From contig NZ_JACVAU010000002.1 of NCBI RefSeq assembly GCF_014852005.1, forward strand, positions 868,001 through 932,000: a DNA stretch of 64,000 nt. Direction: 5' to 3'. The stretch is from Pseudoxanthomonas sp. PXM03 (GTDB lineage Bacteria; Pseudomonadota; Gammaproteobacteria; Xanthomonadales; Xanthomonadaceae). Below the pieces are notes generated by a model that did no database searches, was not told where the DNA came from, and saw only the letters and a program-made list of their open reading frames with translations. A program made the position numbers and the translations under genes. This document shows positions 1 through 64,000 of this stretch, piece by piece. How positions within the stretch are numbered: position 1 is the stretch's first letter; each line of letters starts with the position of its first letter.

Positions 1-1156
1 TCAGCACCTGGTCAACGGGCCGGTCGATCATCGAGATCAGTTCACGCATCTGCGCGACCTTCTTCGGGATGTCGCTGATCATCAGCATGTTGGTGCGCTC
101 GTCGGCAACGAGGCGACCGCGCGGCGAGAGGAAGCCGTTCTCCTGGTCCCGGCCGCCACTACCACCGCCGCCGCCACCGCCACCACCGCTGTTCTGGTTG
201 CCGATGCCCTTGGCTTCGGTCAGTGCCTTGAAGATCGCGGAGGCGCTGTGATAGTTGATCTGGACGTAGTCGGTGACCATGTCCTCGCGGTTCTCGATCG
301 CGATGCGTGCGTCTTCCTTGTCCTGCTCGAACTTGGCCAGTTCGGGCTGCGGAGCGACCCAGACCACCGCGCCATCACGGCGCTTGTCCAGGCCCTTGGC
401 GCGCAACACGATGTCCAGCGCCTGGTCCCACGGCACGTTGACCAGGCGCAGCGTGACGTTGCCCTGGACGGTGTCGGACGCGACGATGTTGAGATTCGAC
501 TCTTCGGCGATCAGCTGCAGCACCGTGCGCACGGGCACGTCCTGGAAGTTGAACGTCACCGGGCGGCCACTGTAGCGGCGTGCCTCGGAGGCCACTTTCT
601 GCGCTGCCGCGACCACGGCCGAGGCACTGGTCCCGGAGGTGGCATTCGCCCCGCCCACCGCCTTCTGTCCGGCGCGCGGCACGATCTCCACGACGTACTC
701 GTTGCCCGACTGGTAGGCCAGCGATTCGAAATCACCGCGGGTGCTGAGCACCAGTTGCGTTCCGCCGCCCTTGCTCTGCGCTTCGACGCGCTGCACGGGT
801 GTGGCGAAATCGACTACGTTGAGCGGCTTCTGCAGTGAAGCGGGCAGTGTCGCGTTGCCGACATTCACCACGACGCTGTCACCCTGGTTGCGCAGGTCCG
901 GGGCAGCACCCTGTCCATCGAACTTGACGATCAGCCGACCCGAGCCATCTTCGCCGCGACGGAAGTCGATGTTCGACACCGAAACTGAGGACGCAGGCGT
1001 CGCGACGGTGGCGGGGGACGTGGCCGGTGGCGTTGGCGACGCGGCGCCTGCAGCATTGGCAGCCGCAAGCAGGCCGATGGCCAGCCCAAGAGAGCAGACC
1101 CGGAAAGTAGCCAGGCGCCGGGACGGCCGCGGGCGGTGGGCATTCGTAGCGGTCAT
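1..1156 (-). CDS. pilQ: Type IV pilus secretin PilQ (partial, C-terminus outside window)
   Basis: Outer-membrane secretin through which the type IV pilus fibre leaves the cell. Only the first ~385 residues are present; the reading frame runs open to base 1. An N-terminal signal peptide (hydrophobic core around LGLAIGLLAA) is followed by an AMIN-type peptidoglycan-binding region (residues ~40-130), a secretin/TonB short N-terminal domain (the VTFNFQDVPVRTVLQLIAEE stretch) and the start of an N1 domain interrupted by a run of about ten glycines (bases ~155-195). The ATG at 1156 follows a GGGGGA ribosome site; the gap after pilP is 14 bases. It is the last gene of the pilMNOPQ operon. The beta-barrel secretin domain must lie to the left of the window. 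Confidence 0.93.
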   Translation of the reverse strand, partial: MTATNAHRPRPSRRLATFRVCSLGLAIGLLAAANAAGAASPTPPATSPATVATPASSVSVSNIDFRRGEDGSGRLIVKFDGQGAAPDLRNQGDSVVVNVGNATLPASLQKPLNVVDFATPVQRVEAQSKGGGTQLVLSTRGDFESLAYQSGNEYVVEIVPRAGQKAVGGANATSGTSASAVVAAAQKVASEARRYSGRPVTFNFQDVPVRTVLQLIAEESNLNIVASDTVQGNVTLRLVNVPWDQALDIVLRAKGLDKRRDGAVVWVAPQPELAKFEQDKEDARIAIENREDMVTDYVQINYHSASAIFKALTEAKGIGNQNSGGGGGGGGGSGGRDQENGFLSPRGRLVADERTNMLMISDIPKKVAQMRELISMIDRPVDQVL

Positions 1157-1170
1157 CGTGTATCCCCCAA

Positions 1171-1698
1171 TCATTGATCTTCAAGCGCAATCGACGCCGG
1201 CCGTTCCAGCCATCCGCCTGCGCCATCCGGCACTAGTTCGACAAGTTCCAAGCCATCTTCGCGGACCGAGGTGACCCGGCCATCGCTCTGCCCCAGGTAG
1301 TTCCCCGGACGTACCCGGTAGGTGACCTTGTCGGGCCCCATCACCAGTGCCACCAGACCTGCCCCCTTGCCGAGCGTGCCGACCATGTCGAGGCTGTCCA
1401 GCGGGTACTGCTCCAGTGTTTCCTTGCGCCGGTCAGGATCCGGCCGCAGCCCGCCGCCATCGGTATTGCTCCAGGCGTTGCTGAAAGGATCCCGCAGCGT
1501 CTGCGCCGCGTATTCGAAGGTTTCGAACTGCTGCATCACGGGCAGCGGTTCAAGCGGTGGTGCGGGACGGGCGCGCACGTCTTCCACCCAGGTCTGCAGA
1601 TTCGGCGCATCCCCGGGCGTGCTGGTAATGCCGCGGGCGCAGCCGGACGTCAGCACGACCGCAGCCAGGATCAAGAAGTGCCAGTTGCCGCGCATCAT
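1171..1698 (-). CDS. pilP: Type IV pilus assembly lipoprotein PilP
   Basis: Inner-membrane lipoprotein of 175 residues that links the PilN/PilO alignment complex to the PilQ secretin in the periplasm. The N-terminus is a lipoprotein signal ending in a lipobox (LTSGC, Cys about residue 19). The C-terminal part (VGTLGKG, YRVRPGNYLGQSDGRV) is the beta-sandwich PilP domain. Its start overlaps the pilO stop by four bases, so translation is probably coupled. Length and position in the operon match the family. Confidence 0.95.
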   Translation of the reverse strand: MMRGNWHFLILAAVVLTSGCARGITSTPGDAPNLQTWVEDVRARPAPPLEPLPVMQQFETFEYAAQTLRDPFSNAWSNTDGGGLRPDPDRRKETLEQYPLDSLDMVGTLGKGAGLVALVMGPDKVTYRVRPGNYLGQSDGRVTSVREDGLELVELVPDGAGGWLERPASIALEDQ

Positions 1699-2384
1699 TG
1701 CTGCCCTCCCGCTGCGGGCGCCTTGCCCTTGCCGCTCGCCTTGGCAGCTTCAGCCGCCGCGGCCTCCTGCTCCGCAACCTCGGTTTCATCCAGGTAGCGA
1801 TACGTCTTCACCGTGCCCGAGAGCTCCAGGGCGCCGCGATTGATGCCGCCCTTGCCTTCCTTCGGTTGCAGCGAGATGTCGTGCATGGTCAGGATCACCA
1901 CTCGCGGCAGCGATGCAACGCCACTGACGAAGGCACCGAACTGGTGGTAGTTGCCCACCATGCGCAGCTGGATCGGCTTCTCGGCGTAGAACTCCTTCAG
2001 CGTTTCGGGCTCCGGCTGGAACAGCTCGTTGGTCAGGCCGCTGGACAGCGCGGTCTGCGAGATGTCGATGATCAGGTCGGGCATTTCCGTCTTGCTGGGC
2101 AATTGGCGCAGCATCTGCTGGAGCACCTGCTCCATCTGGGCCAACTGCTGCTTCAGGGGTTCGAGGTTGGCGGCCTTGGCCTGCTCCTTCTCGAAGTCCT
2201 GACGCAGGCGCACCTCTTCCTGCTCGAGCGAATCCAGCGTCTCCACTTTCCCCTTGACGAAGAGGAAGTAGGACAGGACAAGGATGAACAAGGCGAGCAC
2301 CACGCAGAATCCGATCTTGGCGTTCTGCGGCCATGCACCGATGTTGTTGATGTCCAGGTTCTTGAGCGACGTCTTCTGGCTCAT
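1695..2384 (-). CDS. pilO: Type IV pilus inner-membrane protein PilO
   Basis: Bitopic inner-membrane protein of 229 residues that pairs with PilN to form the periplasmic alignment platform of the type IV pilus machine. There is a short cytoplasmic N-terminus, one membrane segment (residues ~22-43), a charged coiled coil (~45-100) and a ferredoxin-like periplasmic domain containing the family-typical YQFG-like stretch (NYHQFGAFVSG). The last ~25 residues form an Ala/Glu/Lys-rich tail. It overlaps pilN by four bases and pilP by four bases within the pilMNOPQ operon. Confidence 0.95.
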   Translation of the reverse strand: MSQKTSLKNLDINNIGAWPQNAKIGFCVVLALFILVLSYFLFVKGKVETLDSLEQEEVRLRQDFEKEQAKAANLEPLKQQLAQMEQVLQQMLRQLPSKTEMPDLIIDISQTALSSGLTNELFQPEPETLKEFYAEKPIQLRMVGNYHQFGAFVSGVASLPRVVILTMHDISLQPKEGKGGINRGALELSGTVKTYRYLDETEVAEQEAAAAEAAKASGKGKAPAAGGQQ

Positions 2385-3156
2385 GTGTTGCTCCCGGAAG
2401 CCTGGGGCGAACTGACTGCGGGCGCGGCCGGTGTCGGGGTGGCGGGCGCTGGCGCGGCGGGTGTGGCAGGCGCGGGTGCCGACGGCTGCCCCTCCAGCGG
2501 CGCTGCCGGAGCAGGGGTCGTGGCCGGGGCGTTCGGGTCGGCAGGTGCAGCGCCGGCAGCGGCGCTTTCCGCTTCCTGTTCCGCCGTCGGATTCGCCAAC
2601 CGCACCTGGAGCGTGAACACGTACGGCAGCGCGCTGCCTGCACCGGTATTGGTCAGCGTTTTGACCTCTTCCGGCTTGGCTTCGATGATCGACAGTTCAG
2701 GCTTGGTCATCCAGCCGGACGTTTCCAGGTTGCGCATGTAGGTACTGACACGCGCGTTGGATTGCGCGCGCCCCTGCAGCGTGAGCACTTCGCCTTCCTG
2801 CTTGATGTTGGCCAGCATCACGCCGTCCGGAATAGTCCGCACCAGCGAGTCGAACAGGTGCACCATCTGCGAACGGTTGGCCTGCAGTTTCTCGATGACG
2901 TCCTTGCGGGCCAGCAGGCGGCGCTTCTGCTCGTCGAGGCGCTCGATCTCCTTGTTCTGCGCCTGGACCTTGGCGATCTCATCCTTGAGGAAGTCATTGC
3001 GCTTGGTCTGGCCGGACACCTGGCCGTCGTAGTGGAACCACAGCAGGAAGGACAGCAGCAGGCCCGCGATCGCCGCTGCACCCAGCATCACGTAGAACTC
3101 GCGCTGCCGCTGGACGCGGCGCTCGGCGCGCCACGGGAGTAGGTTGATTCTTGCCA

Positions 3157-3157
<1 letters not shown>
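2381..3157 (-). CDS. pilN: Type IV pilus inner-membrane protein PilN with long Pro/Ala tail
   Basis: PilN binds cytoplasmic PilM through its N-terminal motif (MARINLLPWR) and spans the inner membrane once (residues ~22-42) before a coiled coil and a periplasmic ferredoxin-like fold. At 258 residues it is longer than the roughly 180-210 residues I expect for the family. The excess is a Pro/Ala/Thr-rich, probably disordered periplasmic tail from about residue 195 to the end. It starts on the last base of the pilM stop codon (TGATG) and overlaps pilO by four bases. Confidence 0.95.
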
Positions 3158-4317
<1,160 letters not shown>

Positions 4318-4359
4318 TCACGTTTCACGAGGGTTGTTCCCCAAGTCCCTGTTCCCCTT

Positions 4360-4380
4360 GGGATCACCCGTGGTGATCCC
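4360..4380. promoter_or_regulatory. Perfect 9-bp inverted repeat between pilM and mrcA
   Basis: Arms GGGATCACC and GGTGATCCC are separated by CGT. The site covers about positions -43 to -23 relative to the start predicted from the TATACT -10 box at 4391, so it overlaps the mrcA -35 region. It could be an operator for a dimeric regulator or, less likely, a transcript hairpin between the divergent genes. No T-tract follows on either strand. Confidence 0.55.
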
Positions 4381-4390
4381 GGCGGTCATC

Positions 4391-4396
4391 TATACT
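4391..4396 (+). promoter_or_regulatory. Candidate -10 box of mrcA
   Basis: TATACT matches the sigma70 -10 consensus at five of six positions and lies 35 bases before the chosen mrcA start. A good -35 is not evident; the expected position is occupied by the inverted repeat at 4360-4380, so an activator or repressor may act there. Confidence 0.45.
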
Positions 4397-4431
4397 CTGC
4401 CGCTACGAATTCTGCAATCGGAAAGCACTGG

Positions 4432-6858
4432 ATGTCCCGTTTCCGTCGTCTTCTCCGTTGGACCCTCATCACGTTCCTGATACTTGCCCTCGCCGGCCTG
4501 GCCGGTCTGGGGGTGCTGTACTACACGGTTTCGTCCAAGGTCCCGGACGTCCAGTCCCTGCGGAACGTGGAACTGCAGGAACCCCTCTACATCTACGCCA
4601 GCGACGGCCGGCTGATGGGACTGTACGGCGAGATCCGGCGCTATCCCGTCCAGATCGACAAGGTCCCGGCCCGGGTCAAGCAGGCCTTCGTCGCGGCCGA
4701 GGACAGCAAGTTCTACGAGCACAACGGCATCGACCCCACGGGTATCGCCCGTGCCGTCTGGCAGATCGTCAGCCGCAAGGAAGGCCGCGTGGCCGGCGGC
4801 AGCACCATCACCCAGCAGGTGGCCCGGCAGTGGTTCCTCAGCTCCGAGTACAGCTACACCCGCAAGCTGGTGGAGATGATGCTCGCCATCCGCATCGAGA
4901 AGATGCTGACCAAGGACGAGATCCTTGAGCTGTACCTCAACAAGAGCTTCTTCGGGAACCGCTCCTATGGCGTGGCCGCCGCCGCCGAGTACTACTACGG
5001 CAAGACGCTCGACCAGTTGACCCTGGCCGAGACCGCCACCCTGGTCAGCGCGTTGAAGTTCCCGTCCAGCGGCAATCCGATCAGCAATCCCGGCCGCAAC
5101 CAGCAGCGCAGCGCCTATGTCGTGGAGCGCATGCGCGAGGATGGTTACGTCACCGCCGCCGATGCCGCGCAGGCCAAGGCCGAGCCCATGCACGCCAAAC
5201 CGCATGAGCGGCCGATCGAGGTGCACGCGCCCTACGTGACCGAGATGGTGCGCCAGGAGATGATCGCGCGCTTCGGGCCCGAGGCGCTGACCAAGGGCTA
5301 CCACGTGACCACCACGCTGGATGCCACGCTGCAGGCCGCTGCCAACGACGCGGTACGGGACGGGCTGGGTCTGTACGACCACCGCCATGGCTGGAACGGC
5401 GTTGAACGGCATTTCGACGTGGGCGCCGACGCGGATGCGACCACGCTGGCCACGCACCTGCGGGGCGTGCCGGTGCAGAACGGCATGATCCCGGTAGTGG
5501 TGGCGCGCACCGCCGATGACGGCAGCGCGACGGTGGTGATGGCGGATGGCAAGGAACTCGTCCTGCCCGCAGCCGCCAGCAAGTGGACCGGTCGCACGCC
5601 CGCCAAGCTGTTCAAGCGCGGCGACATGGCCCGCATCAAGGCCGGCAAGGAAGAAGGCACCTATGTGGTCGACCAGATCCCGCGCGCGCAGGCCGCGCTG
5701 GTATCGCTGGATGCGAACAACGGCGCCCTGCGCGCGCTGGTGGGCGGCTACAGCTTCGCTGGCAACAAGTTCAACCGCGCCACCCAGGCGCGGCGCCAGC
5801 CGGGCTCCAGCTTCAAGCCCTTCCTGTACGCGGCCTCGTTCGAGAAGGGGTTCAACCCCGCTTCGATCGTGCTGGACGCCCCGGTCGTGTTCCGCGACCG
5901 TCGCGGCCACATGTGGCGGCCGCAGAACGATGGCGGTGGCTTCCGCGGCCCGATGCGGCTGCGCGAAGCGCTCGTGCAGTCGCGAAACCTGGTGTCGGTG
6001 CGCCTGCTGGACGGCATGGGTGTGCCGTTCGCGCGCACCTACATCAGCCAGTTCGGCTTCGAGGAAGCCGAACTGCCGCCGAACCTGTCGATGTCGCTGG
6101 GCACGGCCTCGCTGACCCCGCTCTCCGTGGCACGGGGTTATGCGGTGTTCGCCAATGGTGGGTCGCGGGTGACGCCGTGGTTCATCGACGAAGTGAAGGA
6201 CCGCGAGGGCAACGTGGTGTTCAAGGAGAATCCGGCCGTCGCCTGTCGCGGGTGCGGCCAGGGCCAACAGGGCGGCAGTACGCCGTCCAGCCAGGTGGTG
6301 GACGGCTTCAACTTCGGTCCTGCCGATGCCGCCAAGCCCGCCGCGGCCGCCGTCACGCAGAAGCCCACGGAAGAAGCGAAGCCGGCCGACCCGAATGCCG
6401 TCACCGCGCCGCGCGCCATCGACGAGCGTACCGCGTACCAGTTGGTGTCGATGATGCGCGACGTGGTCCAGCGCGGCACCGGCACCGCAGCCAAGGTGCT
6501 GGGGCGCGAAGACGTGGGCGGCAAGACCGGCTCCACCAACGACCATCGGGACGCATGGTTCGGCGGCTTCGGCGGCACGTACGCCACCGTGGTGTGGGTG
6601 GGCCGCGACAACTTCCAGTCGCTCGGCTATCGCGAATACGGCGGCAAGGCCGCGCTGCCGATCTGGATCGACTACATGCGCGTGGCGCTGAAGGACAAGC
6701 CGGTCGCGCTCAACGATCCGCCCGACGGCATGGTGCAGGCCACGCTGAACGGCGTGACCGAATGGGTGAAGGTCGAAGACATGGATCGCATCCAGGACTA
6801 CGACCTGTACGGCCCCGAAGATGCCGTGCCGGACGAGGAAGCGTTCGACATCTTCTGA
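4432..6858 (+). CDS. mrcA: Penicillin-binding protein 1A, bifunctional glycosyltransferase/transpeptidase
   Basis: Class A PBP of 808 residues that polymerises and cross-links peptidoglycan at the inner membrane. The membrane anchor is at residues ~10-32. A glycosyltransferase family 51 domain follows ([14 protein letters not shown] with catalytic Glu, [17 protein letters not shown]), then an OB-like insert, then the transpeptidase domain with SSFK (Ser ~459), SRN (~518) and KTG (~698). A roughly 50-residue Ala/Pro-rich insert precedes the KTG region. The ATG at 4432 is chosen for its GGAAAG ribosome site and because the family begins just before the membrane anchor; the frame is open to 4297. 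It is divergent from pilM, the usual order in gammaproteobacteria. Confidence 0.96.
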
Positions 6859-6883
6859 CAGGCCGCTGGGCCGATGAAGACCG

Positions 6884-6909
6884 CATGACGGCGCTTCGGC
6901 GCCGTCATG
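6884..6909 (+). terminator. Strong hairpin with TTCG loop after mrcA
   Basis: An 11-bp perfect stem (CATGACGGCGC and its complement) closes a TTCG tetraloop 26 bases after the mrcA stop. No run of T follows, so it is either a weak terminator or a 3'-end stabilising structure. Confidence 0.5.
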
Positions 6910-6964
6910 GACACGTCGGGCGCATGGTGTACATTCGCGGTCAGTTTCGACGCGGAGGCTCACC

Positions 6965-7621
6965 ATGCACCACGCCCGTCAGCACGCCGAAACCCGCACG
7001 CGCGAGCGCCGCCAGCGCCTTGCCCACGAAGCTGCCCGGCTGATGGCCGAGGGCGGCATCCGCGACTTCCACCAGGCCAAGCTCAAGGCGGCCAACCGGC
7101 TCGGCATCCACGACGATGCGTCGTTGCCCCGCAACCGCGAGATCGAGGACGCGCTGCGCGAGTACCAGCGCCTGTTCGTCGGCGAGGCGCATGCGGTGGG
7201 CCTGAGGCAGCGGCGCGAAGCCGCGCTGCGCGCGATGGAATTCCTGTCGGGATTCTCGCCACGCCTGGTGGGCCCGGTGCTGGAAGGCACGGCCGATGCG
7301 AACACGCCCGTCCACATGCATGTCCACAGCGACGACCCGGATGCGGTCACCCGCTTCCTCGAAGAGCATCGCATCCCGGCCGAACCGCGCGAACGCCGCT
7401 TGCGCCTCGACCGCGAGCGCGTGGCGGACCTGCCCGTGTGGGTGTTCAGCGCAGAGGAACTGGGCTTCGACCTCACCGTGCTGCCGCACGACGCACTGCG
7501 CCAGGCGCCCTTGTCCTCGGTGGACGAAAGGCCGATGAAGCGGGCCTCCGTCACGCAGTTGCGGCAGTTGCTGGCGGAGGAAGAGATCGCCCGCTACGAA
7601 TCCGGCGCGCCGCAACGCTGA
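6965..7621 (+). CDS. Conserved protein of unknown function
   Basis: A 218-residue soluble, charge-rich protein that I do not recognise with confidence. The N-terminal ~60 residues (RLAHEAARLMAEGG, FHQAKLKAANRLG) look like a helical substrate- or DNA-binding segment. The middle carries HMHVHSDDPDAVTRFLEEH and the C-terminus is helical. Similar proteins appear next to PBP or pilus genes in xanthomonads and pseudomonads, and some are annotated as nucleotidyltransferase-like or, probably wrongly, as a muramate ligase. A GGAG ribosome site precedes the ATG. There is no signal peptide or membrane segment. Confidence 0.8.
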   Translation: MHHARQHAETRTRERRQRLAHEAARLMAEGGIRDFHQAKLKAANRLGIHDDASLPRNREIEDALREYQRLFVGEAHAVGLRQRREAALRAMEFLSGFSPRLVGPVLEGTADANTPVHMHVHSDDPDAVTRFLEEHRIPAEPRERRLRLDRERVADLPVWVFSAEELGFDLTVLPHDALRQAPLSSVDERPMKRASVTQLRQLLAEEEIARYESGAPQR

Positions 7622-7730
7622 GAACGCGGCAAAGCGCAACGCCGTGCAAGACGCCGTCGCCCGGTCGGCGTCCACTTCCCGCTTCGCACGCCCGCACCAT
7701 GCAGCGGCGGCATCGTCGGGAGAGGGAAGC

Positions 7731-8765
7731 ATGCGCTACCGCGTCTTCGGCAACACCGGCCTGCGCGTTTCAACACTCGCGCTGGGCACCGGCAACTTCG
7801 GCAAAGGATGGGGTTACGGCAGCGACCGTGAGGACGCGGCGCAGATCTACGCCCGCTATCGCGATGCAGGGGGCAACTTCATCGATACCGCGGACCAGTA
7901 CCAGTTCGGCCAGTCCGAGGAGATGGTCGGCGAGTTCATTGCCGGTGACCGTGATGCGCTCGTGCTGGCCACCAAGTTCTCGCTGGGTGCGCGCGCCGAC
8001 GCCGGACTGCAGGAGACCGGCAACAGCCGCAAGACGATGATCCAGTCGGTCGAGGGCAGCCTGCGCCGCCTGAAGACCGACCGCATCGACCTGCTGTGGG
8101 TCCACATGCCGGATGGCCACACGCCCGTCGAGGAAATCGCGCGCGGACTGGATGCGCTGGTGCGTGCCGGCAAGATCGTCTACGCGGGACTCTCCGACTT
8201 CCCCGCCTGGCGGGTGGCGACCGCCGCCACCCTGGCCGAGTTGCGCGGCTGGGCGCCCATCTCTGCAGTGCAGCTGGAATACAGCCTGGTCGAACGGACC
8301 GTGGAGCGCGAACTGCTCCCGATGGCCCGCGCTTTCGGCCTGGGCACCGTGGGCTGGTCGCCGCTTGGTGGCGGGTTGCTGACAGGCAAGTACCGCAAGG
8401 GTGAAACCGGACGCGCGCAGGGCCTGGGCGTGGTGATCCACGGCGAGAGCGACGCCCGCAAGACGGCGACGGTCGATGCGGTGCTTGCCGTCGCGGAGGA
8501 AACCGGCCTTCCGCCCGGCCAGATCGCCATCGCATGGGTGCTGGGGCGCGGCGTGTTGCCCATCGTCGGTCCCCGCACGCCGGAACAGCTGGCGGACAAC
8601 CTGGCCGCAACTGCGGTCACCTTGAGCCCATCGCAGCGCGCGCGCCTGGAGGAAGCCAGCGCCATCCCGCCGGGCTTCCCGCACGACATCGTCGCCGCGA
8701 CCGCCCCGCGCCTGCGCGGCGGCAAGGAGGCGCTGCTGGACCTGCCGGACGTACCAGTGCGCTGA
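7731..8765 (+). CDS. Aldo/keto reductase
   Basis: NAD(P)H-dependent oxidoreductase of 344 residues with a TIM-barrel fold. Visible signatures are the N-terminal GNTGLRVSTLALGTGNFG, the catalytic Asp and Tyr in NFIDTADQYQFGQSE (D~47, Y~52), the Lys in LVLATKF (~80), the His in DLLWVHMPD and the C-terminal cofactor-binding region (LPIVGPRTPEQLADNLAA). The start at 7731 has a GAGAGGGAAG ribosome site; the frame is open further upstream. The substrate cannot be deduced. It converges on gltA with a shared terminator. Confidence 0.92.
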   Translation: MRYRVFGNTGLRVSTLALGTGNFGKGWGYGSDREDAAQIYARYRDAGGNFIDTADQYQFGQSEEMVGEFIAGDRDALVLATKFSLGARADAGLQETGNSRKTMIQSVEGSLRRLKTDRIDLLWVHMPDGHTPVEEIARGLDALVRAGKIVYAGLSDFPAWRVATAATLAELRGWAPISAVQLEYSLVERTVERELLPMARAFGLGTVGWSPLGGGLLTGKYRKGETGRAQGLGVVIHGESDARKTATVDAVLAVAEETGLPPGQIAIAWVLGRGVLPIVGPRTPEQLADNLAATAVTLSPSQRARLEEASAIPPGFPHDIVAATAPRLRGGKEALLDLPDVPVR

Positions 8766-8794
8766 CCCCAGTGCCGCGCCTTACGCACAAAGAA

Positions 8795-8816
8795 AAAGGC
8801 CCCTCGCGGGGCCTTT
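8795..8816. terminator. Bidirectional terminator between aldo/keto reductase and gltA
   Basis: A 9-bp perfect stem (AAAGGCCCC with GGGGCCTTT) and a 4-base loop, with A-rich sequence on the left, which becomes a T-tract for gltA, and CTTT on the right. It serves two convergent genes. Confidence 0.85.
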
Positions 8817-8837
8817 CTCGTGGCACGGCAGGAGCAC

Positions 8838-10127
8838 TCAGCGCTTGTCGGCCGACACGTAGTCGCGCGGTGCGTAGCCGGTGTAGATCTGGCGCGGACG
8901 GCCGATCTTGGCTTCCGGATCGACCTGCTGTTCCAGCCAGTGCGACACCCAACCGGCGGTGCGGCCGATGGCGAACATGACGGTGAACATCTCGGTCGGG
9001 ATCTTCAGCGCCTTGTAGATGATGCCGCTGTAGAAATCGACATTGGGATACAGCTTGCGCTGGATGAAGTACTCGTCCTTCAGCGCCGCTTCTTCCAGCC
9101 TCATCGCCACTTCCAGCAGCGGATCGTCGACACCCAGCTCGCCGAGCACCTTGTGGGTCATCTCGCGGATGATCTTGGCGCGCGGATCGAAGTTCTTGTA
9201 GACACGGTGGCCGAAGCCCATCAGGCGGAAACCCGATTCCTTGTCCTTGGCCTTGGCGACGGCGGAAGCGACGTTCTTCGCATCGCCGATTTCCTCCAGC
9301 ATCTTCAACACGGCCTCGTTGGCGCCGCCATGCGCGGGGCCCCACAGCGCGGTGATGCCGGCGGCAACCGAGGCGTACGGATTCGCACCGGTCGAACCCA
9401 CCAGGCGTACCGTCGAGGTCGATGCATTCTGCTCGTGATCGGCGTGCAGGATGAACAGCAGGTCAAGCGCCTTGGCGACCACGGGATTGAGTTCCAGCGG
9501 CTCGCTCGGCACTTCGAACATCATGTGCAGGAAACGGTCGACGTACTCGAGGTTGTTGCGCGGATAGCGGATCGGCCAGCCGATCGAGTAGCGGTAGGCG
9601 GCGGCGGCCAGGGTCGGCATCTTCGCCAGCAGGCGGATGGCGGCCAGGCGGCGCTGCTCGGGATCTTCCTGGTCCAGCGTATCGTGGTAGAACGCCGACA
9701 GCGAGGCGACCGTGCCGGCCAGCATGGCCATCGGGTGCGCGTCGTAGTGGAAGCCGTGCAGGAAGTTCTTCAGCGACTCATGCATCATCGTGTGATGCGT
9801 GACTTCGTGCTCGAAGCTGGCGAACTCTTCCTTGGTCGGCAGTTCGCCGTTCATCAGCAGGTACGACACTTCCAGGAAACTGGAATGCTGCGCCAGTTGC
9901 TCGATGGGGTAGCCGCGGTACAGCAGCACGCCGTTGTCGCCGTCGATGTAGGTGATGGCCGACTTGCAACTGGCGGTAGCGGTGAAACCGGAGTCGTAGG
10001 TGAAAAGACCCGTTTCCTTGGTCAGCTTGGAAATGTCGACGCAGTCGTTGCCAAGCGTGGGTTTCAGGACTGGCAGGACGACGGATTTGTCGCCGGCATT
10101 CAGCGTGACCTGGTCAAGTTCGGACAC
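8838..10127 (-). CDS. gltA: Citrate synthase (type II)
   Basis: Condenses acetyl-CoA and oxaloacetate to citrate at the entry of the TCA cycle. At 429 residues it fits the hexameric, NADH-sensitive type II enzyme of Gram-negative bacteria. Catalytic regions are present: [10 protein letters not shown] (His), [13 protein letters not shown] (His and Arg) and NVDFYSG (Asp). The N-terminal beta domain typical of type II enzymes ([14 protein letters not shown]) supports the chosen start. It is monocistronic between two hairpins. Confidence 0.98.
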
Positions 10128-10387
10128 AGTGTGCGCTCCTTCGTGGGGTAACGCCGGCCGGAAGCCGGGCGGCGCGGGACGGGAGTCCAGGGAGTGAACC
10201 TTGGATGACCCGAATTATCGCACAGCGGGTTTGGAGCCGTCGCTCGATACAGCACCAAAGTCAGACCAAAGAATGAGGCCGCTGGCGCAACCGTGCGTTC
10301 CGGCGCGGCGCATCATCGGGGACGCGCAAACGCGAACGGCCGCGCACTAGGCGCGGCCGCGGGCGGATCAGGCGAACGACGGTTCGA
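10128..10387 (-). promoter_or_regulatory. gltA upstream region with candidate -10 box
   Basis: A 260-base gap without a gene. Minus-strand GATAAT (10219-10214) about 87 bases upstream of the gltA start is a plausible -10 box, but no good -35 was found. The right part holds the rpmE2 terminator. Nothing else was recognised. Confidence 0.35.
10337..10359 (-). terminator. Terminator-like hairpin after rpmE2
   Basis: A 9-bp stem (CGGCCGCGC with GCGCGGCCG) and 5-base loop lie 28 bases beyond the rpmE2 stop. On the minus strand the following bases are TTCGCGTTT, a poor T-tract. Confidence 0.55.
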
Positions 10388-10630
10388 TCAGCGCGCGTAG
10401 CGCTTCTGGAACTTGTCGATGCGGCCGCTGGTGTCGATGACCTTGTGCTTGCCCGTGTAGAACGGGTGCGAAGCCGAGGAGATTTCGACCTTGATCAGCG
10501 GATAGTCGTTGCCGTCTTCCCACTTCGTCGTTTCCTTGCTGCCCAGCGTGGAGCGGGTCAGGAACTTGAAATCGGAGGTCACGTCGTGGAAGACGACTTC
10601 GCGGTAATTGGGATGGATGTCGGCCTTCAT
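10388..10630 (-). CDS. rpmE2: 50S ribosomal protein L31 type B
   Basis: An 80-residue L31 of the type that lacks the zinc-binding cysteines (no CxxC; starts [16 protein letters not shown]). Type B L31 usually replaces the zinc form when zinc is scarce and is often under Zur control; no Zur-like site was recognised here. The frame is open to 10960, but the ATG at 10630 gives the correct family start. It is followed by its own hairpin. Confidence 0.95.
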
Positions 10631-10704
10631 GGCGGGCACACCGTGTCGCGGGAATGGAAGAGCGGCATTGTAGACTGCCCTCCCGGTCCGGCGCAACCCG
10701 CGCT

Positions 10705-11643
10705 TCAGGCCGCCGCCAGGGCCGCCTGGATCAACGCCTCGAACCGCTGCTGGTCGTAGCGCAGCAGGATGTTGGCCTTGTCGGGCCGTCCGCCTTCCCG
10801 GCGCCAATCCACGATGGACGCCCCACGGGCATGGACACCCGCCAGTTCGATGGCCAGCGGCCGTTCGGCCAGTTCGAGCGCCCCCTCCGGTGCCAGCACG
10901 AAGGCCATGGCCAGGGCATCGGCCGCATACCAGTGGTCGCCACGTCGGTCGGCGGACCACAGGCGGGTCTTCTCGGAAATGCGGTCGTAGAAGCGGGCAC
11001 GGTCGGAATCCGCCCCCAGCCAGCCCGCCACCCGCTCATGATGGAGACCGTGGGCGATGGTGGCCTCCCAGTCGGCCAGGTCGTAGTGCTCGAACGCCTC
11101 GAGCACCAGGTGCGCCGCTTCCGGATCGAAGAAGAAATTGAACTCGGCCGCCGGCGTGATGTTGCCGTGGCAGGTTACCGCACCCCCCATCACCACCAAG
11201 CGCGCGACCCGCCGGGGCAGCGTGGGGTCCAGCTTGAGCGCCAGCGCGATGTTGGTCAGCGGCCCCAGCGCGACCAGCACCAGCCGGCCCGCGTGTTCGT
11301 GCGACAGGCGCAGGATCGCCAGCGCCGCGTGTTCGGCTTCCGCCTGGCGGGAAGCCGGCGGGAAGCCGACATCACCGAAGCCGTCCTGCCCATGCACGTA
11401 GCCCGCATCCGGCGATGGATGCAGCAGCGGCGCAGGCGCCCCGGCGAACACGGGAATGTCTTCGCGACCGGCCACTTCACACAGCTTCAGCGCATTGCGC
11501 ACGGTGTGCTGCAAGCCCACGTTGCCGGCCGCGATGGTCAGGCCGACGATGTCGTGGCGCGCATCGTTGAATGCCATCAACAGGGCCAACGCATCGTCGA
11601 CGCCGGGGTCAGTGTCGATCAGCAGGGGAATCTTGTCCGTCAT
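10705..11643 (-). CDS. Inosine/uridine-preferring nucleoside hydrolase family protein
   Basis: A 312-residue enzyme of the IUNH family, which hydrolyses the N-glycosidic bond of ribonucleosides for base salvage. The calcium-binding N-terminal signature [12 protein letters not shown] is intact. [17 protein letters not shown] and an active-site His region ([12 protein letters not shown]) are also present. Substrate preference cannot be read from the sequence. The gene stands alone between rpmE2 and recG. Confidence 0.92.
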
Positions 11644-11713
11644 CGTCTTCTCTTCGTCTTCTCGGCCGCCGAGTCTCGCACCGCAGACGGTGCCATGGAA
11701 GCATGCGTGTCAT

Positions 11714-11796
11714 GTGGGAGGGGCTTCAGCCCCGAGGTTCTTCGGTCAGCCAATGGAAGCCTGATCGAAAAGCATCGGGGCTGAAGCCCCTCCTAC
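11714..11796. repeat. Inverted pair of GTAG-type palindromes (GGGGCTTCAGCCCC stem)
   Basis: The left copy begins GTGGGAGGGGCTTCAGCCCC; the right copy is its near-exact inverse and ends in CTAC. About 38 bases separate the hairpins. It lies between nucleoside hydrolase and recG, 11 bases from the recG stop. Same family as 23643-23717 and 47449-47513. Confidence 0.85.
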
Positions 11797-11806
11797 AAGA
11801 GACGAC

Positions 11807-13912
<2,106 letters not shown>

Positions 13913-13942
13913 GGCGCAAGGATGCCGGGAACGGCCCGAAAC

Positions 13943-13971
13943 AAAAACCCCGGCACCTCACGATGCCGGGG
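13943..13971 (-). terminator. Rho-independent terminator of the TonB receptor operon
   Basis: An 8-bp stem (CCCCGGCA with TGCCGGGG) and 8-base loop are followed on the minus strand by TTTTTGTTT. It is placed 28 bases after the receptor stop. Confidence 0.88.
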
Positions 13972-13998
13972 CCCACGTCCAGCGCGTCTCCGCGCGGC

Positions 13999-16449
13999 TC
14001 AGAACTTCACGACGACTTCCATTCCGTAGGTGCGCGGCTCGCTGATGGTGGCCCCCACCACGCCCAGCGGTCCGCGCCCGTAGGTGTTCAGGCCCTTCAC
14101 GTACTGGTTGTCGAACACGTTGTTGCCATAGATCGCCCAGCTCCAATGTCCGCTTGGCGCTGTCCAGCCGACACGCATGTCCGTGCGGTCACGCGCTTCG
14201 CCGATATCGAGCAGCGCATTGACGCCACAGTCGCCCTGCAGGTCGGAGCCGGCATTGCAGCGGCTGCGTCCGCGGTAGGCATGGCGTGCGGAGAAGCGCA
14301 GATCGCCGTGTCCGGCCAGGTCCACGCGATACGCCGCGCCGATCGATGCGGTGAACCGCGGCTCACCGGTGGGCTCGCCATCCAGGTCGATGCCTTCCGG
14401 CGTCACGTAATCCTTGTACTTGGAATCGATCCATTCGGCCTGCGCATCCAGCGTGAATGCATCCGTCACTTTCCAGCGCATGTCGAAATCGATGCCGGTC
14501 GCTTCGAGGTCACCGGTATCGAACACGAAGCGCGGGATGTCGACCGGGTTGTTCGGGTCAGGATCGATCAGCCGGATCGACTGCCGGTTGTCGTAGCGAT
14601 AATGGAACAGCGATGCGTTGTACGAAAAGCGGCCGAAGGACTGCTTGATGCCGGCCTCCAGGTTCCATACATCCTCGTTCTCGAACGCGGGGCCGATCTG
14701 CAGTGCATTGAAGCCACCGGCCTTGTAGCCCTTGGCCAGCGAACCGAACACCATCGTCCTGTCGTTGACGTGGTAGTCCACGACGAAGCGCGGGCTGAAA
14801 TCGCTCCAGCTGCGCTTGTCGCGCACCAGCACGCCCTTGTTCACCATGGCCGGCGGATCGATGAACGCCATGTCGAAGGTCAGCAGTTCACGCGTGATCG
14901 GAATTCCCATCTGCTCCAGCGCAGCGAAGAACCCTAGCGACTCCAGCAGATCCAGCTTGCCCTCCAGCTCGGGTGCATTGCGCGGCGTGTTGAGCCAGGT
15001 GAAATCCTTCTCGTCGCGCGTGTAGCGCAGGCCGAAGGTCAGGTTGAGCTTGTCGGACGCGCGCCAGATCACGTCACCGAAGGCGGCGTACGCGGTGGTC
15101 GACAACGTATTGGTGAAGCGCTCGTTCCAGCGGTCGCCCACCAGCGAGACCGGGATGCCCACGGTCTGCGCCAGGAACGAAGTGAACCCGAACAGGCTGC
15201 CATCCGGCGTCGGTGCGATACCGAGGTTGCGCACGATGTTGTCCACCGCCTCGGTATTCGTGTTGACCTCGCTGGTCTGGTCGGCATCCTCCTTGAAGAA
15301 ACTGGCACCGGCCACCCAGTCCAGGCGCGCGTTGCTGCCGGCGAACTTGAACTCCTGGTAGAACGTCTCGTTGCTTTCGGTATTGACCGAATCGATGTAC
15401 AGGTCGGCCCGGTTGGTGCCGTCCTCCTCGGTCTGGTTCAGCGAATCGTACTGCCGCCACGACGAGGTCGACGTCAGGTTGCCCCAGGTGAACGCGTGGT
15501 CGACGATCAGGGTGACGCCGTCGAACGTGCGCCACTCGGCGTTCTCCGCATCGCTGTAGGTCGGCACCTCGCGCGGATCGAAGTAGTCGTCCGGGTCCAC
15601 GGGCACCGGGGGGCGCTGCGGGTAGGCCGGCAACGGCACGATCCCGGTGGTCACACGGCCGTTCTGGTCCAGGCTCTCGTGGTCCCAGCTGACCAGGGCG
15701 GTGGTGTTCTCGCCCATGCGGACCTGCCAGGCTGCGCGCGCCGCCCACACGTTCTCTCCCCCGAGGTCCTTGCCGGTGGCGCCGTCCTGGAACCAGCCGT
15801 CGCTGTGGTTGAACAAGGCGTTGACGCGCAGCGCGGAGGTCTCGCTGGTGGGGATGTTCCACATCGCATCGGCGTACTGCTTGCCGTAGTTCCCCAACCG
15901 CAACCGCAGGCGCGCCTCGGTTTCGTCCTGCGGCCGGCGCGTCACCAGCGAAATCGCACCCGCCGCCGTGTTGCGGCCGAACAGCGTGCCTTGCGGGCCT
16001 TTCAATACCTCGATGCGCTCGACATCGAGGAACGGCAGCAACACGCCGCCGCCGCGACCGCCGTACACGCCATCCACGAATATCCCGACCGCCGGATCGG
16101 TCCCGATGCCGAAGTCGCTGGTCTCCACGCCACGCAGGCGGAACGAAGGTTGCGTGGGCTGCACGGCATCCACCACCAGGCCAGGCACGAATGCATCGAT
16201 GTCACCGAGGTTCTCGGCCGCCACGTCGTCGAGCAGTTGCTGATCCACGACCTGCAGTGCGATCGGCACGTCCTGGAGCTCCTGCGAACGGCTCTGCGCG
16301 GTCACGGTGATGGTGTCCAGGTCGGTCGCCTGCTGCTCACCCTCGGGCGTGGCCTGCGCCCAGGCCGTGCCGCCCGTGCCCAGCACCACACAGCCGCCGA
16401 ACAGTGCGCGACGCAGACCCACGACCAGATTCCGTTGCATCACTTTCAT
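13999..16449 (-). CDS. TonB-dependent outer-membrane receptor
   Basis: An 816-residue outer-membrane active transporter. It has a signal peptide ending at AWAQA (~residue 32), then a short TonB-box-like stretch (LDTITVTAQ), a plug domain (DVPIALQVV, FRLRGVE, ERIEVLKGPQGTLFGRN) and a 22-strand barrel ending in an aromatic residue (EVVVKF). The style of the plug resembles receptors for hydrophobic or plant-derived compounds in sphingomonads and Caulobacter rather than classic siderophore receptors, but the substrate is unknown. The ATG at 16449 sits five bases after GGGAGG; a GTG one codon upstream is possible. It is the third gene of the beta-helix/cytochrome operon. Confidence 0.92.
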   Translation of the reverse strand: MKVMQRNLVVGLRRALFGGCVVLGTGGTAWAQATPEGEQQATDLDTITVTAQSRSQELQDVPIALQVVDQQLLDDVAAENLGDIDAFVPGLVVDAVQPTQPSFRLRGVETSDFGIGTDPAVGIFVDGVYGGRGGGVLLPFLDVERIEVLKGPQGTLFGRNTAAGAISLVTRRPQDETEARLRLRLGNYGKQYADAMWNIPTSETSALRVNALFNHSDGWFQDGATGKDLGGENVWAARAAWQVRMGENTTALVSWDHESLDQNGRVTTGIVPLPAYPQRPPVPVDPDDYFDPREVPTYSDAENAEWRTFDGVTLIVDHAFTWGNLTSTSSWRQYDSLNQTEEDGTNRADLYIDSVNTESNETFYQEFKFAGSNARLDWVAGASFFKEDADQTSEVNTNTEAVDNIVRNLGIAPTPDGSLFGFTSFLAQTVGIPVSLVGDRWNERFTNTLSTTAYAAFGDVIWRASDKLNLTFGLRYTRDEKDFTWLNTPRNAPELEGKLDLLESLGFFAALEQMGIPITRELLTFDMAFIDPPAMVNKGVLVRDKRSWSDFSPRFVVDYHVNDRTMVFGSLAKGYKAGGFNALQIGPAFENEDVWNLEAGIKQSFGRFSYNASLFHYRYDNRQSIRLIDPDPNNPVDIPRFVFDTGDLEATGIDFDMRWKVTDAFTLDAQAEWIDSKYKDYVTPEGIDLDGEPTGEPRFTASIGAAYRVDLAGHGDLRFSARHAYRGRSRCNAGSDLQGDCGVNALLDIGEARDRTDMRVGWTAPSGHWSWAIYGNNVFDNQYVKGLNTYGRGPLGVVGATISEPRTYGMEVVVKF

Positions 16450-16485
16450 CACTCCCTCCCGAGAAGCGTTGTGCGGATACCGGCT

Positions 16486-17661
16486 TCAGACGGCCGGCGG
16501 CGGTTGAATGTCTGTTCCATTCGCTGCATCGCAGCTTCCCGGCTGCGCATTGATCCACGCGCGGATCAGTTCGACACCCTCGCGATGGACGACCGACCGG
16601 CCCAGCTCGGGCATCATGATCGCGGGATCGTTGCTGTTCATGCGGAAATCGAAGATGGACGCTTCCGCGCTACCCGGCACGATGTCGTGCATCCGGTTGC
16701 CGGTGCCCTTGCCCGCGGCGATGGGCTGCTTGCAGAAACCCAGCTTGAGGCGGTCCTGCGTGCCCGCATCCAGCCACAGGCCGGAGGTGATGGCCGGACC
16801 GGTGGCGCTGTGGCAATGTCCGCAGTTGATATCGAGATAGGCGCGTGCGCGTGCGTCGAGCGAAGCACGCGCATCGGACGCATCCGCCAGCCGCGGTGGC
16901 TGCGCGGGTACGCCGGCCAGATAGCCGACCCGCGCGAGGTGGGCCAACTGGTTGTCGCGACCACCCGCGTAGTCGAAGTCGCGGTTGAGGTGGCGGGCCT
17001 TCGGCCCGATCGGCAGCAGCTTGCGCGATTTGTTGTCGGTGATGTGGCAGCCGCCGCACTGGTTCTGGTCGGGCACCTGGTAGTTCGCGACTTCGCGGCC
17101 ACCGTGTGCATCGACCAGGTCGAGCGTGACCAGCTCGCCGGTGCGCTTCAGTGTGGCCTCGGTCTGGGCATCGTTCCACACGTAGGGAAGCGCGACCCAG
17201 CCTTCCGCACGGTGCACCAGCAGGCGCGTTTCGACCAGGCGGACCTTCGACAGGTCCAGCGCTTCGCCTTCGAGCGAAGACGATGACGGTGGCGTGCGCG
17301 CGACCGATTTTCCATCCCACGCCCTGCCAGCGGGCAACGGGTAGTAGAACGTCTTGCTGAGGATGGTGCCCACCGGGAAGTCGAAACTCCGGTCCGGCTG
17401 ATAGGTGGCCGCCATGCCCACCGGCATCCAGACGGTGCGCAGCTTGTGCGCGTAGTCGCTGAACAACGGCGTGTTGAGGTCATAGGGCACCACGCCCTCA
17501 TTGAGCCGCAACCAGCCGTCTTCGACCCGCAACACACCCCACTCCGCCAGGGACGCCGGCTGTCCCTCGGCAACAAAATGCACACGGGATGCAGGCTGGC
17601 AGGCGACCAGCACCAGGCACGCTGCCAGCAGCAGGAGGAACGCCGTGCACCGATGCCGCAT
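16486..17661 (-). CDS. Di-heme c-type cytochrome lipoprotein of the SO_2930/HNE_0200 family
   Basis: A 391-residue exported lipoprotein (signal with lipobox LVAC, Cys21). Two covalent heme sites are clear: CGGCH at 202-206 and CGHCH at 280-284. A Met-rich segment near the end (AIMMPELGRS) could supply an axial ligand. The N-terminal half (DLNTPLFSDYAHKLRTVWMP, FPVGTILSKTFYYP) is a beta-rich domain found in this family. As I recall, the family (TIGR03806) occurs regularly beside a beta-helix protein of TIGR03805, exactly as here, with no assigned function. Nine bases separate it from the upstream gene and 36 from the receptor start. Confidence 0.88.
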   Translation of the reverse strand: MRHRCTAFLLLLAACLVLVACQPASRVHFVAEGQPASLAEWGVLRVEDGWLRLNEGVVPYDLNTPLFSDYAHKLRTVWMPVGMAATYQPDRSFDFPVGTILSKTFYYPLPAGRAWDGKSVARTPPSSSSLEGEALDLSKVRLVETRLLVHRAEGWVALPYVWNDAQTEATLKRTGELVTLDLVDAHGGREVANYQVPDQNQCGGCHITDNKSRKLLPIGPKARHLNRDFDYAGGRDNQLAHLARVGYLAGVPAQPPRLADASDARASLDARARAYLDINCGHCHSATGPAITSGLWLDAGTQDRLKLGFCKQPIAAGKGTGNRMHDIVPGSAEASIFDFRMNSNDPAIMMPELGRSVVHREGVELIRAWINAQPGSCDAANGTDIQPPPAV

Positions 17662-17670
17662 GCGTCTTCC

Positions 17671-18906
17671 TCAACCGCGCTTCAGGTCGACTGCAGGCAA
17701 TCGCGGAAGTTCGCAATCGTGCGCCTTCATGTCCTTGCCGGGGCTCTTGTAGCCACCGGGCCCGTCGGCATTGACCACGCCGCTGACATCGCGCAGGCAG
17801 ATCTGCGGACCGGTCTTCCTGCCGTCCACCACGCGATCCTGATTGAAGTAGCCATCCCAGAGCACGTCGGGAAAGCTGCCGCGCAGGCCGTAGACCGCCA
17901 CCTTCAGCGCCTTGAGGTCGAAGCCGTCGGGCGAATCCCCGCCGCCGGAGAGCGTGTTGCCATGGATGAAGATGCGCTCGGGATAAGGATCGAAGTTGGG
18001 CGAGGCGCTGCTGTCCTTGTACCCGGTGGAATACACGCTGGACACGATGATGTTGGCCGTTGCGTTGTCGCGGATCTCGTTGGCGAAGACTTCGATGTCG
18101 TCGTTGGAATTGATGACGATGCCCGAGCCCGCCGGCACGCTGGCGACCGGTGTGCCCTTGGCGCCGAAGTTCTCGTGGTTGTTGGCGATGACCTTGTTGT
18201 TGTACACGCGGATGTTGCCGCCCTGCTGGGACAGGCCCGGCATGTTGAACACCAGGATGCCGCCGGTATTGCCGGTGGCGACGTTTTCGTAGACGTCCGC
18301 GTTGATCGTGTTCTCGACCTCGATACCGGCGACGTTCTGTTCGGCGCGGCTGCGGCGCACGATCACCCCGTCGGACTGACCCACGTAGATCCCCGCATCG
18401 GACGCACCGATGGACACCGTGTCCTCGATCAGCACGTTCTTCGTCAGCACCGGGTAGATGCCGTAGGCACCGTTCTTGGTGCTCGGCCCACCGGTCCACT
18501 GCACTTTCACGCCCCGGATGGTGATGTTCGCGGACTCGCTGATCTTCAGGCCATCGCCCTTGGAATCCTCGATGGTGAGGTTCTCGATGGTGAAGTCGTT
18601 GCCGTTCACCAGCAGGCCCTCCGCGCCCGCCTTCTGTCCCTTGAAGCTCAGCACGCTCTTGTCCATGCCGGCGCCCCGGATCGTCACGCCATCGGCGCGC
18701 AGGCTGAGGCTGCGGTCGAAGCTGTGGCGGCCGGCCGGGATTTCGATGACATCACCCCGCTTGGCATCCAGCAGGCGCTCCTGCAGGGTGGTGGCGAAGC
18801 CTGTATCGGCGGCCGCGACGGTGTCGGTCGCGGATGTTCCGGGCTGGCAGCCCGCCGCCAGCAGCACCAGCGCGCCGGCTATCGCCAAGGAAATGCTGCG
18901 TTGCAT
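17671..18906 (-). CDS. Parallel beta-helix lipoprotein (TIGR03805-like)
   Basis: A 411-residue lipoprotein (lipobox LAAG-C, Cys20). After the signal comes a pectate-lyase-like opening (AKRGDVIEIPAGRHSFDRSL, GVTIRGAGMDKSVL) and then a series of beta-helix turns rich in N, I, V and G (ENLTIEDSKGDGLKI, NITIRGVKV, AGIYVGQSDGVIVRRS, AGIEVENTINADVYEN). Such folds usually bind or cleave polysaccharides, but no catalytic residues can be named. The ATG at 18906 has a GGGAGGGGA ribosome site. It is first in a likely operon with the di-heme cytochrome and the TonB receptor and is divergent from an AraC regulator. Confidence 0.88.
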   Translation of the reverse strand: MQRSISLAIAGALVLLAAGCQPGTSATDTVAAADTGFATTLQERLLDAKRGDVIEIPAGRHSFDRSLSLRADGVTIRGAGMDKSVLSFKGQKAGAEGLLVNGNDFTIENLTIEDSKGDGLKISESANITIRGVKVQWTGGPSTKNGAYGIYPVLTKNVLIEDTVSIGASDAGIYVGQSDGVIVRRSRAEQNVAGIEVENTINADVYENVATGNTGGILVFNMPGLSQQGGNIRVYNNKVIANNHENFGAKGTPVASVPAGSGIVINSNDDIEVFANEIRDNATANIIVSSVYSTGYKDSSASPNFDPYPERIFIHGNTLSGGGDSPDGFDLKALKVAVYGLRGSFPDVLWDGYFNQDRVVDGRKTGPQICLRDVSGVVNADGPGGYKSPGKDMKAHDCELPRLPAVDLKRG

Positions 18907-18924
18907 GAGTCTCCCCTCCCATAC

Positions 18925-18990
18925 GCCTGCGTAGTGCAGGCCAGTCTGGTGTGCGGGCACGTATGACACGGAGGGCGGGAGCGGCATACT
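18925..18990. promoter_or_regulatory. Divergent control region of beta-helix operon and AraC gene
   Basis: The 119-base gap holds a 6-bp inverted repeat (GCCTGC, 5-base spacer, GCAGGC; 18925-18941). On the plus strand TATGAC (18962-18967) and CATACT (18985-18990) are 17 bases apart and could form the AraC-gene promoter. An AraC-type site for both directions is expected here but cannot be defined from one sequence. Confidence 0.35.
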
Positions 18991-19025
18991 AAGGGGGGCA
19001 AAGCGGACAAGCTGGAGGGGCTTCG

Positions 19026-20063
19026 ATGCGCTGGAAAACCGGACTGGGCAATCCCCTGTCGATCGCCAATCTGCCCACCAACATGCTGTGCGGGCTGGTG
19101 CTGCTGGCCGGCGAGTTCGGCGTGAATGCCGAGAGCTGGTTCGCCGGCATGCGCTTGAACGTGCAGGAAATCCACGATCCGCAGGCGCGCGTGTCTTACC
19201 GCCAGGCCAGCGAGATCATCCGCCGCGCCCTGCCCACCTTGCCCATCGACGGCGTCGGCCTGGCCATGGGCGGCAAGCAGAACGGCGGCAACTTCGGCCT
19301 GCTCGGGCTGGCGATGAAGACCGCGCCCACGTTCGGCGATGCGGTGCAGATCGGCCTCGAGTACCAGCGCAACCTGGGGCCGCTGATGGACCTGGAACTG
19401 GAAGACCGCGATGAAGGCGCGTTGGCCGTGATCGCCACAGCACCGGAAGAGGCCACCGACCTGCTGCCGTTCCTGTGCGAGGAAATGTTCGCCAGCACGC
19501 TGATGCTGGCGCGCGAACTGGCGGGCCCGGACTTCCGTCCGTTGCGGCTGGAACTCGGCTATCCCGCACCGCGCTACGCTGCCCGTTACGACGACCTGTT
19601 CGGTTGCGAGGTCCGCTTCAACCAGCCGCGGCATGCCATGGTGGTGGATCGTCGCTGGCTGGAACTGCCGTTCGCCAGCTACAACCCGGTGACGTCACGG
19701 CAGGCGCTCGCGTTGTGCCAGGCACAGCTGACGGCGATGTCGTTGCGTGGCGAGACCACGGCGGCGGTGGAGCGGCAGTTGCGTCCGCGCCTGCGCGAGA
19801 ATCCGCAGATGACCGACGTGGCCACCGCGCTGCATCTCAGCGAACGCACGCTGCGCCGCCAGCTCGCCGAGGAAGGCACCAGCTTCAGCGCGGTGCACGA
19901 CCGCGTCCGCACGGAGCGTGCGCTGGAACTTCTGCACGACGAAGAAACCACCATTGCCACCGTCGGTAGCCAGATAGGATTCAACGATGTGCGGGAGTTC
20001 CGCCGCGCGTTCAAACGTTGGACCGGGCACACACCCAGCGATACCCGACGTCGCCCCACGTAG
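19026..20063 (+). CDS. AraC-family transcriptional regulator with Arabinose_bd-type sensor domain
   Basis: A 345-residue regulator. The N-terminal ~200 residues resemble the sensor domain seen in OruR/ArgR-like AraC proteins (QASEIIRRALPTLP, LGLAMKTAPTFGDAVQIG). The C-terminal ~90 residues form a double HTH (DVATALHLSERTLRRQLAEE and TIATVGSQIGFNDVREFRRA followed by FKRWTGHTPSD). A GGAGGGG ribosome site precedes the ATG. Its divergent position makes it the likely regulator of the beta-helix/cytochrome/receptor operon; this is inference. The TAG stop lies within a GTAG repeat. Confidence 0.92.
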   Translation: MRWKTGLGNPLSIANLPTNMLCGLVLLAGEFGVNAESWFAGMRLNVQEIHDPQARVSYRQASEIIRRALPTLPIDGVGLAMGGKQNGGNFGLLGLAMKTAPTFGDAVQIGLEYQRNLGPLMDLELEDRDEGALAVIATAPEEATDLLPFLCEEMFASTLMLARELAGPDFRPLRLELGYPAPRYAARYDDLFGCEVRFNQPRHAMVVDRRWLELPFASYNPVTSRQALALCQAQLTAMSLRGETTAAVERQLRPRLRENPQMTDVATALHLSERTLRRQLAEEGTSFSAVHDRVRTERALELLHDEETTIATVGSQIGFNDVREFRRAFKRWTGHTPSDTRRRPT

Positions 20064-20084
20064 AGCGGAGCGTGCTCTGCTGCC
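20060..20084 (+). repeat. Single GTAG palindrome (GCGGAGCGTGCTCTGC stem) at AraC stop
   Basis: GTAG followed by an imperfect hairpin (AGCGGAGC, GT, GCTCTGCT). The TAG of the regulator gene is the TAG of the GTAG motif. Related to 20283-20306. Confidence 0.75.
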
Positions 20085-20122
20085 GTCGGCCTCATCCCGC
20101 CAGGAAAGCTCTGCACAACCGG

Positions 20123-20231
20123 CCCGTCCGTGGTGAACCTGTCGAACCACGCGTTTCACGACAAGGCAGGGCCGTCCTGATCTGTCGATCCATCGCCAAG
20201 AGCATGGTTCGACAGGCCCACCACGAACGGC
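20123..20231. repeat. Inverted pair of TGGTTCGACAGG...ACCACGAACGG elements
   Basis: Copy one (20123-20150, minus orientation) and copy two (20205-20231, plus orientation) share TGGTTCGACAGG and CCACG.ACGG and face each other across 54 bases. This repeat is unlike the GTAG palindromes and resembles a common intergenic repeat of xanthomonads and pseudomonads. Together with the flanking GTAG elements it fills the 314-base gene-free gap 20064-20377. Confidence 0.75.
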
Positions 20232-20282
20232 ACCCGGAAGACTGCATGTGTTTGACGGCGTCGTTCGGCGTTGGTCTTTGAG

Positions 20283-20364
20283 GTAGAGCGGAGCTTGCTC
20301 CGCTGCTTTCGCTTTCGCGCAAACCTGTCGGATGGCCTCCGGCGCCAAGCAAGCCCGGCGCTAC
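20283..20364. repeat. Inverted pair of GTAG palindromes
   Basis: The left element (20283-20306) is GTAG plus the hairpin GAGCGGAGC TT GCTCCGCTG. The right element (20341-20364, minus orientation) is GTAGCGCCGGGCTTGC followed by TTGGCGCC. They share the GTAG head and overall form but differ in stem sequence. They lie just beyond the ridA stop. Confidence 0.75.
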
Positions 20365-20377
20365 GGGGCCCCCACAC

Positions 20378-20761
20378 TCACTCCAGCACCATCACCGCAT
20401 CGACTTCGAAAGCCGCACCCTTCGGCAGGCCGGACACTTCAATCGTCGAACGTGCGGGGTAAGGCGCGGCGAAATATTCCTGCATCACCGCATTGACCGC
20501 CGCGAACTGCGACAGGTCGGTCAGGTACAGGCCCAGGCGCACGATGCGGTCCAGCGAGCCGCCCGCCGCTTCGGCGACCGCCTTGAGGTTGTCGAAAGCA
20601 CGGCGGGCCTGCACGCCGATGTCGCCTTCCACCAGGTTGCCGGTGGCCGGATCCAGCGGAATCTGCCCGGAGAAGTACACGGTATTGCCTGCGCGCACGG
20701 CCTGCGAATACGGACCGATGGCAGCGGGGGCGTGATCGGTGTGGATGATCTGCTTGGTCAT
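20378..20761 (-). CDS. ridA: 2-iminobutanoate/2-iminopropanoate deaminase RidA
   Basis: A 127-residue trimeric YjgF/YER057c/UK114-family enzyme that hydrolyses reactive enamine/imine intermediates released by PLP enzymes. The signature is complete: [19 protein letters not shown], and the C-terminal [21 protein letters not shown] with the Arg and Glu that bind the substrate. A GAGGAG ribosome site precedes the ATG. It lies downstream of spoT on the same strand, separated by a repeat pair. Confidence 0.97.
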
Positions 20762-20792
20762 GGGCGACTCCTCAGTGGATAGCCGATTCTAC

Positions 20793-20921
20793 GTAGGGCG
20801 GGCCCAGGCCCGCCATCGCGCGCGACCCGATCACCTTCGCATTGATGGAAACAGGCAACCCAAGCAGATCGCCACCATTGCGAACATGGGCGCCACGACG
20901 GCGGGCCTGGGCCCGCCCTAC
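20793..20921. repeat. Inverted pair of GTAG palindromes (GCGGGCCCAGGCCCGC stem)
   Basis: The left copy is GTAGGGCGGGCCCAGGCCCG and the right copy (20900-20921) is its inverse ending in CTAC. About 85 bases separate them. The pair fills most of the ridA-spoT gap and ends two bases from the spoT stop. Confidence 0.85.
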
Positions 20922-20922
20922 C

Positions 20923-23094
20923 TCACTGCCGGCGCACGCCGTGCACGACGTTGAGGCGCCGCAGCCGCCGCATCACTTCCGCGAGGTGGTTGCGGTCGCG
21001 GACCTGGATCGAGAAGCGCAGCACGGCGACGTTGATGTCGCGCTCCAGGTATTCCACGCGCTCGATGTTCGACTGACTCTTGGCGACTGCCGCGGCGACC
21101 TGCGCCAGCACGCCGGGACGATTCTCCACGTCGATCAGCAGGGCGGCGTCGTAGTCGCCGGTGACGCGCGCATCCCAGGCGATCGGCACCCAGCGTTCCG
21201 GCGACTTGCGGAACTCGGTGACATTGGGGCAATCCAGCCGGTGCACCACGATGCCCTTGCCGGCCGTGTGGTAACCCATGATCTCGTCGCCCGGGATGGG
21301 TTGGCAGCATTGCGCGAAGCTGACCACGCCGCGCTCGCCGCCGGTGATCAGTATCTTTTCCTGCGAGTGCTTGGAGTGGCCGCCGGCGCGCAGCTCGGCG
21401 AACGCGGTCAGTGCCTGCGCCGCCTGCGCCGGCATCCAGTTGCCCAGCGCCACGTCCGCCAGGAAGGCTTCCAGGCGCGGATACTTGTGCTCGGCCAGGA
21501 AGGCTTCCAGGCGCTGCTGCGGCAGGCGCTCGAGCGAACTGTCGAGGTCCTCCAGCGCGCGATCCAGCATGCGGTGGCCGAGCTGCACGGCATCCTCGTG
21601 CTCCAGTTGCTTGAGCTGGTGCCGGATCGCGGTACGTGCCTTGCTGGTGACGACGAACTCCAGCCACTGCGGCTTGGGCGCGGCCGACTTGGCGGTGATG
21701 ATCTCCACGCTCTGCCCGCTGGCGAGTTTGGTGCGCAGCGGCACCAGTTTCTTGTCCACGCGCGAGGCCACGGCCTGGTTGCCCACGTCCGTGTGCACGG
21801 CATAGGCGAAGTCCAGCGCGGTGGAATTGCGCGGCAGCGACAGGATCTTGCCCTTCGGCGTGAACAGGTAGACCTCGTCCGGGAACAGGTCGACCTTGAC
21901 GTTCTCCAGGAACTCCAGCGACGAGCCCGCCGCGTGCTGGTTGTCGATCAGCTCGACGATCCACGCGTGCGCGCGGTTCTGCGCGCTGTTGGGCGTATCG
22001 GTACCGAACTTGTAGGTCCAGTGCGCCGCGATGCCGCGTTCGGCGATCAGGTCCATCTCGGTGGTGCGGATCTGCACTTCGATCGGCGAGCCGTAGGGTC
22101 CGAACAGCACCGTGTGCAGCGACTGGTATCCGTTGGCCTTGGGGATGGCGATGAAGTCGCGGAAGCGACCATCCAACGGCTTGTACTGCGCATGCACGGC
22201 GCCGAGCGCGTGGTAGCACGACGGCACCGAATCGACCACGACGCGGAACCCGAACACGTCCATCACCTGGTCGAAGCTTTTTCCTTCGCCCTGCATCTTG
22301 TTGTAGATGCTCCAGGGCGTCTTGACCCGGCTGACCAGGCGATGCTCGAGGCCTTCCTTCGCCAGCCGCTGCGACAGATGCGCCTCGATCTGCGCCATCG
22401 ATTCGCGACGCATCACCGGCTGGCTGCGGATGTGCTTCTCGATCACGGCGTGCCGCCACGGATGCAGTGCGCGGAACCCGAGGTCCTGCAGTTCGGACTT
22501 GACCAGGTTCATGCCCAGCCGCTGGGCGATGGGCGCGTAGATCTCCAGGGTCTCGCGCGCGATGCGGCCACGCGCCTCGGCACTCTGCGCGCCGAGGGTC
22601 CGCATGTTGTGCAGGCGGTCGGCCAGCTTGATCATGATCACGCGCAGGTCGCGCGACATGGCCAGCAGCATCTTGCGGAAGCTCTCCGCCGCCGCCTCCT
22701 GCCGGTCGCGGAACTTCAGCTTGTCCAGCTTGGTGACGCCTTCCACCAGTTCGGCCACCGACTCGCCGAACTCGGCCGCGATCTCCGCACCGGTCAGCGG
22801 CGTGTCCTCGATGGTGTCGTGCAGGATGGCCGCGATCAGCGTTTCCGCATCCATGCCCAGTTCGGCCAGCACACCGGCCACCGCCACCGGATGGGTGATA
22901 TAGGGCTCGCCCGACTTGCGGGTCTGGCCGACATGCGCGGCGGCACCGACTTCCCAGGCGCGCCGCAGCAACGGCAGCTGGTCCTTCGGCAGGTAGCGCG
23001 CGGTCTTCTCGAACTGCGCGACGTACTCCGGCACCGTTTCGTCGTGCGGCGAAGCGGGGGTGCGGACTGCCTTGGCGATGTGACCTGAACTCAT
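20923..23094 (-). CDS. spoT: Bifunctional (p)ppGpp synthetase/hydrolase SpoT
   Basis: A 723-residue RelA/SpoT homologue controlling the stringent-response alarmone. Domains in order: HD hydrolase (~30-190, with HDTIEDT intact, so hydrolysis-competent), synthetase (~230-350; VMDVFGFRVVVDS, IPKANGYQSLHTVL), TGS (~395-455), zinc-finger/helical region (CCQPIPGDEI) and C-terminal ACT (~650-720). The intact HD box and its position next to rpoZ and gmk mark it as SpoT, not RelA. The ATG at 23094 gives the expected length. Confidence 0.97.
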   Translation of the reverse strand: MSSGHIAKAVRTPASPHDETVPEYVAQFEKTARYLPKDQLPLLRRAWEVGAAAHVGQTRKSGEPYITHPVAVAGVLAELGMDAETLIAAILHDTIEDTPLTGAEIAAEFGESVAELVEGVTKLDKLKFRDRQEAAAESFRKMLLAMSRDLRVIMIKLADRLHNMRTLGAQSAEARGRIARETLEIYAPIAQRLGMNLVKSELQDLGFRALHPWRHAVIEKHIRSQPVMRRESMAQIEAHLSQRLAKEGLEHRLVSRVKTPWSIYNKMQGEGKSFDQVMDVFGFRVVVDSVPSCYHALGAVHAQYKPLDGRFRDFIAIPKANGYQSLHTVLFGPYGSPIEVQIRTTEMDLIAERGIAAHWTYKFGTDTPNSAQNRAHAWIVELIDNQHAAGSSLEFLENVKVDLFPDEVYLFTPKGKILSLPRNSTALDFAYAVHTDVGNQAVASRVDKKLVPLRTKLASGQSVEIITAKSAAPKPQWLEFVVTSKARTAIRHQLKQLEHEDAVQLGHRMLDRALEDLDSSLERLPQQRLEAFLAEHKYPRLEAFLADVALGNWMPAQAAQALTAFAELRAGGHSKHSQEKILITGGERGVVSFAQCCQPIPGDEIMGYHTAGKGIVVHRLDCPNVTEFRKSPERWVPIAWDARVTGDYDAALLIDVENRPGVLAQVAAAVAKSQSNIERVEYLERDINVAVLRFSIQVRDRNHLAEVMRRLRRLNVVHGVRRQ

Positions 23095-23154
23095 GCCACC
23101 AGCCTATGCCAGTCACGTCGCAACGGCAACGCGCGCGCGCCTGCCTGAAACGCA

Positions 23155-23178
23155 GAAAGCCCGCTTGCGCGGGCTTTC
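23155..23178 (-). terminator. Hairpin between rpoZ and spoT
   Basis: A 10-bp perfect stem (GAAAGCCCGC with GCGGGCTTTC) and TTGC loop. The T-tract is short (CTTTC), so termination after rpoZ may be partial, allowing read-through into spoT. Confidence 0.65.
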
Positions 23179-23221
23179 CGGTCATCGCGGGTTTCGGTGG
23201 AAACCCGAGGCGGGATCGATC

Positions 23222-23521
23222 TCAGTCGTCGCCCTTGGACAGGTCGTCGTCGGCGACCACTTCGGCGGCGGCCCATTCCAGCGCCTCGCGCTCGGCGCGC
23301 TCGCGCTCGGCCTTCTCGACGCGGTCGATCAAGTCGTTGTCGATCCTGCGGGCGGCGATTTCACGCAGCGCCAGTACGGTGGGCTTGTCCTGGTGTTCGC
23401 TGTTGTCGATGGTCGGCTCCACGCCGTTCGCCAGCTGGCGGGCGCGCTTGGCAGCCATCGTGACCAGGTCGAAACGGTTATCGACGACTTCCAGGCAATC
23501 TTCAACGGTGATGCGGGCCAT
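23222..23521 (-). CDS. rpoZ: RNA polymerase omega subunit
   Basis: A 99-residue omega subunit that helps assemble RNA polymerase and forms part of a ppGpp site. The family start [20 protein letters not shown] and the conserved LALREIAA are present. The frame extends upstream to 23602, but 23521 is the family start. It is followed by spoT and preceded by gmk, the classic order. Confidence 0.97.
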
Positions 23522-23642
23522 GCGGGCTCCCGGCAGCCTGTTGGCCGCCCAGTGAATGGGGAAAGGGGCGGCGATTGTAGGTGGGCGGCCCAGGCAATGC
23601 AAGCCTTTCCTTGAAAATCAGTCAGTTAGCGACCAATCCCTT

Positions 23643-23717
23643 GTAGGAGGGGCCTCAGCCCCGACCGAAAGAGGATGGGGTCCGTTGGCCGCAGGTCGGG
23701 GCAGAAGCCCCTCCTGC
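23643..23717. repeat. Inverted pair of GTAG palindromes (GGGGCCTCAGCCCC stem)
   Basis: The left copy begins GTAGGAGGGGCCTCAGCCCC. The right copy is inverted and ends CTGC instead of CTAC, so it has decayed. The pair lies between gmk and rpoZ, which breaks close operon spacing there. Confidence 0.8.
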
Positions 23718-23727
23718 AGCTGGACCG

Positions 23728-24345
23728 CTATTCGGCCAGAAGGGTGGCAATCAGGCCGGCGTGCCGGACATCCTGGGCCTCCCGGCGCAGGCGGCTGGCC
23801 GTGAAGATCGCGTGCATCTGCTCGACGGCGGTCTCGAACACATCATTGACGATCACGTAGTCGAACTCCGCGTAGTGCGACATCTCCTCGCGGGCGGCGG
23901 CCAGCCGGCGCTGGATGACTTCCTCGCTGTCCTGACCCCGTGCACGCATGCGCTGCTCCAGCGCATCGCGCGACGGCGGCAGGATGAACACGCTGACCGC
24001 GTCCGGCACCTTCTCGCGCACCTGGCGGGCGCCCTGCCAGTCGATTTCCAGCAGCACGTCCTTGCCGGCGTCGAGCTGCGGCTCCACCGACTGGCGCGCC
24101 GTGCCCTTCCAGTCGCCATGCACCTCGGCGTACTCGAAGAAGTCGCCGGCGCGGATCATCGCCTTGAACTCGTCGGCGCTGATGAAGTGGTAATGCTGCG
24201 CATGGCGCTCGCCCGGACGCGCGCCGCGCGAGGTGAACGAGATCGACAGCGCGATGTCCGCATCCCGTGCCAGCACGGCGTTGACGATGCTGCTCTTGCC
24301 CGCACCCGATGGCGCCGCGACGATGTAGAGGGTTCCGCGCTTCAT
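23728..24345 (-). CDS. gmk: Guanylate kinase
   Basis: A 205-residue enzyme that phosphorylates GMP to GDP. P-loop APSGAGKSS lies at residues 11-19; the GMP-binding segment (SFTSRGARPGE, YHFISADEF) and EIDWQGARQV are present. The start at 24345 overlaps the yicC stop by four bases; the upstream in-frame extension has no family match. Confidence 0.97.
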   Translation of the reverse strand: MKRGTLYIVAAPSGAGKSSIVNAVLARDADIALSISFTSRGARPGERHAQHYHFISADEFKAMIRAGDFFEYAEVHGDWKGTARQSVEPQLDAGKDVLLEIDWQGARQVREKVPDAVSVFILPPSRDALEQRMRARGQDSEEVIQRRLAAAREEMSHYAEFDYVIVNDVFETAVEQMHAIFTASRLRREAQDVRHAGLIATLLAE

Positions 24346-25202
24346 TCGATGTTCTGCGCCTGCTCGCGGATCTGGTCGATCAGCACCTTCAGTTCCACCG
24401 CGATGTTGGTGGTACGGATGTCGACGGACTTGGAGCCGAGGGTGTTCGCTTCGCGGTTGAATTCCTGCAGCAGGAAGTCCAGCCGCCGGCCCTGCGGCTC
24501 CTTCTGGGTGAACACGCGGCGGATTTCCTTGACGTGGCTGTCGAGGCGGTCGAGCTCCTCGTCCACGTCGAGCTTCTGCAGCCACAGCACCAGTTCCTGC
24601 TCCAGCCGTCCCTGCTCCATGTTCTGCGCCACATCGGCAAGCCGCACTTCCAGCTTCTGCCGCTGGCCGGCGCGGATCTGCGGAATCAGGGTCCGTACTT
24701 CGGCCGCCAGCGTGGCAATGCCGTCCACGCGCTCCAGGATCGCCGCCACCAGCTTGCCGCCCTCGCGTTCGCGCGCCGCGACGAACTGGTCCAGCACCGC
24801 GTCCAGCAAGGCCAGGGCCTCGGCCTGAAGCGCGTCCATGTCCACGCCCTTGCTCTGCAGCACGCCAGGGAACTGCAGCAGGTCGGTCAGCTCGGTACGC
24901 AGGTTGGGCAGGCGTGAAGACAATTCCAGCGCCAGCTCCGAGAGGTGTGCGATGACGCGGGGATTGATCTGCAGCGCACCCTCGCCTTCGGGCGCCCGCA
25001 GGCGCAACGTCAGGTCCAGCTTGCCGCGCGAGACGCGCGAGGCCACCCGTTCGCGCAGCGCCGGTTCGAGCACGCGCAGTTCATCCGGCAGGCGGACACC
25101 CAGTTCCAGGAAGCGGTGGTTGACCGCGCGCAGTTCGGCGGCAAGCGAGCCGCCCTCGGTGGCGCGCTCGGCGGTGGCGAACGCCGTCATGCTGCGGATC
25201 AT
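24342..25202 (-). CDS. yicC: YicC family endoribonuclease-like protein
   Basis: A 286-residue YicC/YloC protein, a family reported to have endoribonuclease activity on small RNAs in E. coli. The N-terminal MIRSMTAFA and [11 protein letters not shown] and the C-terminal DUF1732 part ([19 protein letters not shown]) are typical. I chose 25202 for the family start although its ribosome site is weak; an in-frame ATG four codons upstream is possible. It is coupled to gmk by an ATGA overlap and divergent from rph. Confidence 0.93.
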
Positions 25203-25331
25203 GCAGGTGCCCATCGGACCAGTGAGCGGCGCATCTTAGCAGTACGCGTGGCGCGGACCGGGGCCGGCGGGACCAACCGGACCAAACGGCTTGGACTGCT
25301 AGACTTCGCCCCCCTCATCGCGGATGCCCCC

Positions 25332-26057
<726 letters not shown>

Positions 26058-26067
26058 CGTCTTCCCT

Positions 26068-26132
26068 GTGGGCGCGACGTCAGTCGCGATGAGGCGTTAC
26101 CGATGGACCATCGCGACTTACGTCGCTCCCAC
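26068..26132. repeat. Inverted pair of GTGG/GTAG-type palindromes (GCGACGTCAGTCGC stem)
   Basis: GTGGGCGCGACGTCAGTCGC faces an inverted copy ending GTCGCTCCCAC across about 19 bases. The stem is the same as in 43108-43234 and 46377-46533, with the GTAG head changed to GTGG. It lies between rph and the VOC gene. Confidence 0.8.
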
Positions 26133-26159
26133 GACAGCCCGATTGGACGGAGTTGACTG

Positions 26160-26549
26160 ATGCCACAAACCCTCAGCCTGATCACCGTCGTCGTAGACGA
26201 CTACGACCGCGCCATCGCGCACTACTGTGGCGCGCTGGGCTTCGAACTGCGCGAGGACACGGATCAGGGCCGCAAGCGCTGGGTGCATGTCGCCCCACCG
26301 GGCAGTACCGAAACCGGCCTGCTGCTGGCGGTAGCCAGCACCGACGAACAGCGCGCGCGCATCGGCGACCAGACCGGCGGGCGCGTGGGCTTCTTCCTGC
26401 AGACCGACGACTTCTGGCGCGACCACGCGCGCATGGTCTCCGCCGGCATCGAGTTCCTCGAAACCCCGCGCGAGGAAAGTTACGCCACCGTCGCCGTGTT
26501 CCGCGATGCCTACGGCAACCGCTGGGACCTGCTGCAACCCAAGGACTGA
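26160..26549 (+). CDS. VOC-superfamily (glyoxalase/bleomycin-resistance fold) protein
   Basis: A 129-residue single-module VOC protein. The N-terminal LITVVVDDYDRAIAHYCGALGFEL and C-terminal TVAVFRDAYGNRWDLLQPKD match the two beta-alpha-beta-beta-beta halves with a metal-binding Glu/His pattern only partly visible. The enzyme or binding role is unknown. It lies six bases before rdgB, so the two may be co-transcribed. Confidence 0.85.
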   Translation: MPQTLSLITVVVDDYDRAIAHYCGALGFELREDTDQGRKRWVHVAPPGSTETGLLLAVASTDEQRARIGDQTGGRVGFFLQTDDFWRDHARMVSAGIEFLETPREESYATVAVFRDAYGNRWDLLQPKD

Positions 26550-26555
26550 TCCGAC

Positions 26556-27149
26556 ATGAAGCTCGTTCTCGCCTCGTCCAACCACGGCAAGCTGGAAGAA
26601 CTGCGCAGCCTGCTGGCCGACACCGGCATCGAACTCATCGCGCAGTCCGACCTGGGCGTGGAGGATGCCGATGAAACCGGTGCCACGTTCATCGAGAACG
26701 CCCTGATCAAGGCGCGCCATGCCAGCCTGCAGACCGGGCTGCCCGCACTGGCCGATGATTCCGGCATCTGCGTGGACGCGCTGAACGGTGCGCCCGGCCT
26801 GTATTCGGCACGCTACGCCGGCGAGCACGGCCATGCCGACCGCAACATCGACAAGTTGCTGGACGCCCTGAAGGACACGCCTGGCGAACAACGTGGCGCG
26901 CACTTCTATTGCGTCCTGGTGCTGCTGCGCCATGCGCACGATCCGCAACCGCTGATCGTCGAAGGCGAGTGGCAGGGCCGCATCCTGCATGAGCGCCGCG
27001 GCACCGGCGGACATGGCTATGACCCGGTGTTCTTCGACCCCCAGTTCGGCCAGTCGGCAGCGGAAATGCCGCTGGACGAGAAGAACCGCATCAGCCATCG
27101 CGGCAAGGCGCTGGCCGGATTGAAGCAGCGGCTGCAGACGATCCTCTAG
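26556..27149 (+). CDS. rdgB: XTP/dITP diphosphatase (RdgB/HAM1)
   Basis: A 197-residue house-cleaning pyrophosphatase that removes inosine and xanthosine triphosphates. Conserved blocks are [63 protein letters not shown] and [11 protein letters not shown]. It is followed after 129 bases by hemW, as in many gammaproteobacteria. Confidence 0.96.
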
Positions 27150-27266
27150 GCGCACCCTTCACTTCATGCCCCATCGGGGTATTCATGCCTATCGGGGGAA
27201 ATGGGCACGATGTGTTGCCCTGCGGCCACGCAAGACAAGAAGCGCCTCGGGCATGCACCCCGCTCC

Positions 27267-27272
27267 TACAAT
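27267..27272 (+). promoter_or_regulatory. -10 box placed for a leaderless hemW transcript
   Basis: TACAAT ends six bases before the hemW ATG at 27279, so transcription would start at or next to the A of the start codon. No convincing -35 and no ribosome site are seen. Confidence 0.4.
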
Positions 27273-27278
27273 AGACCC

Positions 27279-28433
27279 ATGCTGATCCCGCCTCCCCTGT
27301 CGCTGTACGTCCACATGCCGTGGTGCGTACGCAAATGTCCGTACTGCGATTTCAACTCGCACCAGGGCAAGGGCGGGCTGCCGTTCGACGCCTATGTCGA
27401 CGCCTTGCTGCGCGATCTGGACCACGACCTGCCGCTGGTCTGGGGGCGTACGGTGCACAGCGTCTTTTTCGGCGGCGGCACGCCCAGCCTGTTCCCGCCG
27501 GAGGCCATCGACCGCTTCCTGCAGGCGGCCAGCAGCCGGTTGCGCTTCGCACCGGGGCTGGAAGTGACGCTGGAGACCAATCCGGGCACCGCCGAGCATG
27601 GCCGTTTCGAGAGCTACCGCGCGGCCGGCGTGAACCGCATCAGCTTCGGCATCCAGAGCTTCGACGACGGCAGCCTGGAGAAGCTCGGCCGCATCCACGA
27701 CAGCCGCGAGGCCGAGCAGGCCGTGAAGCTGGCGCAGGATGCCGGCTTCGACAACATCAACCTCGACCTGATGTACGCCCTGCCCGGCCAGACCCTGGCC
27801 ATGGCCGAACATGACCTGCAACGCGCCTTCGCGCTGCGACCCGCGCACATCTCCCACTACCAGCTGACGCTGGAGCCGAACACGGTGTTCTTCTCGCGGC
27901 CGCCCCAGGGCATACCCGACGACGACCACGCCTGGGACATGCAGGAACACTGCCAGGCACTGCTTGCCGCTGCCGGCTATGGCCACTACGAAGTCAGTGC
28001 TTACGCGCAGCCCGGCCGCCGGTGCGCGCACAACATGAACTACTGGCGTTACGGCGATTACATGGGCATCGGCGCTGGCGCGCACGGCAAGATCACCGTG
28101 GGCGCTACCGCGCAGATCCTGCGCCGCTGGAAGGTGAAGCACCCCACGAGCTACCTGGCGACCGCTGGCACGCCGCAGGCCATCGGCGGCGATGACGACA
28201 TCACGCCGGAGCGCCGCCCGTTCGAGTTCATGCTCAATGCGCTGCGGCTGCAGGAAGGCTTTGCACTGGCGGATTTCACCGCCACCACCGGACTGCCCGT
28301 GGCAACGATCGAGGCGGCGCTGGAACAGGCCCGGCGGCATGGCTGGCTCGACCTGTCCGACACCCACGTGCAGCCCACGGCCCTGGGCCGCCGGTTCACC
28401 AACGACGTGATCGAACTGTTCCTCGACGCCTGA
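27279..28433 (+). CDS. hemW: HemW, radical-SAM heme chaperone
   Basis: A 384-residue protein related to the oxygen-independent coproporphyrinogen oxidase HemN but lacking its N-terminal extension. The 4Fe-4S radical-SAM motif is CVRKCPYC (~residue 16), and FFGGGTPSL and the HemN C-terminal domain follow. Members are now regarded as heme-binding chaperones rather than oxidases. The start at 27279 is supported by the family N-terminus (PPLSLYVHMPWC). Confidence 0.94.
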   Translation: MLIPPPLSLYVHMPWCVRKCPYCDFNSHQGKGGLPFDAYVDALLRDLDHDLPLVWGRTVHSVFFGGGTPSLFPPEAIDRFLQAASSRLRFAPGLEVTLETNPGTAEHGRFESYRAAGVNRISFGIQSFDDGSLEKLGRIHDSREAEQAVKLAQDAGFDNINLDLMYALPGQTLAMAEHDLQRAFALRPAHISHYQLTLEPNTVFFSRPPQGIPDDDHAWDMQEHCQALLAAAGYGHYEVSAYAQPGRRCAHNMNYWRYGDYMGIGAGAHGKITVGATAQILRRWKVKHPTSYLATAGTPQAIGGDDDITPERRPFEFMLNALRLQEGFALADFTATTGLPVATIEAALEQARRHGWLDLSDTHVQPTALGRRFTNDVIELFLDA

Positions 28434-28487
28434 AGCCCACGTCCTCTCCGCGTGGCGACGGATGGATGCGCAGGCAACGCCGGGTGT

Positions 28488-28493
28488 GATAAT
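28488..28493 (+). promoter_or_regulatory. Candidate extended -10 box of the DUF1631 gene
   Basis: TGTGATAAT contains a TG-extended GATAAT hexamer 30 bases before the ATG at 28524. No clear -35 is present, which fits an extended -10 promoter. Confidence 0.45.
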
Positions 28494-28523
28494 GATGGGG
28501 CTACAGGGGAGCCCACTGCACCG

Positions 28524-31058
28524 ATGACCGCGCCACGATCGCCTTCGCCTGCCGCCGCGCCGACCACCATCGCATCGGCCGCGTTGCCGCCGCGCGTGCG
28601 CCGCGTGCTGCAGAACCTGTTCGACCATATCTCGCCGGACTTCATCACCGCGTTGAATGCAATGCTGGTGGAGTTCGAGCAGCAGCTGTTCAAGCAGGCG
28701 GAACATGCCCGCAGCAACCACCTGCAGACACAGATCTTCGTCGACCTGCGCGCCCTGCAGAAGCACCGCACCGAACTGGTCCCGCATTACATGTTCGGCC
28801 TGGAAGGCGAACTGGCCGGCCTCCGCGCGCCGCGCGCCGAAGCGAATGCGTCGACGGCGCCCCGCCTCGACTACCAGACACTGACGCTGGTGGAAGATGC
28901 GGTGATGGACCAGGAGATCGTGCTGCGCGAAGTCGCGCGGCGGCATGAGCAGCGCGGCAACGCGCAGATCCTGATGCTGGGCCAGCGCTTCGGCGTCCTC
29001 GCCCGCGCCCCCGCCTACGACGCGGACACCCTGCCGCTCGGGCCGAACCGCCTCTGCCACGTGCTGAAGGACGCCGCGACGTGCCTGGAGCTGTCGCTGG
29101 ATGCGCAGTTGGTGCTTTACCGCACCTTCGACCACAAGGTGATGCTGAACTACAGCGAGTGGGCCAGCACGGTGAACCAGTTCCTGTCGCGCGAGGGCAT
29201 CCTGCCGGGGCTGGTCTACACGCCGCGCCGGGGCCGCGTGCAGGAAGCGATCCGGCGGCACCCGCTCGACGAAGGCAGCGCTGAACCACGCCCGATGACC
29301 GCCTGGCAGGGCCAGGCCGGTGCTTCGCACTGGGCCACGCTGACGCCGGACCAGCTGCAGGCTGTCGCCGGCGCCATGACCGACGGCAGGGCACCCGAAC
29401 CGGGCCACGGCGGGTCATCGCCGCCGGCACCGTCGAGCGCCGCCGCGACACCGGCCGCAGCGGAAACACCGGCGGCCGACAACAGCGCCGGTTCGTTCGA
29501 AGTGCTGCAGAAGCTGCTCGCCATCCGGCGCGGCGGTCTGCAAGCCGATGCCCATGCCCTCGCCAGCTCCGGCGGATACGGAAGCGCTGGTGGCCTCGGC
29601 GGCCTGGGTGGCCACGAAGGACAGGGTGGCCAGGGAGGGGGCACCGGCACCGGAGAAGGCAGTGACCAGGGCGGCGGCCAGGGCAGCGCCCCGACGGGCG
29701 ATGCCACCGGCGCGACCGCACCGGCCACACCGACCCACCGGCTGCTGCCCACGCCCGATGTGTTGAGCACGTTGCAGGCCCTGCAGACGGCACCGCTTCC
29801 ACCGCGCGCGCCCGACCAGCCGCGCCGCACCGTGGCCGACCTGCAGCAGACCATGCTGGCCGAAGTGCGTGCCAAGCACGGCCCCAACGCCACCCTGGCC
29901 AGCGCGGATTCGGACACCTTCGAACTGCTGGACCTGCTCTACAACGAAATCGAGCGCGAGGTGCAGCACGACGCACCCGCCGCCGACATGCTGGTGCGGC
30001 TGCAGGTCCCGGTCGTACAGGCCGCCTTGCGCGACCGCAACTTCTTCCTGCGCGCACAGCACCCGGCGCGCGACCTGCTCAACACGGTGGCCGAATCCGG
30101 CGCCACCTGGCTGGGCGACGAGGACGTGGATCCGCAGCTGGTGCAGAAACTGCATCGCGCGGTCGAGGCGGTGGTCGAGACCTACGAAGGCGACGAAGCC
30201 GTCTTCGAGGACGCCAACCGCGATGTCCAGCAGCACCTGCAGGCCGCCGCGCGCAAAGCCGAACTGGCCGAGCGCCGGCAGATCGAGGCCGCACGCGGCA
30301 AGGACCGGCTGGAAGTCGCCAAGCAGCGGGCCGCGGAGACCATCGAATCCGCGATGGCCGAGGCCAAGCCGCAGAAGTTCGTGCAGGCCCTGCTCAGCCA
30401 GGCCTGGGCCGACGTGCTCACGCTCACGCAGCTGCGCAACGGCGAATCGTCCACCGAGTGGACCGACCAGCTGCAGACCACGCTGGAGATCGTCGCCGCC
30501 ACCACCACCTCGCAGGAACCGAGCCCCGCGCTGGCCGACAAGATCGAGAAATCGCTGGTGCAGGTGGGCTACCACGAAGACGAAGCGGCCGCGATCGCGC
30601 GTCGCCTGTCGAGTGCCGAGGAGGATGAAACCACGTCGCGCACCGAGCTGACCGCGCGCCTCAAGGCACGTGCACGGCTGGGTGGCCAGGGCGAGGTCAA
30701 GAAGAAGCCGGCGCAGCCGCGCACGCCGCAGGAACAGGAGTGCTACGACTACCTGCGCACGCTGCCGTTCGGCACCTGGTTCGAGTTCACCCGCAACCAG
30801 CAGGGCGACCTGCAGCGGCAGCGCCTGTCGTGGTTCAGCCCGGTCACCGGCAATGCGCTGTTCGTCAACCAGCGTGGCCAGCGCGTGGGCGAGCATTCGC
30901 TGGACACGCTCGCGCACCTGATGGCCAAGGGCCAGGCGCAGGTGGTCACCGAAGACCGCGGCCGCCTGATCGACCGTGCATGGAACGCCACCCTCAGCGC
31001 GCTGCGCAGCCTCACTGGCCGCCGTGGCGAGACCGAAGCCGCAGGAGACGCCGCATGA
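28524..31058 (+). CDS. DUF1631 family protein
   Basis: A large (844 residues) cytoplasmic protein with the DUF1631 layout: a helical N-terminal part (VLQNLFDHISPDFITALNAMLVEFEQQLFKQAE), a Gly/Ala-rich low-complexity middle (residues ~300-410) and a conserved C-terminal region (DLLDLLYNEIE, FFLRAQHPARDLLNTVAESG, LPFGTWFEFTRNQQGDLQRQRLSWFSPVTG). Homologues are often misnamed thymidine phosphorylase. The last part resembles a beta-barrel that may contact RNA or a nucleotide. It overlaps the next gene, a PilZ protein, by ATGA, which suggests a joint role in c-di-GMP signalling; this is inference. Confidence 0.88.
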   Translation: MTAPRSPSPAAAPTTIASAALPPRVRRVLQNLFDHISPDFITALNAMLVEFEQQLFKQAEHARSNHLQTQIFVDLRALQKHRTELVPHYMFGLEGELAGLRAPRAEANASTAPRLDYQTLTLVEDAVMDQEIVLREVARRHEQRGNAQILMLGQRFGVLARAPAYDADTLPLGPNRLCHVLKDAATCLELSLDAQLVLYRTFDHKVMLNYSEWASTVNQFLSREGILPGLVYTPRRGRVQEAIRRHPLDEGSAEPRPMTAWQGQAGASHWATLTPDQLQAVAGAMTDGRAPEPGHGGSSPPAPSSAAATPAAAETPAADNSAGSFEVLQKLLAIRRGGLQADAHALASSGGYGSAGGLGGLGGHEGQGGQGGGTGTGEGSDQGGGQGSAPTGDATGATAPATPTHRLLPTPDVLSTLQALQTAPLPPRAPDQPRRTVADLQQTMLAEVRAKHGPNATLASADSDTFELLDLLYNEIEREVQHDAPAADMLVRLQVPVVQAALRDRNFFLRAQHPARDLLNTVAESGATWLGDEDVDPQLVQKLHRAVEAVVETYEGDEAVFEDANRDVQQHLQAAARKAELAERRQIEAARGKDRLEVAKQRAAETIESAMAEAKPQKFVQALLSQAWADVLTLTQLRNGESSTEWTDQLQTTLEIVAATTTSQEPSPALADKIEKSLVQVGYHEDEAAAIARRLSSAEEDETTSRTELTARLKARARLGGQGEVKKKPAQPRTPQEQECYDYLRTLPFGTWFEFTRNQQGDLQRQRLSWFSPVTGNALFVNQRGQRVGEHSLDTLAHLMAKGQAQVVTEDRGRLIDRAWNATLSALRSLTGRRGETEAAGDAA

Positions 31059-31402
31059 TGCGCGAGTTCCGCCGTGCCCGCCGACGCAGCGTGCCCAAGT
31101 CCGTTCCCGTGTTCGACCTGATGACCGAACAGGTCATCGGCCGCCTCGGCAATCTCTCCGAGTCGGGCATGCTGCTGGTCGCCACCGAACCGGTGGTGGA
31201 CGATGCGCTGTACCAATTGCGCTTCCACCTGCGCGATGAGCGTGGTCAGGACGTGCCGATCGACGTGGGCGCACACCTGCTGTGGTCCGCGCAGGCCAAT
31301 ACGCCCGGGCAGGCCTTCGCCGGCCTGCGCTTCCTGACCATCGACCGCGAGCCGCTGGAGCGCCTGCGCCAGTGGGTCAATGCCGGGCCCGAGGCCGAGT
31401 AG
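31055..31402 (+). CDS. PilZ-domain protein
   Basis: A 115-residue single-domain PilZ protein. The c-di-GMP-binding RxxxR is present at the N-terminus ([12 protein letters not shown]), and the second motif appears as GRLGNLSESGMLL in place of the usual D/NxSxxG (here N-L-S-E-S-G). The C-terminal GLRFLTIDREPLERL completes the barrel. It is translationally coupled to the DUF1631 gene, with a GGAG ribosome site inside that gene. Confidence 0.88.
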   Translation: MMREFRRARRRSVPKSVPVFDLMTEQVIGRLGNLSESGMLLVATEPVVDDALYQLRFHLRDERGQDVPIDVGAHLLWSAQANTPGQAFAGLRFLTIDREPLERLRQWVNAGPEAE

Positions 31403-31469
31403 GGTCCACGCCCCGGCCTGCGCGGGCCGGATGCGGCAAAATGGCGGCTCTTTCGCACGAGCCGCCGCC

Positions 31470-32825
31470 ATGAACGCCCCCGCCTCCTTCGACACCGACC
31501 TCGTCCCGCTCTACGCCGACCACCTGGCGACGATGAAGCGTCGCGCCGACGAAGCCCTGGTACGGGGCGGTTTCGATCACCTGGTCGTGCCCAGTGGCAC
31601 GCAGCACTGGCAGGTCTTCGACGACCGCGACTATCCGTATGCGGTCAATCCGCAGTTCAAGGCCTGGCTGCCGCTGACGCGCGTGCCGTACAGCTGGCTG
31701 GTGTACACGCCGGGCGAACGCCCGAAGGTGATCTTCTACCAGCCGTTCGACTACTGGCATGTGGTACCGGACGCACCCAGCGGCTGGTGGGTGGACCACT
31801 TCGACATCCACATCATCCGCAAGCCCGACGAAGCGCTCGCCCTGCTGCCGCCCGCCGCGCGCAGCGCGATCCTTGGCGAGCCGCAGAGCGCGCTGGGCGC
31901 AGCGCCCGGCCCGCACTACGCGCCGAACAATCCCGAGCCGGTCATCCAGTACCTGGAGTACCAGCGCTCCTACAAGACGCCGTACGAGATCACCCTGATG
32001 CGCCAGGCGCAGCGCCTGGCCGTGCGCGGCCATCGCGCCGCCGAGGCGGCGTTCCGCGCGGGCCAGAGCGAGTTCGGCATCCACATGGCCTACTGCGCGG
32101 CGGTGGGCCAGGACGCCAACGACCTGCCCTACGGCAACATCATCGGCCTGAACGAACATGCGGCCGTGCTGCACTACACCGAACTGCAACGCGTCGCGCC
32201 CGACCCGCTGCGCAGCTTCCTGATCGATGCCGGCGCGAGTTTCCACGGCTACGCCAGCGACATCACGCGCACGCATGCCTACGACACCGGCAGCGAGTTC
32301 CAGGCGATGATCGATGCGGTCGACGCCGCGCAGCAGGCGATGTGCGCCGGCGTGCGCAGCGGCGTGGACTACAAACAGCTGCACGTGGATGCGCACCTCA
32401 CCCTGATGGGCATCCTGAAGGACTTCGGCGTGATCACCGTGTCGCCGGAAGCCGCCGTGGCCACCGGCGTCAGCGCGGCGTTCTTCCCGCACGGCCTGGG
32501 CCATCCCATCGGCCTGCAGGTGCACGATGTGGCCGGCTTCGCCGCCAGCGACCGCGGCGGCCGCATCGAACGCCCCGCCGGCCATCCCTACCTGCGCATG
32601 ACCCGCGTGCTGGAGCCGGGCATGGTGGTGACCATCGAACCGGGCCTGTACTTCATCGACCTGCTGCTGGACGAGGTGAAGAAGAACGGCCACGCCGCCA
32701 GCATCGACTGGGCGCGCGTGGATGCCTTCCGCCCCTACGGCGGCATCCGCATCGAGGATGAAGTGCTGTGCACGGATGGTGATGCAGACAATCTGACGCG
32801 GCCGGCGTTCGCGGAGGCGGGTTGA
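31470..32825 (+). CDS. pepQ: Xaa-Pro dipeptidase (prolidase)
   Basis: A 451-residue M24B metallopeptidase that splits Xaa-Pro dipeptides in the cytosol. The N-terminal creatinase-like domain is followed by a pita-bread domain with the dinuclear metal ligands: Asp in LIDAGASFHGYASDITRTH, His in HGLGHPIGLQVHDV, Glu in VTIEPGLYF and Glu in GGIRIEDEVL. Length fits PepQ (~440). The leader just before the ATG can form an 8-bp hairpin (GGCGGCTC with GAGCCGCC, 31443-31466), which may limit initiation. Confidence 0.93.
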   Translation: MNAPASFDTDLVPLYADHLATMKRRADEALVRGGFDHLVVPSGTQHWQVFDDRDYPYAVNPQFKAWLPLTRVPYSWLVYTPGERPKVIFYQPFDYWHVVPDAPSGWWVDHFDIHIIRKPDEALALLPPAARSAILGEPQSALGAAPGPHYAPNNPEPVIQYLEYQRSYKTPYEITLMRQAQRLAVRGHRAAEAAFRAGQSEFGIHMAYCAAVGQDANDLPYGNIIGLNEHAAVLHYTELQRVAPDPLRSFLIDAGASFHGYASDITRTHAYDTGSEFQAMIDAVDAAQQAMCAGVRSGVDYKQLHVDAHLTLMGILKDFGVITVSPEAAVATGVSAAFFPHGLGHPIGLQVHDVAGFAASDRGGRIERPAGHPYLRMTRVLEPGMVVTIEPGLYFIDLLLDEVKKNGHAASIDWARVDAFRPYGGIRIEDEVLCTDGDADNLTRPAFAEAG

Positions 32826-32919
32826 GCCTGCGGACAGGCAGCTGTTTGACGGCGCTACGGCGCGGTCACAGAATCGCGCTGTCCATGGGGAATGGGCATG
32901 CCGCAAGGGAACCGCACGC

Positions 32920-33249
32920 ATGATGTTCATGATCGGCCAGGGTGAGCGCACCGTGTCGGTGGGCGAGCCGGAACCGCAGCACTGCCCCCTCTGCGATGAG
33001 ATGCGCGATTTCGAGCCGCAGCTCGCGTACAAGTACGGCGAGTTCGACCTGCTGTTCGGCTTCGTCTATGGCAGGCGCTACCAGCTCGCTTGTCCGGCGT
33101 GCAACCACGGCTGGCGGCTGGACCGGCGGCAAGCCGAACAACGGTATGGCAAGCCGTCCATCCCGTTCCGGCTGCGCTTCGGCTTCATCATCCTGCTGGG
33201 ACTGTGCGCCGCCCTCGGCGCGGCGTACGTGTCCACCATGCCGGTGTAA
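32920..33249 (+). CDS. Small membrane protein with a zinc-ribbon-like domain
   Basis: A 109-residue protein. Two CxxC pairs (CPLC ~22 and CPAC ~59) suggest a zinc ribbon; a C-terminal membrane segment (residues ~85-105) anchors it. Unknown function. It lies six bases before the MAPEG gene in a run of short same-strand genes. Confidence 0.8.
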   Translation: MMFMIGQGERTVSVGEPEPQHCPLCDEMRDFEPQLAYKYGEFDLLFGFVYGRRYQLACPACNHGWRLDRRQAEQRYGKPSIPFRLRFGFIILLGLCAALGAAYVSTMPV

Positions 33250-33255
33250 GAGGCC

Positions 33256-33666
33256 ATGGCCATGGATACGACCCTGCTGCTGCCGATGACGGCGCACGTC
33301 GCGCTCGCGGCGTTGCTGTACGGGCTGCTGACCATCGCGCGGGCGCCCGCCATCTGGGGAATCGGCCGTCGCGCGGACGGCAGCAATCCGTGGGCGAAGG
33401 TCGAACCGCGCCTCAGCGCCAATCTGTCCAACCAGTTCGAGTGGCCGCTGTTCTTCCATGTAGCCTGCGTGCTGCTGATGCTGCTCGGCACCAGCCATGC
33501 GGCCATCGCACTGGCCTGGCTCTTCATTGCTGGTCGCCTGCTGCACAGTGCGGTGCAGGTGCTGACAGCGAACGTGCGCTTGCGTGGCCTGGCGTTCACC
33601 GTGAACTTCCTGGCCGTGCTCGGTCTGTGGGGCCTGCTGCTGCGGGCGGCATTCGAACACGCATAA
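33256..33666 (+). CDS. MAPEG family membrane protein
   Basis: A 136-residue protein with four membrane segments. The pattern ARAPAIWGIGRRADG...NLSNQFEWPLFFHVACVLL...GRLLHSAVQVLT matches bacterial MAPEG proteins related to microsomal glutathione transferases. The conserved N-x-F-E-x-P (NQFEWP) motif is present. The substrate is unknown. Confidence 0.85.
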   Translation: MAMDTTLLLPMTAHVALAALLYGLLTIARAPAIWGIGRRADGSNPWAKVEPRLSANLSNQFEWPLFFHVACVLLMLLGTSHAAIALAWLFIAGRLLHSAVQVLTANVRLRGLAFTVNFLAVLGLWGLLLRAAFEHA

Positions 33667-33693
33667 TCGGCTCATCCGGGAAGGAAGATCGCC

Positions 33694-33927
33694 ATGCCGT
33701 TGGGAGAGATCGCAGGCGAAGCGTTGGGTGGTGTGTTCCGCTTCGTGGCGCACATCGTGTTCGAGATCGTCGTCGAATGGCTGCTGCGCGGCACAGGCGC
33801 GCTGATCCTGCGCCTGAGCCGTCCGCGTCATGAGCCTGGCGAAACGGCGGCCATCGTGACCGGCCTGCTGTTCTGGATCGCGATGGTCGCGTTCGGTTTC
33901 TGGTTGTACCGGCAAGCCTCACCGTGA
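33694..33927 (+). CDS. Small hypothetical membrane protein
   Basis: A 77-residue protein with a helix that may be amphipathic (residues ~5-30) and one clear membrane segment near the C-terminus (GLLFWIAMVAFGFWLYRQ). No family recognised. The start has a weak GGGAAGG ribosome site. Its stop overlaps the next start (GTGA). Confidence 0.7.
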   Translation: MPLGEIAGEALGGVFRFVAHIVFEIVVEWLLRGTGALILRLSRPRHEPGETAAIVTGLLFWIAMVAFGFWLYRQASP

Positions 33928-34304
33928 ACGATTGCCCGCTGTGCTCGAACGCGCTGTACGCCATCGGGGTGGCGCCGTGCTTCGACTGCGGGCACGCGCC
34001 TCGCGAGCTCGACGAGTGCCGTCAAGGCGCGCACGACTACTACGTCTGCGAACTGTGGGACCGCGAGCTGGTCCTGTGCGACTTCTGCTATGCCGACTTC
34101 GGCTCGTACTTCCCCGACTACTGGGGCATGCCGGACGGTCCGCTTCCCGATTACCCGCTCCGCATCGTCCGCGACGTCGAAGAGCCGGGCATCGCACAGG
34201 ACATGTACTGCCCGACCTGCCAGCATCGCCTGGCGTTCCTCCTGTTCCGGCACCATGCGATGGCGCGGAATGCCGGCGAGACCTCCCCCAGGACACTTCC
34301 ATGA
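33924..34304 (+). CDS. Cysteine-rich, zinc-ribbon-like hypothetical protein (GTG start)
   Basis: A 126-residue soluble protein with four CxxC pairs (CPLC, CFDC, CDFC, CPTC) plus single Cys and His residues, likely two structural zinc sites. The region in between is acidic and aromatic (YYVCELWDRELVLC, YADFGSYFPDYWG). The function is unknown. The GTG start overlaps the previous stop, and its own stop overlaps the next ATG, so it is coupled on both sides. Confidence 0.78.
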   Translation: MNDCPLCSNALYAIGVAPCFDCGHAPRELDECRQGAHDYYVCELWDRELVLCDFCYADFGSYFPDYWGMPDGPLPDYPLRIVRDVEEPGIAQDMYCPTCQHRLAFLLFRHHAMARNAGETSPRTLP

Positions 34305-34696
34305 CGACCTCCGACTACCTCCTCATCTCACGCGGCCAGTGGGACGAAACCGCATCGAAAGAAGACGTGCAGGACGCCATCGACCGCTTCTACGCGTGGT
34401 ATGAGCGCGGCGTGGCGGAGGGCGTGCTCAAGCCCGGCAGCCGGCTGGAAAACCGCGGCAAACAGGTATCGCGCGACGGGATCACCGATGGACCGTTTGC
34501 CGAGGCGAAAGAACTCGTGGGCGGCTACTGGTTCATCGTCGCCGACTCGCTGGACGCCGCCGCACGGATCGCAGCCGAGAATCCCTGCCTCGACTACGGC
34601 CTGACGCTGGAGATCCGGCCACTGGAAGCTGCACGTGCCCGCGCGCAGGATGTGACCAACGAGACGCCCCCCGCCTGGCGTCCGGACGAAGGCTGA
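34301..34696 (+). CDS. YCII-related (DGPF-domain) protein
   Basis: A 131-residue protein of the YCII/DGPF family with a dimeric alpha/beta barrel. Typical motifs are YLLISRGQW, the DGPFAEAKELVGGYW stretch and ADSLDAAARIAAENP. Members often accompany ECF sigma factors, but none is seen here; the role is unknown. The ATG overlaps the preceding stop by four bases. Confidence 0.85.
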   Translation: MTTSDYLLISRGQWDETASKEDVQDAIDRFYAWYERGVAEGVLKPGSRLENRGKQVSRDGITDGPFAEAKELVGGYWFIVADSLDAAARIAAENPCLDYGLTLEIRPLEAARARAQDVTNETPPAWRPDEG

Positions 34697-34705
34697 TCCA
34701 CGCCC

Positions 34706-35137
34706 ATGACTGCGGCACATCCCACGCTTGAAGGCGGCTGCCATTGCGGCGCGATCACCCTCGCCTTCTCCACCGCCCTGACACCGGAAACGACTTCGCC
34801 GCGCGCGTGCGACTGCAGCTTCTGCCGGGCGCACGGCGCCGCATGGATATCCGATCCCGCCGGCCAGCTGGTCATCCGCGCACAGGCCGATCGCCTTCGC
34901 CGGTACCGACAGGGCTCCCTGGCGGCTCAGTTCCTGCTGTGTGGCGAGTGCGGCGTGCTGGTGGGCGTGCTGCATGAGGACGGCGAGCGCGGATATGCGG
35001 CCGTGAACACCGCCTGCCTGGCCGCACGCGACACGTTCGCCGCATCCGTTCCCGCATCACCGCAGACCCTGTCTGCGGACGAAAAGATGGCCCGCTGGCG
35101 TCAGCTATGGGTCGGCGATGTCCGGTTGCTGAGCTGA
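34706..35137 (+). CDS. GFA-family (glutathione-dependent formaldehyde-activating-like) protein
   Basis: A 143-residue zinc protein of the GFA/CENP-V fold. Zinc ligands are visible in GGCHCGAI (~12), ACDCSFCRAHG (~34) and LLCGECGVLVG (~78). Most members are not proven formaldehyde-related enzymes. It is nine bases after the YCII gene and probably ends the short-gene cluster. Confidence 0.87.
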   Translation: MTAAHPTLEGGCHCGAITLAFSTALTPETTSPRACDCSFCRAHGAAWISDPAGQLVIRAQADRLRRYRQGSLAAQFLLCGECGVLVGVLHEDGERGYAAVNTACLAARDTFAASVPASPQTLSADEKMARWRQLWVGDVRLLS

Positions 35138-35199
35138 GTCCAGCAAGCCTGTCCGCCCGGCAGCGTCGCGCTCACGGTCCGACAGGCGTGCGTACGGGT

Positions 35200-36165
35200 C
35201 TAACGCTGTGGCGTCAGCGAGTAGGCGCCATCGTTGAATGTCAGCGGAAGATAGGCATACGCGTGTCGGCCGTCCGCAGCCGGGGTGTAAGGCCGTGTCC
35301 GCACTCCGCGCGCTTGCGCTTCCAGCCCACGCGCGCCAGCGGGATTCGGCAGCGCCTCGATCATCCACACGCCGTCGGCTCGGCCGCCGGCTGGACTGCC
35401 ACGGTAGAGGAAGTAGCCCAGCGACGGGCCGATGGGAATCCGCACATCGCCGCCCATGGTCTTCGTTCGCTGTGCCTCGGTCGCAATCTGCAAGTGCGGA
35501 CGGCCCTCGCCCTCACTGCCGCCGGATGACGGTTCGTCCAGCGCGGTGAACAGCATGCGGTCGAGGTGCGGCCCGTGCGTGCGCGCCAGTTCGTCGAACC
35601 AGGTGCGGCCCAGCGATTCGGCATCGCGCGCCGGCGCCATCGCCTTGTAGCAGCGATCGAGCAGATAGGCGTGGTACGCGGTATGGCGGAACGGAATGTC
35701 GATGGTGTTGTCGTGCGGCCGCGGACCGCGCGTGCGCTTTTCCAACTCCCGGTCAAGCACCACCCATGCCTGTCCCCACTGCATGGCGGGTTTGGCATTG
35801 CCGGCGGCGAGTTCCAGTTCCGCCAGCGAGGCCAGTGCCACCAGCGGACAGCGGGGGGAGGCCACGCACTTTTCCAGCCAGAATCGCGCGGTCTCCACGT
35901 CGCGCTCGACGCGCCTCGCCGGATGGTCCATGCCGTGCCGGTACAGCGCCCCCAGGTAGAACGCAGCGTACCCGTCGCCTGCCTGTGCGCTGGCGACGAG
36001 GCTCTGCATGGCGCGGTCGCGTGTCGCGGGCGGTGCGTCGCGGTCGAACAGGGCTTCCACGGTCTCTGGCTCGATGCTGGCCGGAGAGGGCGGCAACGAA
36101 GTGGCCTGCGCCAGGGCAGCCCACGTATACGCCACGAAGACCACGATTCCCTTCCGGATGCGCAT
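35200..36165 (-). CDS. Exported Sel1/TPR-like repeat protein
   Basis: A 321-residue protein with a signal peptide (GIVVFVAYTWAALAQA, cleavage ~21) and a helical-repeat N-terminal half that includes one Sel1-like unit (GDGYAAFYLGALYRHGMD, ETARFWLEKCVA). The C-terminal half is a beta-rich segment ending in YAYLPLTFNDGAYSLTPQR. No known function. The ATG at 36165 is chosen because the signal peptide starts there. It is convergent with the GFA gene. Confidence 0.75.
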   Translation of the reverse strand: MRIRKGIVVFVAYTWAALAQATSLPPSPASIEPETVEALFDRDAPPATRDRAMQSLVASAQAGDGYAAFYLGALYRHGMDHPARRVERDVETARFWLEKCVASPRCPLVALASLAELELAAGNAKPAMQWGQAWVVLDRELEKRTRGPRPHDNTIDIPFRHTAYHAYLLDRCYKAMAPARDAESLGRTWFDELARTHGPHLDRMLFTALDEPSSGGSEGEGRPHLQIATEAQRTKTMGGDVRIPIGPSLGYFLYRGSPAGGRADGVWMIEALPNPAGARGLEAQARGVRTRPYTPAADGRHAYAYLPLTFNDGAYSLTPQR

Positions 36166-36664
36166 GCGAGTCCTCCCTGAAGATGGCAACGCTAGCGTGC
36201 AGGTGTCTACCGGGCAAGTCGTCCCCGGAACCATAGTTGAGGGTGAGCGCAACGAAGCCCGACACCGTCAGCCTCTCCCCTGCACGGAAACTATTCGCGA
36301 GCGACACAGCCTCTCTGCAGGGCTGACTGCGCCCAGCACGCCGCCGCTGCCAGAACCCGAACCAGAAAGGGGCGCACGCAGCGCATCGAACTTCGACGGC
36401 GAAGCTTTTTTCCTCGACCGCAAGGCACGCTGGAACGCCGCCAAGGAAAATTTCCTCGGCCGCGAACCTCGAAGGTGGGACGACAAGGAAATTTGCCTCG
36501 GCATCGAGATGCTCTCAGGTGAGGCGAGGAGGCAATTTGCCTTGCAGTCGATCCTTTCCGGTTCGGGCGCAAGGCTTTTCGCCTCGACGTTGAACCATTG
36601 AGGTGCGGACGCGAGGTTCAACGGCTCGGCAGCGAGGAAAATGTCCTTGGCCGCCCCGTGCCCC
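36166..36664. other. Gene-poor spacer before pepP
   Basis: A 499-base gap between the Sel1-like gene and pepP. Its right half holds the periodic palindrome array described separately. In the left half nothing was recognised. Reading frames are open on both strands, but neither gives a convincing protein. Confidence 0.5.
36399..36650. repeat. Array of six A/T-centred palindromes with 42-44 bp period
   Basis: Degenerate units of 16-19 bases of the type AAGGMAAATTTKCCTCG start at 36399, 36443, 36485, 36528, 36570 and 36632. Units 36443 and 36528 contain perfect 13-base palindromes (AGGAAA-A-TTTCCT and AGGCAA-T-TTGCCT). Units 4 and 6 are in the opposite orientation to 1-3 and 5. The spacers between units are G/C-rich and not conserved. 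The first five units are 44, 42, 43 and 42 bases apart, so a translated frame would repeat every 14 residues. Confidence 0.75.
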
Positions 36665-37987
36665 TCACCCCGCCATCGCCGCCTCGATCTCATCGGCACT
36701 GCGTGCCAGCGCGTCGGTCAGCACGACGGGTTCGCCGTCGGTGACCAGCACGTCGTCTTCGGTGCGGATGCCGATGCCGCGCCACTTCGGGTCGACGGTC
36801 TCGTCATCGTGGCCGACGTACAGACCGGGCTCGATGGTGAACACCATGCCCGGCTCCAGCAGCCGCGACTCGCCCTCGATGCGGTAGTCGCCCACGTCGT
36901 GCACGTCCAGGCCCAGCCAGTGGCCGGTCTTGTGGCGGTAGAAGCGGCGGTAGGTGCCTTCGGCGAGGTTTTTTTCCAGCTTGCCTTTCAGCAGGCCCAG
37001 CCTGAGCAGGCCCTCGGTGAGGGTTTCCACGGCCGCGACGTGCCCGGCCTCGTAGGGCACGCCGACGCGCGCGCACGACAACGCAGCGCGCTGGGCGTCG
37101 CCGACCAGGTCGTGCAGCGCGCGTTGCGCGGCGGTGAAGCGGCCGTTGACCGGAAAGGTGCGGGTGATGTCGGCGGCATAGCCACGGTATTCGGCGCCGG
37201 CATCGATCAGCACCAGCTCGCCATCGCGTGCCTGTGCGGTATTGGCGCGGTAATGCAGCACGCACGCATTGCGGCCGGCGCCCACGATGCTGTTGTAGGC
37301 CGGCCAAGCGTCGTGGGCACGGAACACGCGCTCCACGTCGGCCTGCAGTTCGTACTCGCGGATGCCGGGTTTCGCGGCGCGATAGGCGGCCTGGTGCGCC
37401 AGCACGCTGATGTCGGCGGCGCGCTGCATCAGCTTGATTTCTTCCTTGGACTTGAACAGCCGCAGGTCGTGCAGCAGGTGGCCGAGTTCGAGGAATTCGT
37501 GCGGGGGCTGCGCGCCCTGCTTGACGTGCGCGCGCACGTGGCGCACCCAGCCGATCAGTTTGAGATCGAAATCGGCATCGCGGCCGAAGTGGTAGTAGAC
37601 GCGCGAGCGCCCTTCCAGCAGGCCGGGCAGGATCTCGTCGAGGTCGTCGATGGGATACGCATCGTCCATGCCGTAATCGCTGACCGCACCCTCCTGGCCG
37701 GCACGCGGGCCATCCCAGCCTTCGCGTTCGGGGTCGCGTTCGCGGCAGAACAGGATGGTCTCGCCGTGCTTGCGGCCCGGCACCAGCACCAGCACGGCAT
37801 CCGGCTCGGGAAACCCGCACAGGTACCAGAAGTCCGAATCCTGCCGGTACGGATAGTGCGTGTCGTGGCTGCGGACGCGCTCCGGCGCCGCGGGCAGGAC
37901 GAGGATGGCATCGTTGCCGGCCAGCCGCATCAACTGCCTGCGGCGGCGGGCGAACTCGGCCGCGCTGATCCCGGCCAGTGCCTTCAT
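36665..37987 (-). CDS. pepP: Xaa-Pro aminopeptidase PepP
   Basis: A 440-residue M24B metallopeptidase (E. coli PepP has 441) that removes N-terminal residues preceding proline. Metal ligands are in LIDAGAEYRGYAADITRTFP (two Asp), KTGHWLGLDVHDVG (His), FTIEPGLYV (Glu) and IGIRTEDDVLV (Glu). The start at 37987 overlaps the ygfB stop by one base (TGATG); an in-frame extension to 38026 exists. The downstream ubiH of E. coli is not found here. Confidence 0.96.
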   Translation of the reverse strand: MKALAGISAAEFARRRRQLMRLAGNDAILVLPAAPERVRSHDTHYPYRQDSDFWYLCGFPEPDAVLVLVPGRKHGETILFCRERDPEREGWDGPRAGQEGAVSDYGMDDAYPIDDLDEILPGLLEGRSRVYYHFGRDADFDLKLIGWVRHVRAHVKQGAQPPHEFLELGHLLHDLRLFKSKEEIKLMQRAADISVLAHQAAYRAAKPGIREYELQADVERVFRAHDAWPAYNSIVGAGRNACVLHYRANTAQARDGELVLIDAGAEYRGYAADITRTFPVNGRFTAAQRALHDLVGDAQRAALSCARVGVPYEAGHVAAVETLTEGLLRLGLLKGKLEKNLAEGTYRRFYRHKTGHWLGLDVHDVGDYRIEGESRLLEPGMVFTIEPGLYVGHDDETVDPKWRGIGIRTEDDVLVTDGEPVVLTDALARSADEIEAAMAG

Positions 37988-38529
37988 CAGTTCAGGCTCC
38001 GGCGATGCCGGGGCCCGAGCACGCAATCGCCATGCAGCAACAGGACGGCGACGCGGACGAACTCTTCCAGTTCGGCCAGGGCGTCTTCATCTTCATCGTC
38101 GTCGCTGCTTTCGGCCGACGCCTGGGCCAGCCGCGCGAGGTCCTGCAGCGCTTCCTGTCCTTCCTCGGACAGGGGCGGCGAAGCGCCCGTCGCCAGCCCG
38201 AACGCGCCCAGGAAACCCTGGCACCACGAGAACAGCGCTTCGGCACGCTCGTCCAGCGGACGGTCGGCGGCCGGCAACAGCAGGTCGAAGGCGAAGCTGC
38301 GGTCTTCGAGCTGCGCCACGGCGGTCTCGCGCAGCTGGTCCAGGGCACTGCCGGCGGCCGGGGCAGGCAGTTGATCGTCGGCCAGCGCACGGGCCAGCCA
38401 GGTGCCGTCGGCGGCACCGCCACCGGCCAGCCAGCCGCACAGTGCGCCATGCAGTTCCGGCGCCTCCATGGCCAGTCCCAACTGGCGGGAAGCGGCGGTC
38501 ACGTCGGCGATATCGGGAAGGTCGGGCAT
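37987..38529 (-). CDS. ygfB: YgfB/UPF0149 family protein
   Basis: A 180-residue acidic, all-helical UPF0149 protein (ELHGALCGWLAGGG, FSWCQGFLGAFGLA, and a run of Asp/Glu around residues 142-150). In Pseudomonas aeruginosa YgfB modulates beta-lactamase regulation, but a general role is unsettled. It is coupled to pepP by a one-base overlap, the same pairing as in E. coli. Confidence 0.93.
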   Translation of the reverse strand: MPDLPDIADVTAASRQLGLAMEAPELHGALCGWLAGGGAADGTWLARALADDQLPAPAAGSALDQLRETAVAQLEDRSFAFDLLLPAADRPLDERAEALFSWCQGFLGAFGLATGASPPLSEEGQEALQDLARLAQASAESSDDDEDEDALAELEEFVRVAVLLLHGDCVLGPRHRRSLN

Positions 38530-38601
38530 AGAAGAACGCAATCCGCCAAGGGTTTCGGACAACCTCGCAAGTGTAGCAACGAAAACCCGCGTCCCGGCTT
38601 G

Positions 38602-38628
38602 TTGTGCGTGTGTACGCATGCCTACACT
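38602..38628 (+). promoter_or_regulatory. Candidate promoter of the GGDEF-EAL gene
   Basis: TTGTGC (38602-38607) and TACACT (38623-38628) are 15 bases apart; TTGTTG at 38599 would give an 18-base spacer. The predicted start lies about 30 bases before the ATG at 38667. Confidence 0.4.
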
Positions 38629-38666
38629 CCAGCATCGCTCAGGCTCGGCACGGTCCGTCCACCCGC

Positions 38667-40928
38667 ATGCACGCCCTCTCTGTCGTCGCACTCCTCGCAA
38701 CGGCGTCCCCGCTGTCGTCCCGGGTGCCGGTCATGCTGCTTGCCGGCGTGGTGCTGGCGGGCGTGGTGGTGATCGGCACGCGCCGCTGGTGGCAGGCCTG
38801 GCTGGCGGCCCGGCAGTTGCCGCAGGAACCGCTGCGCAGCGAATCCCTGCGCAACCGCGACGAGCGCCTGAAGCTGGCGTTGTGGGCATCCGGCGAACAG
38901 TTCTGGGACTACGACCTGGTGCAGCGCAGGCTGTACCGGATGCGCGCCAACGAGACCGCCGTGCAGACGGGAGACATCACCGTGCTCACGCGGCAGGGCG
39001 AAGTGCCGACCATCCACGAGGAAGACCTGCCCCTGGTGATGGAGCGCCTGCGCCTGCACCTGCAGGGCAAGGCGCCGATCTTCACGTCCGAGCACCGCAT
39101 GGACATGCACGGCAACGGCACGTGGGTGTGGGTGCGCGCACGCGGCCGGGTGGTCGATCGCGACACCGAGGGCCAGCCGATCCGCATCGCCGGCACCGCG
39201 CGCGACATCACCGCCAGCCGGAATGCCGAATACGAACACCGCATCGCCGGCGAGGTGATGCGCAGCATGAACGAGGCCGTCGCGGTGCTGGACTGGGCGC
39301 ACCAGTTCATCACCATCAACCCGGCGTTCACCCGCATCACCGGCTACGCCGAAGAAGAGATCATCGGCCAGCCGATGACCATGCTGGACAGCGACCAGCA
39401 CGAGGATGCGTTCTTCGAACGGATGAACCGCGAGCTGCGGCTCACCGGGCGCTGGTCCGGCGAGATCTGGAAAGTGCGCAAGGACGGCGAGGAGATCCTC
39501 TGCCGCATCGAGACCAACGTGGTGCCCGATGCCAGCGGCGAACGCCCGCTGTACGTGCAGGTGCTCACCGACATCACCGAACAGAAGCGCGCCGAACAGG
39601 AACTGCGCTACCTGGCCAACTACGACACGCTGACCAGCCTGCCGAACCGTTCGCTGCTGTCCGAACGCCTGTCGCGCGCCATCGTGCGCGCACGCCGCGA
39701 GCATGGGCACGTGGCGGTACTGTTCATCGATCTGGACCGGTTCAAGGACATCAACGACTCGCTGGGCCACGCCACCGGCGACCGCATCCTGCGCGCCGCC
39801 GCCGCGCGCGTGCAGCAGACGGTGGGCACCCAGCACACGGTGGCACGCCTGAGCGGCGACGAATTCACCGTGGTGCTGGAAGACATCAACGGCATGCCCG
39901 ACGCGGAGGCCGTGGCACAGCGCATCATCCAGGCGTTCCGTGCCCCGCTGAACTTCGGCGAACGGCTGGAGCTGGCGGTGTCGCCGTCGATCGGCATCAG
40001 CCTGTATCCCGAACACGCGCAGGTGCCGACCGAACTGCTGAAGCATGCCGATACCGCCATGTACCAGGCCAAGGCGATGGGCCGGCACACGTACGAGATG
40101 TACTCCGAATCGATGGACGAGAAGAACCGGCACCGCGCGATCCTCGCCAGCGCACTGCGCCGTGCGATCGACCGCAACGAGTTGTCGCTGGTGTTCCAGC
40201 CGCGCCTGTCGATCTCGCGCCAGCGCATCACCGGCGTGGAGGCACTGCTGCGTTGGGACAGCAAGGAATTCGGCATGGTCTCCCCGGCACAGTTCATTCC
40301 CCTGGCCGAAGAATCCGGGATGATCCTGGAGATCGGCGCCTGGGCGTTGCGGGAAGCCTGCCTGACCCTGCGCACCTGGCATGACGAAGGCCTGGAAGAA
40401 CTTTCCATGGCGGTGAACGTGTCCGCCACCCAGCTCCAGCGCGGCGACCTGCAGACGGTGGTGGCGCGCACCCTGCAGGAGACGGGCGTTCCCGCCGGCA
40501 GGCTGGAGCTCGAACTGACCGAAAGCGTGGTGATGGCCAGCCCCGAACAGAACGCGGACACGCTGCGCGCCTGCCGCCGGCTGGGCATTTCGCTGGCGAT
40601 CGATGATTTCGGCACCGGCTACTCGTCGCTGGCGTACCTGAAGCGCCTGCCGTTGACGACACTCAAGATCGACCGGGAGTTCATCAGTGACCTCACCCAC
40701 GATACCGACGATGAAGCGATCACCAGCACCATCATCACGATGGGCCAGTCGCTGGCGCTGAAGGTGGTGGCCGAGGGCGTGGAAACGTGGGACCAGTACG
40801 AGTTCCTGCGCAACCACGGCTGCGACGAAGTCCAGGGCCACTGGGTCTCGCAGGCGCTGAGCCCGGACCAGTGCCTGCGCTTCATCCGCGACTACTACCC
40901 CGGCTCGGGCATGCGCGTCGCCTCCTGA
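38667..40928 (+). CDS. PAS-GGDEF-EAL c-di-GMP signalling protein
   Basis: A 753-residue membrane-anchored protein. One N-terminal membrane segment (residues ~20-38) is followed by two PAS folds (~60-175 and ~190-310), a GGDEF domain whose motif is SGDEF (~396), a variant common in active enzymes, and an EAL domain with EALLRW (~524), NVSATQL, ELTESV, DDFGTGYSSL, KIDREFI and EGVET. All metal- and substrate-binding EAL motifs look intact, so phosphodiesterase activity is likely; cyclase activity is possible. The frame is open to 38604, but the ATG at 38667 starts at the membrane segment. It is inserted between ygfB and zapA relative to the E. coli order. Confidence 0.94.
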   Translation: MHALSVVALLATASPLSSRVPVMLLAGVVLAGVVVIGTRRWWQAWLAARQLPQEPLRSESLRNRDERLKLALWASGEQFWDYDLVQRRLYRMRANETAVQTGDITVLTRQGEVPTIHEEDLPLVMERLRLHLQGKAPIFTSEHRMDMHGNGTWVWVRARGRVVDRDTEGQPIRIAGTARDITASRNAEYEHRIAGEVMRSMNEAVAVLDWAHQFITINPAFTRITGYAEEEIIGQPMTMLDSDQHEDAFFERMNRELRLTGRWSGEIWKVRKDGEEILCRIETNVVPDASGERPLYVQVLTDITEQKRAEQELRYLANYDTLTSLPNRSLLSERLSRAIVRARREHGHVAVLFIDLDRFKDINDSLGHATGDRILRAAAARVQQTVGTQHTVARLSGDEFTVVLEDINGMPDAEAVAQRIIQAFRAPLNFGERLELAVSPSIGISLYPEHAQVPTELLKHADTAMYQAKAMGRHTYEMYSESMDEKNRHRAILASALRRAIDRNELSLVFQPRLSISRQRITGVEALLRWDSKEFGMVSPAQFIPLAEESGMILEIGAWALREACLTLRTWHDEGLEELSMAVNVSATQLQRGDLQTVVARTLQETGVPAGRLELELTESVVMASPEQNADTLRACRRLGISLAIDDFGTGYSSLAYLKRLPLTTLKIDREFISDLTHDTDDEAITSTIITMGQSLALKVVAEGVETWDQYEFLRNHGCDEVQGHWVSQALSPDQCLRFIRDYYPGSGMRVAS

Positions 40929-40936
40929 ATTCCCTT

Positions 40937-40994
40937 GCGGGAGCGACGCCAGTGGCGATCAGGGTCCCGGTATCGCGACGGGCGTCGCTCCCGC
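40937..40994. repeat. Inverted pair of palindromes (GCGGGAGCGACGCCAGTGGCG type)
   Basis: Two inverted copies of the GCGACG...CGTCGC family, here with a GCGG head in place of GTAG. They lie between the GGDEF-EAL gene and the zapB-like gene. Confidence 0.75.
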
Positions 40995-41045
40995 GACCCC
41001 GGCCGCCCTTGACCGCCCGCCAAGCGCATGCCTAATGTGCCCGCC

Positions 41046-41267
41046 ATGGACAACGCCGACCTCCTCGACCAGCTCCGCGCGCTCAGTACGCGCATCCAGG
41101 ACCTGGCGGACCGCTGCCATCGCCTGGCGGACGAGAACCGCAGCCTGCGCCAGCAGCAGGAACAGCTGGTCGGTGAACGCTCGCAATTGCTGGCCAAGAA
41201 CGAACAGGCACGTTCGCGGGTGGAAGCGATGATCAGCCGCCTGAAATCCCTGGAGCAGCACACGTGA
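41046..41267 (+). CDS. ZapB-like coiled-coil protein (TIGR02449 type)
   Basis: A 73-residue protein that is almost entirely a predicted coiled coil with heptad leucines (DLLDQLRALSTRIQDLADRC, LADENRSLRQQQEQL). Small proteins of this type sit directly upstream of zapA in many gammaproteobacteria and are thought to help cell-division placement. It overlaps zapA by GTGA. A TAATGT hexamer ends seven bases before the ATG. Confidence 0.85.
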   Translation: MDNADLLDQLRALSTRIQDLADRCHRLADENRSLRQQQEQLVGERSQLLAKNEQARSRVEAMISRLKSLEQHT

Positions 41268-41560
41268 GCGCCAACGAACCGGTCAGCGTCCACCTCCTGG
41301 ACCGCGAGTACACCGTCGGCGTCGCGCCCGATGAACGTTCCAGCCTGATGGCGGCCGCCAAGCTGCTCGACAGCCGCATGCGCGAGGTGCGCGGCAGCAA
41401 CCGCATGGCCGCGGTCGACCGCATCGCCGTGCTGGCCGCACTGAATCTGGCACACGAATTGCAGCAGTTGCGCGATGAACAGCACGCACGCAACCGCGAT
41501 GTCGAGCGCACGCTGCAGGACCTGCACCGCAAGCTCGACGGCGTGCTGGGTACGCCGTAA
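41264..41560 (+). CDS. zapA: Cell division protein ZapA (GTG start)
   Basis: A 98-residue FtsZ-binding protein that bundles protofilaments at the division ring. The N-terminal VSVHLLDREYTVGVAPDERSSLMAAAKLLD and the C-terminal coiled coil match the family. The GTG start overlaps the ZapB-like stop by four bases. 6S RNA follows, as in E. coli. Confidence 0.95.
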   Translation: MSANEPVSVHLLDREYTVGVAPDERSSLMAAAKLLDSRMREVRGSNRMAAVDRIAVLAALNLAHELQQLRDEQHARNRDVERTLQDLHRKLDGVLGTP

Positions 41561-41609
41561 CAGCATGTGCATGTCGCCGACCGCGCACTGAATCGGCCGA
41601 CGAACGGGC

Positions 41610-41637
41610 TAGGCAAAAAGTCCTCAATCGCTATACT
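41610..41637 (+). promoter_or_regulatory. 6S RNA promoter
   Basis: TATACT (41632-41637) lies seven bases before the 5' closing stem of 6S RNA. TAGGCA (41610-41615) is a weak -35 at a 16-base spacing. Confidence 0.6.
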
Positions 41638-41644
41638 GGCCTCG

Positions 41645-41836
41645 CGTCCTCTGCTGTACTCGACAGTGAGCGCAAACATTCGCCTTGTCCCTTAATTACG
41701 ACCACGGGATGGTGACGGTTACCGGGAGTGCAGGTCTGCCTCGCAGCGGAAAGCCCGATGGTTGCCCAACCTTCCCACTTGAACCCCGGGTTCAAGGTCG
41801 TTTCGCGAACATCGTGCATGGCGGAGGACGTATTTT
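41645..41836 (+). ncRNA. ssrS: 6S RNA
   Basis: About 186-192 bases located between zapA and fau, the conserved place for ssrS in gammaproteobacteria. A 10-bp closing stem joins CGTCCTCTGC (41645-41654) with GCGGAGGACG (41821-41830), one G-U pair included. The 3' half contains the family hallmark ACTTGAACCCCGGGTTCAAGG. A T-run (TATTTTT) follows the stem. 6S RNA mimics an open promoter and sequesters sigma70 RNA polymerase in stationary phase. Exact ends are inferred from the stem. Confidence 0.92.
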
Positions 41837-41971
41837 TCCCGCGGCAGCGGCATCAGCCGCGACCCGGCCGGTCCTGTTGCACCCGCCCTTGAGCGGGATG
41901 ACTTCGAAACGAAGCCGACTGCACTAGGGATCCGACGCCCAGGGCCGTGACTGACGCCGCTCCCGCGGTCC

Positions 41972-42003
41972 CACCGGCAACGCCGGTGTGCATGCCGTAA
42001 AAT
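41972..42003 (+). promoter_or_regulatory. Hairpin and -10 box immediately upstream of fau
   Basis: A 7-bp perfect inverted repeat (CACCGGC-AAC-GCCGGTG, 41972-41988) is followed by TAAAAT (41998-42003), which ends six bases before the fau ATG. This spacing would give a leaderless mRNA. The hairpin may end upstream read-through or bind a regulator. Confidence 0.45.
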
Positions 42004-42009
42004 TCACGC

Positions 42010-42629
42010 ATGCCCGACTCCCCGTCTTCCGCCATGGCCGCCGAGCGCAATGCGCTGCGCCGTGAACTGCGTGCGCGCCGCCGCGCCCTGCCCGCCGCCG
42101 AGCGCATCGCCGGCGCCGACGCGCTGGCCACGCGCCTGTTCGCACTCCCCTTCTTCCCTGCAACAGGGTACGTCGCCGGCTATTGGGCGATGGATGGCGA
42201 AATCGGCCTGCACAGCTGGCAGCTGCGCCTGCCACCCGGCCTGGTCTACTGCCTGCCTGTATTGGCCGACGACGAAACGCTCCGCTTCGCACCCTGGCGG
42301 CCGGGCGACGAGCTGGTGACCAACCGCTACGGCATCCCCGAACCGGATGTCGATCCACGCGCCGGCCTGGTCGCCACGGACATGGCGTTGATCGTCGTGC
42401 CGCTGGTGGGGTTCGACGCCGCGGGCCACCGTCTCGGCATGGGCGGCGGCTGGTACGACCGCACGCTGGCGCCACGCCTGCAACGCCCCGCGCCGCCGTG
42501 GCTGGTCGGCGTCGGCTTCGAGGCGCAGCGCATCGACACGGTGGGCGCACAGGCCTGGGACGTACCGCTGGATGCCATCTGCACTGAGCGCGACACGCTG
42601 CTTCCTTCCTCTTTGCCGGACGCCCCACC

Positions 42630-42633
<4 letters not shown>
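42010..42633 (+). CDS. fau: 5-formyltetrahydrofolate cyclo-ligase
   Basis: A 207-residue enzyme that converts 5-formyl-THF to 5,10-methenyl-THF with ATP (YgfA/MTHFS). Family motifs are RRELRARRRALP, ALPFFPATGYVAGYWAMDGEI, VPLVGFDAAGHRLGMGGGWYDR and VGVGFEAQ. It lies downstream of 6S RNA, the conserved arrangement, and is coupled to the EVE-domain gene by ATGA. Confidence 0.95.
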
Positions 42634-43097
<464 letters not shown>

Positions 43098-43107
43098 CCA
43101 TGCCCCT

Positions 43108-43234
43108 GTAGGAGCGACGTAAGTCGCGACCGCACGCCCTGCAGACCGGGGGAGAATGACAGCACCGCGCTTCCCGCGTCCCCTGCCTTCCCCTGCGTCC
43201 CCACCCTCCCGGTCGCGACTTACGTCGCTCCTAC
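43108..43234. repeat. Inverted pair of GTAG palindromes (GCGACGTAAGTCGC stem)
   Basis: The left copy is GTAGGAGCGACGTAAGTCGC(GACC), the right copy (43211-43234) its exact inverse ending in CTAC. A 78-base spacer rich in CCCTCC/CCTTCC separates them. It lies between the EVE gene and rpiA. Confidence 0.88.
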
Positions 43235-43267
43235 AACAACCCCATCCTGTACACGAGTGTTGAACCC

Positions 43268-43918
43268 ATGAGCGAAGCAAAGCGCCTGGCCGGCGAGAAG
43301 GCCATCGAATTCGTCGAGGACGGCATGATCGTCGGCGTGGGCACGGGCTCCACCGTGACCTTCTTCATCGATGCGCTGGCCGGCATCAAGGACCGCATCA
43401 AGGGCGCGGTGTCCAGTTCCGAACAGAGCACGGCGCGCCTGAAGCAGCACGGCATCGAGGTGCTGGACCTCAACCACACCGGCACGCTGTCGCTGTACGT
43501 GGACGGTGCCGATGAGTGCGACCCGCACAAGCGCCTGATCAAGGGCGGCGGCGCGGCGCTGACGCGCGAGAAGATCATCGCCGAGGCCAGCAAGCAGTTC
43601 GTCTGCATCATCGACCCCAGCAAGCAGGTGCCCGTGCTGGGCAGGTTCCCGCTGCCGGTGGAAGTCATCCCGATGGCGCGCAGCCTGGTGGCGCGCGAGA
43701 TCCTCGCCCTGACCGGCGGCCAGCCGGTGTGGCGCGACGGCGTGACCACCGACAACGGCAACGTGGTGCTGGACATCCACAACCTGTCGATCACCGACCC
43801 GGTCGCGATGGAGCGCGAGATCAACCAGATCCCCGGGGTGGTCAGCGTGGGCCTGTTCGCCCGCCGTCCGGCGGACATCGTCATCGTCGGCGGCGAACCG
43901 CCGGTCGTGCTGCGCTAG
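43268..43918 (+). CDS. rpiA: Ribose-5-phosphate isomerase A
   Basis: A 216-residue enzyme of the pentose phosphate pathway. Conserved blocks are [15 protein letters not shown] (phosphate binding), [11 protein letters not shown] (catalytic Asp), [14 protein letters not shown] (Lys) and the C-terminal [14 protein letters not shown]. Length and start fit the family. Confidence 0.97.
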
Positions 43919-43945
43919 GCGACCGGCCCAGGCGGCCCAGCGCTT

Positions 43946-44335
43946 TTACGCCTCGTCCGCCAGCGCTTTCACCAGTTCGCCCACGAGTTCGCGCTTCTTC
44001 GGCGGCAACCGCAGGAAGGCATCGATCACCTGGCGCTCGCGGCTACCGGCGCCGGCAGGCCACGTGGCCCGCGTTTCGGCCACGCGTGAGCGCGTGCTCG
44101 TGCCGAAGCGCAGGGTATGCGGATCCGCCCCCAGCAGGTCCGCGAGCACCTGCAGCTTGTCCTGCGCGGGAATCGCGCGGCCACCGAGCCAGCGCGACGT
44201 GGTCTGGAAAGTGACAGAGCGTCCGCGATAGCGGGTGTTGAACAGATGGAACAGAACCGTCGGGCGTGGCTCGTAGCCGGCCTGCTGCATGGCGTGCGCC
44301 AGTCGCTGCGAGAATTTTTCACGCTCGTTGCCCAT
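43946..44335 (-). CDS. XRE-like (lambda-repressor fold) transcriptional regulator
   Basis: A 129-residue protein with a helix-turn-helix in residues ~8-75 (FSQRLAHAMQQAGY, VTFQTTSRWLGGRAIPAQDKLQVLADLLGADPHTLRFG). The C-terminal helices (ERQVIDAFLRLPPKKRELVGELVKALA) may dimerise. Such proteins are common in xanthomonads; no toxin partner is evident. It is divergent from a small unknown gene across an A/T-rich region with clear inverted repeats. Confidence 0.85.
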   Translation of the reverse strand: MGNEREKFSQRLAHAMQQAGYEPRPTVLFHLFNTRYRGRSVTFQTTSRWLGGRAIPAQDKLQVLADLLGADPHTLRFGTSTRSRVAETRATWPAGAGSRERQVIDAFLRLPPKKRELVGELVKALADEA

Positions 44336-44367
44336 GCGGGGAACGTTAGCGGCGGCGAATCACACTT

Positions 44368-44414
44368 ATTAACCAGTTAAGTTAATTGACGTGAACTTAT
44401 CGAGTTCATAAAGT
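44368..44414. promoter_or_regulatory. Operator/promoter region between XRE regulator and small unknown gene
   Basis: A perfect inverted repeat TGAACT-TATCG-AGTTCA (44392-44408) fills exactly the 17-base spacer between TTGACG (44386-44391, -35) and TAAAGT (44409-44414, -10) of a plus-strand promoter. A second repeat ATTAAC-7-GTTAAT spans 44368-44386. The patch is strongly A/T-rich for this genome. A regulator bound here would block RNA polymerase. Confidence 0.65.
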
Positions 44415-44495
44415 CGGTGCCGATCGCATGGCGACGTTCCTGCCCACGGAAAGCCGGGCCATCGCGAGCCTTCCCATAGACACAAGGAGATGTCG

Positions 44496-44921
44496 ATGCC
44501 GCTGATGGAAGCCAACGGGCACGAAGCGCCCGCCGCCGATACATGTGAGGTGGCGATGTCCGCACCGCCTCTCATTCCGCTGGATGACGCACTGCACGTA
44601 CTGCAGGCCGATCCCGGCCACAGCCTGGCGGACCCGGGCCTCGCCAAGCTGCCGCCGGCCGGGCTCGACAGGCTGTTCCTCGCGGCACGCAGGCAGGCCG
44701 AACGCAACCATGACGGCATCCTGCTGTTGCTCGACCTGCTGCAGGTCGCCCAGCGCGCGGACAGTGCCAGTCATCGCCAGCTGATGCCCAGCGTCGTCCG
44801 CCAGCTGCGCCATCACGTGGAAGACCAGCGGCGCTGGCACGCGCTGGCGGAGAACGCCGCCTACTATCGCGACAACCGGCTCGCGGCGGAGAAGATCGCC
44901 GCGAAGCTGCGCACGGACTGA
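44496..44921 (+). CDS. Conserved hypothetical protein next to the XRE regulator
   Basis: A 141-residue soluble, mostly helical protein (PLIPLDDALHVLQADPG, LDRLFLAARRQAERNHDGILLLLDLLQ, RQLRHHVEDQRRWHALAENAAYYRDN). Not recognised. AAGGAG immediately abuts an ATG at 44490, so the ATG at 44496 with six-base spacing is the better start. Its promoter carries the inverted repeat described at 44368-44414, so it is probably repressed or controlled by the divergent XRE protein. Confidence 0.75.
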   Translation: MPLMEANGHEAPAADTCEVAMSAPPLIPLDDALHVLQADPGHSLADPGLAKLPPAGLDRLFLAARRQAERNHDGILLLLDLLQVAQRADSASHRQLMPSVVRQLRHHVEDQRRWHALAENAAYYRDNRLAAEKIAAKLRTD

Positions 44922-45010
44922 ACCCGCTGCGGCGCGCGCGCATCACCGCAGACCGACAGGCTCCGGGCACGGCGCTACACTACGGCCCTCCTCGAACAGC
45001 GGACTTCGAC

Positions 45011-45457
45011 ATGCGCCTCCCCCAGCTGACCGTGCTCGCTTTTGCCCTTCTCCTCAGCGGCTGCGCCAACGGCGGGCCATGGGTCGAAGTGGGCGGCGAG
45101 CGCTTCACGGTGGAGATCGCCGATGACGATGCCGAGCGTGCGCGCGGGTTGATGTTCCGCGACGAGCTGGCCACCGGCACCGGCATGCTCTTCATCCACG
45201 ACGCCGAAGAGCCGCAGGCGTACTGGATGAAGAACACCCGCATCGCACTGGACATCCTCTACTTCGACAACGGCCGCAAGCTGGTGTCGCAGCAGCGTAA
45301 CGTGCCGCCCTGCTCCGGCGGCAATGCCTGCCCGTCCTACCCCAGCGCCCGGCCGGCCCGTTACGTGCTTGAACTCAATGCCGGCGAAGCGGAACGGCTG
45401 AAGCTCGAGGACGGCGCAGAACTCGGCCTCGGCGAGGGCATTCCGCCCGTCCGCTGA
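45011..45457 (+). CDS. DUF192 family lipoprotein
   Basis: A 148-residue exported protein with lipobox LLSG-C (Cys ~18). The DUF192 core is clear: ERARGLMFRDELATGTGMLF, YWMKNTRIALDILYFDNG and a C-terminal YVLELNAGEAERL. The family forms a small beta-barrel; its function is unknown. TACACT at 44976 could be its -10 box, about 30 bases before the ATG. Confidence 0.87.
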   Translation: MRLPQLTVLAFALLLSGCANGGPWVEVGGERFTVEIADDDAERARGLMFRDELATGTGMLFIHDAEEPQAYWMKNTRIALDILYFDNGRKLVSQQRNVPPCSGGNACPSYPSARPARYVLELNAGEAERLKLEDGAELGLGEGIPPVR

Positions 45458-45495
45458 GGCTTGATTGTCGGCGCGAACGGCCGCACTCTGTGGCC

Positions 45496-46344
45496 ATGGG
45501 GGATCGACTGACATTGCCGGAATGGAATGCGTTGGCCAGCCAGGCGGATGAAACCGTGCCGCTGCTGGAAACCGCGCTGCTGATCGCGCGCGACGAGTAC
45601 CCCGACCTGGACCCGGACCTTTACGACACGCTGGTCCAGAGCCACGCCGAACACCTGCGCCATGAGATCGACACGATCGAGCCGTGGCCGCTGAAGATGG
45701 CGGCGATCAACCGGCACCTGTTCGACGAACTGGGCTATACCGGCAACCACGACGAGTACTACGACCCGCGCAACAGCTACCTCAACCAGGTGTTCGAGCG
45801 CCGGCTGGGCAACCCGGTGTCGCTGGCGATGGTGCAGATGGAAGTGGCCCACCGGTTGGGCGTGCCCTTGGACGGCGTGTCCTTCCCCGGTCATTTCCTG
45901 GTGCGCCTGCCGGTGGACGACGGCCTGCTGGTGATGGATCCCTTCAACGGTGGCCGTCCGCTGGGCGTGGACGAACTGCGCGAACGCGCCAAGCCGCACC
46001 TGGGCGGCGACGTCCCCGACGATGCGGCGCTGCTGCACATCCTCAACCCGGCTTCACCACGCGCGATCCTGGTGCGTACGCTGCGCAACCTGCACGGCGT
46101 GTACGCCGAGCGCGAGGAGTGGGACCGCGCCGCACGCAGCGTCGATCGCGTGCTGAAGCTGACGCCCGATCAACCGGATGCCCTGCGCGACCGCGGCCTG
46201 GCCTACCTCAAGATGGACCACCGCCATGGCGCCCAGCGCGACCTGACGCGCTATCTGCAGCTGGCGCCGGAGGCGAACGACACGTCGGCGATCCGCGAGC
46301 AGCTGGTGGAGCTCAGCGCGGTGCGTTCGTCGCGGATGCATTGA
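45496..46344 (+). CDS. SirB1 family protein (transglutaminase-like plus TPR)
   Basis: A 282-residue protein. The N-terminal transglutaminase-like region holds NSYLNQVFERRLGNPVSLAMVQMEVAHRLGVPLDGVSFPGHFLVR; the C-terminal ~90 residues carry TPR-like helices (NLHGVYAEREEWDRAARSVDRVLKLTPD, GLAYLKMDHRHGAQRDL). The family's role is unclear. A GTG two codons upstream (45490) is an alternative start; no good ribosome site is visible for either. Confidence 0.88.
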   Translation: MGDRLTLPEWNALASQADETVPLLETALLIARDEYPDLDPDLYDTLVQSHAEHLRHEIDTIEPWPLKMAAINRHLFDELGYTGNHDEYYDPRNSYLNQVFERRLGNPVSLAMVQMEVAHRLGVPLDGVSFPGHFLVRLPVDDGLLVMDPFNGGRPLGVDELRERAKPHLGGDVPDDAALLHILNPASPRAILVRTLRNLHGVYAEREEWDRAARSVDRVLKLTPDQPDALRDRGLAYLKMDHRHGAQRDLTRYLQLAPEANDTSAIREQLVELSAVRSSRMH

Positions 46345-46376
46345 GCGTCAGGAGCAGGCCACTTCCTGCGTCCCCT

Positions 46377-46533
46377 GTAGAAGCTACGTGGGTCGCGACC
46401 GCACGACATGAACTCCATCGTCCCGGCTTAGCGCGCGCGTTGCATCACGCTGTTTCGCCGTAGACAGCCATCCCGTGCCGGGGTCGCTTTACGGACATCC
46501 GTCTCCTCCGGTCGCGACTCACGTCGCTCCTAC
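46377..46533. repeat. Inverted pair of GTAG palindromes, diverged
   Basis: The left copy GTAGAAGCTACGTGGGTCGC has several changes in its stem; the right copy (46510-46533) GTCGCGACTCACGTCGCTCC ending in CTAC is well kept. A 109-base spacer separates them, downstream of SirB1 and rubredoxin, which converge. Confidence 0.8.
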
Positions 46534-46550
46534 AAGGGGCAGGCAGCACG

Positions 46551-46742
46551 TCAGTCCAATTCCACCATCTCAAAATCGTCCTTGCCCACGCCGCAATCCG
46601 GGCAGGTCCAGTCGGCCGGGATATCTTCCCAGCGCGTACCCGGGGCGATGCCTTCTTCCGGCAGGCCATCGGCCTCGTCATAGATGAAGCCGCAGACCAC
46701 GCACATCCAGGTGCGGAAGATGGTGGCGGTGGCGTCGGTCAT
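46551..46742 (-). CDS. Rubredoxin
   Basis: A 63-residue Fe(Cys)4 electron carrier with CVVCG (~14) and CPDCG (~47), and the typical [11 protein letters not shown] core. The start at 46742 gives the normal length; the frame stays open to 46805 but lacks family similarity there. It is divergent from thiE. Confidence 0.94.
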
Positions 46743-46807
46743 CGGATAATGCACGCTGGAAGGAGCGGCCATTGTCCCACCGCCGCCCATGCACCGGAAG
46801 TTCACCC

Positions 46808-47443
46808 ATGACAGCCCTGCCGCCGTCCGTCCGCACCGCCCGCGGGCTGTACCTGATCACGCCGGAAGAGCCGGACACCGCCCGCCTGCTGGCGCGCGTG
46901 GCCGCCGTACTCCCCTATGCCACGTGGCTGCAATACCGGCAGAAGGCTGCCGGCGCTGACCGCCGGAGCGAGCAGGCCACCGCGCTGCAGGCGCTGTGCG
47001 TGCAGGCCGGCGTGCCGCTGATCATCAATGACGAGGTCGCCCTGGCCGAAGCGGTGGGGGCAGCGGGCGTCCACCTGGGCGAGGACGACGGCGACATCGC
47101 CACCGCGCGCGCCAGGCTGGGCGAAGACGCCATCGTCGGGGCCTCCTGCTACGACGAGGCAGTGCACGCACAACGCGCGGTCGCCGCGGGCGCCAGTTAC
47201 GTGGCCTTCGGCGCGTTTTTCCCCACCACCAGCAAGGTGACCACGCGCCGCGCCGCGCCGGCCTTGCTGACCGGTGCTGCGGCGCTGGGCGTACCGCGGG
47301 TGGCGATAGGTGGCATTACCCCGGACAATATGGGACCGCTGGTCGCCGCTGGCGCCGACCTGGTTGCCGTGATCGGCGGCGTGTTCGAAGCCGCCGATCC
47401 GGTGGCAGCGGCGATCACCTACCGCCGTGGCTTCGGCATCTGA
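46808..47443 (+). CDS. thiE: Thiamine-phosphate synthase
   Basis: A 211-residue TIM-barrel enzyme that joins HMP-PP and thiazole phosphate to form thiamine phosphate. Typical parts are [64 protein letters not shown] and AIGGITPDN. It is upstream of hemL, an order seen in many gammaproteobacteria. No TPP riboswitch was found. Confidence 0.96.
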
Positions 47444-47448
47444 CCCGT

Positions 47449-47513
47449 GTAGGAGGGGCTTTAGCCCCGACCGCCTTCGTTACCGAAGCTCTCGGGGCTA
47501 AAGCCCCTCCTAC
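47449..47513. repeat. Close inverted pair of GTAG palindromes (GGGGCTTTAGCCCC stem)
   Basis: GTAGGAGGGGCTTTAGCCCC is followed after 22 bases by its exact inverse ending in CTAC, so the unit can also fold as one long hairpin. It occupies the thiE-hemL gap and could act as a terminator or mRNA-stabilising structure. Confidence 0.9.
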
Positions 47514-47536
47514 AGATATCCCTTACTGGAACCCCC

Positions 47537-48829
47537 ATGAACCACGACCAGTCCCACGCCCTCTTCACCCGCGCCCAGGCCTTGCTTCCCGGCGGCGTCA
47601 ACTCGCCGGTGCGCGCGTTCAAGTCTGTGGGCGGTGAACCGTTCTTCGTGCAGCGTGCGGACGGCGCCTGGTTGCATGACGTGGACGGCAACCGCTACAT
47701 CGACTACGTCGGCTCGTGGGGCCCGATGATCGTCGGCCACAACCATCCGGCGGTACGCGACGCGGTGCAGGCGGCGATCCAGAACGGCCTGTCGTTCGGC
47801 GCACCCTGCCCGGCCGAAGTGACGATGGCGGAAACGATCACGCGGCTGGTGCCGTCGTGCGAGATGGTGCGCATGGTCAATTCCGGCACCGAGGCCACGC
47901 TGTCGGCGATCCGCCTGGCGCGCGGCGCCACCGGCCGCAACCGCATCGTCAAGTTCGAAGGCTGCTACCACGGCCACGGCGACTCGTTCCTGGTGAAGGC
48001 CGGCAGCGGCATGCTCACGCTCGGCGTGCCGACCTCGCCCGGCGTGCCGGCCGGCCTGAGCGAACTGACCCTGACGCTGAGCTACAACGACTTCGAGGGC
48101 GCGACCGCGCTGTTCGAGCAGTACGGCAGCGAGATCGCCTGCCTGATCATCGAACCCGTGGTCGGCAACGCCAACTGCCTGCCGCCGCGCGAAGGCTACC
48201 TGCAGCACCTGCGCGCGTTGTGCACGCAGCACGGCGCGCTACTGATCTTCGACGAAGTGATGACCGGCTTCCGCGTCGCGCTGGGTGGCGCGCAGGCGCA
48301 TTACGGCATCACGCCCGACCTGACCACCTTCGGCAAGATCATCGGCGGCGGCATGCCGGTGGGCGCCTATGGCGGCCGTCGCGAGCTGATGCAGCAGATC
48401 GCGCCCGCTGGCCCGATCTACCAGGCCGGCACGCTGAGCGGCAATCCGGTGGCGATGGCCGCGGGTCTGGCGATGCTGGAACTGATCCAGGCGCCGGGTT
48501 TCCACGACGGCCTCGCCGCCGCAACTGCCTCGCTGTGCGAGGGCATGGAAGCCGCCGCACGCGACGCCGGCGTTCCGCTGACCACGACCCGCGTCGGCGC
48601 GATGTTCGGCCTGTTCTTCACGGATCAGCAGGTGGATACCTACGCACAGGCCGTGGCCTGCGACACGGCGGCGTTCAACCGCTTCTTCCACGCCATGCTG
48701 GAGCGCGGCGTGTACCTGGCGCCGTCGGCGTTCGAGGCCGGCTTCATGTCCAGCGCGCATACACCCGAGGTGATCGAGGCCACGCTCGTCGCCGCGCGCG
48801 AGGCCCTCAAGGTAGTCGCGGCTGGATGA
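47537..48829 (+). CDS. hemL: Glutamate-1-semialdehyde 2,1-aminomutase
   Basis: A 430-residue PLP enzyme that makes 5-aminolevulinate in the C5 heme pathway. Conserved parts are [69 protein letters not shown] and the PLP lysine in [18 protein letters not shown]. Length is standard. It overlaps the HAD gene by ATGA. Confidence 0.97.
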
Positions 48830-49455
48830 AGCCGCGCATCCATCAGGTGCTGTTCGATTTCGACGGCGTCCTGGCGCATTACCGACACGAAGTCCGGATC
48901 GCACACCTGGCCGCGCATGCCGGCTGCGAATACGCGCGCGTGCGCGAGGTGCTGTTCGTGTCGGGGCTGGAAATCGAGTACGACAGCGGCAGTGTCGACA
49001 CGGACACTTACCTGCAGCGGCTCGGCGAAGGGATCGGCGCTGCCATTGACGAGGATGCATGGATCGCGTCGCGGATGGCCGGCAGCACGGCCATGGACGA
49101 CGTGCTGACCCGCATCGCCACGCTGCACGCGGACGTGGCGATGGGCGTGCTGACCAACAATGGCACCATGATGACGCAAGCCATCCCGCGCATCGTCGCG
49201 CCGATGGCCGCCAGGATCGAGGGTCGGGTACTCACCAGCGGCGGGTTGCAGAGGCGCAAGCCGGCACCGGCCACCTTCACGCATGCGCTGGAACTGCTCG
49301 GCTGGGATGCCGCCAGCACGCTGTTCGTCGACGACAAGTTCACCAACGTGCAGGGCGCGCGCGAAGCCGGCCTGCACGCGGAGACCGTCACCGACGGGCG
49401 CACGCTCGGCAAAGCGCTGAAACGCTACGCCTTCGGCCCCCAGACCGGCTGGTGA
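48826..49455 (+). CDS. HAD-superfamily hydrolase
   Basis: A 209-residue haloacid-dehalogenase-like phosphatase. Motif I is [10 protein letters not shown] with the nucleophile Asp (~11), motif II VLTNNG, motif III the Lys in RRKPAPATF, and motif [13 protein letters not shown]. The cap domain is small and helical. The substrate is unknown. It is translationally coupled to hemL. Confidence 0.9.
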
Positions 49456-49525
49456 CCGGTCGGGTTTGAAGCTTGATTGATCCGGCGACAGGACACTGGT
49501 GCCCACCCACCGGAGAACCGTCGTC

Positions 49526-50650
49526 ATGCGCTTCATCCCACGCACGTTCCACCTGGCCTGCACACTCCTGCTGGCCACCCTCGCCGCACCGCTGCACGCG
49601 GCGGATGCAGGCAGGATCCTGATCGTCGTCAGCGGCGAAGGCCGCGACCAGGGCAAGACCCGACCGGGCTACGAGTTCGACGAGCTGTCGCAGGCGTGGC
49701 TGATCTTCAAGGCGAACGGCTTCGCCATCGAGGTCGCCAGTCCGCAAGGGGGTGCCGTGGAAGCCGACAAGTACAACCCGCAGGAGTCGTTCAATGCGGC
49801 CCTGCTCGCCGATGCGGACGCCACACGCGTGCTCGCGGACACACGGAAAACCCGGGACGTGAAGGCGAGCGACTACGCCGCCATCTACGTGGTCGGCGGC
49901 AAGGGCGCGATGTTCGACCTGCCGCGCGATGCTGCGCTGGCATCGCTGCTGGCCGATGCGTACGAACACGGTGCCGTGATCGGCGCGGTCTGCCACGGAC
50001 CGGCCGCGCTCGTTGACGTCCGCCTGCGCAATGGCGCGTCGCTCGTGGATGGCAAGGCCCTGACCGGCTTCACCAACGAGGAGGAAGCCCTGTTCGGCAA
50101 GCGCTGGGCGAAGGAGTTTCCCTGGTTGCTGGAAGACAGGCTGCGCGAGCGCGGTGCACGCTGGGAGGAGGCGCCGCTGATGATGCCGAAGGTCGTCGTC
50201 GATGGCCGCCTCGTCACCGGGCAGAACCCCTACTCCACCCCCGGTGTCGCCGAGGCCATCGTGCGCGCCACGGGCCGTACGCCGGTCGCGCGCACGGCGT
50301 GGCGCGACGAACTGACGATGGCACTTGCAGCGCAGGCACGCGAAGGCGACACCCGGAGCGCTGCGGCCGCCCTGGCCGCCGAGACCGCGCGCTACCACGT
50401 CGACCTGCTCGGCCTGCTCGGCTACTACCAGGCGCAGGCCGCTTCCCGCGACGACGACATCCGCCACGCGCTGCAGCTGATGCAGCTGGCGATGCCGTAC
50501 ATGGCGCAACCGGAGCTGAAACTCGGTGCCGCCGAAGCGCACCTGCGGCTGGGCGAACATGCGCAGGCCAGGGCACTGGTGCAGCGCGTGCTGGAAGGCA
50601 AGCCCGACATGGAAGAAGCTAGGGCCCTCCTGCAACGCATCGACGGTTGA
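49526..50650 (+). CDS. Exported DJ-1/PfpI family protein with C-terminal helical repeats
   Basis: A 374-residue protein with a signal peptide (HLACTLLLATLAAPLHAADA, cleavage ~24). The DJ-1/PfpI domain spans ~25-250 and keeps the nucleophile elbow AVCHGPAAL (Cys ~160) and IYVVGGKGAMFD. The C-terminal ~100 residues (LQLMQLAMPYMAQPELKLGAAEAHLRLGEHAQARALVQRVLEG) look TPR-like. It may be a periplasmic glyoxalase/chaperone-type protein or a sensor accessory. Five bases from its stop begins a two-component system. A GTG at 49499 is an alternative start. Confidence 0.88.
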   Translation: MRFIPRTFHLACTLLLATLAAPLHAADAGRILIVVSGEGRDQGKTRPGYEFDELSQAWLIFKANGFAIEVASPQGGAVEADKYNPQESFNAALLADADATRVLADTRKTRDVKASDYAAIYVVGGKGAMFDLPRDAALASLLADAYEHGAVIGAVCHGPAALVDVRLRNGASLVDGKALTGFTNEEEALFGKRWAKEFPWLLEDRLRERGARWEEAPLMMPKVVVDGRLVTGQNPYSTPGVAEAIVRATGRTPVARTAWRDELTMALAAQAREGDTRSAAAALAAETARYHVDLLGLLGYYQAQAASRDDDIRHALQLMQLAMPYMAQPELKLGAAEAHLRLGEHAQARALVQRVLEGKPDMEEARALLQRIDG

Positions 50651-50654
50651 ACCG

Positions 50655-51344
50655 ATGAAGGCCTCCGCGCTCCGCGTCCTGGTGATCGAGGACAACCCGT
50701 TGCTGCGCGCGCAGCTCGATGGCCTGTTCGCAGCGGAGGGAATCCAGGCCGAGTTCGCCGGGGATGGACGGAGCGGATTGCAGATGGCCCTGGACGCGCC
50801 GCCCGATGTGGTGGTGCTGGACCTGGGACTGCCGGGGCTCGACGGCGTCCGTCTCTGCGAGCGCCTGCGGGCCGAAGCCGACCGGCATGTCCCCGTGCTG
50901 ATGCTGACCGCACGCGATGCGCTGGAGGACAAGCTGCAGGGCTTCCGGGCTGGTGCCGACGACTACCTGGTAAAGCCGTTCGCGGGCGCGGAACTGCTGG
51001 CGCGCTGCATCGCGCTGTCGCAACGGCATCGTGCCGGGCAGACGCATGTGCTGCAGATCGGCTCGCTGCATATCGACCGTCGCAACGGCCAGGCACGACG
51101 GGAAGGTCATCACCTGGACCTCCACCAGACCAGCTACCAGATCCTGCTGGCGTTGGCCGAGGCCTGGCCGCGCACGCTGACGCGCAGCGAACTGATCCAG
51201 CGCCTGTGGAACGACGCGCCACCGGAGTCCGATCCGCTGCGCACGCACCTGTATCTGCTGCGGCAGGCATTGGACAAGCCCTTCACCACCCCGATGCTGA
51301 AGACCGTGCACGGCGTGGGCTTCCGCCTGCAGGCCGACGCATGA
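50655..51344 (+). CDS. OmpR-family response regulator
   Basis: A 229-residue protein with a receiver domain (acidic pair in VIEDNPLL, phospho-Asp in VVLDLGLPGLDG ~53, Thr in LTARDA, Lys in VKPFAGAELLARC) and a winged-helix DNA-binding domain (LHQTSYQILLALAEAWPRTLTRSELIQRLW, LRTHLYLLRQALD, VHGVGFRL). It starts four bases after the DJ-1/PfpI stop and overlaps the kinase gene by four bases. Stimulus and targets are unknown. Confidence 0.95.
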   Translation: MKASALRVLVIEDNPLLRAQLDGLFAAEGIQAEFAGDGRSGLQMALDAPPDVVVLDLGLPGLDGVRLCERLRAEADRHVPVLMLTARDALEDKLQGFRAGADDYLVKPFAGAELLARCIALSQRHRAGQTHVLQIGSLHIDRRNGQARREGHHLDLHQTSYQILLALAEAWPRTLTRSELIQRLWNDAPPESDPLRTHLYLLRQALDKPFTTPMLKTVHGVGFRLQADA

Positions 51345-52624
51345 GCCGCAACGCCCACGCGCCCCGCAGGCGCCTGCGCAACCGCCTGATGCTGGCGTTC
51401 GCCACGTTCACCGTGGTGGTCGCGGCCGTCTTCGCGCTGTACGTGCTGCTGTTCGTCTACACGGTCGAAGACCACCTCTTCGAGGCGATGCTCGAACGCG
51501 AGGTGGCCGCGCAGTTGCAGCATCATCGCGACCACGGGACGTGGGCGACGCCACGCGACGGCTTCATCTCCGTGGTGACCGACATGTCCGCGCTCCCGGA
51601 CGGCATGGCCGACGTGCTGCGTCAGGAACCGCGGCGGCGGGAGTTCTCCGGTGCCGCGGGCCGGCACTACCACCTCCGCCCCCTCGATCCGCCCGACGCC
51701 GCGGGTCCGCGTGCGTGGCTGGTCGCCGAAGTGAGTTCTCTGCTGGCGGTCCGGCCGATGCGGACGCAGATCCTGCACCTCCTGTTCTGGACGGGCGTCG
51801 CAGTGGTGACCCTGGCCCTGCTGCTCGGTGGCTGGCTGGCCCATCGCATCACCGCGCCCCTGTCGCGACTGGCCCAGGCGGTGGGAGACGCCACGCCGGA
51901 GCGACTGCCGCCGAATTTCGCCGCCGCATTCCCCGACGATGAAGTGGGGTTGCTCGCGCGCCGGCTGGACGACCTGATCGCGCGCGTGCGCGCCTTCGTC
52001 GAGCGCGAACGCGAGTTCACCCGCGATGCCAGCCATGAACTAAGGACGCCGCTGACGGTGATCCGCACCGCGACCGAGCGCCTGGGCACGGAGCCAGGAC
52101 TGTCGGAGGCGGCGCGCCGCAGCCTGGACCACATCGCGCAATCGTCGCGGCAACTGGAACAGACGGTGATGCTGCTGCTGTCGCTGGCGCGCGAGCAGGC
52201 AGCGCCGGGGCCCGCGAGCGCCACCGCGGTGCTGCCGGTGCTGGAACGCGTCGTCGTCGAGCAATCACCCTTGCTGGACAGCAAGCAGGTGGACGTCCAC
52301 GTCGATGTCGCCAGCCACCACGCGACGACCCTGCCCACCACGGTGCTGAACATCCTGCTGTCCAACCTGGTCGGCAACGCGTTCGCGCACACCCGCGAAG
52401 GTCGCATCGCCATCGCCATGGACGGCGACACGCTGTGTGTCTCCAACCCGGGCGCCGGCGTGCGCGACGTGGATTTCCAGCCCTTCATCAAGCATGACGA
52501 CAGTGCAGGCTTTGGCCTGGGCCTGTCGATCGTGCAGCGACTCTGCGAACGCCACGGCATCGACCTGCGGATCGAGAGCGTACCCGGCCGTACCGTGGCG
52601 CGCCTTACCCTGCCGGCCGCCTGA
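51341..52624 (+). CDS. Two-component sensor histidine kinase
   Basis: A 427-residue inner-membrane kinase with two membrane segments (~17-40 and ~145-165) flanking a periplasmic sensor of ~100 residues. HAMP (~165-220), H-box FTRDASHELRTPLTV (phospho-His ~230) and ATPase motifs N (LLSNLVGNAFAHTREG) and G2 (GFGLGLSIVQRLC) follow. The G1 box (CVSNPGAG) is slightly unusual compared with DxGxG. It is the last gene of the DJ-1/PfpI two-component unit. Confidence 0.94.
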   Translation: MSRNAHAPRRRLRNRLMLAFATFTVVVAAVFALYVLLFVYTVEDHLFEAMLEREVAAQLQHHRDHGTWATPRDGFISVVTDMSALPDGMADVLRQEPRRREFSGAAGRHYHLRPLDPPDAAGPRAWLVAEVSSLLAVRPMRTQILHLLFWTGVAVVTLALLLGGWLAHRITAPLSRLAQAVGDATPERLPPNFAAAFPDDEVGLLARRLDDLIARVRAFVEREREFTRDASHELRTPLTVIRTATERLGTEPGLSEAARRSLDHIAQSSRQLEQTVMLLLSLAREQAAPGPASATAVLPVLERVVVEQSPLLDSKQVDVHVDVASHHATTLPTTVLNILLSNLVGNAFAHTREGRIAIAMDGDTLCVSNPGAGVRDVDFQPFIKHDDSAGFGLGLSIVQRLCERHGIDLRIESVPGRTVARLTLPAA

Positions 52625-52654
52625 TCATGCCCGCCATCGGGAGGGCTGCACCGC

Positions 52655-53881
52655 TCAGGCAGCGAACGCCCGCAGCGCCGTATGCAGGCGCCGGAGGCCT
52701 TCGGCCACTTCCTCGTCGGTGATGTTCAGCGCAGGCACGAAGCGCAGCACGTCGGGGCCTGCCTGCAACAGCAGCAGGCCTTGCGCCGCCGCGCGGTCCA
52801 GGGCCTCGCCGGCCCGGCCGGCATGCTTCGCGCTGAGCACCGCACCCAGCATCAGGCCGCGTCCACGCAACTGCGAGAACAGACCGAGTTCCGCATTGAT
52901 CGCGTCCAGCCCCTTGCGCAGCGCCGCGGACTGTCGCGCCACGTTGTTGGCGATCTGCGGGGAGGCCAGTTTGCGCAGCGCGACGCGCGCGACGGCCGCC
53001 GCCAGGGGATTGCCGCCGAAGGTGGTGCCATGTGCGCCGAACTGCATCACCTCGGCCACTTTCGGGCCAGCCAGCATTGCACCGACCGGAAAACCGCCGC
53101 CCAGCGCCTTGGCCAGCGTTACGATGTCGGGCACCACGCTGTCCTGCCAGTGCGCGAACAGCGTACCGGTGCGCCCCATGCCCGCCTGGATTTCGTCCAG
53201 CACCAACAGCGCGCCATGGTGATCGCACAGCGCGCGCACGCCGGCCAGGAAGCCGGGCGCGGCCGGCATCACGCCGCCCTCGCCCTGCACCGGCTCGACC
53301 ATCACCGCCGCCACATCGCCGCAGGACATGGCGATCTCCAGCTGGGTCAGGTCGTTGAAATCGACGTAGCGGAAGCCGGCGGGCAGCGGCTCGTAGCCTT
53401 CCTGGTACTTCGGTTGCGCCGTCGCCGTCACGGTGGCCAGGGTGCGGCCATGGAAGCTGCCACGGAACGTCACGATCACGCGCTGGTCCGGCGCGCGGCC
53501 CTGCGAGGCGGCCCACTTGCGCACCAGCTTGATCGCCGCTTCATTGGCCTCCGCGCCGGAGTTGCACAGGAAGATCCGCTCGGCAAAGCGCGACGCGGTA
53601 ACCAGCTCCTCGGCCAGGCGCAGCGGCGGCTCGCTGTAGAAGACATTGCTGGTATGCCACAGCTTGCGCGCCTGCTCGGTCAGCGCCGCGACCAGGTCGG
53701 GGTCGTTGTGGCCCAGCCCGCAGACGGCGATGCCGGCGGACAGGTCGATGAATTCGCGTCCCTCGCTGTCCCAGACGCGCGCGCCCTGGCCGCGCTCAAG
53801 GATGACGTCGCGCGGACGGTACACGGGCAGGTAGTAGCGCTGGCCGTTGGCCAGCAGGTCGGCGGCGGTCGTGGCGCTCAT
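52655..53881 (-). CDS. argD: Acetylornithine aminotransferase
   Basis: A 408-residue class III PLP aminotransferase of arginine synthesis (N-acetylglutamate semialdehyde to acetylornithine), possibly also acting in lysine synthesis. Key parts are IDLSAGIAVCGLGHNDPDLV, LCNSGAEANEAAIKLVRKWA, FRGSFHGRTLATVTATAQPKYQ, VLDEIQAGMGRTG and the PLP Lys in TLAKALGGGFPVGAML. The sequence closely resembles ArgD of Xanthomonas. The ATG at 53881 gives the family length. Confidence 0.94.
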   Translation of the reverse strand: MSATTAADLLANGQRYYLPVYRPRDVILERGQGARVWDSEGREFIDLSAGIAVCGLGHNDPDLVAALTEQARKLWHTSNVFYSEPPLRLAEELVTASRFAERIFLCNSGAEANEAAIKLVRKWAASQGRAPDQRVIVTFRGSFHGRTLATVTATAQPKYQEGYEPLPAGFRYVDFNDLTQLEIAMSCGDVAAVMVEPVQGEGGVMPAAPGFLAGVRALCDHHGALLVLDEIQAGMGRTGTLFAHWQDSVVPDIVTLAKALGGGFPVGAMLAGPKVAEVMQFGAHGTTFGGNPLAAAVARVALRKLASPQIANNVARQSAALRKGLDAINAELGLFSQLRGRGLMLGAVLSAKHAGRAGEALDRAAAQGLLLLQAGPDVLRFVPALNITDEEVAEGLRRLHTALRAFAA

Positions 53882-53964
53882 GGCAGCGGCTCTGCAGCGG
53901 AAATGGCCGTGTATTGTCGCCGATCGCGGGGTCCGCGCCAGCGGGCGCCGCAGCATCCCGCCGC

Positions 53965-54495
53965 TCAGGAGGTGAAGGCGATCCCGTCGGCCGGCAGCGC
54001 CCGGATGCTCACGCCGAAACTGCGGATCGCCGGCAGCGTGGCGTTGTGGTGCGTGCGGATCTGGTCGGCCGTCGCGTGCGCCTTGTCGTGGGTGGTGTGC
54101 GCGTCGGCGGCCAGCACCACGTGGTACCCATGCGCCGCCGCGCTGCGCGTGGTGGTGTCCACGCAGAACTCCGTGGCGTAACCGCACAGCACCACGCCTT
54201 CCACACCGCAGAACGACAGCACCTCGTCCAGTCCGGTGCGCAGGAACGAGTCCGGCGTGCTCTTGCGGATGCGGTGGTCGCCCTGCTCCACCGCCAGCGC
54301 AGGATGCAGCGCCCACCCTTCGGACTCGGGAACCAGATCGTCCGCACGCTCGTGCTGCACCAAGATCACCGGCGCACCCGCCTGCCGCGCCTTCGCCGAC
54401 AGCGCATTGATGCGCTCGACGACCGCGTCGGCATCGGCCGGCGCCGGCTCGAACAGGCCACGTTGCACGTCGATCACGATCAGGGCGAGGTTCAT
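53965..54495 (-). CDS. Isochorismatase-family cysteine hydrolase
   Basis: A 176-residue enzyme with the catalytic triad Asp (LIVIDVQRGLF ~9), Lys (RKSTPDSF ~81) and Cys (GYATEFCVDTTTRSA ~115). Such enzymes hydrolyse amides or vinyl ethers (nicotinamide, biuret, isochorismate); the substrate is not evident. It stands between argD and the ATP-grasp gene. Confidence 0.9.
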   Translation of the reverse strand: MNLALIVIDVQRGLFEPAPADADAVVERINALSAKARQAGAPVILVQHERADDLVPESEGWALHPALAVEQGDHRIRKSTPDSFLRTGLDEVLSFCGVEGVVLCGYATEFCVDTTTRSAAAHGYHVVLAADAHTTHDKAHATADQIRTHHNATLPAIRSFGVSIRALPADGIAFTS

Positions 54496-54591
54496 GCGTT
54501 CTGCTCCCATGGAAACCGGCTGCCAGCTTCCCGCATCCGGCGCAAGCTGCCAAGCCGCACTGCGTCGCAGCGTGACGCGAAGCGACCGCTT

Positions 54592-55686
54592 TCAGCGAAA
54601 GCCATGGGGCACGAACCGACTGGTATCTCGCGTGATCCACCCGTCATCTTCGCGGATCCCCATGCCCACGGCTTCGTCGCCGACCAACCACACACCGAGC
54701 AACGCGTGGCGTCCCGCCTGCTCGAACAACGACGCCCGAGCCTGGTACACCATGCCCTGCTCGCCGAAATGAACGCCCTGGTCGGCGAGGAATACGCCCT
54801 CGCCTTCCCGTCCGAAGCGCGGTTTGCCCACGACGGGCCCGGCGATGTCGCGAGGCTCGTGTGAGGCCGGCAGCAGGTTGGGATGATCCGGAAACATCGA
54901 CCACAGCAAAGGTAACAGCGACTTGTTGGACAACACCTGTTTCCAGGCCGGCTCGATCCATCGCGTCGGGACGCGAGACAGGTGCTCCGCGAACGGCTCC
55001 GCCATCATCCATTCCCAGGGATACAGCTTGAACGCAAGATCGATGGGGCGGTCAGCGAGATCGATGAAGCCTTCGCGCCAACCGATGTCGGACATATCCA
55101 GCAGTTGCGCAGTATGACCGGCTTGCAGGCAGGTCGCCTGCAGGTACTCCAACGTGGCCGCATCTTCCGGCGCGCCAAGGGAGCCGGCGAAATGCAGGTG
55201 CGCGTCGACGGGTAGCAACTGGCGCCAACGCGCGACCAGTCGCTCGTGGATCAGGTTGAACTGGTCCGGAAGAAGCGCGGTGTCCTCGAGCCAGTGCCAC
55301 TGCACTACCGCCGCTTCGAACAACGAGGTTGGGGTGTCGGCATTGTATTCAAGCAGGCGCGGCGCCCCGTGGCCGTCGTAGGCCAGGTCCATGCGGCCGT
55401 ACAACGCGCCTTCGCCCTCCTTCCACGCGCGCTCGACCAGCATGGACGCCCGCGCATCCAGCCCCAGCAGGTGATAGTCGCCTCGCGCGACGATCTCCGC
55501 GACGGCATGCAGGCACATGCGATGCAGTTCGTTGGCGGCGTCCTCGATCCGATCCACTTCCGCCGCATCGAATGCGTAATAGCCGTCCTCCACCCAATAG
55601 GTGCCGTTGAGGCTGTGGAAATCGAAACCCAGCGCTTCGACACGGGACTGCCAATGCGTACGCGGCACGCAATTCCGCCGTTCCAT
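54592..55686 (-). CDS. Glutathionylspermidine synthase-like ATP-grasp protein
   Basis: A 364-residue protein of the GSP_synth family (as E. coli YgiC/YjfC). Typical parts are YWVEDGYYAFDAAEVDRIEDAANELHRMC, YGRMDLAYDGHGAPRLLEYNADTPTSLFEAAVVQW, SNKSLLPLLWSMFPDHPNLLPA and GKPRFGREGEGVF. It lacks the amidase domain of true glutathionylspermidine synthetase/amidase, and such homologues have no proven substrate. Its start overlaps the previous stop by one base. Confidence 0.92.
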   Translation of the reverse strand: MERRNCVPRTHWQSRVEALGFDFHSLNGTYWVEDGYYAFDAAEVDRIEDAANELHRMCLHAVAEIVARGDYHLLGLDARASMLVERAWKEGEGALYGRMDLAYDGHGAPRLLEYNADTPTSLFEAAVVQWHWLEDTALLPDQFNLIHERLVARWRQLLPVDAHLHFAGSLGAPEDAATLEYLQATCLQAGHTAQLLDMSDIGWREGFIDLADRPIDLAFKLYPWEWMMAEPFAEHLSRVPTRWIEPAWKQVLSNKSLLPLLWSMFPDHPNLLPASHEPRDIAGPVVGKPRFGREGEGVFLADQGVHFGEQGMVYQARASLFEQAGRHALLGVWLVGDEAVGMGIREDDGWITRDTSRFVPHGFR

Positions 55687-56135
55687 CAGGAACCCGCAGC
55701 GCGGACCCGTCCGGTACCGCCGAACCCGCCACGGTAACCGTGCTCGACGCTTCGGGGAGGCTCATAGCCATTCGAGGCGGTTCCACTTCCGTAGCGGTAG
55801 CTGCCACCATATCCACCCGTCGTGCCACGGCTGGGGCACGTGCCGCCGTGCCCGGGATCGTCCGCCGCCCGCTTCGCAAGATCACGGGCATACCACGGCC
55901 CGACCCACTGGCCGCCCACGGGACTGCAGCGCTGCGCGCCGTAGTCGCACTCGCAGCTGTACTGGTTGGCGTAACGGTTGCGGAGCATGCGATCCGCCGT
56001 GGCATCGCGCAGCATAGGGAAGCCGATCAGCACCGCAGCGCCAACCCACATCCAGGGCACATCCCACGAGCGCTTGCGCGCAGGCACGGACAACATCTTC
56101 AGCGGAACGACCGGTCGCTTCCTGCGCTTGCCCAT
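55686..56135 (-). CDS. YgiB/YjfM-like (DUF1190/UPF0441-type) membrane-associated protein
   Basis: A 149-residue protein with a basic N-terminus, one membrane segment (residues ~27-43, WMWVGAAVLIGFPML), a Cys-containing periplasmic part (NQYSCECDYGAQRCSPVGGQWVGPWYARDLA) and a Gly/Tyr/Arg-rich tail. Its position between a DUF350 gene and a glutathionylspermidine-synthase-like gene is that of E. coli yjfM/ygiB; I base the call largely on that. It is coupled to the downstream gene by TGATG. Confidence 0.75.
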   Translation of the reverse strand: MGKRRKRPVVPLKMLSVPARKRSWDVPWMWVGAAVLIGFPMLRDATADRMLRNRYANQYSCECDYGAQRCSPVGGQWVGPWYARDLAKRAADDPGHGGTCPSRGTTGGYGGSYRYGSGTASNGYEPPRSVEHGYRGGFGGTGRVRAAGS

Positions 56136-56137
56136 CG

Positions 56138-56536
56138 TCAGTAACTCATCGCGGCGGCATTCACCAAGCCCACGCTCACGTGCACGGTCGCGGACAGCAC
56201 CGCGGCCGACAGCTCGGCCTGCGCGATACGGTCCGGAAACCGCGGCAACAGCAGACGAACGAGCAGGTAGGCCACGCCCTGCGCCAGCAGCGCAATGCCG
56301 GCCCACAGTGCGAGGTCCAGCGGATTCACGGCGGCGCGCAGTGCGCCCGCCAGCGGCAGCGCGAAGCCCAGCAGTGCGCCGGCCAGCGCAATGCTGGCGG
56401 CAAGGTTGCCCTCGCGAATGAGTGCCAGCTCGCGATGTGGAGTCAGGTGCAAATACAGCACCACGTAAAGCAACACGAAGCCGAGCCCCATGCCGAAGTA
56501 CGTGGCGAATGCGGACAATCCCTGCAGGTACGCCAT
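56138..56536 (-). CDS. DUF350 membrane protein (YjfL-like)
   Basis: A 132-residue protein with four membrane segments in two pairs (FATYFGMGLGFVLLYVVLYL, GNLAASIALAGALLGFALPLAGALR, DLALWAGIALLAQGVAYLLVR and the C-terminal AAVLSATVHVSVGLVNAAAM), the DUF350 layout. It is the first gene of the DUF350/YgiB-like/GSP-synthase-like operon, two bases before the next start. The function is unknown. Confidence 0.88.
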   Translation of the reverse strand: MAYLQGLSAFATYFGMGLGFVLLYVVLYLHLTPHRELALIREGNLAASIALAGALLGFALPLAGALRAAVNPLDLALWAGIALLAQGVAYLLVRLLLPRFPDRIAQAELSAAVLSATVHVSVGLVNAAAMSY

Positions 56537-56583
56537 GTGTTCCCCTGATCCCTGTTCGCGCGGTCCCTTACCGGGACTACGCC

Positions 56584-57021
56584 CTACCAGCTTCCCGTAT
56601 TCGCCATCGAAAGCCAAGGCTCCTGCGGTGGCAGCGCGGCACCCTTCTGCAACAATTCGATCGAGATCAGGTCCGGTGTGCGGACGAAGGCCATGCGGCC
56701 ATCGCGCGGCGGGCGGTTGATGGTGATGCCCAGCGACTGCAGGTGCGCGCAGGTCGCATGGATGTCGTCGACCTCGAACGCGAGATGGCCGAAGTTGCGC
56801 GCACTGCCATAGTCCTCGGCGGGCGATCCGTCTTCCGGCCGCCAGTTGTAGGTCAGTTCGATCTCCGCCTCCGGGTTGGCCGGCGCGCCGAAGTAGACCA
56901 GGGTGAATCGCCCCTGGGGACTGTCCATGCGCCGGGTTTCCACCAGGCCCAGGCCTTCGGTGAGGAAGCGGCCGGTGGCCTCCAGATCGTGGACGCGGAT
57001 CATCGCGTGCAGGTATTTCAT
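56584..57021 (-). CDS. VOC-family protein, lactoylglutathione-lyase-like
   Basis: A 145-residue protein with both glyoxalase I halves: [31 protein letters not shown] (His ~6) and [18 protein letters not shown] (His ~79), plus Glu at IELTYNW and ISIELLQ. These four positions match the metal ligands (His, Glu, His, Glu) of GloA, so glyoxalase I activity is plausible. The start at 57021 is seven bases after the DoxX stop. Confidence 0.85.
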
Positions 57022-57028
57022 GACAGCC

Positions 57029-57436
57029 TCATGTCGGAACGGAAGAACGGGTGCGGTGTGCCCACGCATTGGCCAGCAGGCAGGCGATGATCAGCACGCT
57101 GTACTCGGCGCCATTGCGGCCAAGGCCCACCACGAACCAGCCTGCCGGCGCGTGCACCAGCCAGATGCCGCACGCGTAGATCGCGCTGAACACCAGCGCG
57201 ATCGGCATGACCCATCGGCCCGCCGCGAACACCGGTGCCGCGACCAGTTCGAACACCGTCACGAACCACGCGATCCCCGGTCCGAACGGAAATCCGCGCG
57301 ACTCCAGGAATACCCCGAATGGCGCCACGCCATCGGCCAGCACGCGCGCGACGCCATGGACGAAAAGCAGCGTGGCCAGGGCCATGCGGATGAACGCCAG
57401 CGCCTGGCGTCCTGCGGTTTCAGATGGCGACATCAT
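57029..57436 (-). CDS. DoxX-like membrane protein
   Basis: A 135-residue protein with four membrane segments of the DoxX/DoxD type ([71 protein letters not shown]). GGGGAG precedes tandem ATGs. It is probably co-transcribed with the VOC gene. Confidence 0.85.
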
Positions 57437-57491
57437 CGTGACTCCCCTTCATGACCGGCATCAAAGACAGGGTGCGCAACGCGCCTGCCCG

Positions 57492-58310
57492 CTATTCCAG
57501 GAACAGGTCCGGCAGCAACGATTGCGACGGATCAACGGCATACGGCGTGAAATCCGCGACGCCGGCTTCGCGCAGCAAGTCCTCATCGATCAGGAAGTGA
57601 CCGTGGAAACCACGCGCATCACGGGCGAGCACGGCATGCGCGGCGTCGGCGACGATCTGCGGCGTGCGGCAACGCGGGATCTCCACGCCGGGAATCATGT
57701 TCAACGCATCCGTGGCGATGATGGTGCGCGGCCACAGCGCGTTTACGGCGATGCCCTGCGGACCGAACTCGCCTGCCAACCCGAGGGTCACGAAACTCAT
57801 GCCCATCTTCGCCAACGTGTAACCGGTGTGCGGCGCCCACCACTTCAGGTCCAACGTGGGCGGTGGCGCGAGCGTCAGGATGTGCGGATTGGGGGCCTGC
57901 TTCAGGTAGGGAAGCGCGGCCTGCGCGCACAGGAAGCTGCCGCGCGCATTGACCTGCTGCATCAGGTCGAAGCGCTTCATCGGCGTGTCCAGCGCGCCGG
58001 CCAGCCAGATGGCGCTGGCGTTGTTGACCAGGATGTCGATGCCGCCAAAGGTATCCGCTGTGGCGGCCATGGCGGCTTTCACGTCGTCTTCTTCGCGGAT
58101 GTCGCACTTCAGCGCGAGCCCGCGCCCCCCCGCCGCATTCACCGCCTCGGCCGCGGTGTGGATGGTGCCCGGCAGCTTGGGGTTGGGTACCGAAGACTTG
58201 GCGGCGATGGCCACGTTGGCACCATCGCGCGCCGCGCGCAGGGCGATGGCCAGGCCGATGCCGCGCGAGGCGCCGGTGATGAAGAGGGTCTTGCCGGACA
58301 ATGGATTCAT
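57492..58310 (-). CDS. Short-chain dehydrogenase/reductase (HSDL2-like)
   Basis: A 272-residue SDR. The cofactor motif TGASRGIG (~12), NNAS (~95) and catalytic YTLAK (~160) are present, but the usual catalytic Ser position lies in ILTLAPPPTLDLKWW, as in hydroxysteroid-dehydrogenase-like protein 2 relatives. The substrate is unknown. It overlaps the preceding gene by ATGA and ends the kinase-DUF2867 operon. Confidence 0.9.
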   Translation of the reverse strand: MNPLSGKTLFITGASRGIGLAIALRAARDGANVAIAAKSSVPNPKLPGTIHTAAEAVNAAGGRGLALKCDIREEDDVKAAMAATADTFGGIDILVNNASAIWLAGALDTPMKRFDLMQQVNARGSFLCAQAALPYLKQAPNPHILTLAPPPTLDLKWWAPHTGYTLAKMGMSFVTLGLAGEFGPQGIAVNALWPRTIIATDALNMIPGVEIPRCRTPQIVADAAHAVLARDARGFHGHFLIDEDLLREAGVADFTPYAVDPSQSLLPDLFLE

Positions 58311-58864
58311 GGTGCATCCCGTGGGAAAGGGGCGGAGGCGTCGCACAGCCGACGCGCGTAGCGTTGCAGCAGGTGGGGCACGATCAACCGATGGATCGGA
58401 TCCACCGGCAGCATGTAGAGCCGACCCAGCCAGTTGGGGTGTTCGACCACCGTGGCGCAGTAGAGATGCGCGGCATCGTGCTGCCGTCTGACTTGCAACG
58501 ACAGCGACACCCGCAGGTGCCGGTCCTGGTCACCCAGCACGATCTCGTTCGGGGCGTGGCTGAGCACGGTGAAGATACCGACCTTCTCGCCGACCCGCAC
58601 ATCGCGTGCCCGGCCTGCGGCACGGATACGCCCCAGGTCCTTCATGCCCAACCACCGCATCACGCAGTTGCGTGCCGTCATCATTCCCTCGAACCAGGCG
58701 GGCACCAGATGCGCGATGTCCTGGTACACCTGCAAGGCGGACACGGGCGCGCGCGACAGTCCGATGGCGGCGCAATGCACGAAGTAGGCATCGTCGGCCG
58801 TGGCGCGCAACGTGCTGTCCGCAGGCACCGCACAGGAGACCGCGCGTGCTCGCCGGAGGCTCAC
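58307..58864 (-). CDS. DUF2867 family protein (GTG start)
   Basis: A 185-residue protein of the DUF2867 type (LVPAWFEGMMTARNCVMRWLGM, VLSHAPNEIVLGDQDRHLRVSLSLQV, MLPVDPIHRLIVPHLLQRY). The function is unknown. I chose the GTG at 58864 because it overlaps the kinase stop as GTGA; the frame is open to 58897. Confidence 0.82.
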   Translation of the reverse strand: MSLRRARAVSCAVPADSTLRATADDAYFVHCAAIGLSRAPVSALQVYQDIAHLVPAWFEGMMTARNCVMRWLGMKDLGRIRAAGRARDVRVGEKVGIFTVLSHAPNEIVLGDQDRHLRVSLSLQVRRQHDAAHLYCATVVEHPNWLGRLYMLPVDPIHRLIVPHLLQRYARRLCDASAPFPRDAP

Positions 58865-59523
58865 GGCTTCGGTCCCTGCCCTTCGTTGTCTTCCCACTTC
58901 AGCAACCGCCGGGTGATGAAGCGGTAGACGGGCTTGCCGGTGCGGAACCAGAGGTCACGCAGCCAGGACGTGCGCTTGAGCACCCGCTTCTCGATGGGGG
59001 TGAGCGACGCGCCGCAATACATGCGCTTGTGCTTGAGCAGATGGCGCAGGTCCTGGCGCGCCAGCAGGCGCATCCAGCGCGAGCGCGGGTCGCCGCGGGT
59101 GGCGAGCTGGAAATCGATGATCGCCGGGCGGCCGTCTTCCAGCACCAGCCAGTTCGCCTCCTTGGCGAGATCGTTGTGGGCGATGCCCCGGCGGTGCAGG
59201 TGCTGGAGCAGGCGGCGTGCGGCGCGGAAGTAGGCCAGATCGCCGCGTGGCGGGCGCTGGTACATCGCTGCCCCCTCCATGTAGCTGCGGTCGAGCCGGC
59301 GGCCGGTCCAGTCGAGCAGTTGGGGCACGTCGGCCATCCCCGCGACCTTGCGCAACGCTAGGGCCTCGCGCCGCGCCAGCCACCAGGCGGGCAGCCGCAG
59401 CCACAGGGGCACGTGCGCGAGATCGCGGCGCACGAACGGACCCGACGGCCCCTGCATCAGGGAGATACGACCGAAGCTGTCGGCCTTGAGTGCGGTGATT
59501 TCGGAGGGCGAGCGCAAGTCCAC
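58861..59523 (-). CDS. Small protein-kinase-like (RIO/lipopolysaccharide-kinase type) protein
   Basis: A 220-residue minimal kinase fold. Catalytic loop HNDLAKEANWLV (His-x-Asp...Asn, ~115) and the metal-binding IIDFQLA (Asp ~136) are intact, but the N-terminal lobe is short and the ATP-binding Lys is uncertain (VRRDLAHVP). Such proteins are common in proteobacteria and may phosphorylate lipids, sugars or proteins. It is the first gene of a three-gene operon. Confidence 0.85.
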   Translation of the reverse strand: MDLRSPSEITALKADSFGRISLMQGPSGPFVRRDLAHVPLWLRLPAWWLARREALALRKVAGMADVPQLLDWTGRRLDRSYMEGAAMYQRPPRGDLAYFRAARRLLQHLHRRGIAHNDLAKEANWLVLEDGRPAIIDFQLATRGDPRSRWMRLLARQDLRHLLKHKRMYCGASLTPIEKRVLKRTSWLRDLWFRTGKPVYRFITRRLLKWEDNEGQGPKP

Positions 59524-59574
59524 GACGTCATTCTACTGCCCAGGGCTGGCAGACGCGGGTCAGGAACAGCCGCC

Positions 59575-59580
59575 TATAAT
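59575..59580 (+). promoter_or_regulatory. Consensus -10 box placed for a leaderless transcript
   Basis: TATAAT, a perfect -10 hexamer, ends six bases before the ATG at 59587. There is no ribosome site in the six bases between. A -35 is not obvious. Confidence 0.5.
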
Positions 59581-59586
59581 CCCGCG

Positions 59587-61593
59587 ATGGAATCTTCCTG
59601 GTTCGACAACCTGCTGGCCTGGATCAGTGCACATCCTGTCGCCGCGGGCCTGGTGATCTTCGCCATCGCGTTCTGCGATGCGGCGATCATCATCGGCGCC
59701 ATCGTGCCCGCCCTGCCGCTGCTGTTCGCGGTGGGCGTGCTGATTGGCCTGGGGGAGATTTCCGGCCCGTATGCGGTTGCCTGCGCCACGCTGGGCGCCC
59801 TGATCGGCGATGCGACCAGCTACTGGATAGGACACCGCTGGGGGCAACAGCTGCGGACGGTCTGGCCATTCCGCAAATACCCGCAATTGCTCGATCGCGG
59901 CGAACTGCTGTTCCGGCGCAATGCGTGGAAGAGCATCTTCGTCGCGCGCTTCGTCGGGCCCATCCGCCCTTTCGTGCCGGCCGTGGCCGGTATATCGCGG
60001 ATGCCGCTGCGCCGTTACCTGGTGGCCAGCGGCGCAGCCAGCGTGGCGTGGGCCGCGGCGTTCCTGCTTCCCGGCTGGGTGCTGGGCCATGCCTACGATG
60101 CCGTCGCCGCCGTGGCGGGCCGGCTGGCCCTGGTGCTGGGCCTGCTGGTACTGGTGCTGGCGCTGGCCTGGGCGCTGGTGCTCTATACCTACCGCTGGTT
60201 CGCCGCGCACGCCGACGCCCTGCTGGCGCGCGCACTCGCGTGGTCGCACGCGCACCCCGTGCTGGGGCGCTACACCGCGGCCGTGTTCGACCCCTTCCGG
60301 CGCGAGTCCGTGCCGCTCGCGCTACTGGCGATCCTGCTGCTGGCGATCGTATGGGTGTGGTTCGCGTTCCTCATCATCGTGATCGGCCACGGCGAACCAC
60401 TCGCCATGGACCTGTGGGTCCACGAACTGATGCGTGCGCTGCGCAATCCGCTCGCGGACTATCCGCTGGCCGCGATCGCCTCGCTGGGCGACGAACAGGT
60501 GCTGGCGCCGGCGTCGCTGCTGGTGCTGGTCTACCTGTGCTGGCGCAGGCGCTGGATGGCGGCCGGGCACTGGCTCGCGGCGCTCGCTTTCGGCCTGGCG
60601 CTTACCGCATGGCTCGGCGCGTCGGTGGACATCCCCAAGCCGCCCAGCGTCAGCAGCGGGTTCGGTTTTCCCTCCATCGCCGTGACGATGTCGACGATCA
60701 CCTTCGGCTTCTTCGCCGTGTTGATCGCGCGCGAACTCCCGGGCCGCACGCGTGTGTGGCCTTACCTGGTCTCGGGCATCGTGGTGGCGCTGATCGGCTT
60801 CGCGCGCATCTACCTGGGCGCGCACTGGCTCAGCGACGTGGTGGGTGGCATGTTGTTCGGCCTGGTGTGGCTGCTGGTGCTGGGCATCGCGTACCGCCGC
60901 CGCATGGTGCGCTCGTTCTGGATCAAGCCCATCGCATGGTTGTTCTACGGCAGCTTCGTGCTGGCCGGACTGTGGCATGCGCCGCGCAACGTGGAGCCCA
61001 TGCTGGCGCAGTTCCAGGCACCGGTGATCGAACGGACGATTGCGCTGCAGGACTGGTGGCAACGCGACTGGCAGTCACTGCCGGCGCGCCGGAACGAATT
61101 CGATGACGAACAGCGCTGGCCGCTGGACGTGCAGGTCGCCGGGCCGCTGGCGCCGTTGAAGGCCAGCCTGACGGCCGCCGGTTGGCGCGAGCAGCCGCAG
61201 GCCGGGTGGGAGGAAGCCCTGAACCTGCTGGACAGCGACCTGCCCGACGATGAGCAGCCGGTGCTGCCGGCCACGCTGGATACCCGCGCGGAGAGCCTGC
61301 TGATGCTGCGCAACGGCGACCAGCCCGGCGAAGTGTTCGTGCTGCGCCTGTGGCCGGCGGACACGCGGCTGCAGCCGGGCAATGTACCGCTGTGGATCGG
61401 CAGTGCGCAGGTGCTGCAGCAGCAGCGCGCCTTCAATCTGGTGCGCCTGTGGCGGCCACTGCGCGAAGCGCGCACGGCGCTCGACGCGGTGACGCAGGCC
61501 ACGCCGGATCTCGCTCACGCGATCGCGCCGCATCCGGATTCCGGGCTGCCGGTGCTGCGCTTGCGCACCGGTGGCGAGGCGGTCCCGCCCTGA
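59587..61593 (+). CDS. DedA-PAP2 fusion membrane protein with LssY-like C-terminal domain
   Basis: A 668-residue protein. Residues ~1-200 form a DedA/SNARE-associated domain (DAAIIIGAIVPALPLLFAVGVLIG, GDATSYWIGHRWG, FVARFVGPIRPFVPAVAGISRM). Residues ~235-450 form a PAP2-like six-helix domain. The last ~210 residues are a soluble LssY-C-type region. The PAP2 motifs are partly degenerate: FPSIAVTMST stands where FPSxHATMS is expected, so the motif-II His is missing, and KPP replaces the RP of motif I; GFARIYLGAHWLSDV of motif III is kept. A flippase-like role may remain while phosphatase activity may be lost. Confidence 0.9.
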   Translation: MESSWFDNLLAWISAHPVAAGLVIFAIAFCDAAIIIGAIVPALPLLFAVGVLIGLGEISGPYAVACATLGALIGDATSYWIGHRWGQQLRTVWPFRKYPQLLDRGELLFRRNAWKSIFVARFVGPIRPFVPAVAGISRMPLRRYLVASGAASVAWAAAFLLPGWVLGHAYDAVAAVAGRLALVLGLLVLVLALAWALVLYTYRWFAAHADALLARALAWSHAHPVLGRYTAAVFDPFRRESVPLALLAILLLAIVWVWFAFLIIVIGHGEPLAMDLWVHELMRALRNPLADYPLAAIASLGDEQVLAPASLLVLVYLCWRRRWMAAGHWLAALAFGLALTAWLGASVDIPKPPSVSSGFGFPSIAVTMSTITFGFFAVLIARELPGRTRVWPYLVSGIVVALIGFARIYLGAHWLSDVVGGMLFGLVWLLVLGIAYRRRMVRSFWIKPIAWLFYGSFVLAGLWHAPRNVEPMLAQFQAPVIERTIALQDWWQRDWQSLPARRNEFDDEQRWPLDVQVAGPLAPLKASLTAAGWREQPQAGWEEALNLLDSDLPDDEQPVLPATLDTRAESLLMLRNGDQPGEVFVLRLWPADTRLQPGNVPLWIGSAQVLQQQRAFNLVRLWRPLREARTALDAVTQATPDLAHAIAPHPDSGLPVLRLRTGGEAVPP

Positions 61594-61609
61594 CTCACCG
61601 GGAGGTTCC

Positions 61610-61712
61610 TGCAGGAAGGGGCTGACCAGCCTTGCTGGCTGTTGAAAGCCAACCCCGACGCCCTCCTGTCAGGCATCCCGGAATCCAGTATGTGCGGTCG
61701 AGGCTAAAGCCC
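61610..61712. repeat. Decayed GTAG-type repeat region
   Basis: Fragments resembling the GGGGCTTTAGCCCC family are present (AGGAAGGGGCTGACCAGCC, GAGGCTAAAGCCCTCC), with no intact GTAG ends. They lie between two convergent genes. Confidence 0.4.
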
Positions 61713-61729
61713 TCCCCGCCGGGCCGGTG

Positions 61730-62308
61730 TCAGTCGATCCACTCCAGCAGGCGCTGCAGGCGCGCGTGCACGTCGTCTTCCTGCAGGATCGACACGCGCT
61801 GTTCCGGAGTGATCGGCAGCACCTGCGCCAATCGCCATCCCACCCAGGCGGCGTGCTCGAAGATGCGCGGCGGCAATCCGTTCAGATCGCTGCCCACCTT
61901 TTCCATCATGGTCTGAAGCAAGGTGCCCAGCAGTGCGTGCTCGGGACGGATCTCCCAGTCCTCGTCGGCGCACAGCCATTCCACATCCGCCATCACCAGC
62001 CCGTTGTCGCGGACGCGCGTGCGGACCACGTGGAAACGCCGGTGGCCGCGCACGCGCAGCGACAGCAGCCCGTCCTCGCCCATGTCGAAGTTCTCGATGC
62101 GCGCTTCGACGCCATAGGCCGCGGGCGTCGCGGGCGCACCCGCTTCGGAGCCCTCCAGGATCAGGCAGACGCCGAACCCGTTCCCGGCGCGCCCGCAATC
62201 ACGCACCAGGTCCAGGTAACGCCGCTCGAAGATGCGGAGATCCATGGCGGCGCCAGGCAACAGCACCTTGTGCAGTGGGAACAGCGGCAGGGATTCCAGT
62301 GATTGCAT
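61730..62308 (-). CDS. Stand-alone LON substrate-binding-domain protein
   Basis: A 192-residue protein that is only the N-terminal LON domain (LPLFPLHKVLLPGAAMDLRIFERRYLDLVRDC, GFGVCLILEGSEAGAPA, GLLSLRVRGHRRFHV) without ATPase or protease parts. Such proteins may bind unfolded substrates or have an independent role. TAAACT lies six bases before the ATG on the minus strand, a possible leaderless arrangement. Confidence 0.9.
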   Translation of the reverse strand: MQSLESLPLFPLHKVLLPGAAMDLRIFERRYLDLVRDCGRAGNGFGVCLILEGSEAGAPATPAAYGVEARIENFDMGEDGLLSLRVRGHRRFHVVRTRVRDNGLVMADVEWLCADEDWEIRPEHALLGTLLQTMMEKVGSDLNGLPPRIFEHAAWVGWRLAQVLPITPEQRVSILQEDDVHARLQRLLEWID

Positions 62309-62356
62309 GCAGGCAGTTTAAAGGCCGATGTTCCGCGCGGGGAAGCGGAAACGAAA

Positions 62357-62384
62357 AGGGCCACACCGTGACCGGCGTGGCCCT
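62357..62384 (-). terminator. Terminator after the subtilisin-like protease gene
   Basis: An 8-bp stem (AGGGCCAC with GTGGCCCT) with a 12-base loop is followed on the minus strand by a short T-run (TTTTCG). It is 29 bases beyond the stop. Confidence 0.7.
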
Positions 62385-62412
62385 CGCATCTGACAGTGTG
62401 GAGGTCAACGCA

Positions 62413-63798
62413 TCATTGCGTGACGGCACGTCGCGCGTTCACGCGTCCCGCACCGAACGTCGCGTCGTTGCCCGGTTTGCCGAGATCATCCGCCGATGCG
62501 CGCAGGATGCGTTCCACCGCCGCCGGCGAGAGTTCGCCACCGTGCTTGCCGATGATCAGCGCGGCGACGCCGGAGACGTGGGGCGCCGCCATGCTGGTGC
62601 CGGCGGACCAGCCGTAGCCCGAGGTACCAGACGTGGTGCTGAACACCATGTCCCACACCCAGCACGCGCGCACGATGCCCTTGAACGTGCAGTTCTCGGT
62701 CCCCGGGTAGTCGTAGTTGCCGCCCGGCGCGCCCAAGTGGATGGCCGACTGGCCGTAGTTGCTGTAGCTGGCGCGGATATCGAAGTCGGTGCCCGCGGGA
62801 TTCTTCAGCCAGGCCAGCGGGCCGAGCGCGCTGACGGTGATGACGCCCGGCAGCTGGCCGGGGAACGAACGCAGGTTCACCGTGGTGCAGGTGCCATCGG
62901 TGTCGCAGACCCGACCGCTGTCGTGGTCCAGGTCGCGGCCATCATTGCCAGCCGATGCGACCACGGTGGCGTTCTGCTTGTTCGCATAGCGCACGGCCCG
63001 CGCCGTGGCGTTGACCAGCTCCGCCACCTCGCTGCCGCCCACCTGCAGCCCACCGTTCACGCCCAGGCTCATGTTGATGACATCTGCATCCGCATCGGCG
63101 GCGTGCACGATGCCCTGGATGATGGCGGCGAACGAGCCGCTGCCCGTCACCGGATTCAGTACCTTCACTGCGATCAGTTCCGCCTCCGGGGCGACGCCGA
63201 TGGTACCGATGCCGTTGTCGGCCGCACCGATGGTGCCCATCACATGCGTGCCGTGCGTGCTGCCACTGGTGTTGCAGTACGTCTGCCCCGCGACGAACGA
63301 CGCCGACTTGGCGGTATTGAGATTGGGGATGATGTCCGCGTGCGCGCAGTAGACGCCGGAATCCAGCACGGCGACCGTCGCGCCAGCGCCCCGATAACCT
63401 GCGTTCCAGGCGCCCGCAGCATCGATGGCGGCGTGGCCCCACTGGAAATCGAAGAAGCTGTCGTTGTCACCGGATGCAGGCGGGTTCGCATAGTCGGCGG
63501 TGACCTCTTCCGCCGCGGTCGGCAGGTCGTACTGGATGGCCACGTCGGCGACGGCGGAACGCACTGCGGGAATGCGGCCCGCAGTCGTGCCGAACGCCGG
63601 ATTGTCGGATTCGACGATTGCAACGCCGATCTGCGGCAGGCGCGCTACGATGCGGCCGCCTGCGGCCTCGATGCGGCTGACAAGCTGGTTATCGAAACTG
63701 TTGTTGTTGGCGGTCACTACGTAGGTCGTGGCGTGCGCGCTTGCAGCGCACGCGAGCGAGGCGACGGCGAGTCCAAGGGCCTTGGCAAGTCGGGTCAT
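62413..63798 (-). CDS. Secreted S8-family (subtilisin-like) serine protease
   Basis: A 461-residue exported protease. A signal peptide (LGLAVASLACAASAHA, cleavage ~24) and an inhibitor-like propeptide (~25-120) precede the catalytic domain. Triad positions are the Asp in VAVLDSGVY (~150), His in STHGTHVMG (~187) and Ser in GTSMAAPHVSG (~405). Six or more Cys suggest disulphides. An AGGAGA ribosome site precedes the ATG at 63798. There is no C-terminal pre-peptidase domain. Its substrate range is unknown; a role in nutrient acquisition is likely. Confidence 0.95.
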   Translation of the reverse strand: MTRLAKALGLAVASLACAASAHATTYVVTANNNSFDNQLVSRIEAAGGRIVARLPQIGVAIVESDNPAFGTTAGRIPAVRSAVADVAIQYDLPTAAEEVTADYANPPASGDNDSFFDFQWGHAAIDAAGAWNAGYRGAGATVAVLDSGVYCAHADIIPNLNTAKSASFVAGQTYCNTSGSTHGTHVMGTIGAADNGIGTIGVAPEAELIAVKVLNPVTGSGSFAAIIQGIVHAADADADVINMSLGVNGGLQVGGSEVAELVNATARAVRYANKQNATVVASAGNDGRDLDHDSGRVCDTDGTCTTVNLRSFPGQLPGVITVSALGPLAWLKNPAGTDFDIRASYSNYGQSAIHLGAPGGNYDYPGTENCTFKGIVRACWVWDMVFSTTSGTSGYGWSAGTSMAAPHVSGVAALIIGKHGGELSPAAVERILRASADDLGKPGNDATFGAGRVNARRAVTQ

Positions 63799-64000
63799 GC
63801 GGCATCTCCTGGGAATGGACGAAGGACGCGGCTTCGCCGCGCGTATGCGCACTCTACCCATTCGGCATGCCGCCGCTTGCCACGCGAATTGATTGCAGGA
63901 CCGGACACGCGATACGCGCACCCTCCATGTGTCAGCGCATGTCGGCTCTGGCTGCTGCGCGCACGTCGTTCTTCAAAAGATCTCGATTGCGCTGCAGCGC
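63799..64000. other. Region upstream of the protease gene
   Basis: A 202-base stretch to the window end without a gene. A 6-bp hairpin (CGCGGC, TTC, GCCGCG; 63827-63841) lies in the likely leader of the protease mRNA, and minus-strand TAGAGT near 63855 is a weak -10 candidate. Nothing else recognised. Confidence 0.35.

Follow-up and report, generated by a model that had tools for sequence, protein, structure and literature searches.

The locus considered here lies in a 64,000-nucleotide stretch of DNA (the window) from Pseudoxanthomonas sp. PXM03, a bacterium of soil and water, and raises the question of whether a beta-helix lipoprotein, a diheme cytochrome lipoprotein, a TonB-dependent receptor and an AraC-family regulator work as one system, and of what the cytochrome would do within it. 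The two lipoproteins belong to the families TIGR03805 and TIGR03806. No study of the function of this pair was found in the literature searched, judging by titles and the opening lines of abstracts, and SO2930 and SO2931 appear, in the available portions of the sources, as items in lists that catalogue cytochromes, changes in expression or deletions.

Organisation of the operon

Open reading frames, together with NCBIfam and Pfam matches, confirmed the four genes and their positions. Three lie on the minus strand, the first of which encodes the beta-helix lipoprotein (17671 to 18906, within an open frame that extends to 18987); the full frame scores 424.7 bits against the curated TIGR03805 cut-off of 141.5. 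The most likely start codon is ATG 18906, since the signal peptide and lipobox begin there; it yields 411 residues, and the lipobox cysteine is kept in all 47 aligned relatives. The cytochrome gene follows (16486 to 17661, 391 residues), with 381.4 bits for TIGR03806, the "SO2930 family diheme c-type cytochrome" (curated cut-off 313.3), and both of the CxxCH motifs required of that family. The receptor gene (13999 to 16452, 817 residues, or 816 from ATG 16449) encodes a TonB plug and barrel, and the regulator, divergent on the plus strand (19026 to 20063), combines Arabinose_bd and HTH_18 domains. Of the spacings initially given for the operon, 9 and 36 bases, the former stands (17662 to 17670, between the beta-helix and cytochrome genes), and the latter is correct if the receptor starts at ATG 16449 but shrinks to 33 bases with the start at GTG 16452. 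The clear terminator that had been reported after these genes was also recovered, as a 13-pair stem followed by T-rich sequence (13945 to 13974, minus strand); its stem is the longest among five terminator-like sites in the window, shuffled sequences giving an expectation of 3.5 +/- 1.8. The cassette is flanked by RecG, RidA, SpoT/RelA and nucleoside hydrolase genes, regarded as housekeeping.

Co-inheritance and the conserved operator

The two lipoprotein families had been noted to occur as a pair, and the comparison of genomes agrees: both are found in 79 of 80 named loci, these being the best 80 of at least 583 confirmed and leaning towards close relatives. The exception, L179, joins L054 and L055 in carrying the beta-helix gene without the cytochrome. 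Of the four genes, these two track each other's sequence identity best (Spearman 0.87, 55 loci including duplicates), and the two families are fused into single proteins in four genome families. Among the same best 80 of at least 583, a TonB receptor of the window's subfamily is present in 31 loci and a window-type AraC in 25, and the pair often has neither in view. Outside Lysobacterales, as in Pseudomonas, Microbulbifer and many Alphaproteobacteria, the pair is mostly found by itself, which makes receptor and regulator additions of particular lineages. The pair without them is more widespread than the four-gene set and is present in many Proteobacteria; of 398 genomes taken from across that phylum, 46 carry the cytochrome.

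Within Lysobacterales the picture is different. Across 100 relatives, the presence of the beta-helix and of the window-type AraC agrees in 98 (32 with both, 66 with neither), and both mismatches are contig breaks. Of the 33 genomes with a strong beta-helix match, 32 also have the receptor, and the remaining one is cut by its contig; in 33 of 33 strong relatives the receptor gene lies downstream of the cytochrome gene and shares its strand. At the level of sequence, these data show the four genes to be one inherited unit in Lysobacterales, co-regulated to judge from the operator described below. The original prediction had tied receptor and regulator to the pair, and had named their absence from beside it in other genomes as one observation that would count against the idea; since the unit is inherited together in Lysobacterales, the prediction survives its own test there, and elsewhere the tie is loosened. 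The window shows the usual arrangement of the TIGR03805/TIGR03806 pair, with both members above the curated scores, but here the pair comes with a TonB receptor, an AraC regulator and the operator that is conserved with them, a set that was not encountered in most other lineages seen.

The beta-helix start at ATG 18906 leaves a gap of 119 bases between the AraC gene and the operon, and this gap contains a conserved direct repeat of 39 bases (18971 to 19009, minus strand, read towards the operon), a new observation and a candidate binding site for the regulator. It is followed, 22 bases further on, by CAGACT (18943 to 18948, minus strand), a possible -10 element; most of the aligned relatives retain its AGACT. 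Among the named loci (the best 80 of at least 583), the repeat was found in 24 of 25 that carry a window-type AraC and is missing from 50 of 54 that do not; L126, with too little upstream sequence, was dropped from this count, and background windows were set aside, some draws overlapping real sites. The repeat keeps its place before the operon even where the AraC gene is 1-13 kb distant. The full operator has one genomic copy at up to 3 mismatches, and a control pattern read backwards also gave one match, so that weaker sites are indistinguishable from chance. An AraC gene also lies beside the fused protein in four loci (L085-L087, L117), and was rejected as an ortholog on account of its identity of 21-28% across 207-296 residues or 38% across 103; no copy of the operator within 3 mismatches occurs in the L085-L087 loci, and the single 3-mismatch match in L117 is located elsewhere in the locus. 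Built into a reporter, the operator could serve to track down the inducing compound and, through it, the likely substrate.

A probable P460-like domain in the cytochrome

Comparisons of fold and profile support a distant relationship, described here for the first time, between the first heme domain of the cytochrome and the cytochrome P460/c'-beta superfamily. In the structure comparison, nine P460/c'-beta entries take the top nine rows with Z of 5.4-7.3, a range (below 8) that can also reflect a common arrangement, and the next row falls to 3.3. The profile comparison built with 21 P460 sequences scored 36.5, whereas 100 column shuffles did not exceed 18.7 and 31 unrelated families did not exceed 21.2; with only two P460 sequences it is weak (probability 7.6%). 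The Pfam P460 model (PF16694) matches 34 of 47 relatives singly at E up to 10 (best E 1.8e-5), fewer than do PF13442 (46 of 47) and PF00034 (44 of 47), and the window protein itself has no PF16694 match at E up to 10. A P460 search of the window's whole genome gave no match, Foldseek gave no significant match for the cytochrome, and sequence searches of solved structures with it and with the beta-helix yielded no useful relatives. The 47-member alignments of beta-helix and cytochrome relatives comprise the window and 46 of the 80 named loci (the best 80 of at least 583), similar or damaged loci having been thinned out.

The residues concerned point the same way. The first heme motif, CGGCH (residues 202-206; 17044 to 17058, minus strand), stands at the end of the domain, as in P460, and is invariant. 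Lys103 (codon 17353 to 17355, minus strand) aligns with Lys70 of the Nitrosomonas europaea cytochrome P460, the lysine cross-linked to its heme, and Arg75 (codon 17437 to 17439, minus strand) with Arg44, in 12 of 12 alignments; this correspondence is one of alignment. Both residues are invariant in all 150 segments that cover them, which are not independent proteins, as some proteins are represented by two or even three segments each and certain loci occur twice (for instance L025 and L127); segments of L120-L123 do not span the two positions. The alignments disagree on the distal carboxylate of P460, Glu96, and Glu144 falls on it in 0 of 12. The window protein thus has the lysine and arginine positions of the superfamily and appears to share its first-domain fold with the terminal heme motif, but is distant, falls outside the Pfam model, is a lipoprotein, leaves the distal carboxylate unmatched and has a second heme domain. 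The latter, with the motif CGHCH (residues 280-284; 16810 to 16824, minus strand), looks like a class-I cytochrome c, and the invariant Met350 may be the axial ligand of its heme. For the first heme, no second His or Met is invariant among the aligned relatives. From modelled fold and aligned residues, the first heme is probably reactive rather than a mere wire. The original prediction had the cytochrome either carrying out an oxidation or accepting electrons from one; since its first heme domain is P460-like, it is now better described as probably more than a carrier. This assignment opens a protein pair that has long gone unexplained to testing, and the role of its cytochrome to a cheap test.

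The beta-helix protein and the role of the module

The best fold matches of the beta-helix are the mannuronan C5-epimerases AlgE4 and AlgE6 (Z 33, rmsd 2.6-2.9 over 289-295 residues), with which it has a YG..P motif in common. Of the catalytic residues of AlgE4, which we take to be Tyr149, Asp152, His154 and Asp178, the tyrosine is kept, but Tyr151 and Val153 stand in place of Asp152 and His154, and Asp178 is not clearly aligned. With two of the four replaced and one not aligned, the identification of the protein as a mannuronan C5-epimerase was rejected, and any catalytic or binding groove in it is only putative.

The reading that we favour tentatively, and which falls a little short of probable, is that of a ligand-switched outer-membrane module. 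AraC would bind the 39-base direct repeat and thereby activate a single three-gene operon for envelope proteins; the beta-helix and diheme lipoproteins, whose families are fused in other bacteria, may act as a working pair. The groove of the helix would hold a substrate near the first, P460-like heme, which would oxidise or activate it, and electrons would leave through the second, class-I-like heme. The receptor would take in the product, which AraC probably senses. A more specific version is rather unlikely: that TIGR03806 carries a lysine-cross-linked catalytic heme of P460 type outside the nitrogen cycle, forming an outer-membrane oxidase that modifies an organic polymer or glycolipid beside an epimerase-like groove, for TonB import and under an AraC switch with a single target. 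Should the heme prove catalytic, the reach of P460-type chemistry would widen to include heterotrophs and the surface processing of organic matter.

A doubtful, though still credible, alternative is that the cytochrome is an electron carrier only, serving a dehydrogenase encoded elsewhere that oxidises the substrate; the beta-helix would then be its partner for binding or scaffolding, and heme 1 a structural or relay group on a P460-like scaffold. The class-I-like second domain would suit such a role, as would the joining of related cytochrome domains to Glucose/Sorbosone dehydrogenase domains in three loci (L120, L121, L122), but no dehydrogenase gene is present in or beside the operon and none recurs near the pair among the neighbours scanned; moreover, heme 1 lacks an invariant second His or Met, yet the P460 lysine position is invariant. 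A precedent is SphR-sphBCD of Pseudomonas aeruginosa, a lipid-induced envelope operon with a regulator and a cytochrome lipoprotein, SphB, proposed in the available text to serve the oxidoreductase SphC (PMC11893366). That text presents SphC as an FMN-type oxidoreductase and SphD as an aldolase-type enzyme, and names no TonB receptor or beta-helix; the locus has no genes of SphC or SphD type, and no SphC-type oxidoreductase gene, so defined, was found among the operon genes and neighbours scanned. The sphingosine system was thus set aside as an identity for this locus, its SphB, SphC and SphD being described there as other kinds of protein.

Surface detoxification of nitric oxide, hydroxylamine or peroxide by the pair, with receptor and AraC acquired in a single lineage to serve some unrelated nutrient, is improbable. 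PMC11928373 credits known P460 proteins with the oxidation of hydroxylamine and those of the c'-beta type with the binding of NO, and the wider spread of the pair alone would fit this reading; against it stand the receptor's fixed place after the cytochrome in every strong relative, the link between the operon's one operator and an AraC that contains Arabinose_bd, and a beta-helix with an epimerase-like groove, which gas chemistry would not need. Metal handling, in which a NosD-like copper beta-helix, a cytochrome that shifts the oxidation state of the metal and a receptor for the metal complex would cooperate, is very improbable. NosD, a copper-maturation protein, is likewise an exported beta-helix, and the window protein matches its fold (Z 27.5) and PF05048 (33.3 bits), but its 35.4 bits for TIGR04247 are far under the cut-off of 300, no nos genes adjoin, and the alginate epimerases fit better. 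Of the 47 relatives, 5 match PF03150, a diheme model of MauG type (best E 0.17), and the receptor, though nearest to siderophore-receptor models, scores 147.7 bits against a TIGR01783 cut-off of 223.5.

For the ligand-switched module, the groove fold and the class of AraC prompt a guess at a saccharide-like or amphipathic substrate. No substrate gene common to the pair's neighbourhoods emerged among the neighbours scanned, and the plant or aromatic compounds once suggested as candidates find no support except for an aldehyde dehydrogenase gene in a single variant locus (L190). The genes that lie between AraC and the pair in Dyella are not shared with other loci, nor are those around the pair in other families, and c50 and c109, two conserved frames next to the Pseudomonas loci, have the look of antisense reading frames.

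The operon and its inheritance

A gene check on the sequence bore out the placement of four open frames in the original prediction: on the minus strand, the TonB receptor (13999-16452), the diheme cytochrome lipoprotein (16486-17661) and the beta-helix lipoprotein (17671-18906, the last position being its most likely start), and, divergent from them, the AraC regulator (19026-20063, plus strand). Curated models assign the beta-helix protein to TIGR03805 and the cytochrome to TIGR03806, each above cut-off, and domain searches identify plug and barrel domains in the receptor and an Arabinose_bd ligand domain and AraC helix-turn-helix in the regulator. For the latter two proteins no listed curated model attains its cut-off, the nearest for the regulator being QhpR, GliR and CypR. 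Five terminator candidates were detected, and the operon's, at 13945-13974, exceeds the rest in stem length. In alignments of 46 loci plus the window, the lipobox cysteine is present in all 47 beta-helix proteins and in 46 of 47 cytochromes, with one gap. The usual lipoprotein sorting rule links the residue following this cysteine to the membrane destination, and since Asp occupies it in 0/47 beta-helix proteins and 2/46 cytochromes, both sequences would fit an outer-membrane location. Directly past the AraC gene lie two copies of GTAGAGCGGAGCNTGCTC (20060-20077 and 20283-20300, plus strand; 2 found vs 0.3 expected), about 220 bases apart and suggestive of an intergenic repeat element.

TIGR03805 scores above cut-off in 35 of 100 relatives, with more than 400 bits in 33 (the window's genome among them) and about 190 in two. 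A close relative of the window AraC occurs in 33 genomes, namely 32 of the 33 strong beta-helix genomes plus genome G022, and the two genes therefore agree in 98 of 100. AraC is missing in G003 because the locus is a 3.5-kb contig on which both end genes are cut; the G022 contig ends within the beta-helix signal peptide. Thirty-four genomes have the receptor: 32 of the 33 strong ones (it is cut in G003), plus G006 and G086, where it is a more distant match (46 and 42%) and the pair is absent. The cytochrome, whose presence was read from its position beside the beta-helix gene, adjoins it in 33/33 strong genomes, the receptor comes next on the same strand in all 33 (cut in G003), and AraC is adjoining and divergent in 32, with a fragment in G003; judged by gene content and order, the four genes thus form one unit. 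At locus L052, AraC lies past a further receptor gene. The two weak-score genomes (L054, L055) carry a divergent beta-helix protein and a receptor of the same subfamily, with no cytochrome in view at the locus.

The pair beyond close relatives

Cytochrome matches occur in 46 of 398 genomes sampled across the phylum (37 above cut-off), and among the best 80 of 583 confirmed loci the beta-helix protein and cytochrome stand together in 79, as against 31 with a receptor of the window's subfamily and 25 with a window-type AraC; the pair is therefore widespread, the receptor and regulator being lineage-specific partners. Four Alphaproteobacteria (L139, L144, L157, L169), with no AraC in view, have, between cytochrome and receptor, a TetR-type gene that runs in the opposite direction, an apparent swap of TetR for AraC as regulator of the module.

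Four genome families (L085-L087, L117, L118, L119) encode the two proteins as a single fusion, the beta-helix part leading. With NCBIfam models, TIGR03805 is above cut-off in all four fusions scanned, and TIGR03806 in L085, falling just or well below it in L117, L118 and L119. Pairwise identities across 55 loci are best correlated between beta-helix and cytochrome (Spearman 0.87), the receptor correlating at 0.74 with the beta-helix protein, 0.68 with the cytochrome and 0.55 with AraC. In L022, L028 and L036, the receptor has other closest relatives than its three neighbours do, a mismatch that suggests replacement of the receptor inside the operon. L085 and L086 each encode, next to the fusion, another TIGR03806-like cytochrome that is unfused, and a gene for a Lipase_bact_N protein is also nearby in L085.

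The proposed AraC site

The gap between AraC and the operon holds a 39-base element (18971-19009, minus strand), the proposed operator, which is conserved across Pseudoxanthomonas, Stenotrophomonas, Lysobacter and Arenimonas; Rhodanobacter and related loci show it as two direct repeats of type TGGCCGATTTGCCC, about 23 bases apart and clearest in L145, L152 and L176, a form expected for an AraC-family site. With AraC counted as present at >=250 bits, and the site as a first half-site with <=2 mismatches within 400 bases before the beta-helix gene, the half-site accompanies a window-type AraC in 24 of 25 loci among the best 80 of 583, and is absent (>=4 mismatches) in 50 of the 54 without AraC in view. 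In the 25th locus, L190, the operon begins with the receptor, and a 3-mismatch copy precedes this gene. As for loci with a site or near-site and no AraC in view, AraC is cut by the contig in L133 and, in L168, shares the contig at a distance of about 13 kb upstream, L199 has a copy at 3 mismatches, and in L137 the contig starts nearby and the assembly yields no AraC at E 1e-30. In L153, L170, L171 and L186, where 1-5 kb separate AraC from the pair, the site still precedes the beta-helix gene. Whole-genome searches of nine further site-less genomes gave no AraC match at E 1e-30 in seven, and matches at <=38% identity in the other two, both Pseudomonas. This pattern of co-occurrence points to AraC as the protein that would bind the site. 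The whole site is found once in the window's genome at <=3 mismatches (a backwards control also gave 1 match), and AraC thus looks like a single-target regulator.

Predicted structures and a candidate reaction

In the predicted cytochrome (mean pLDDT 90.8), the first half is rich in beta structure and closes with CGGCH, and the second, which holds CGHCH, is helical. Foldseek gave zero significant matches to this model; a second-look aligner placed cytochromes P460 or c'-beta at ranks 1-9 (Z 5.4-7.3; next row 3.3). A profile of the first domain, set against 21 P460-family sequences, scored 36.5 (probability 73%), compared with <=18.7 for 100 column shuffles, 19.3 for the reversed profile and <=21.2 for 31 of 32 other protein clusters, the 32nd (31.4) being a fusion family that contains the TIGR03806 cytochrome. 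The CxxCH motif does not drive this score, since the local alignment stops ahead of it. In 12/12 multiple alignments the heme motif aligns with that of N. europaea P460, Trp41 with its Trp21, Arg75 with its Arg44 and Lys103 with its Lys70; Arg75 and Lys103 are invariant in all 150 segments covering both (33 further segments lack coverage). Lys70 is reported to be cross-linked to the heme, and an Arg44Ala variant not to have formed the cross-link (PMC11928373). The aligned first domain has no invariant second His or Met for heme 1. These observations support a P460-like heme domain, the modelled first domain being probably a distant P460 relative with a reactive heme. The cytochrome is not classed as a cytochrome P460: 34 of 47 relatives, tested singly, match the Pfam P460 model (best E 1.8e-5) but the window's own cytochrome does not, a genome-wide P460 search had no detection in the window's genome, general cytochrome c models match more relatives (46/47 and 44/47), and the multiple alignments match no counterpart of the distal carboxylate.

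The beta-helix model (mean pLDDT 90.3) best matches alginate epimerases (Z about 32-33), followed by phage tail proteins, polygalacturonases and NosD. The YG..P motif of the epimerases is kept with its Tyr, whereas their Asp152 and His154 are replaced. The invariant Trp137, Tyr148, Tyr151, Asp170, Tyr174, Glu196 and Glu198 are predicted to sit on or near successive helix strands, which suggests a groove of another kind than that of the epimerases.

The reading that fits best is a ligand-switched module in which the groove would offer the P460-like heme an organic substrate, whose product the receptor would then take up. The main rival, a pure electron-carrier role for the cytochrome, is a possible if doubtful reading that draws on large proteins (L120, L121, L122) in which a Glucose/Sorbosone dehydrogenase domain is combined with a distant TIGR03806-like cytochrome domain. 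Detoxification by the pair is a weaker proposal and seems improbable, as does metal handling. One library's literature yielded no study on the function of the pair. With respect to the reaction envisaged at the heme, a single hint that its product may be oxidised comes from L190, where the operon order is receptor-ALDH-beta-helix-cytochrome and the second gene (L190:4211-5698, plus strand) encodes an aldehyde dehydrogenase.
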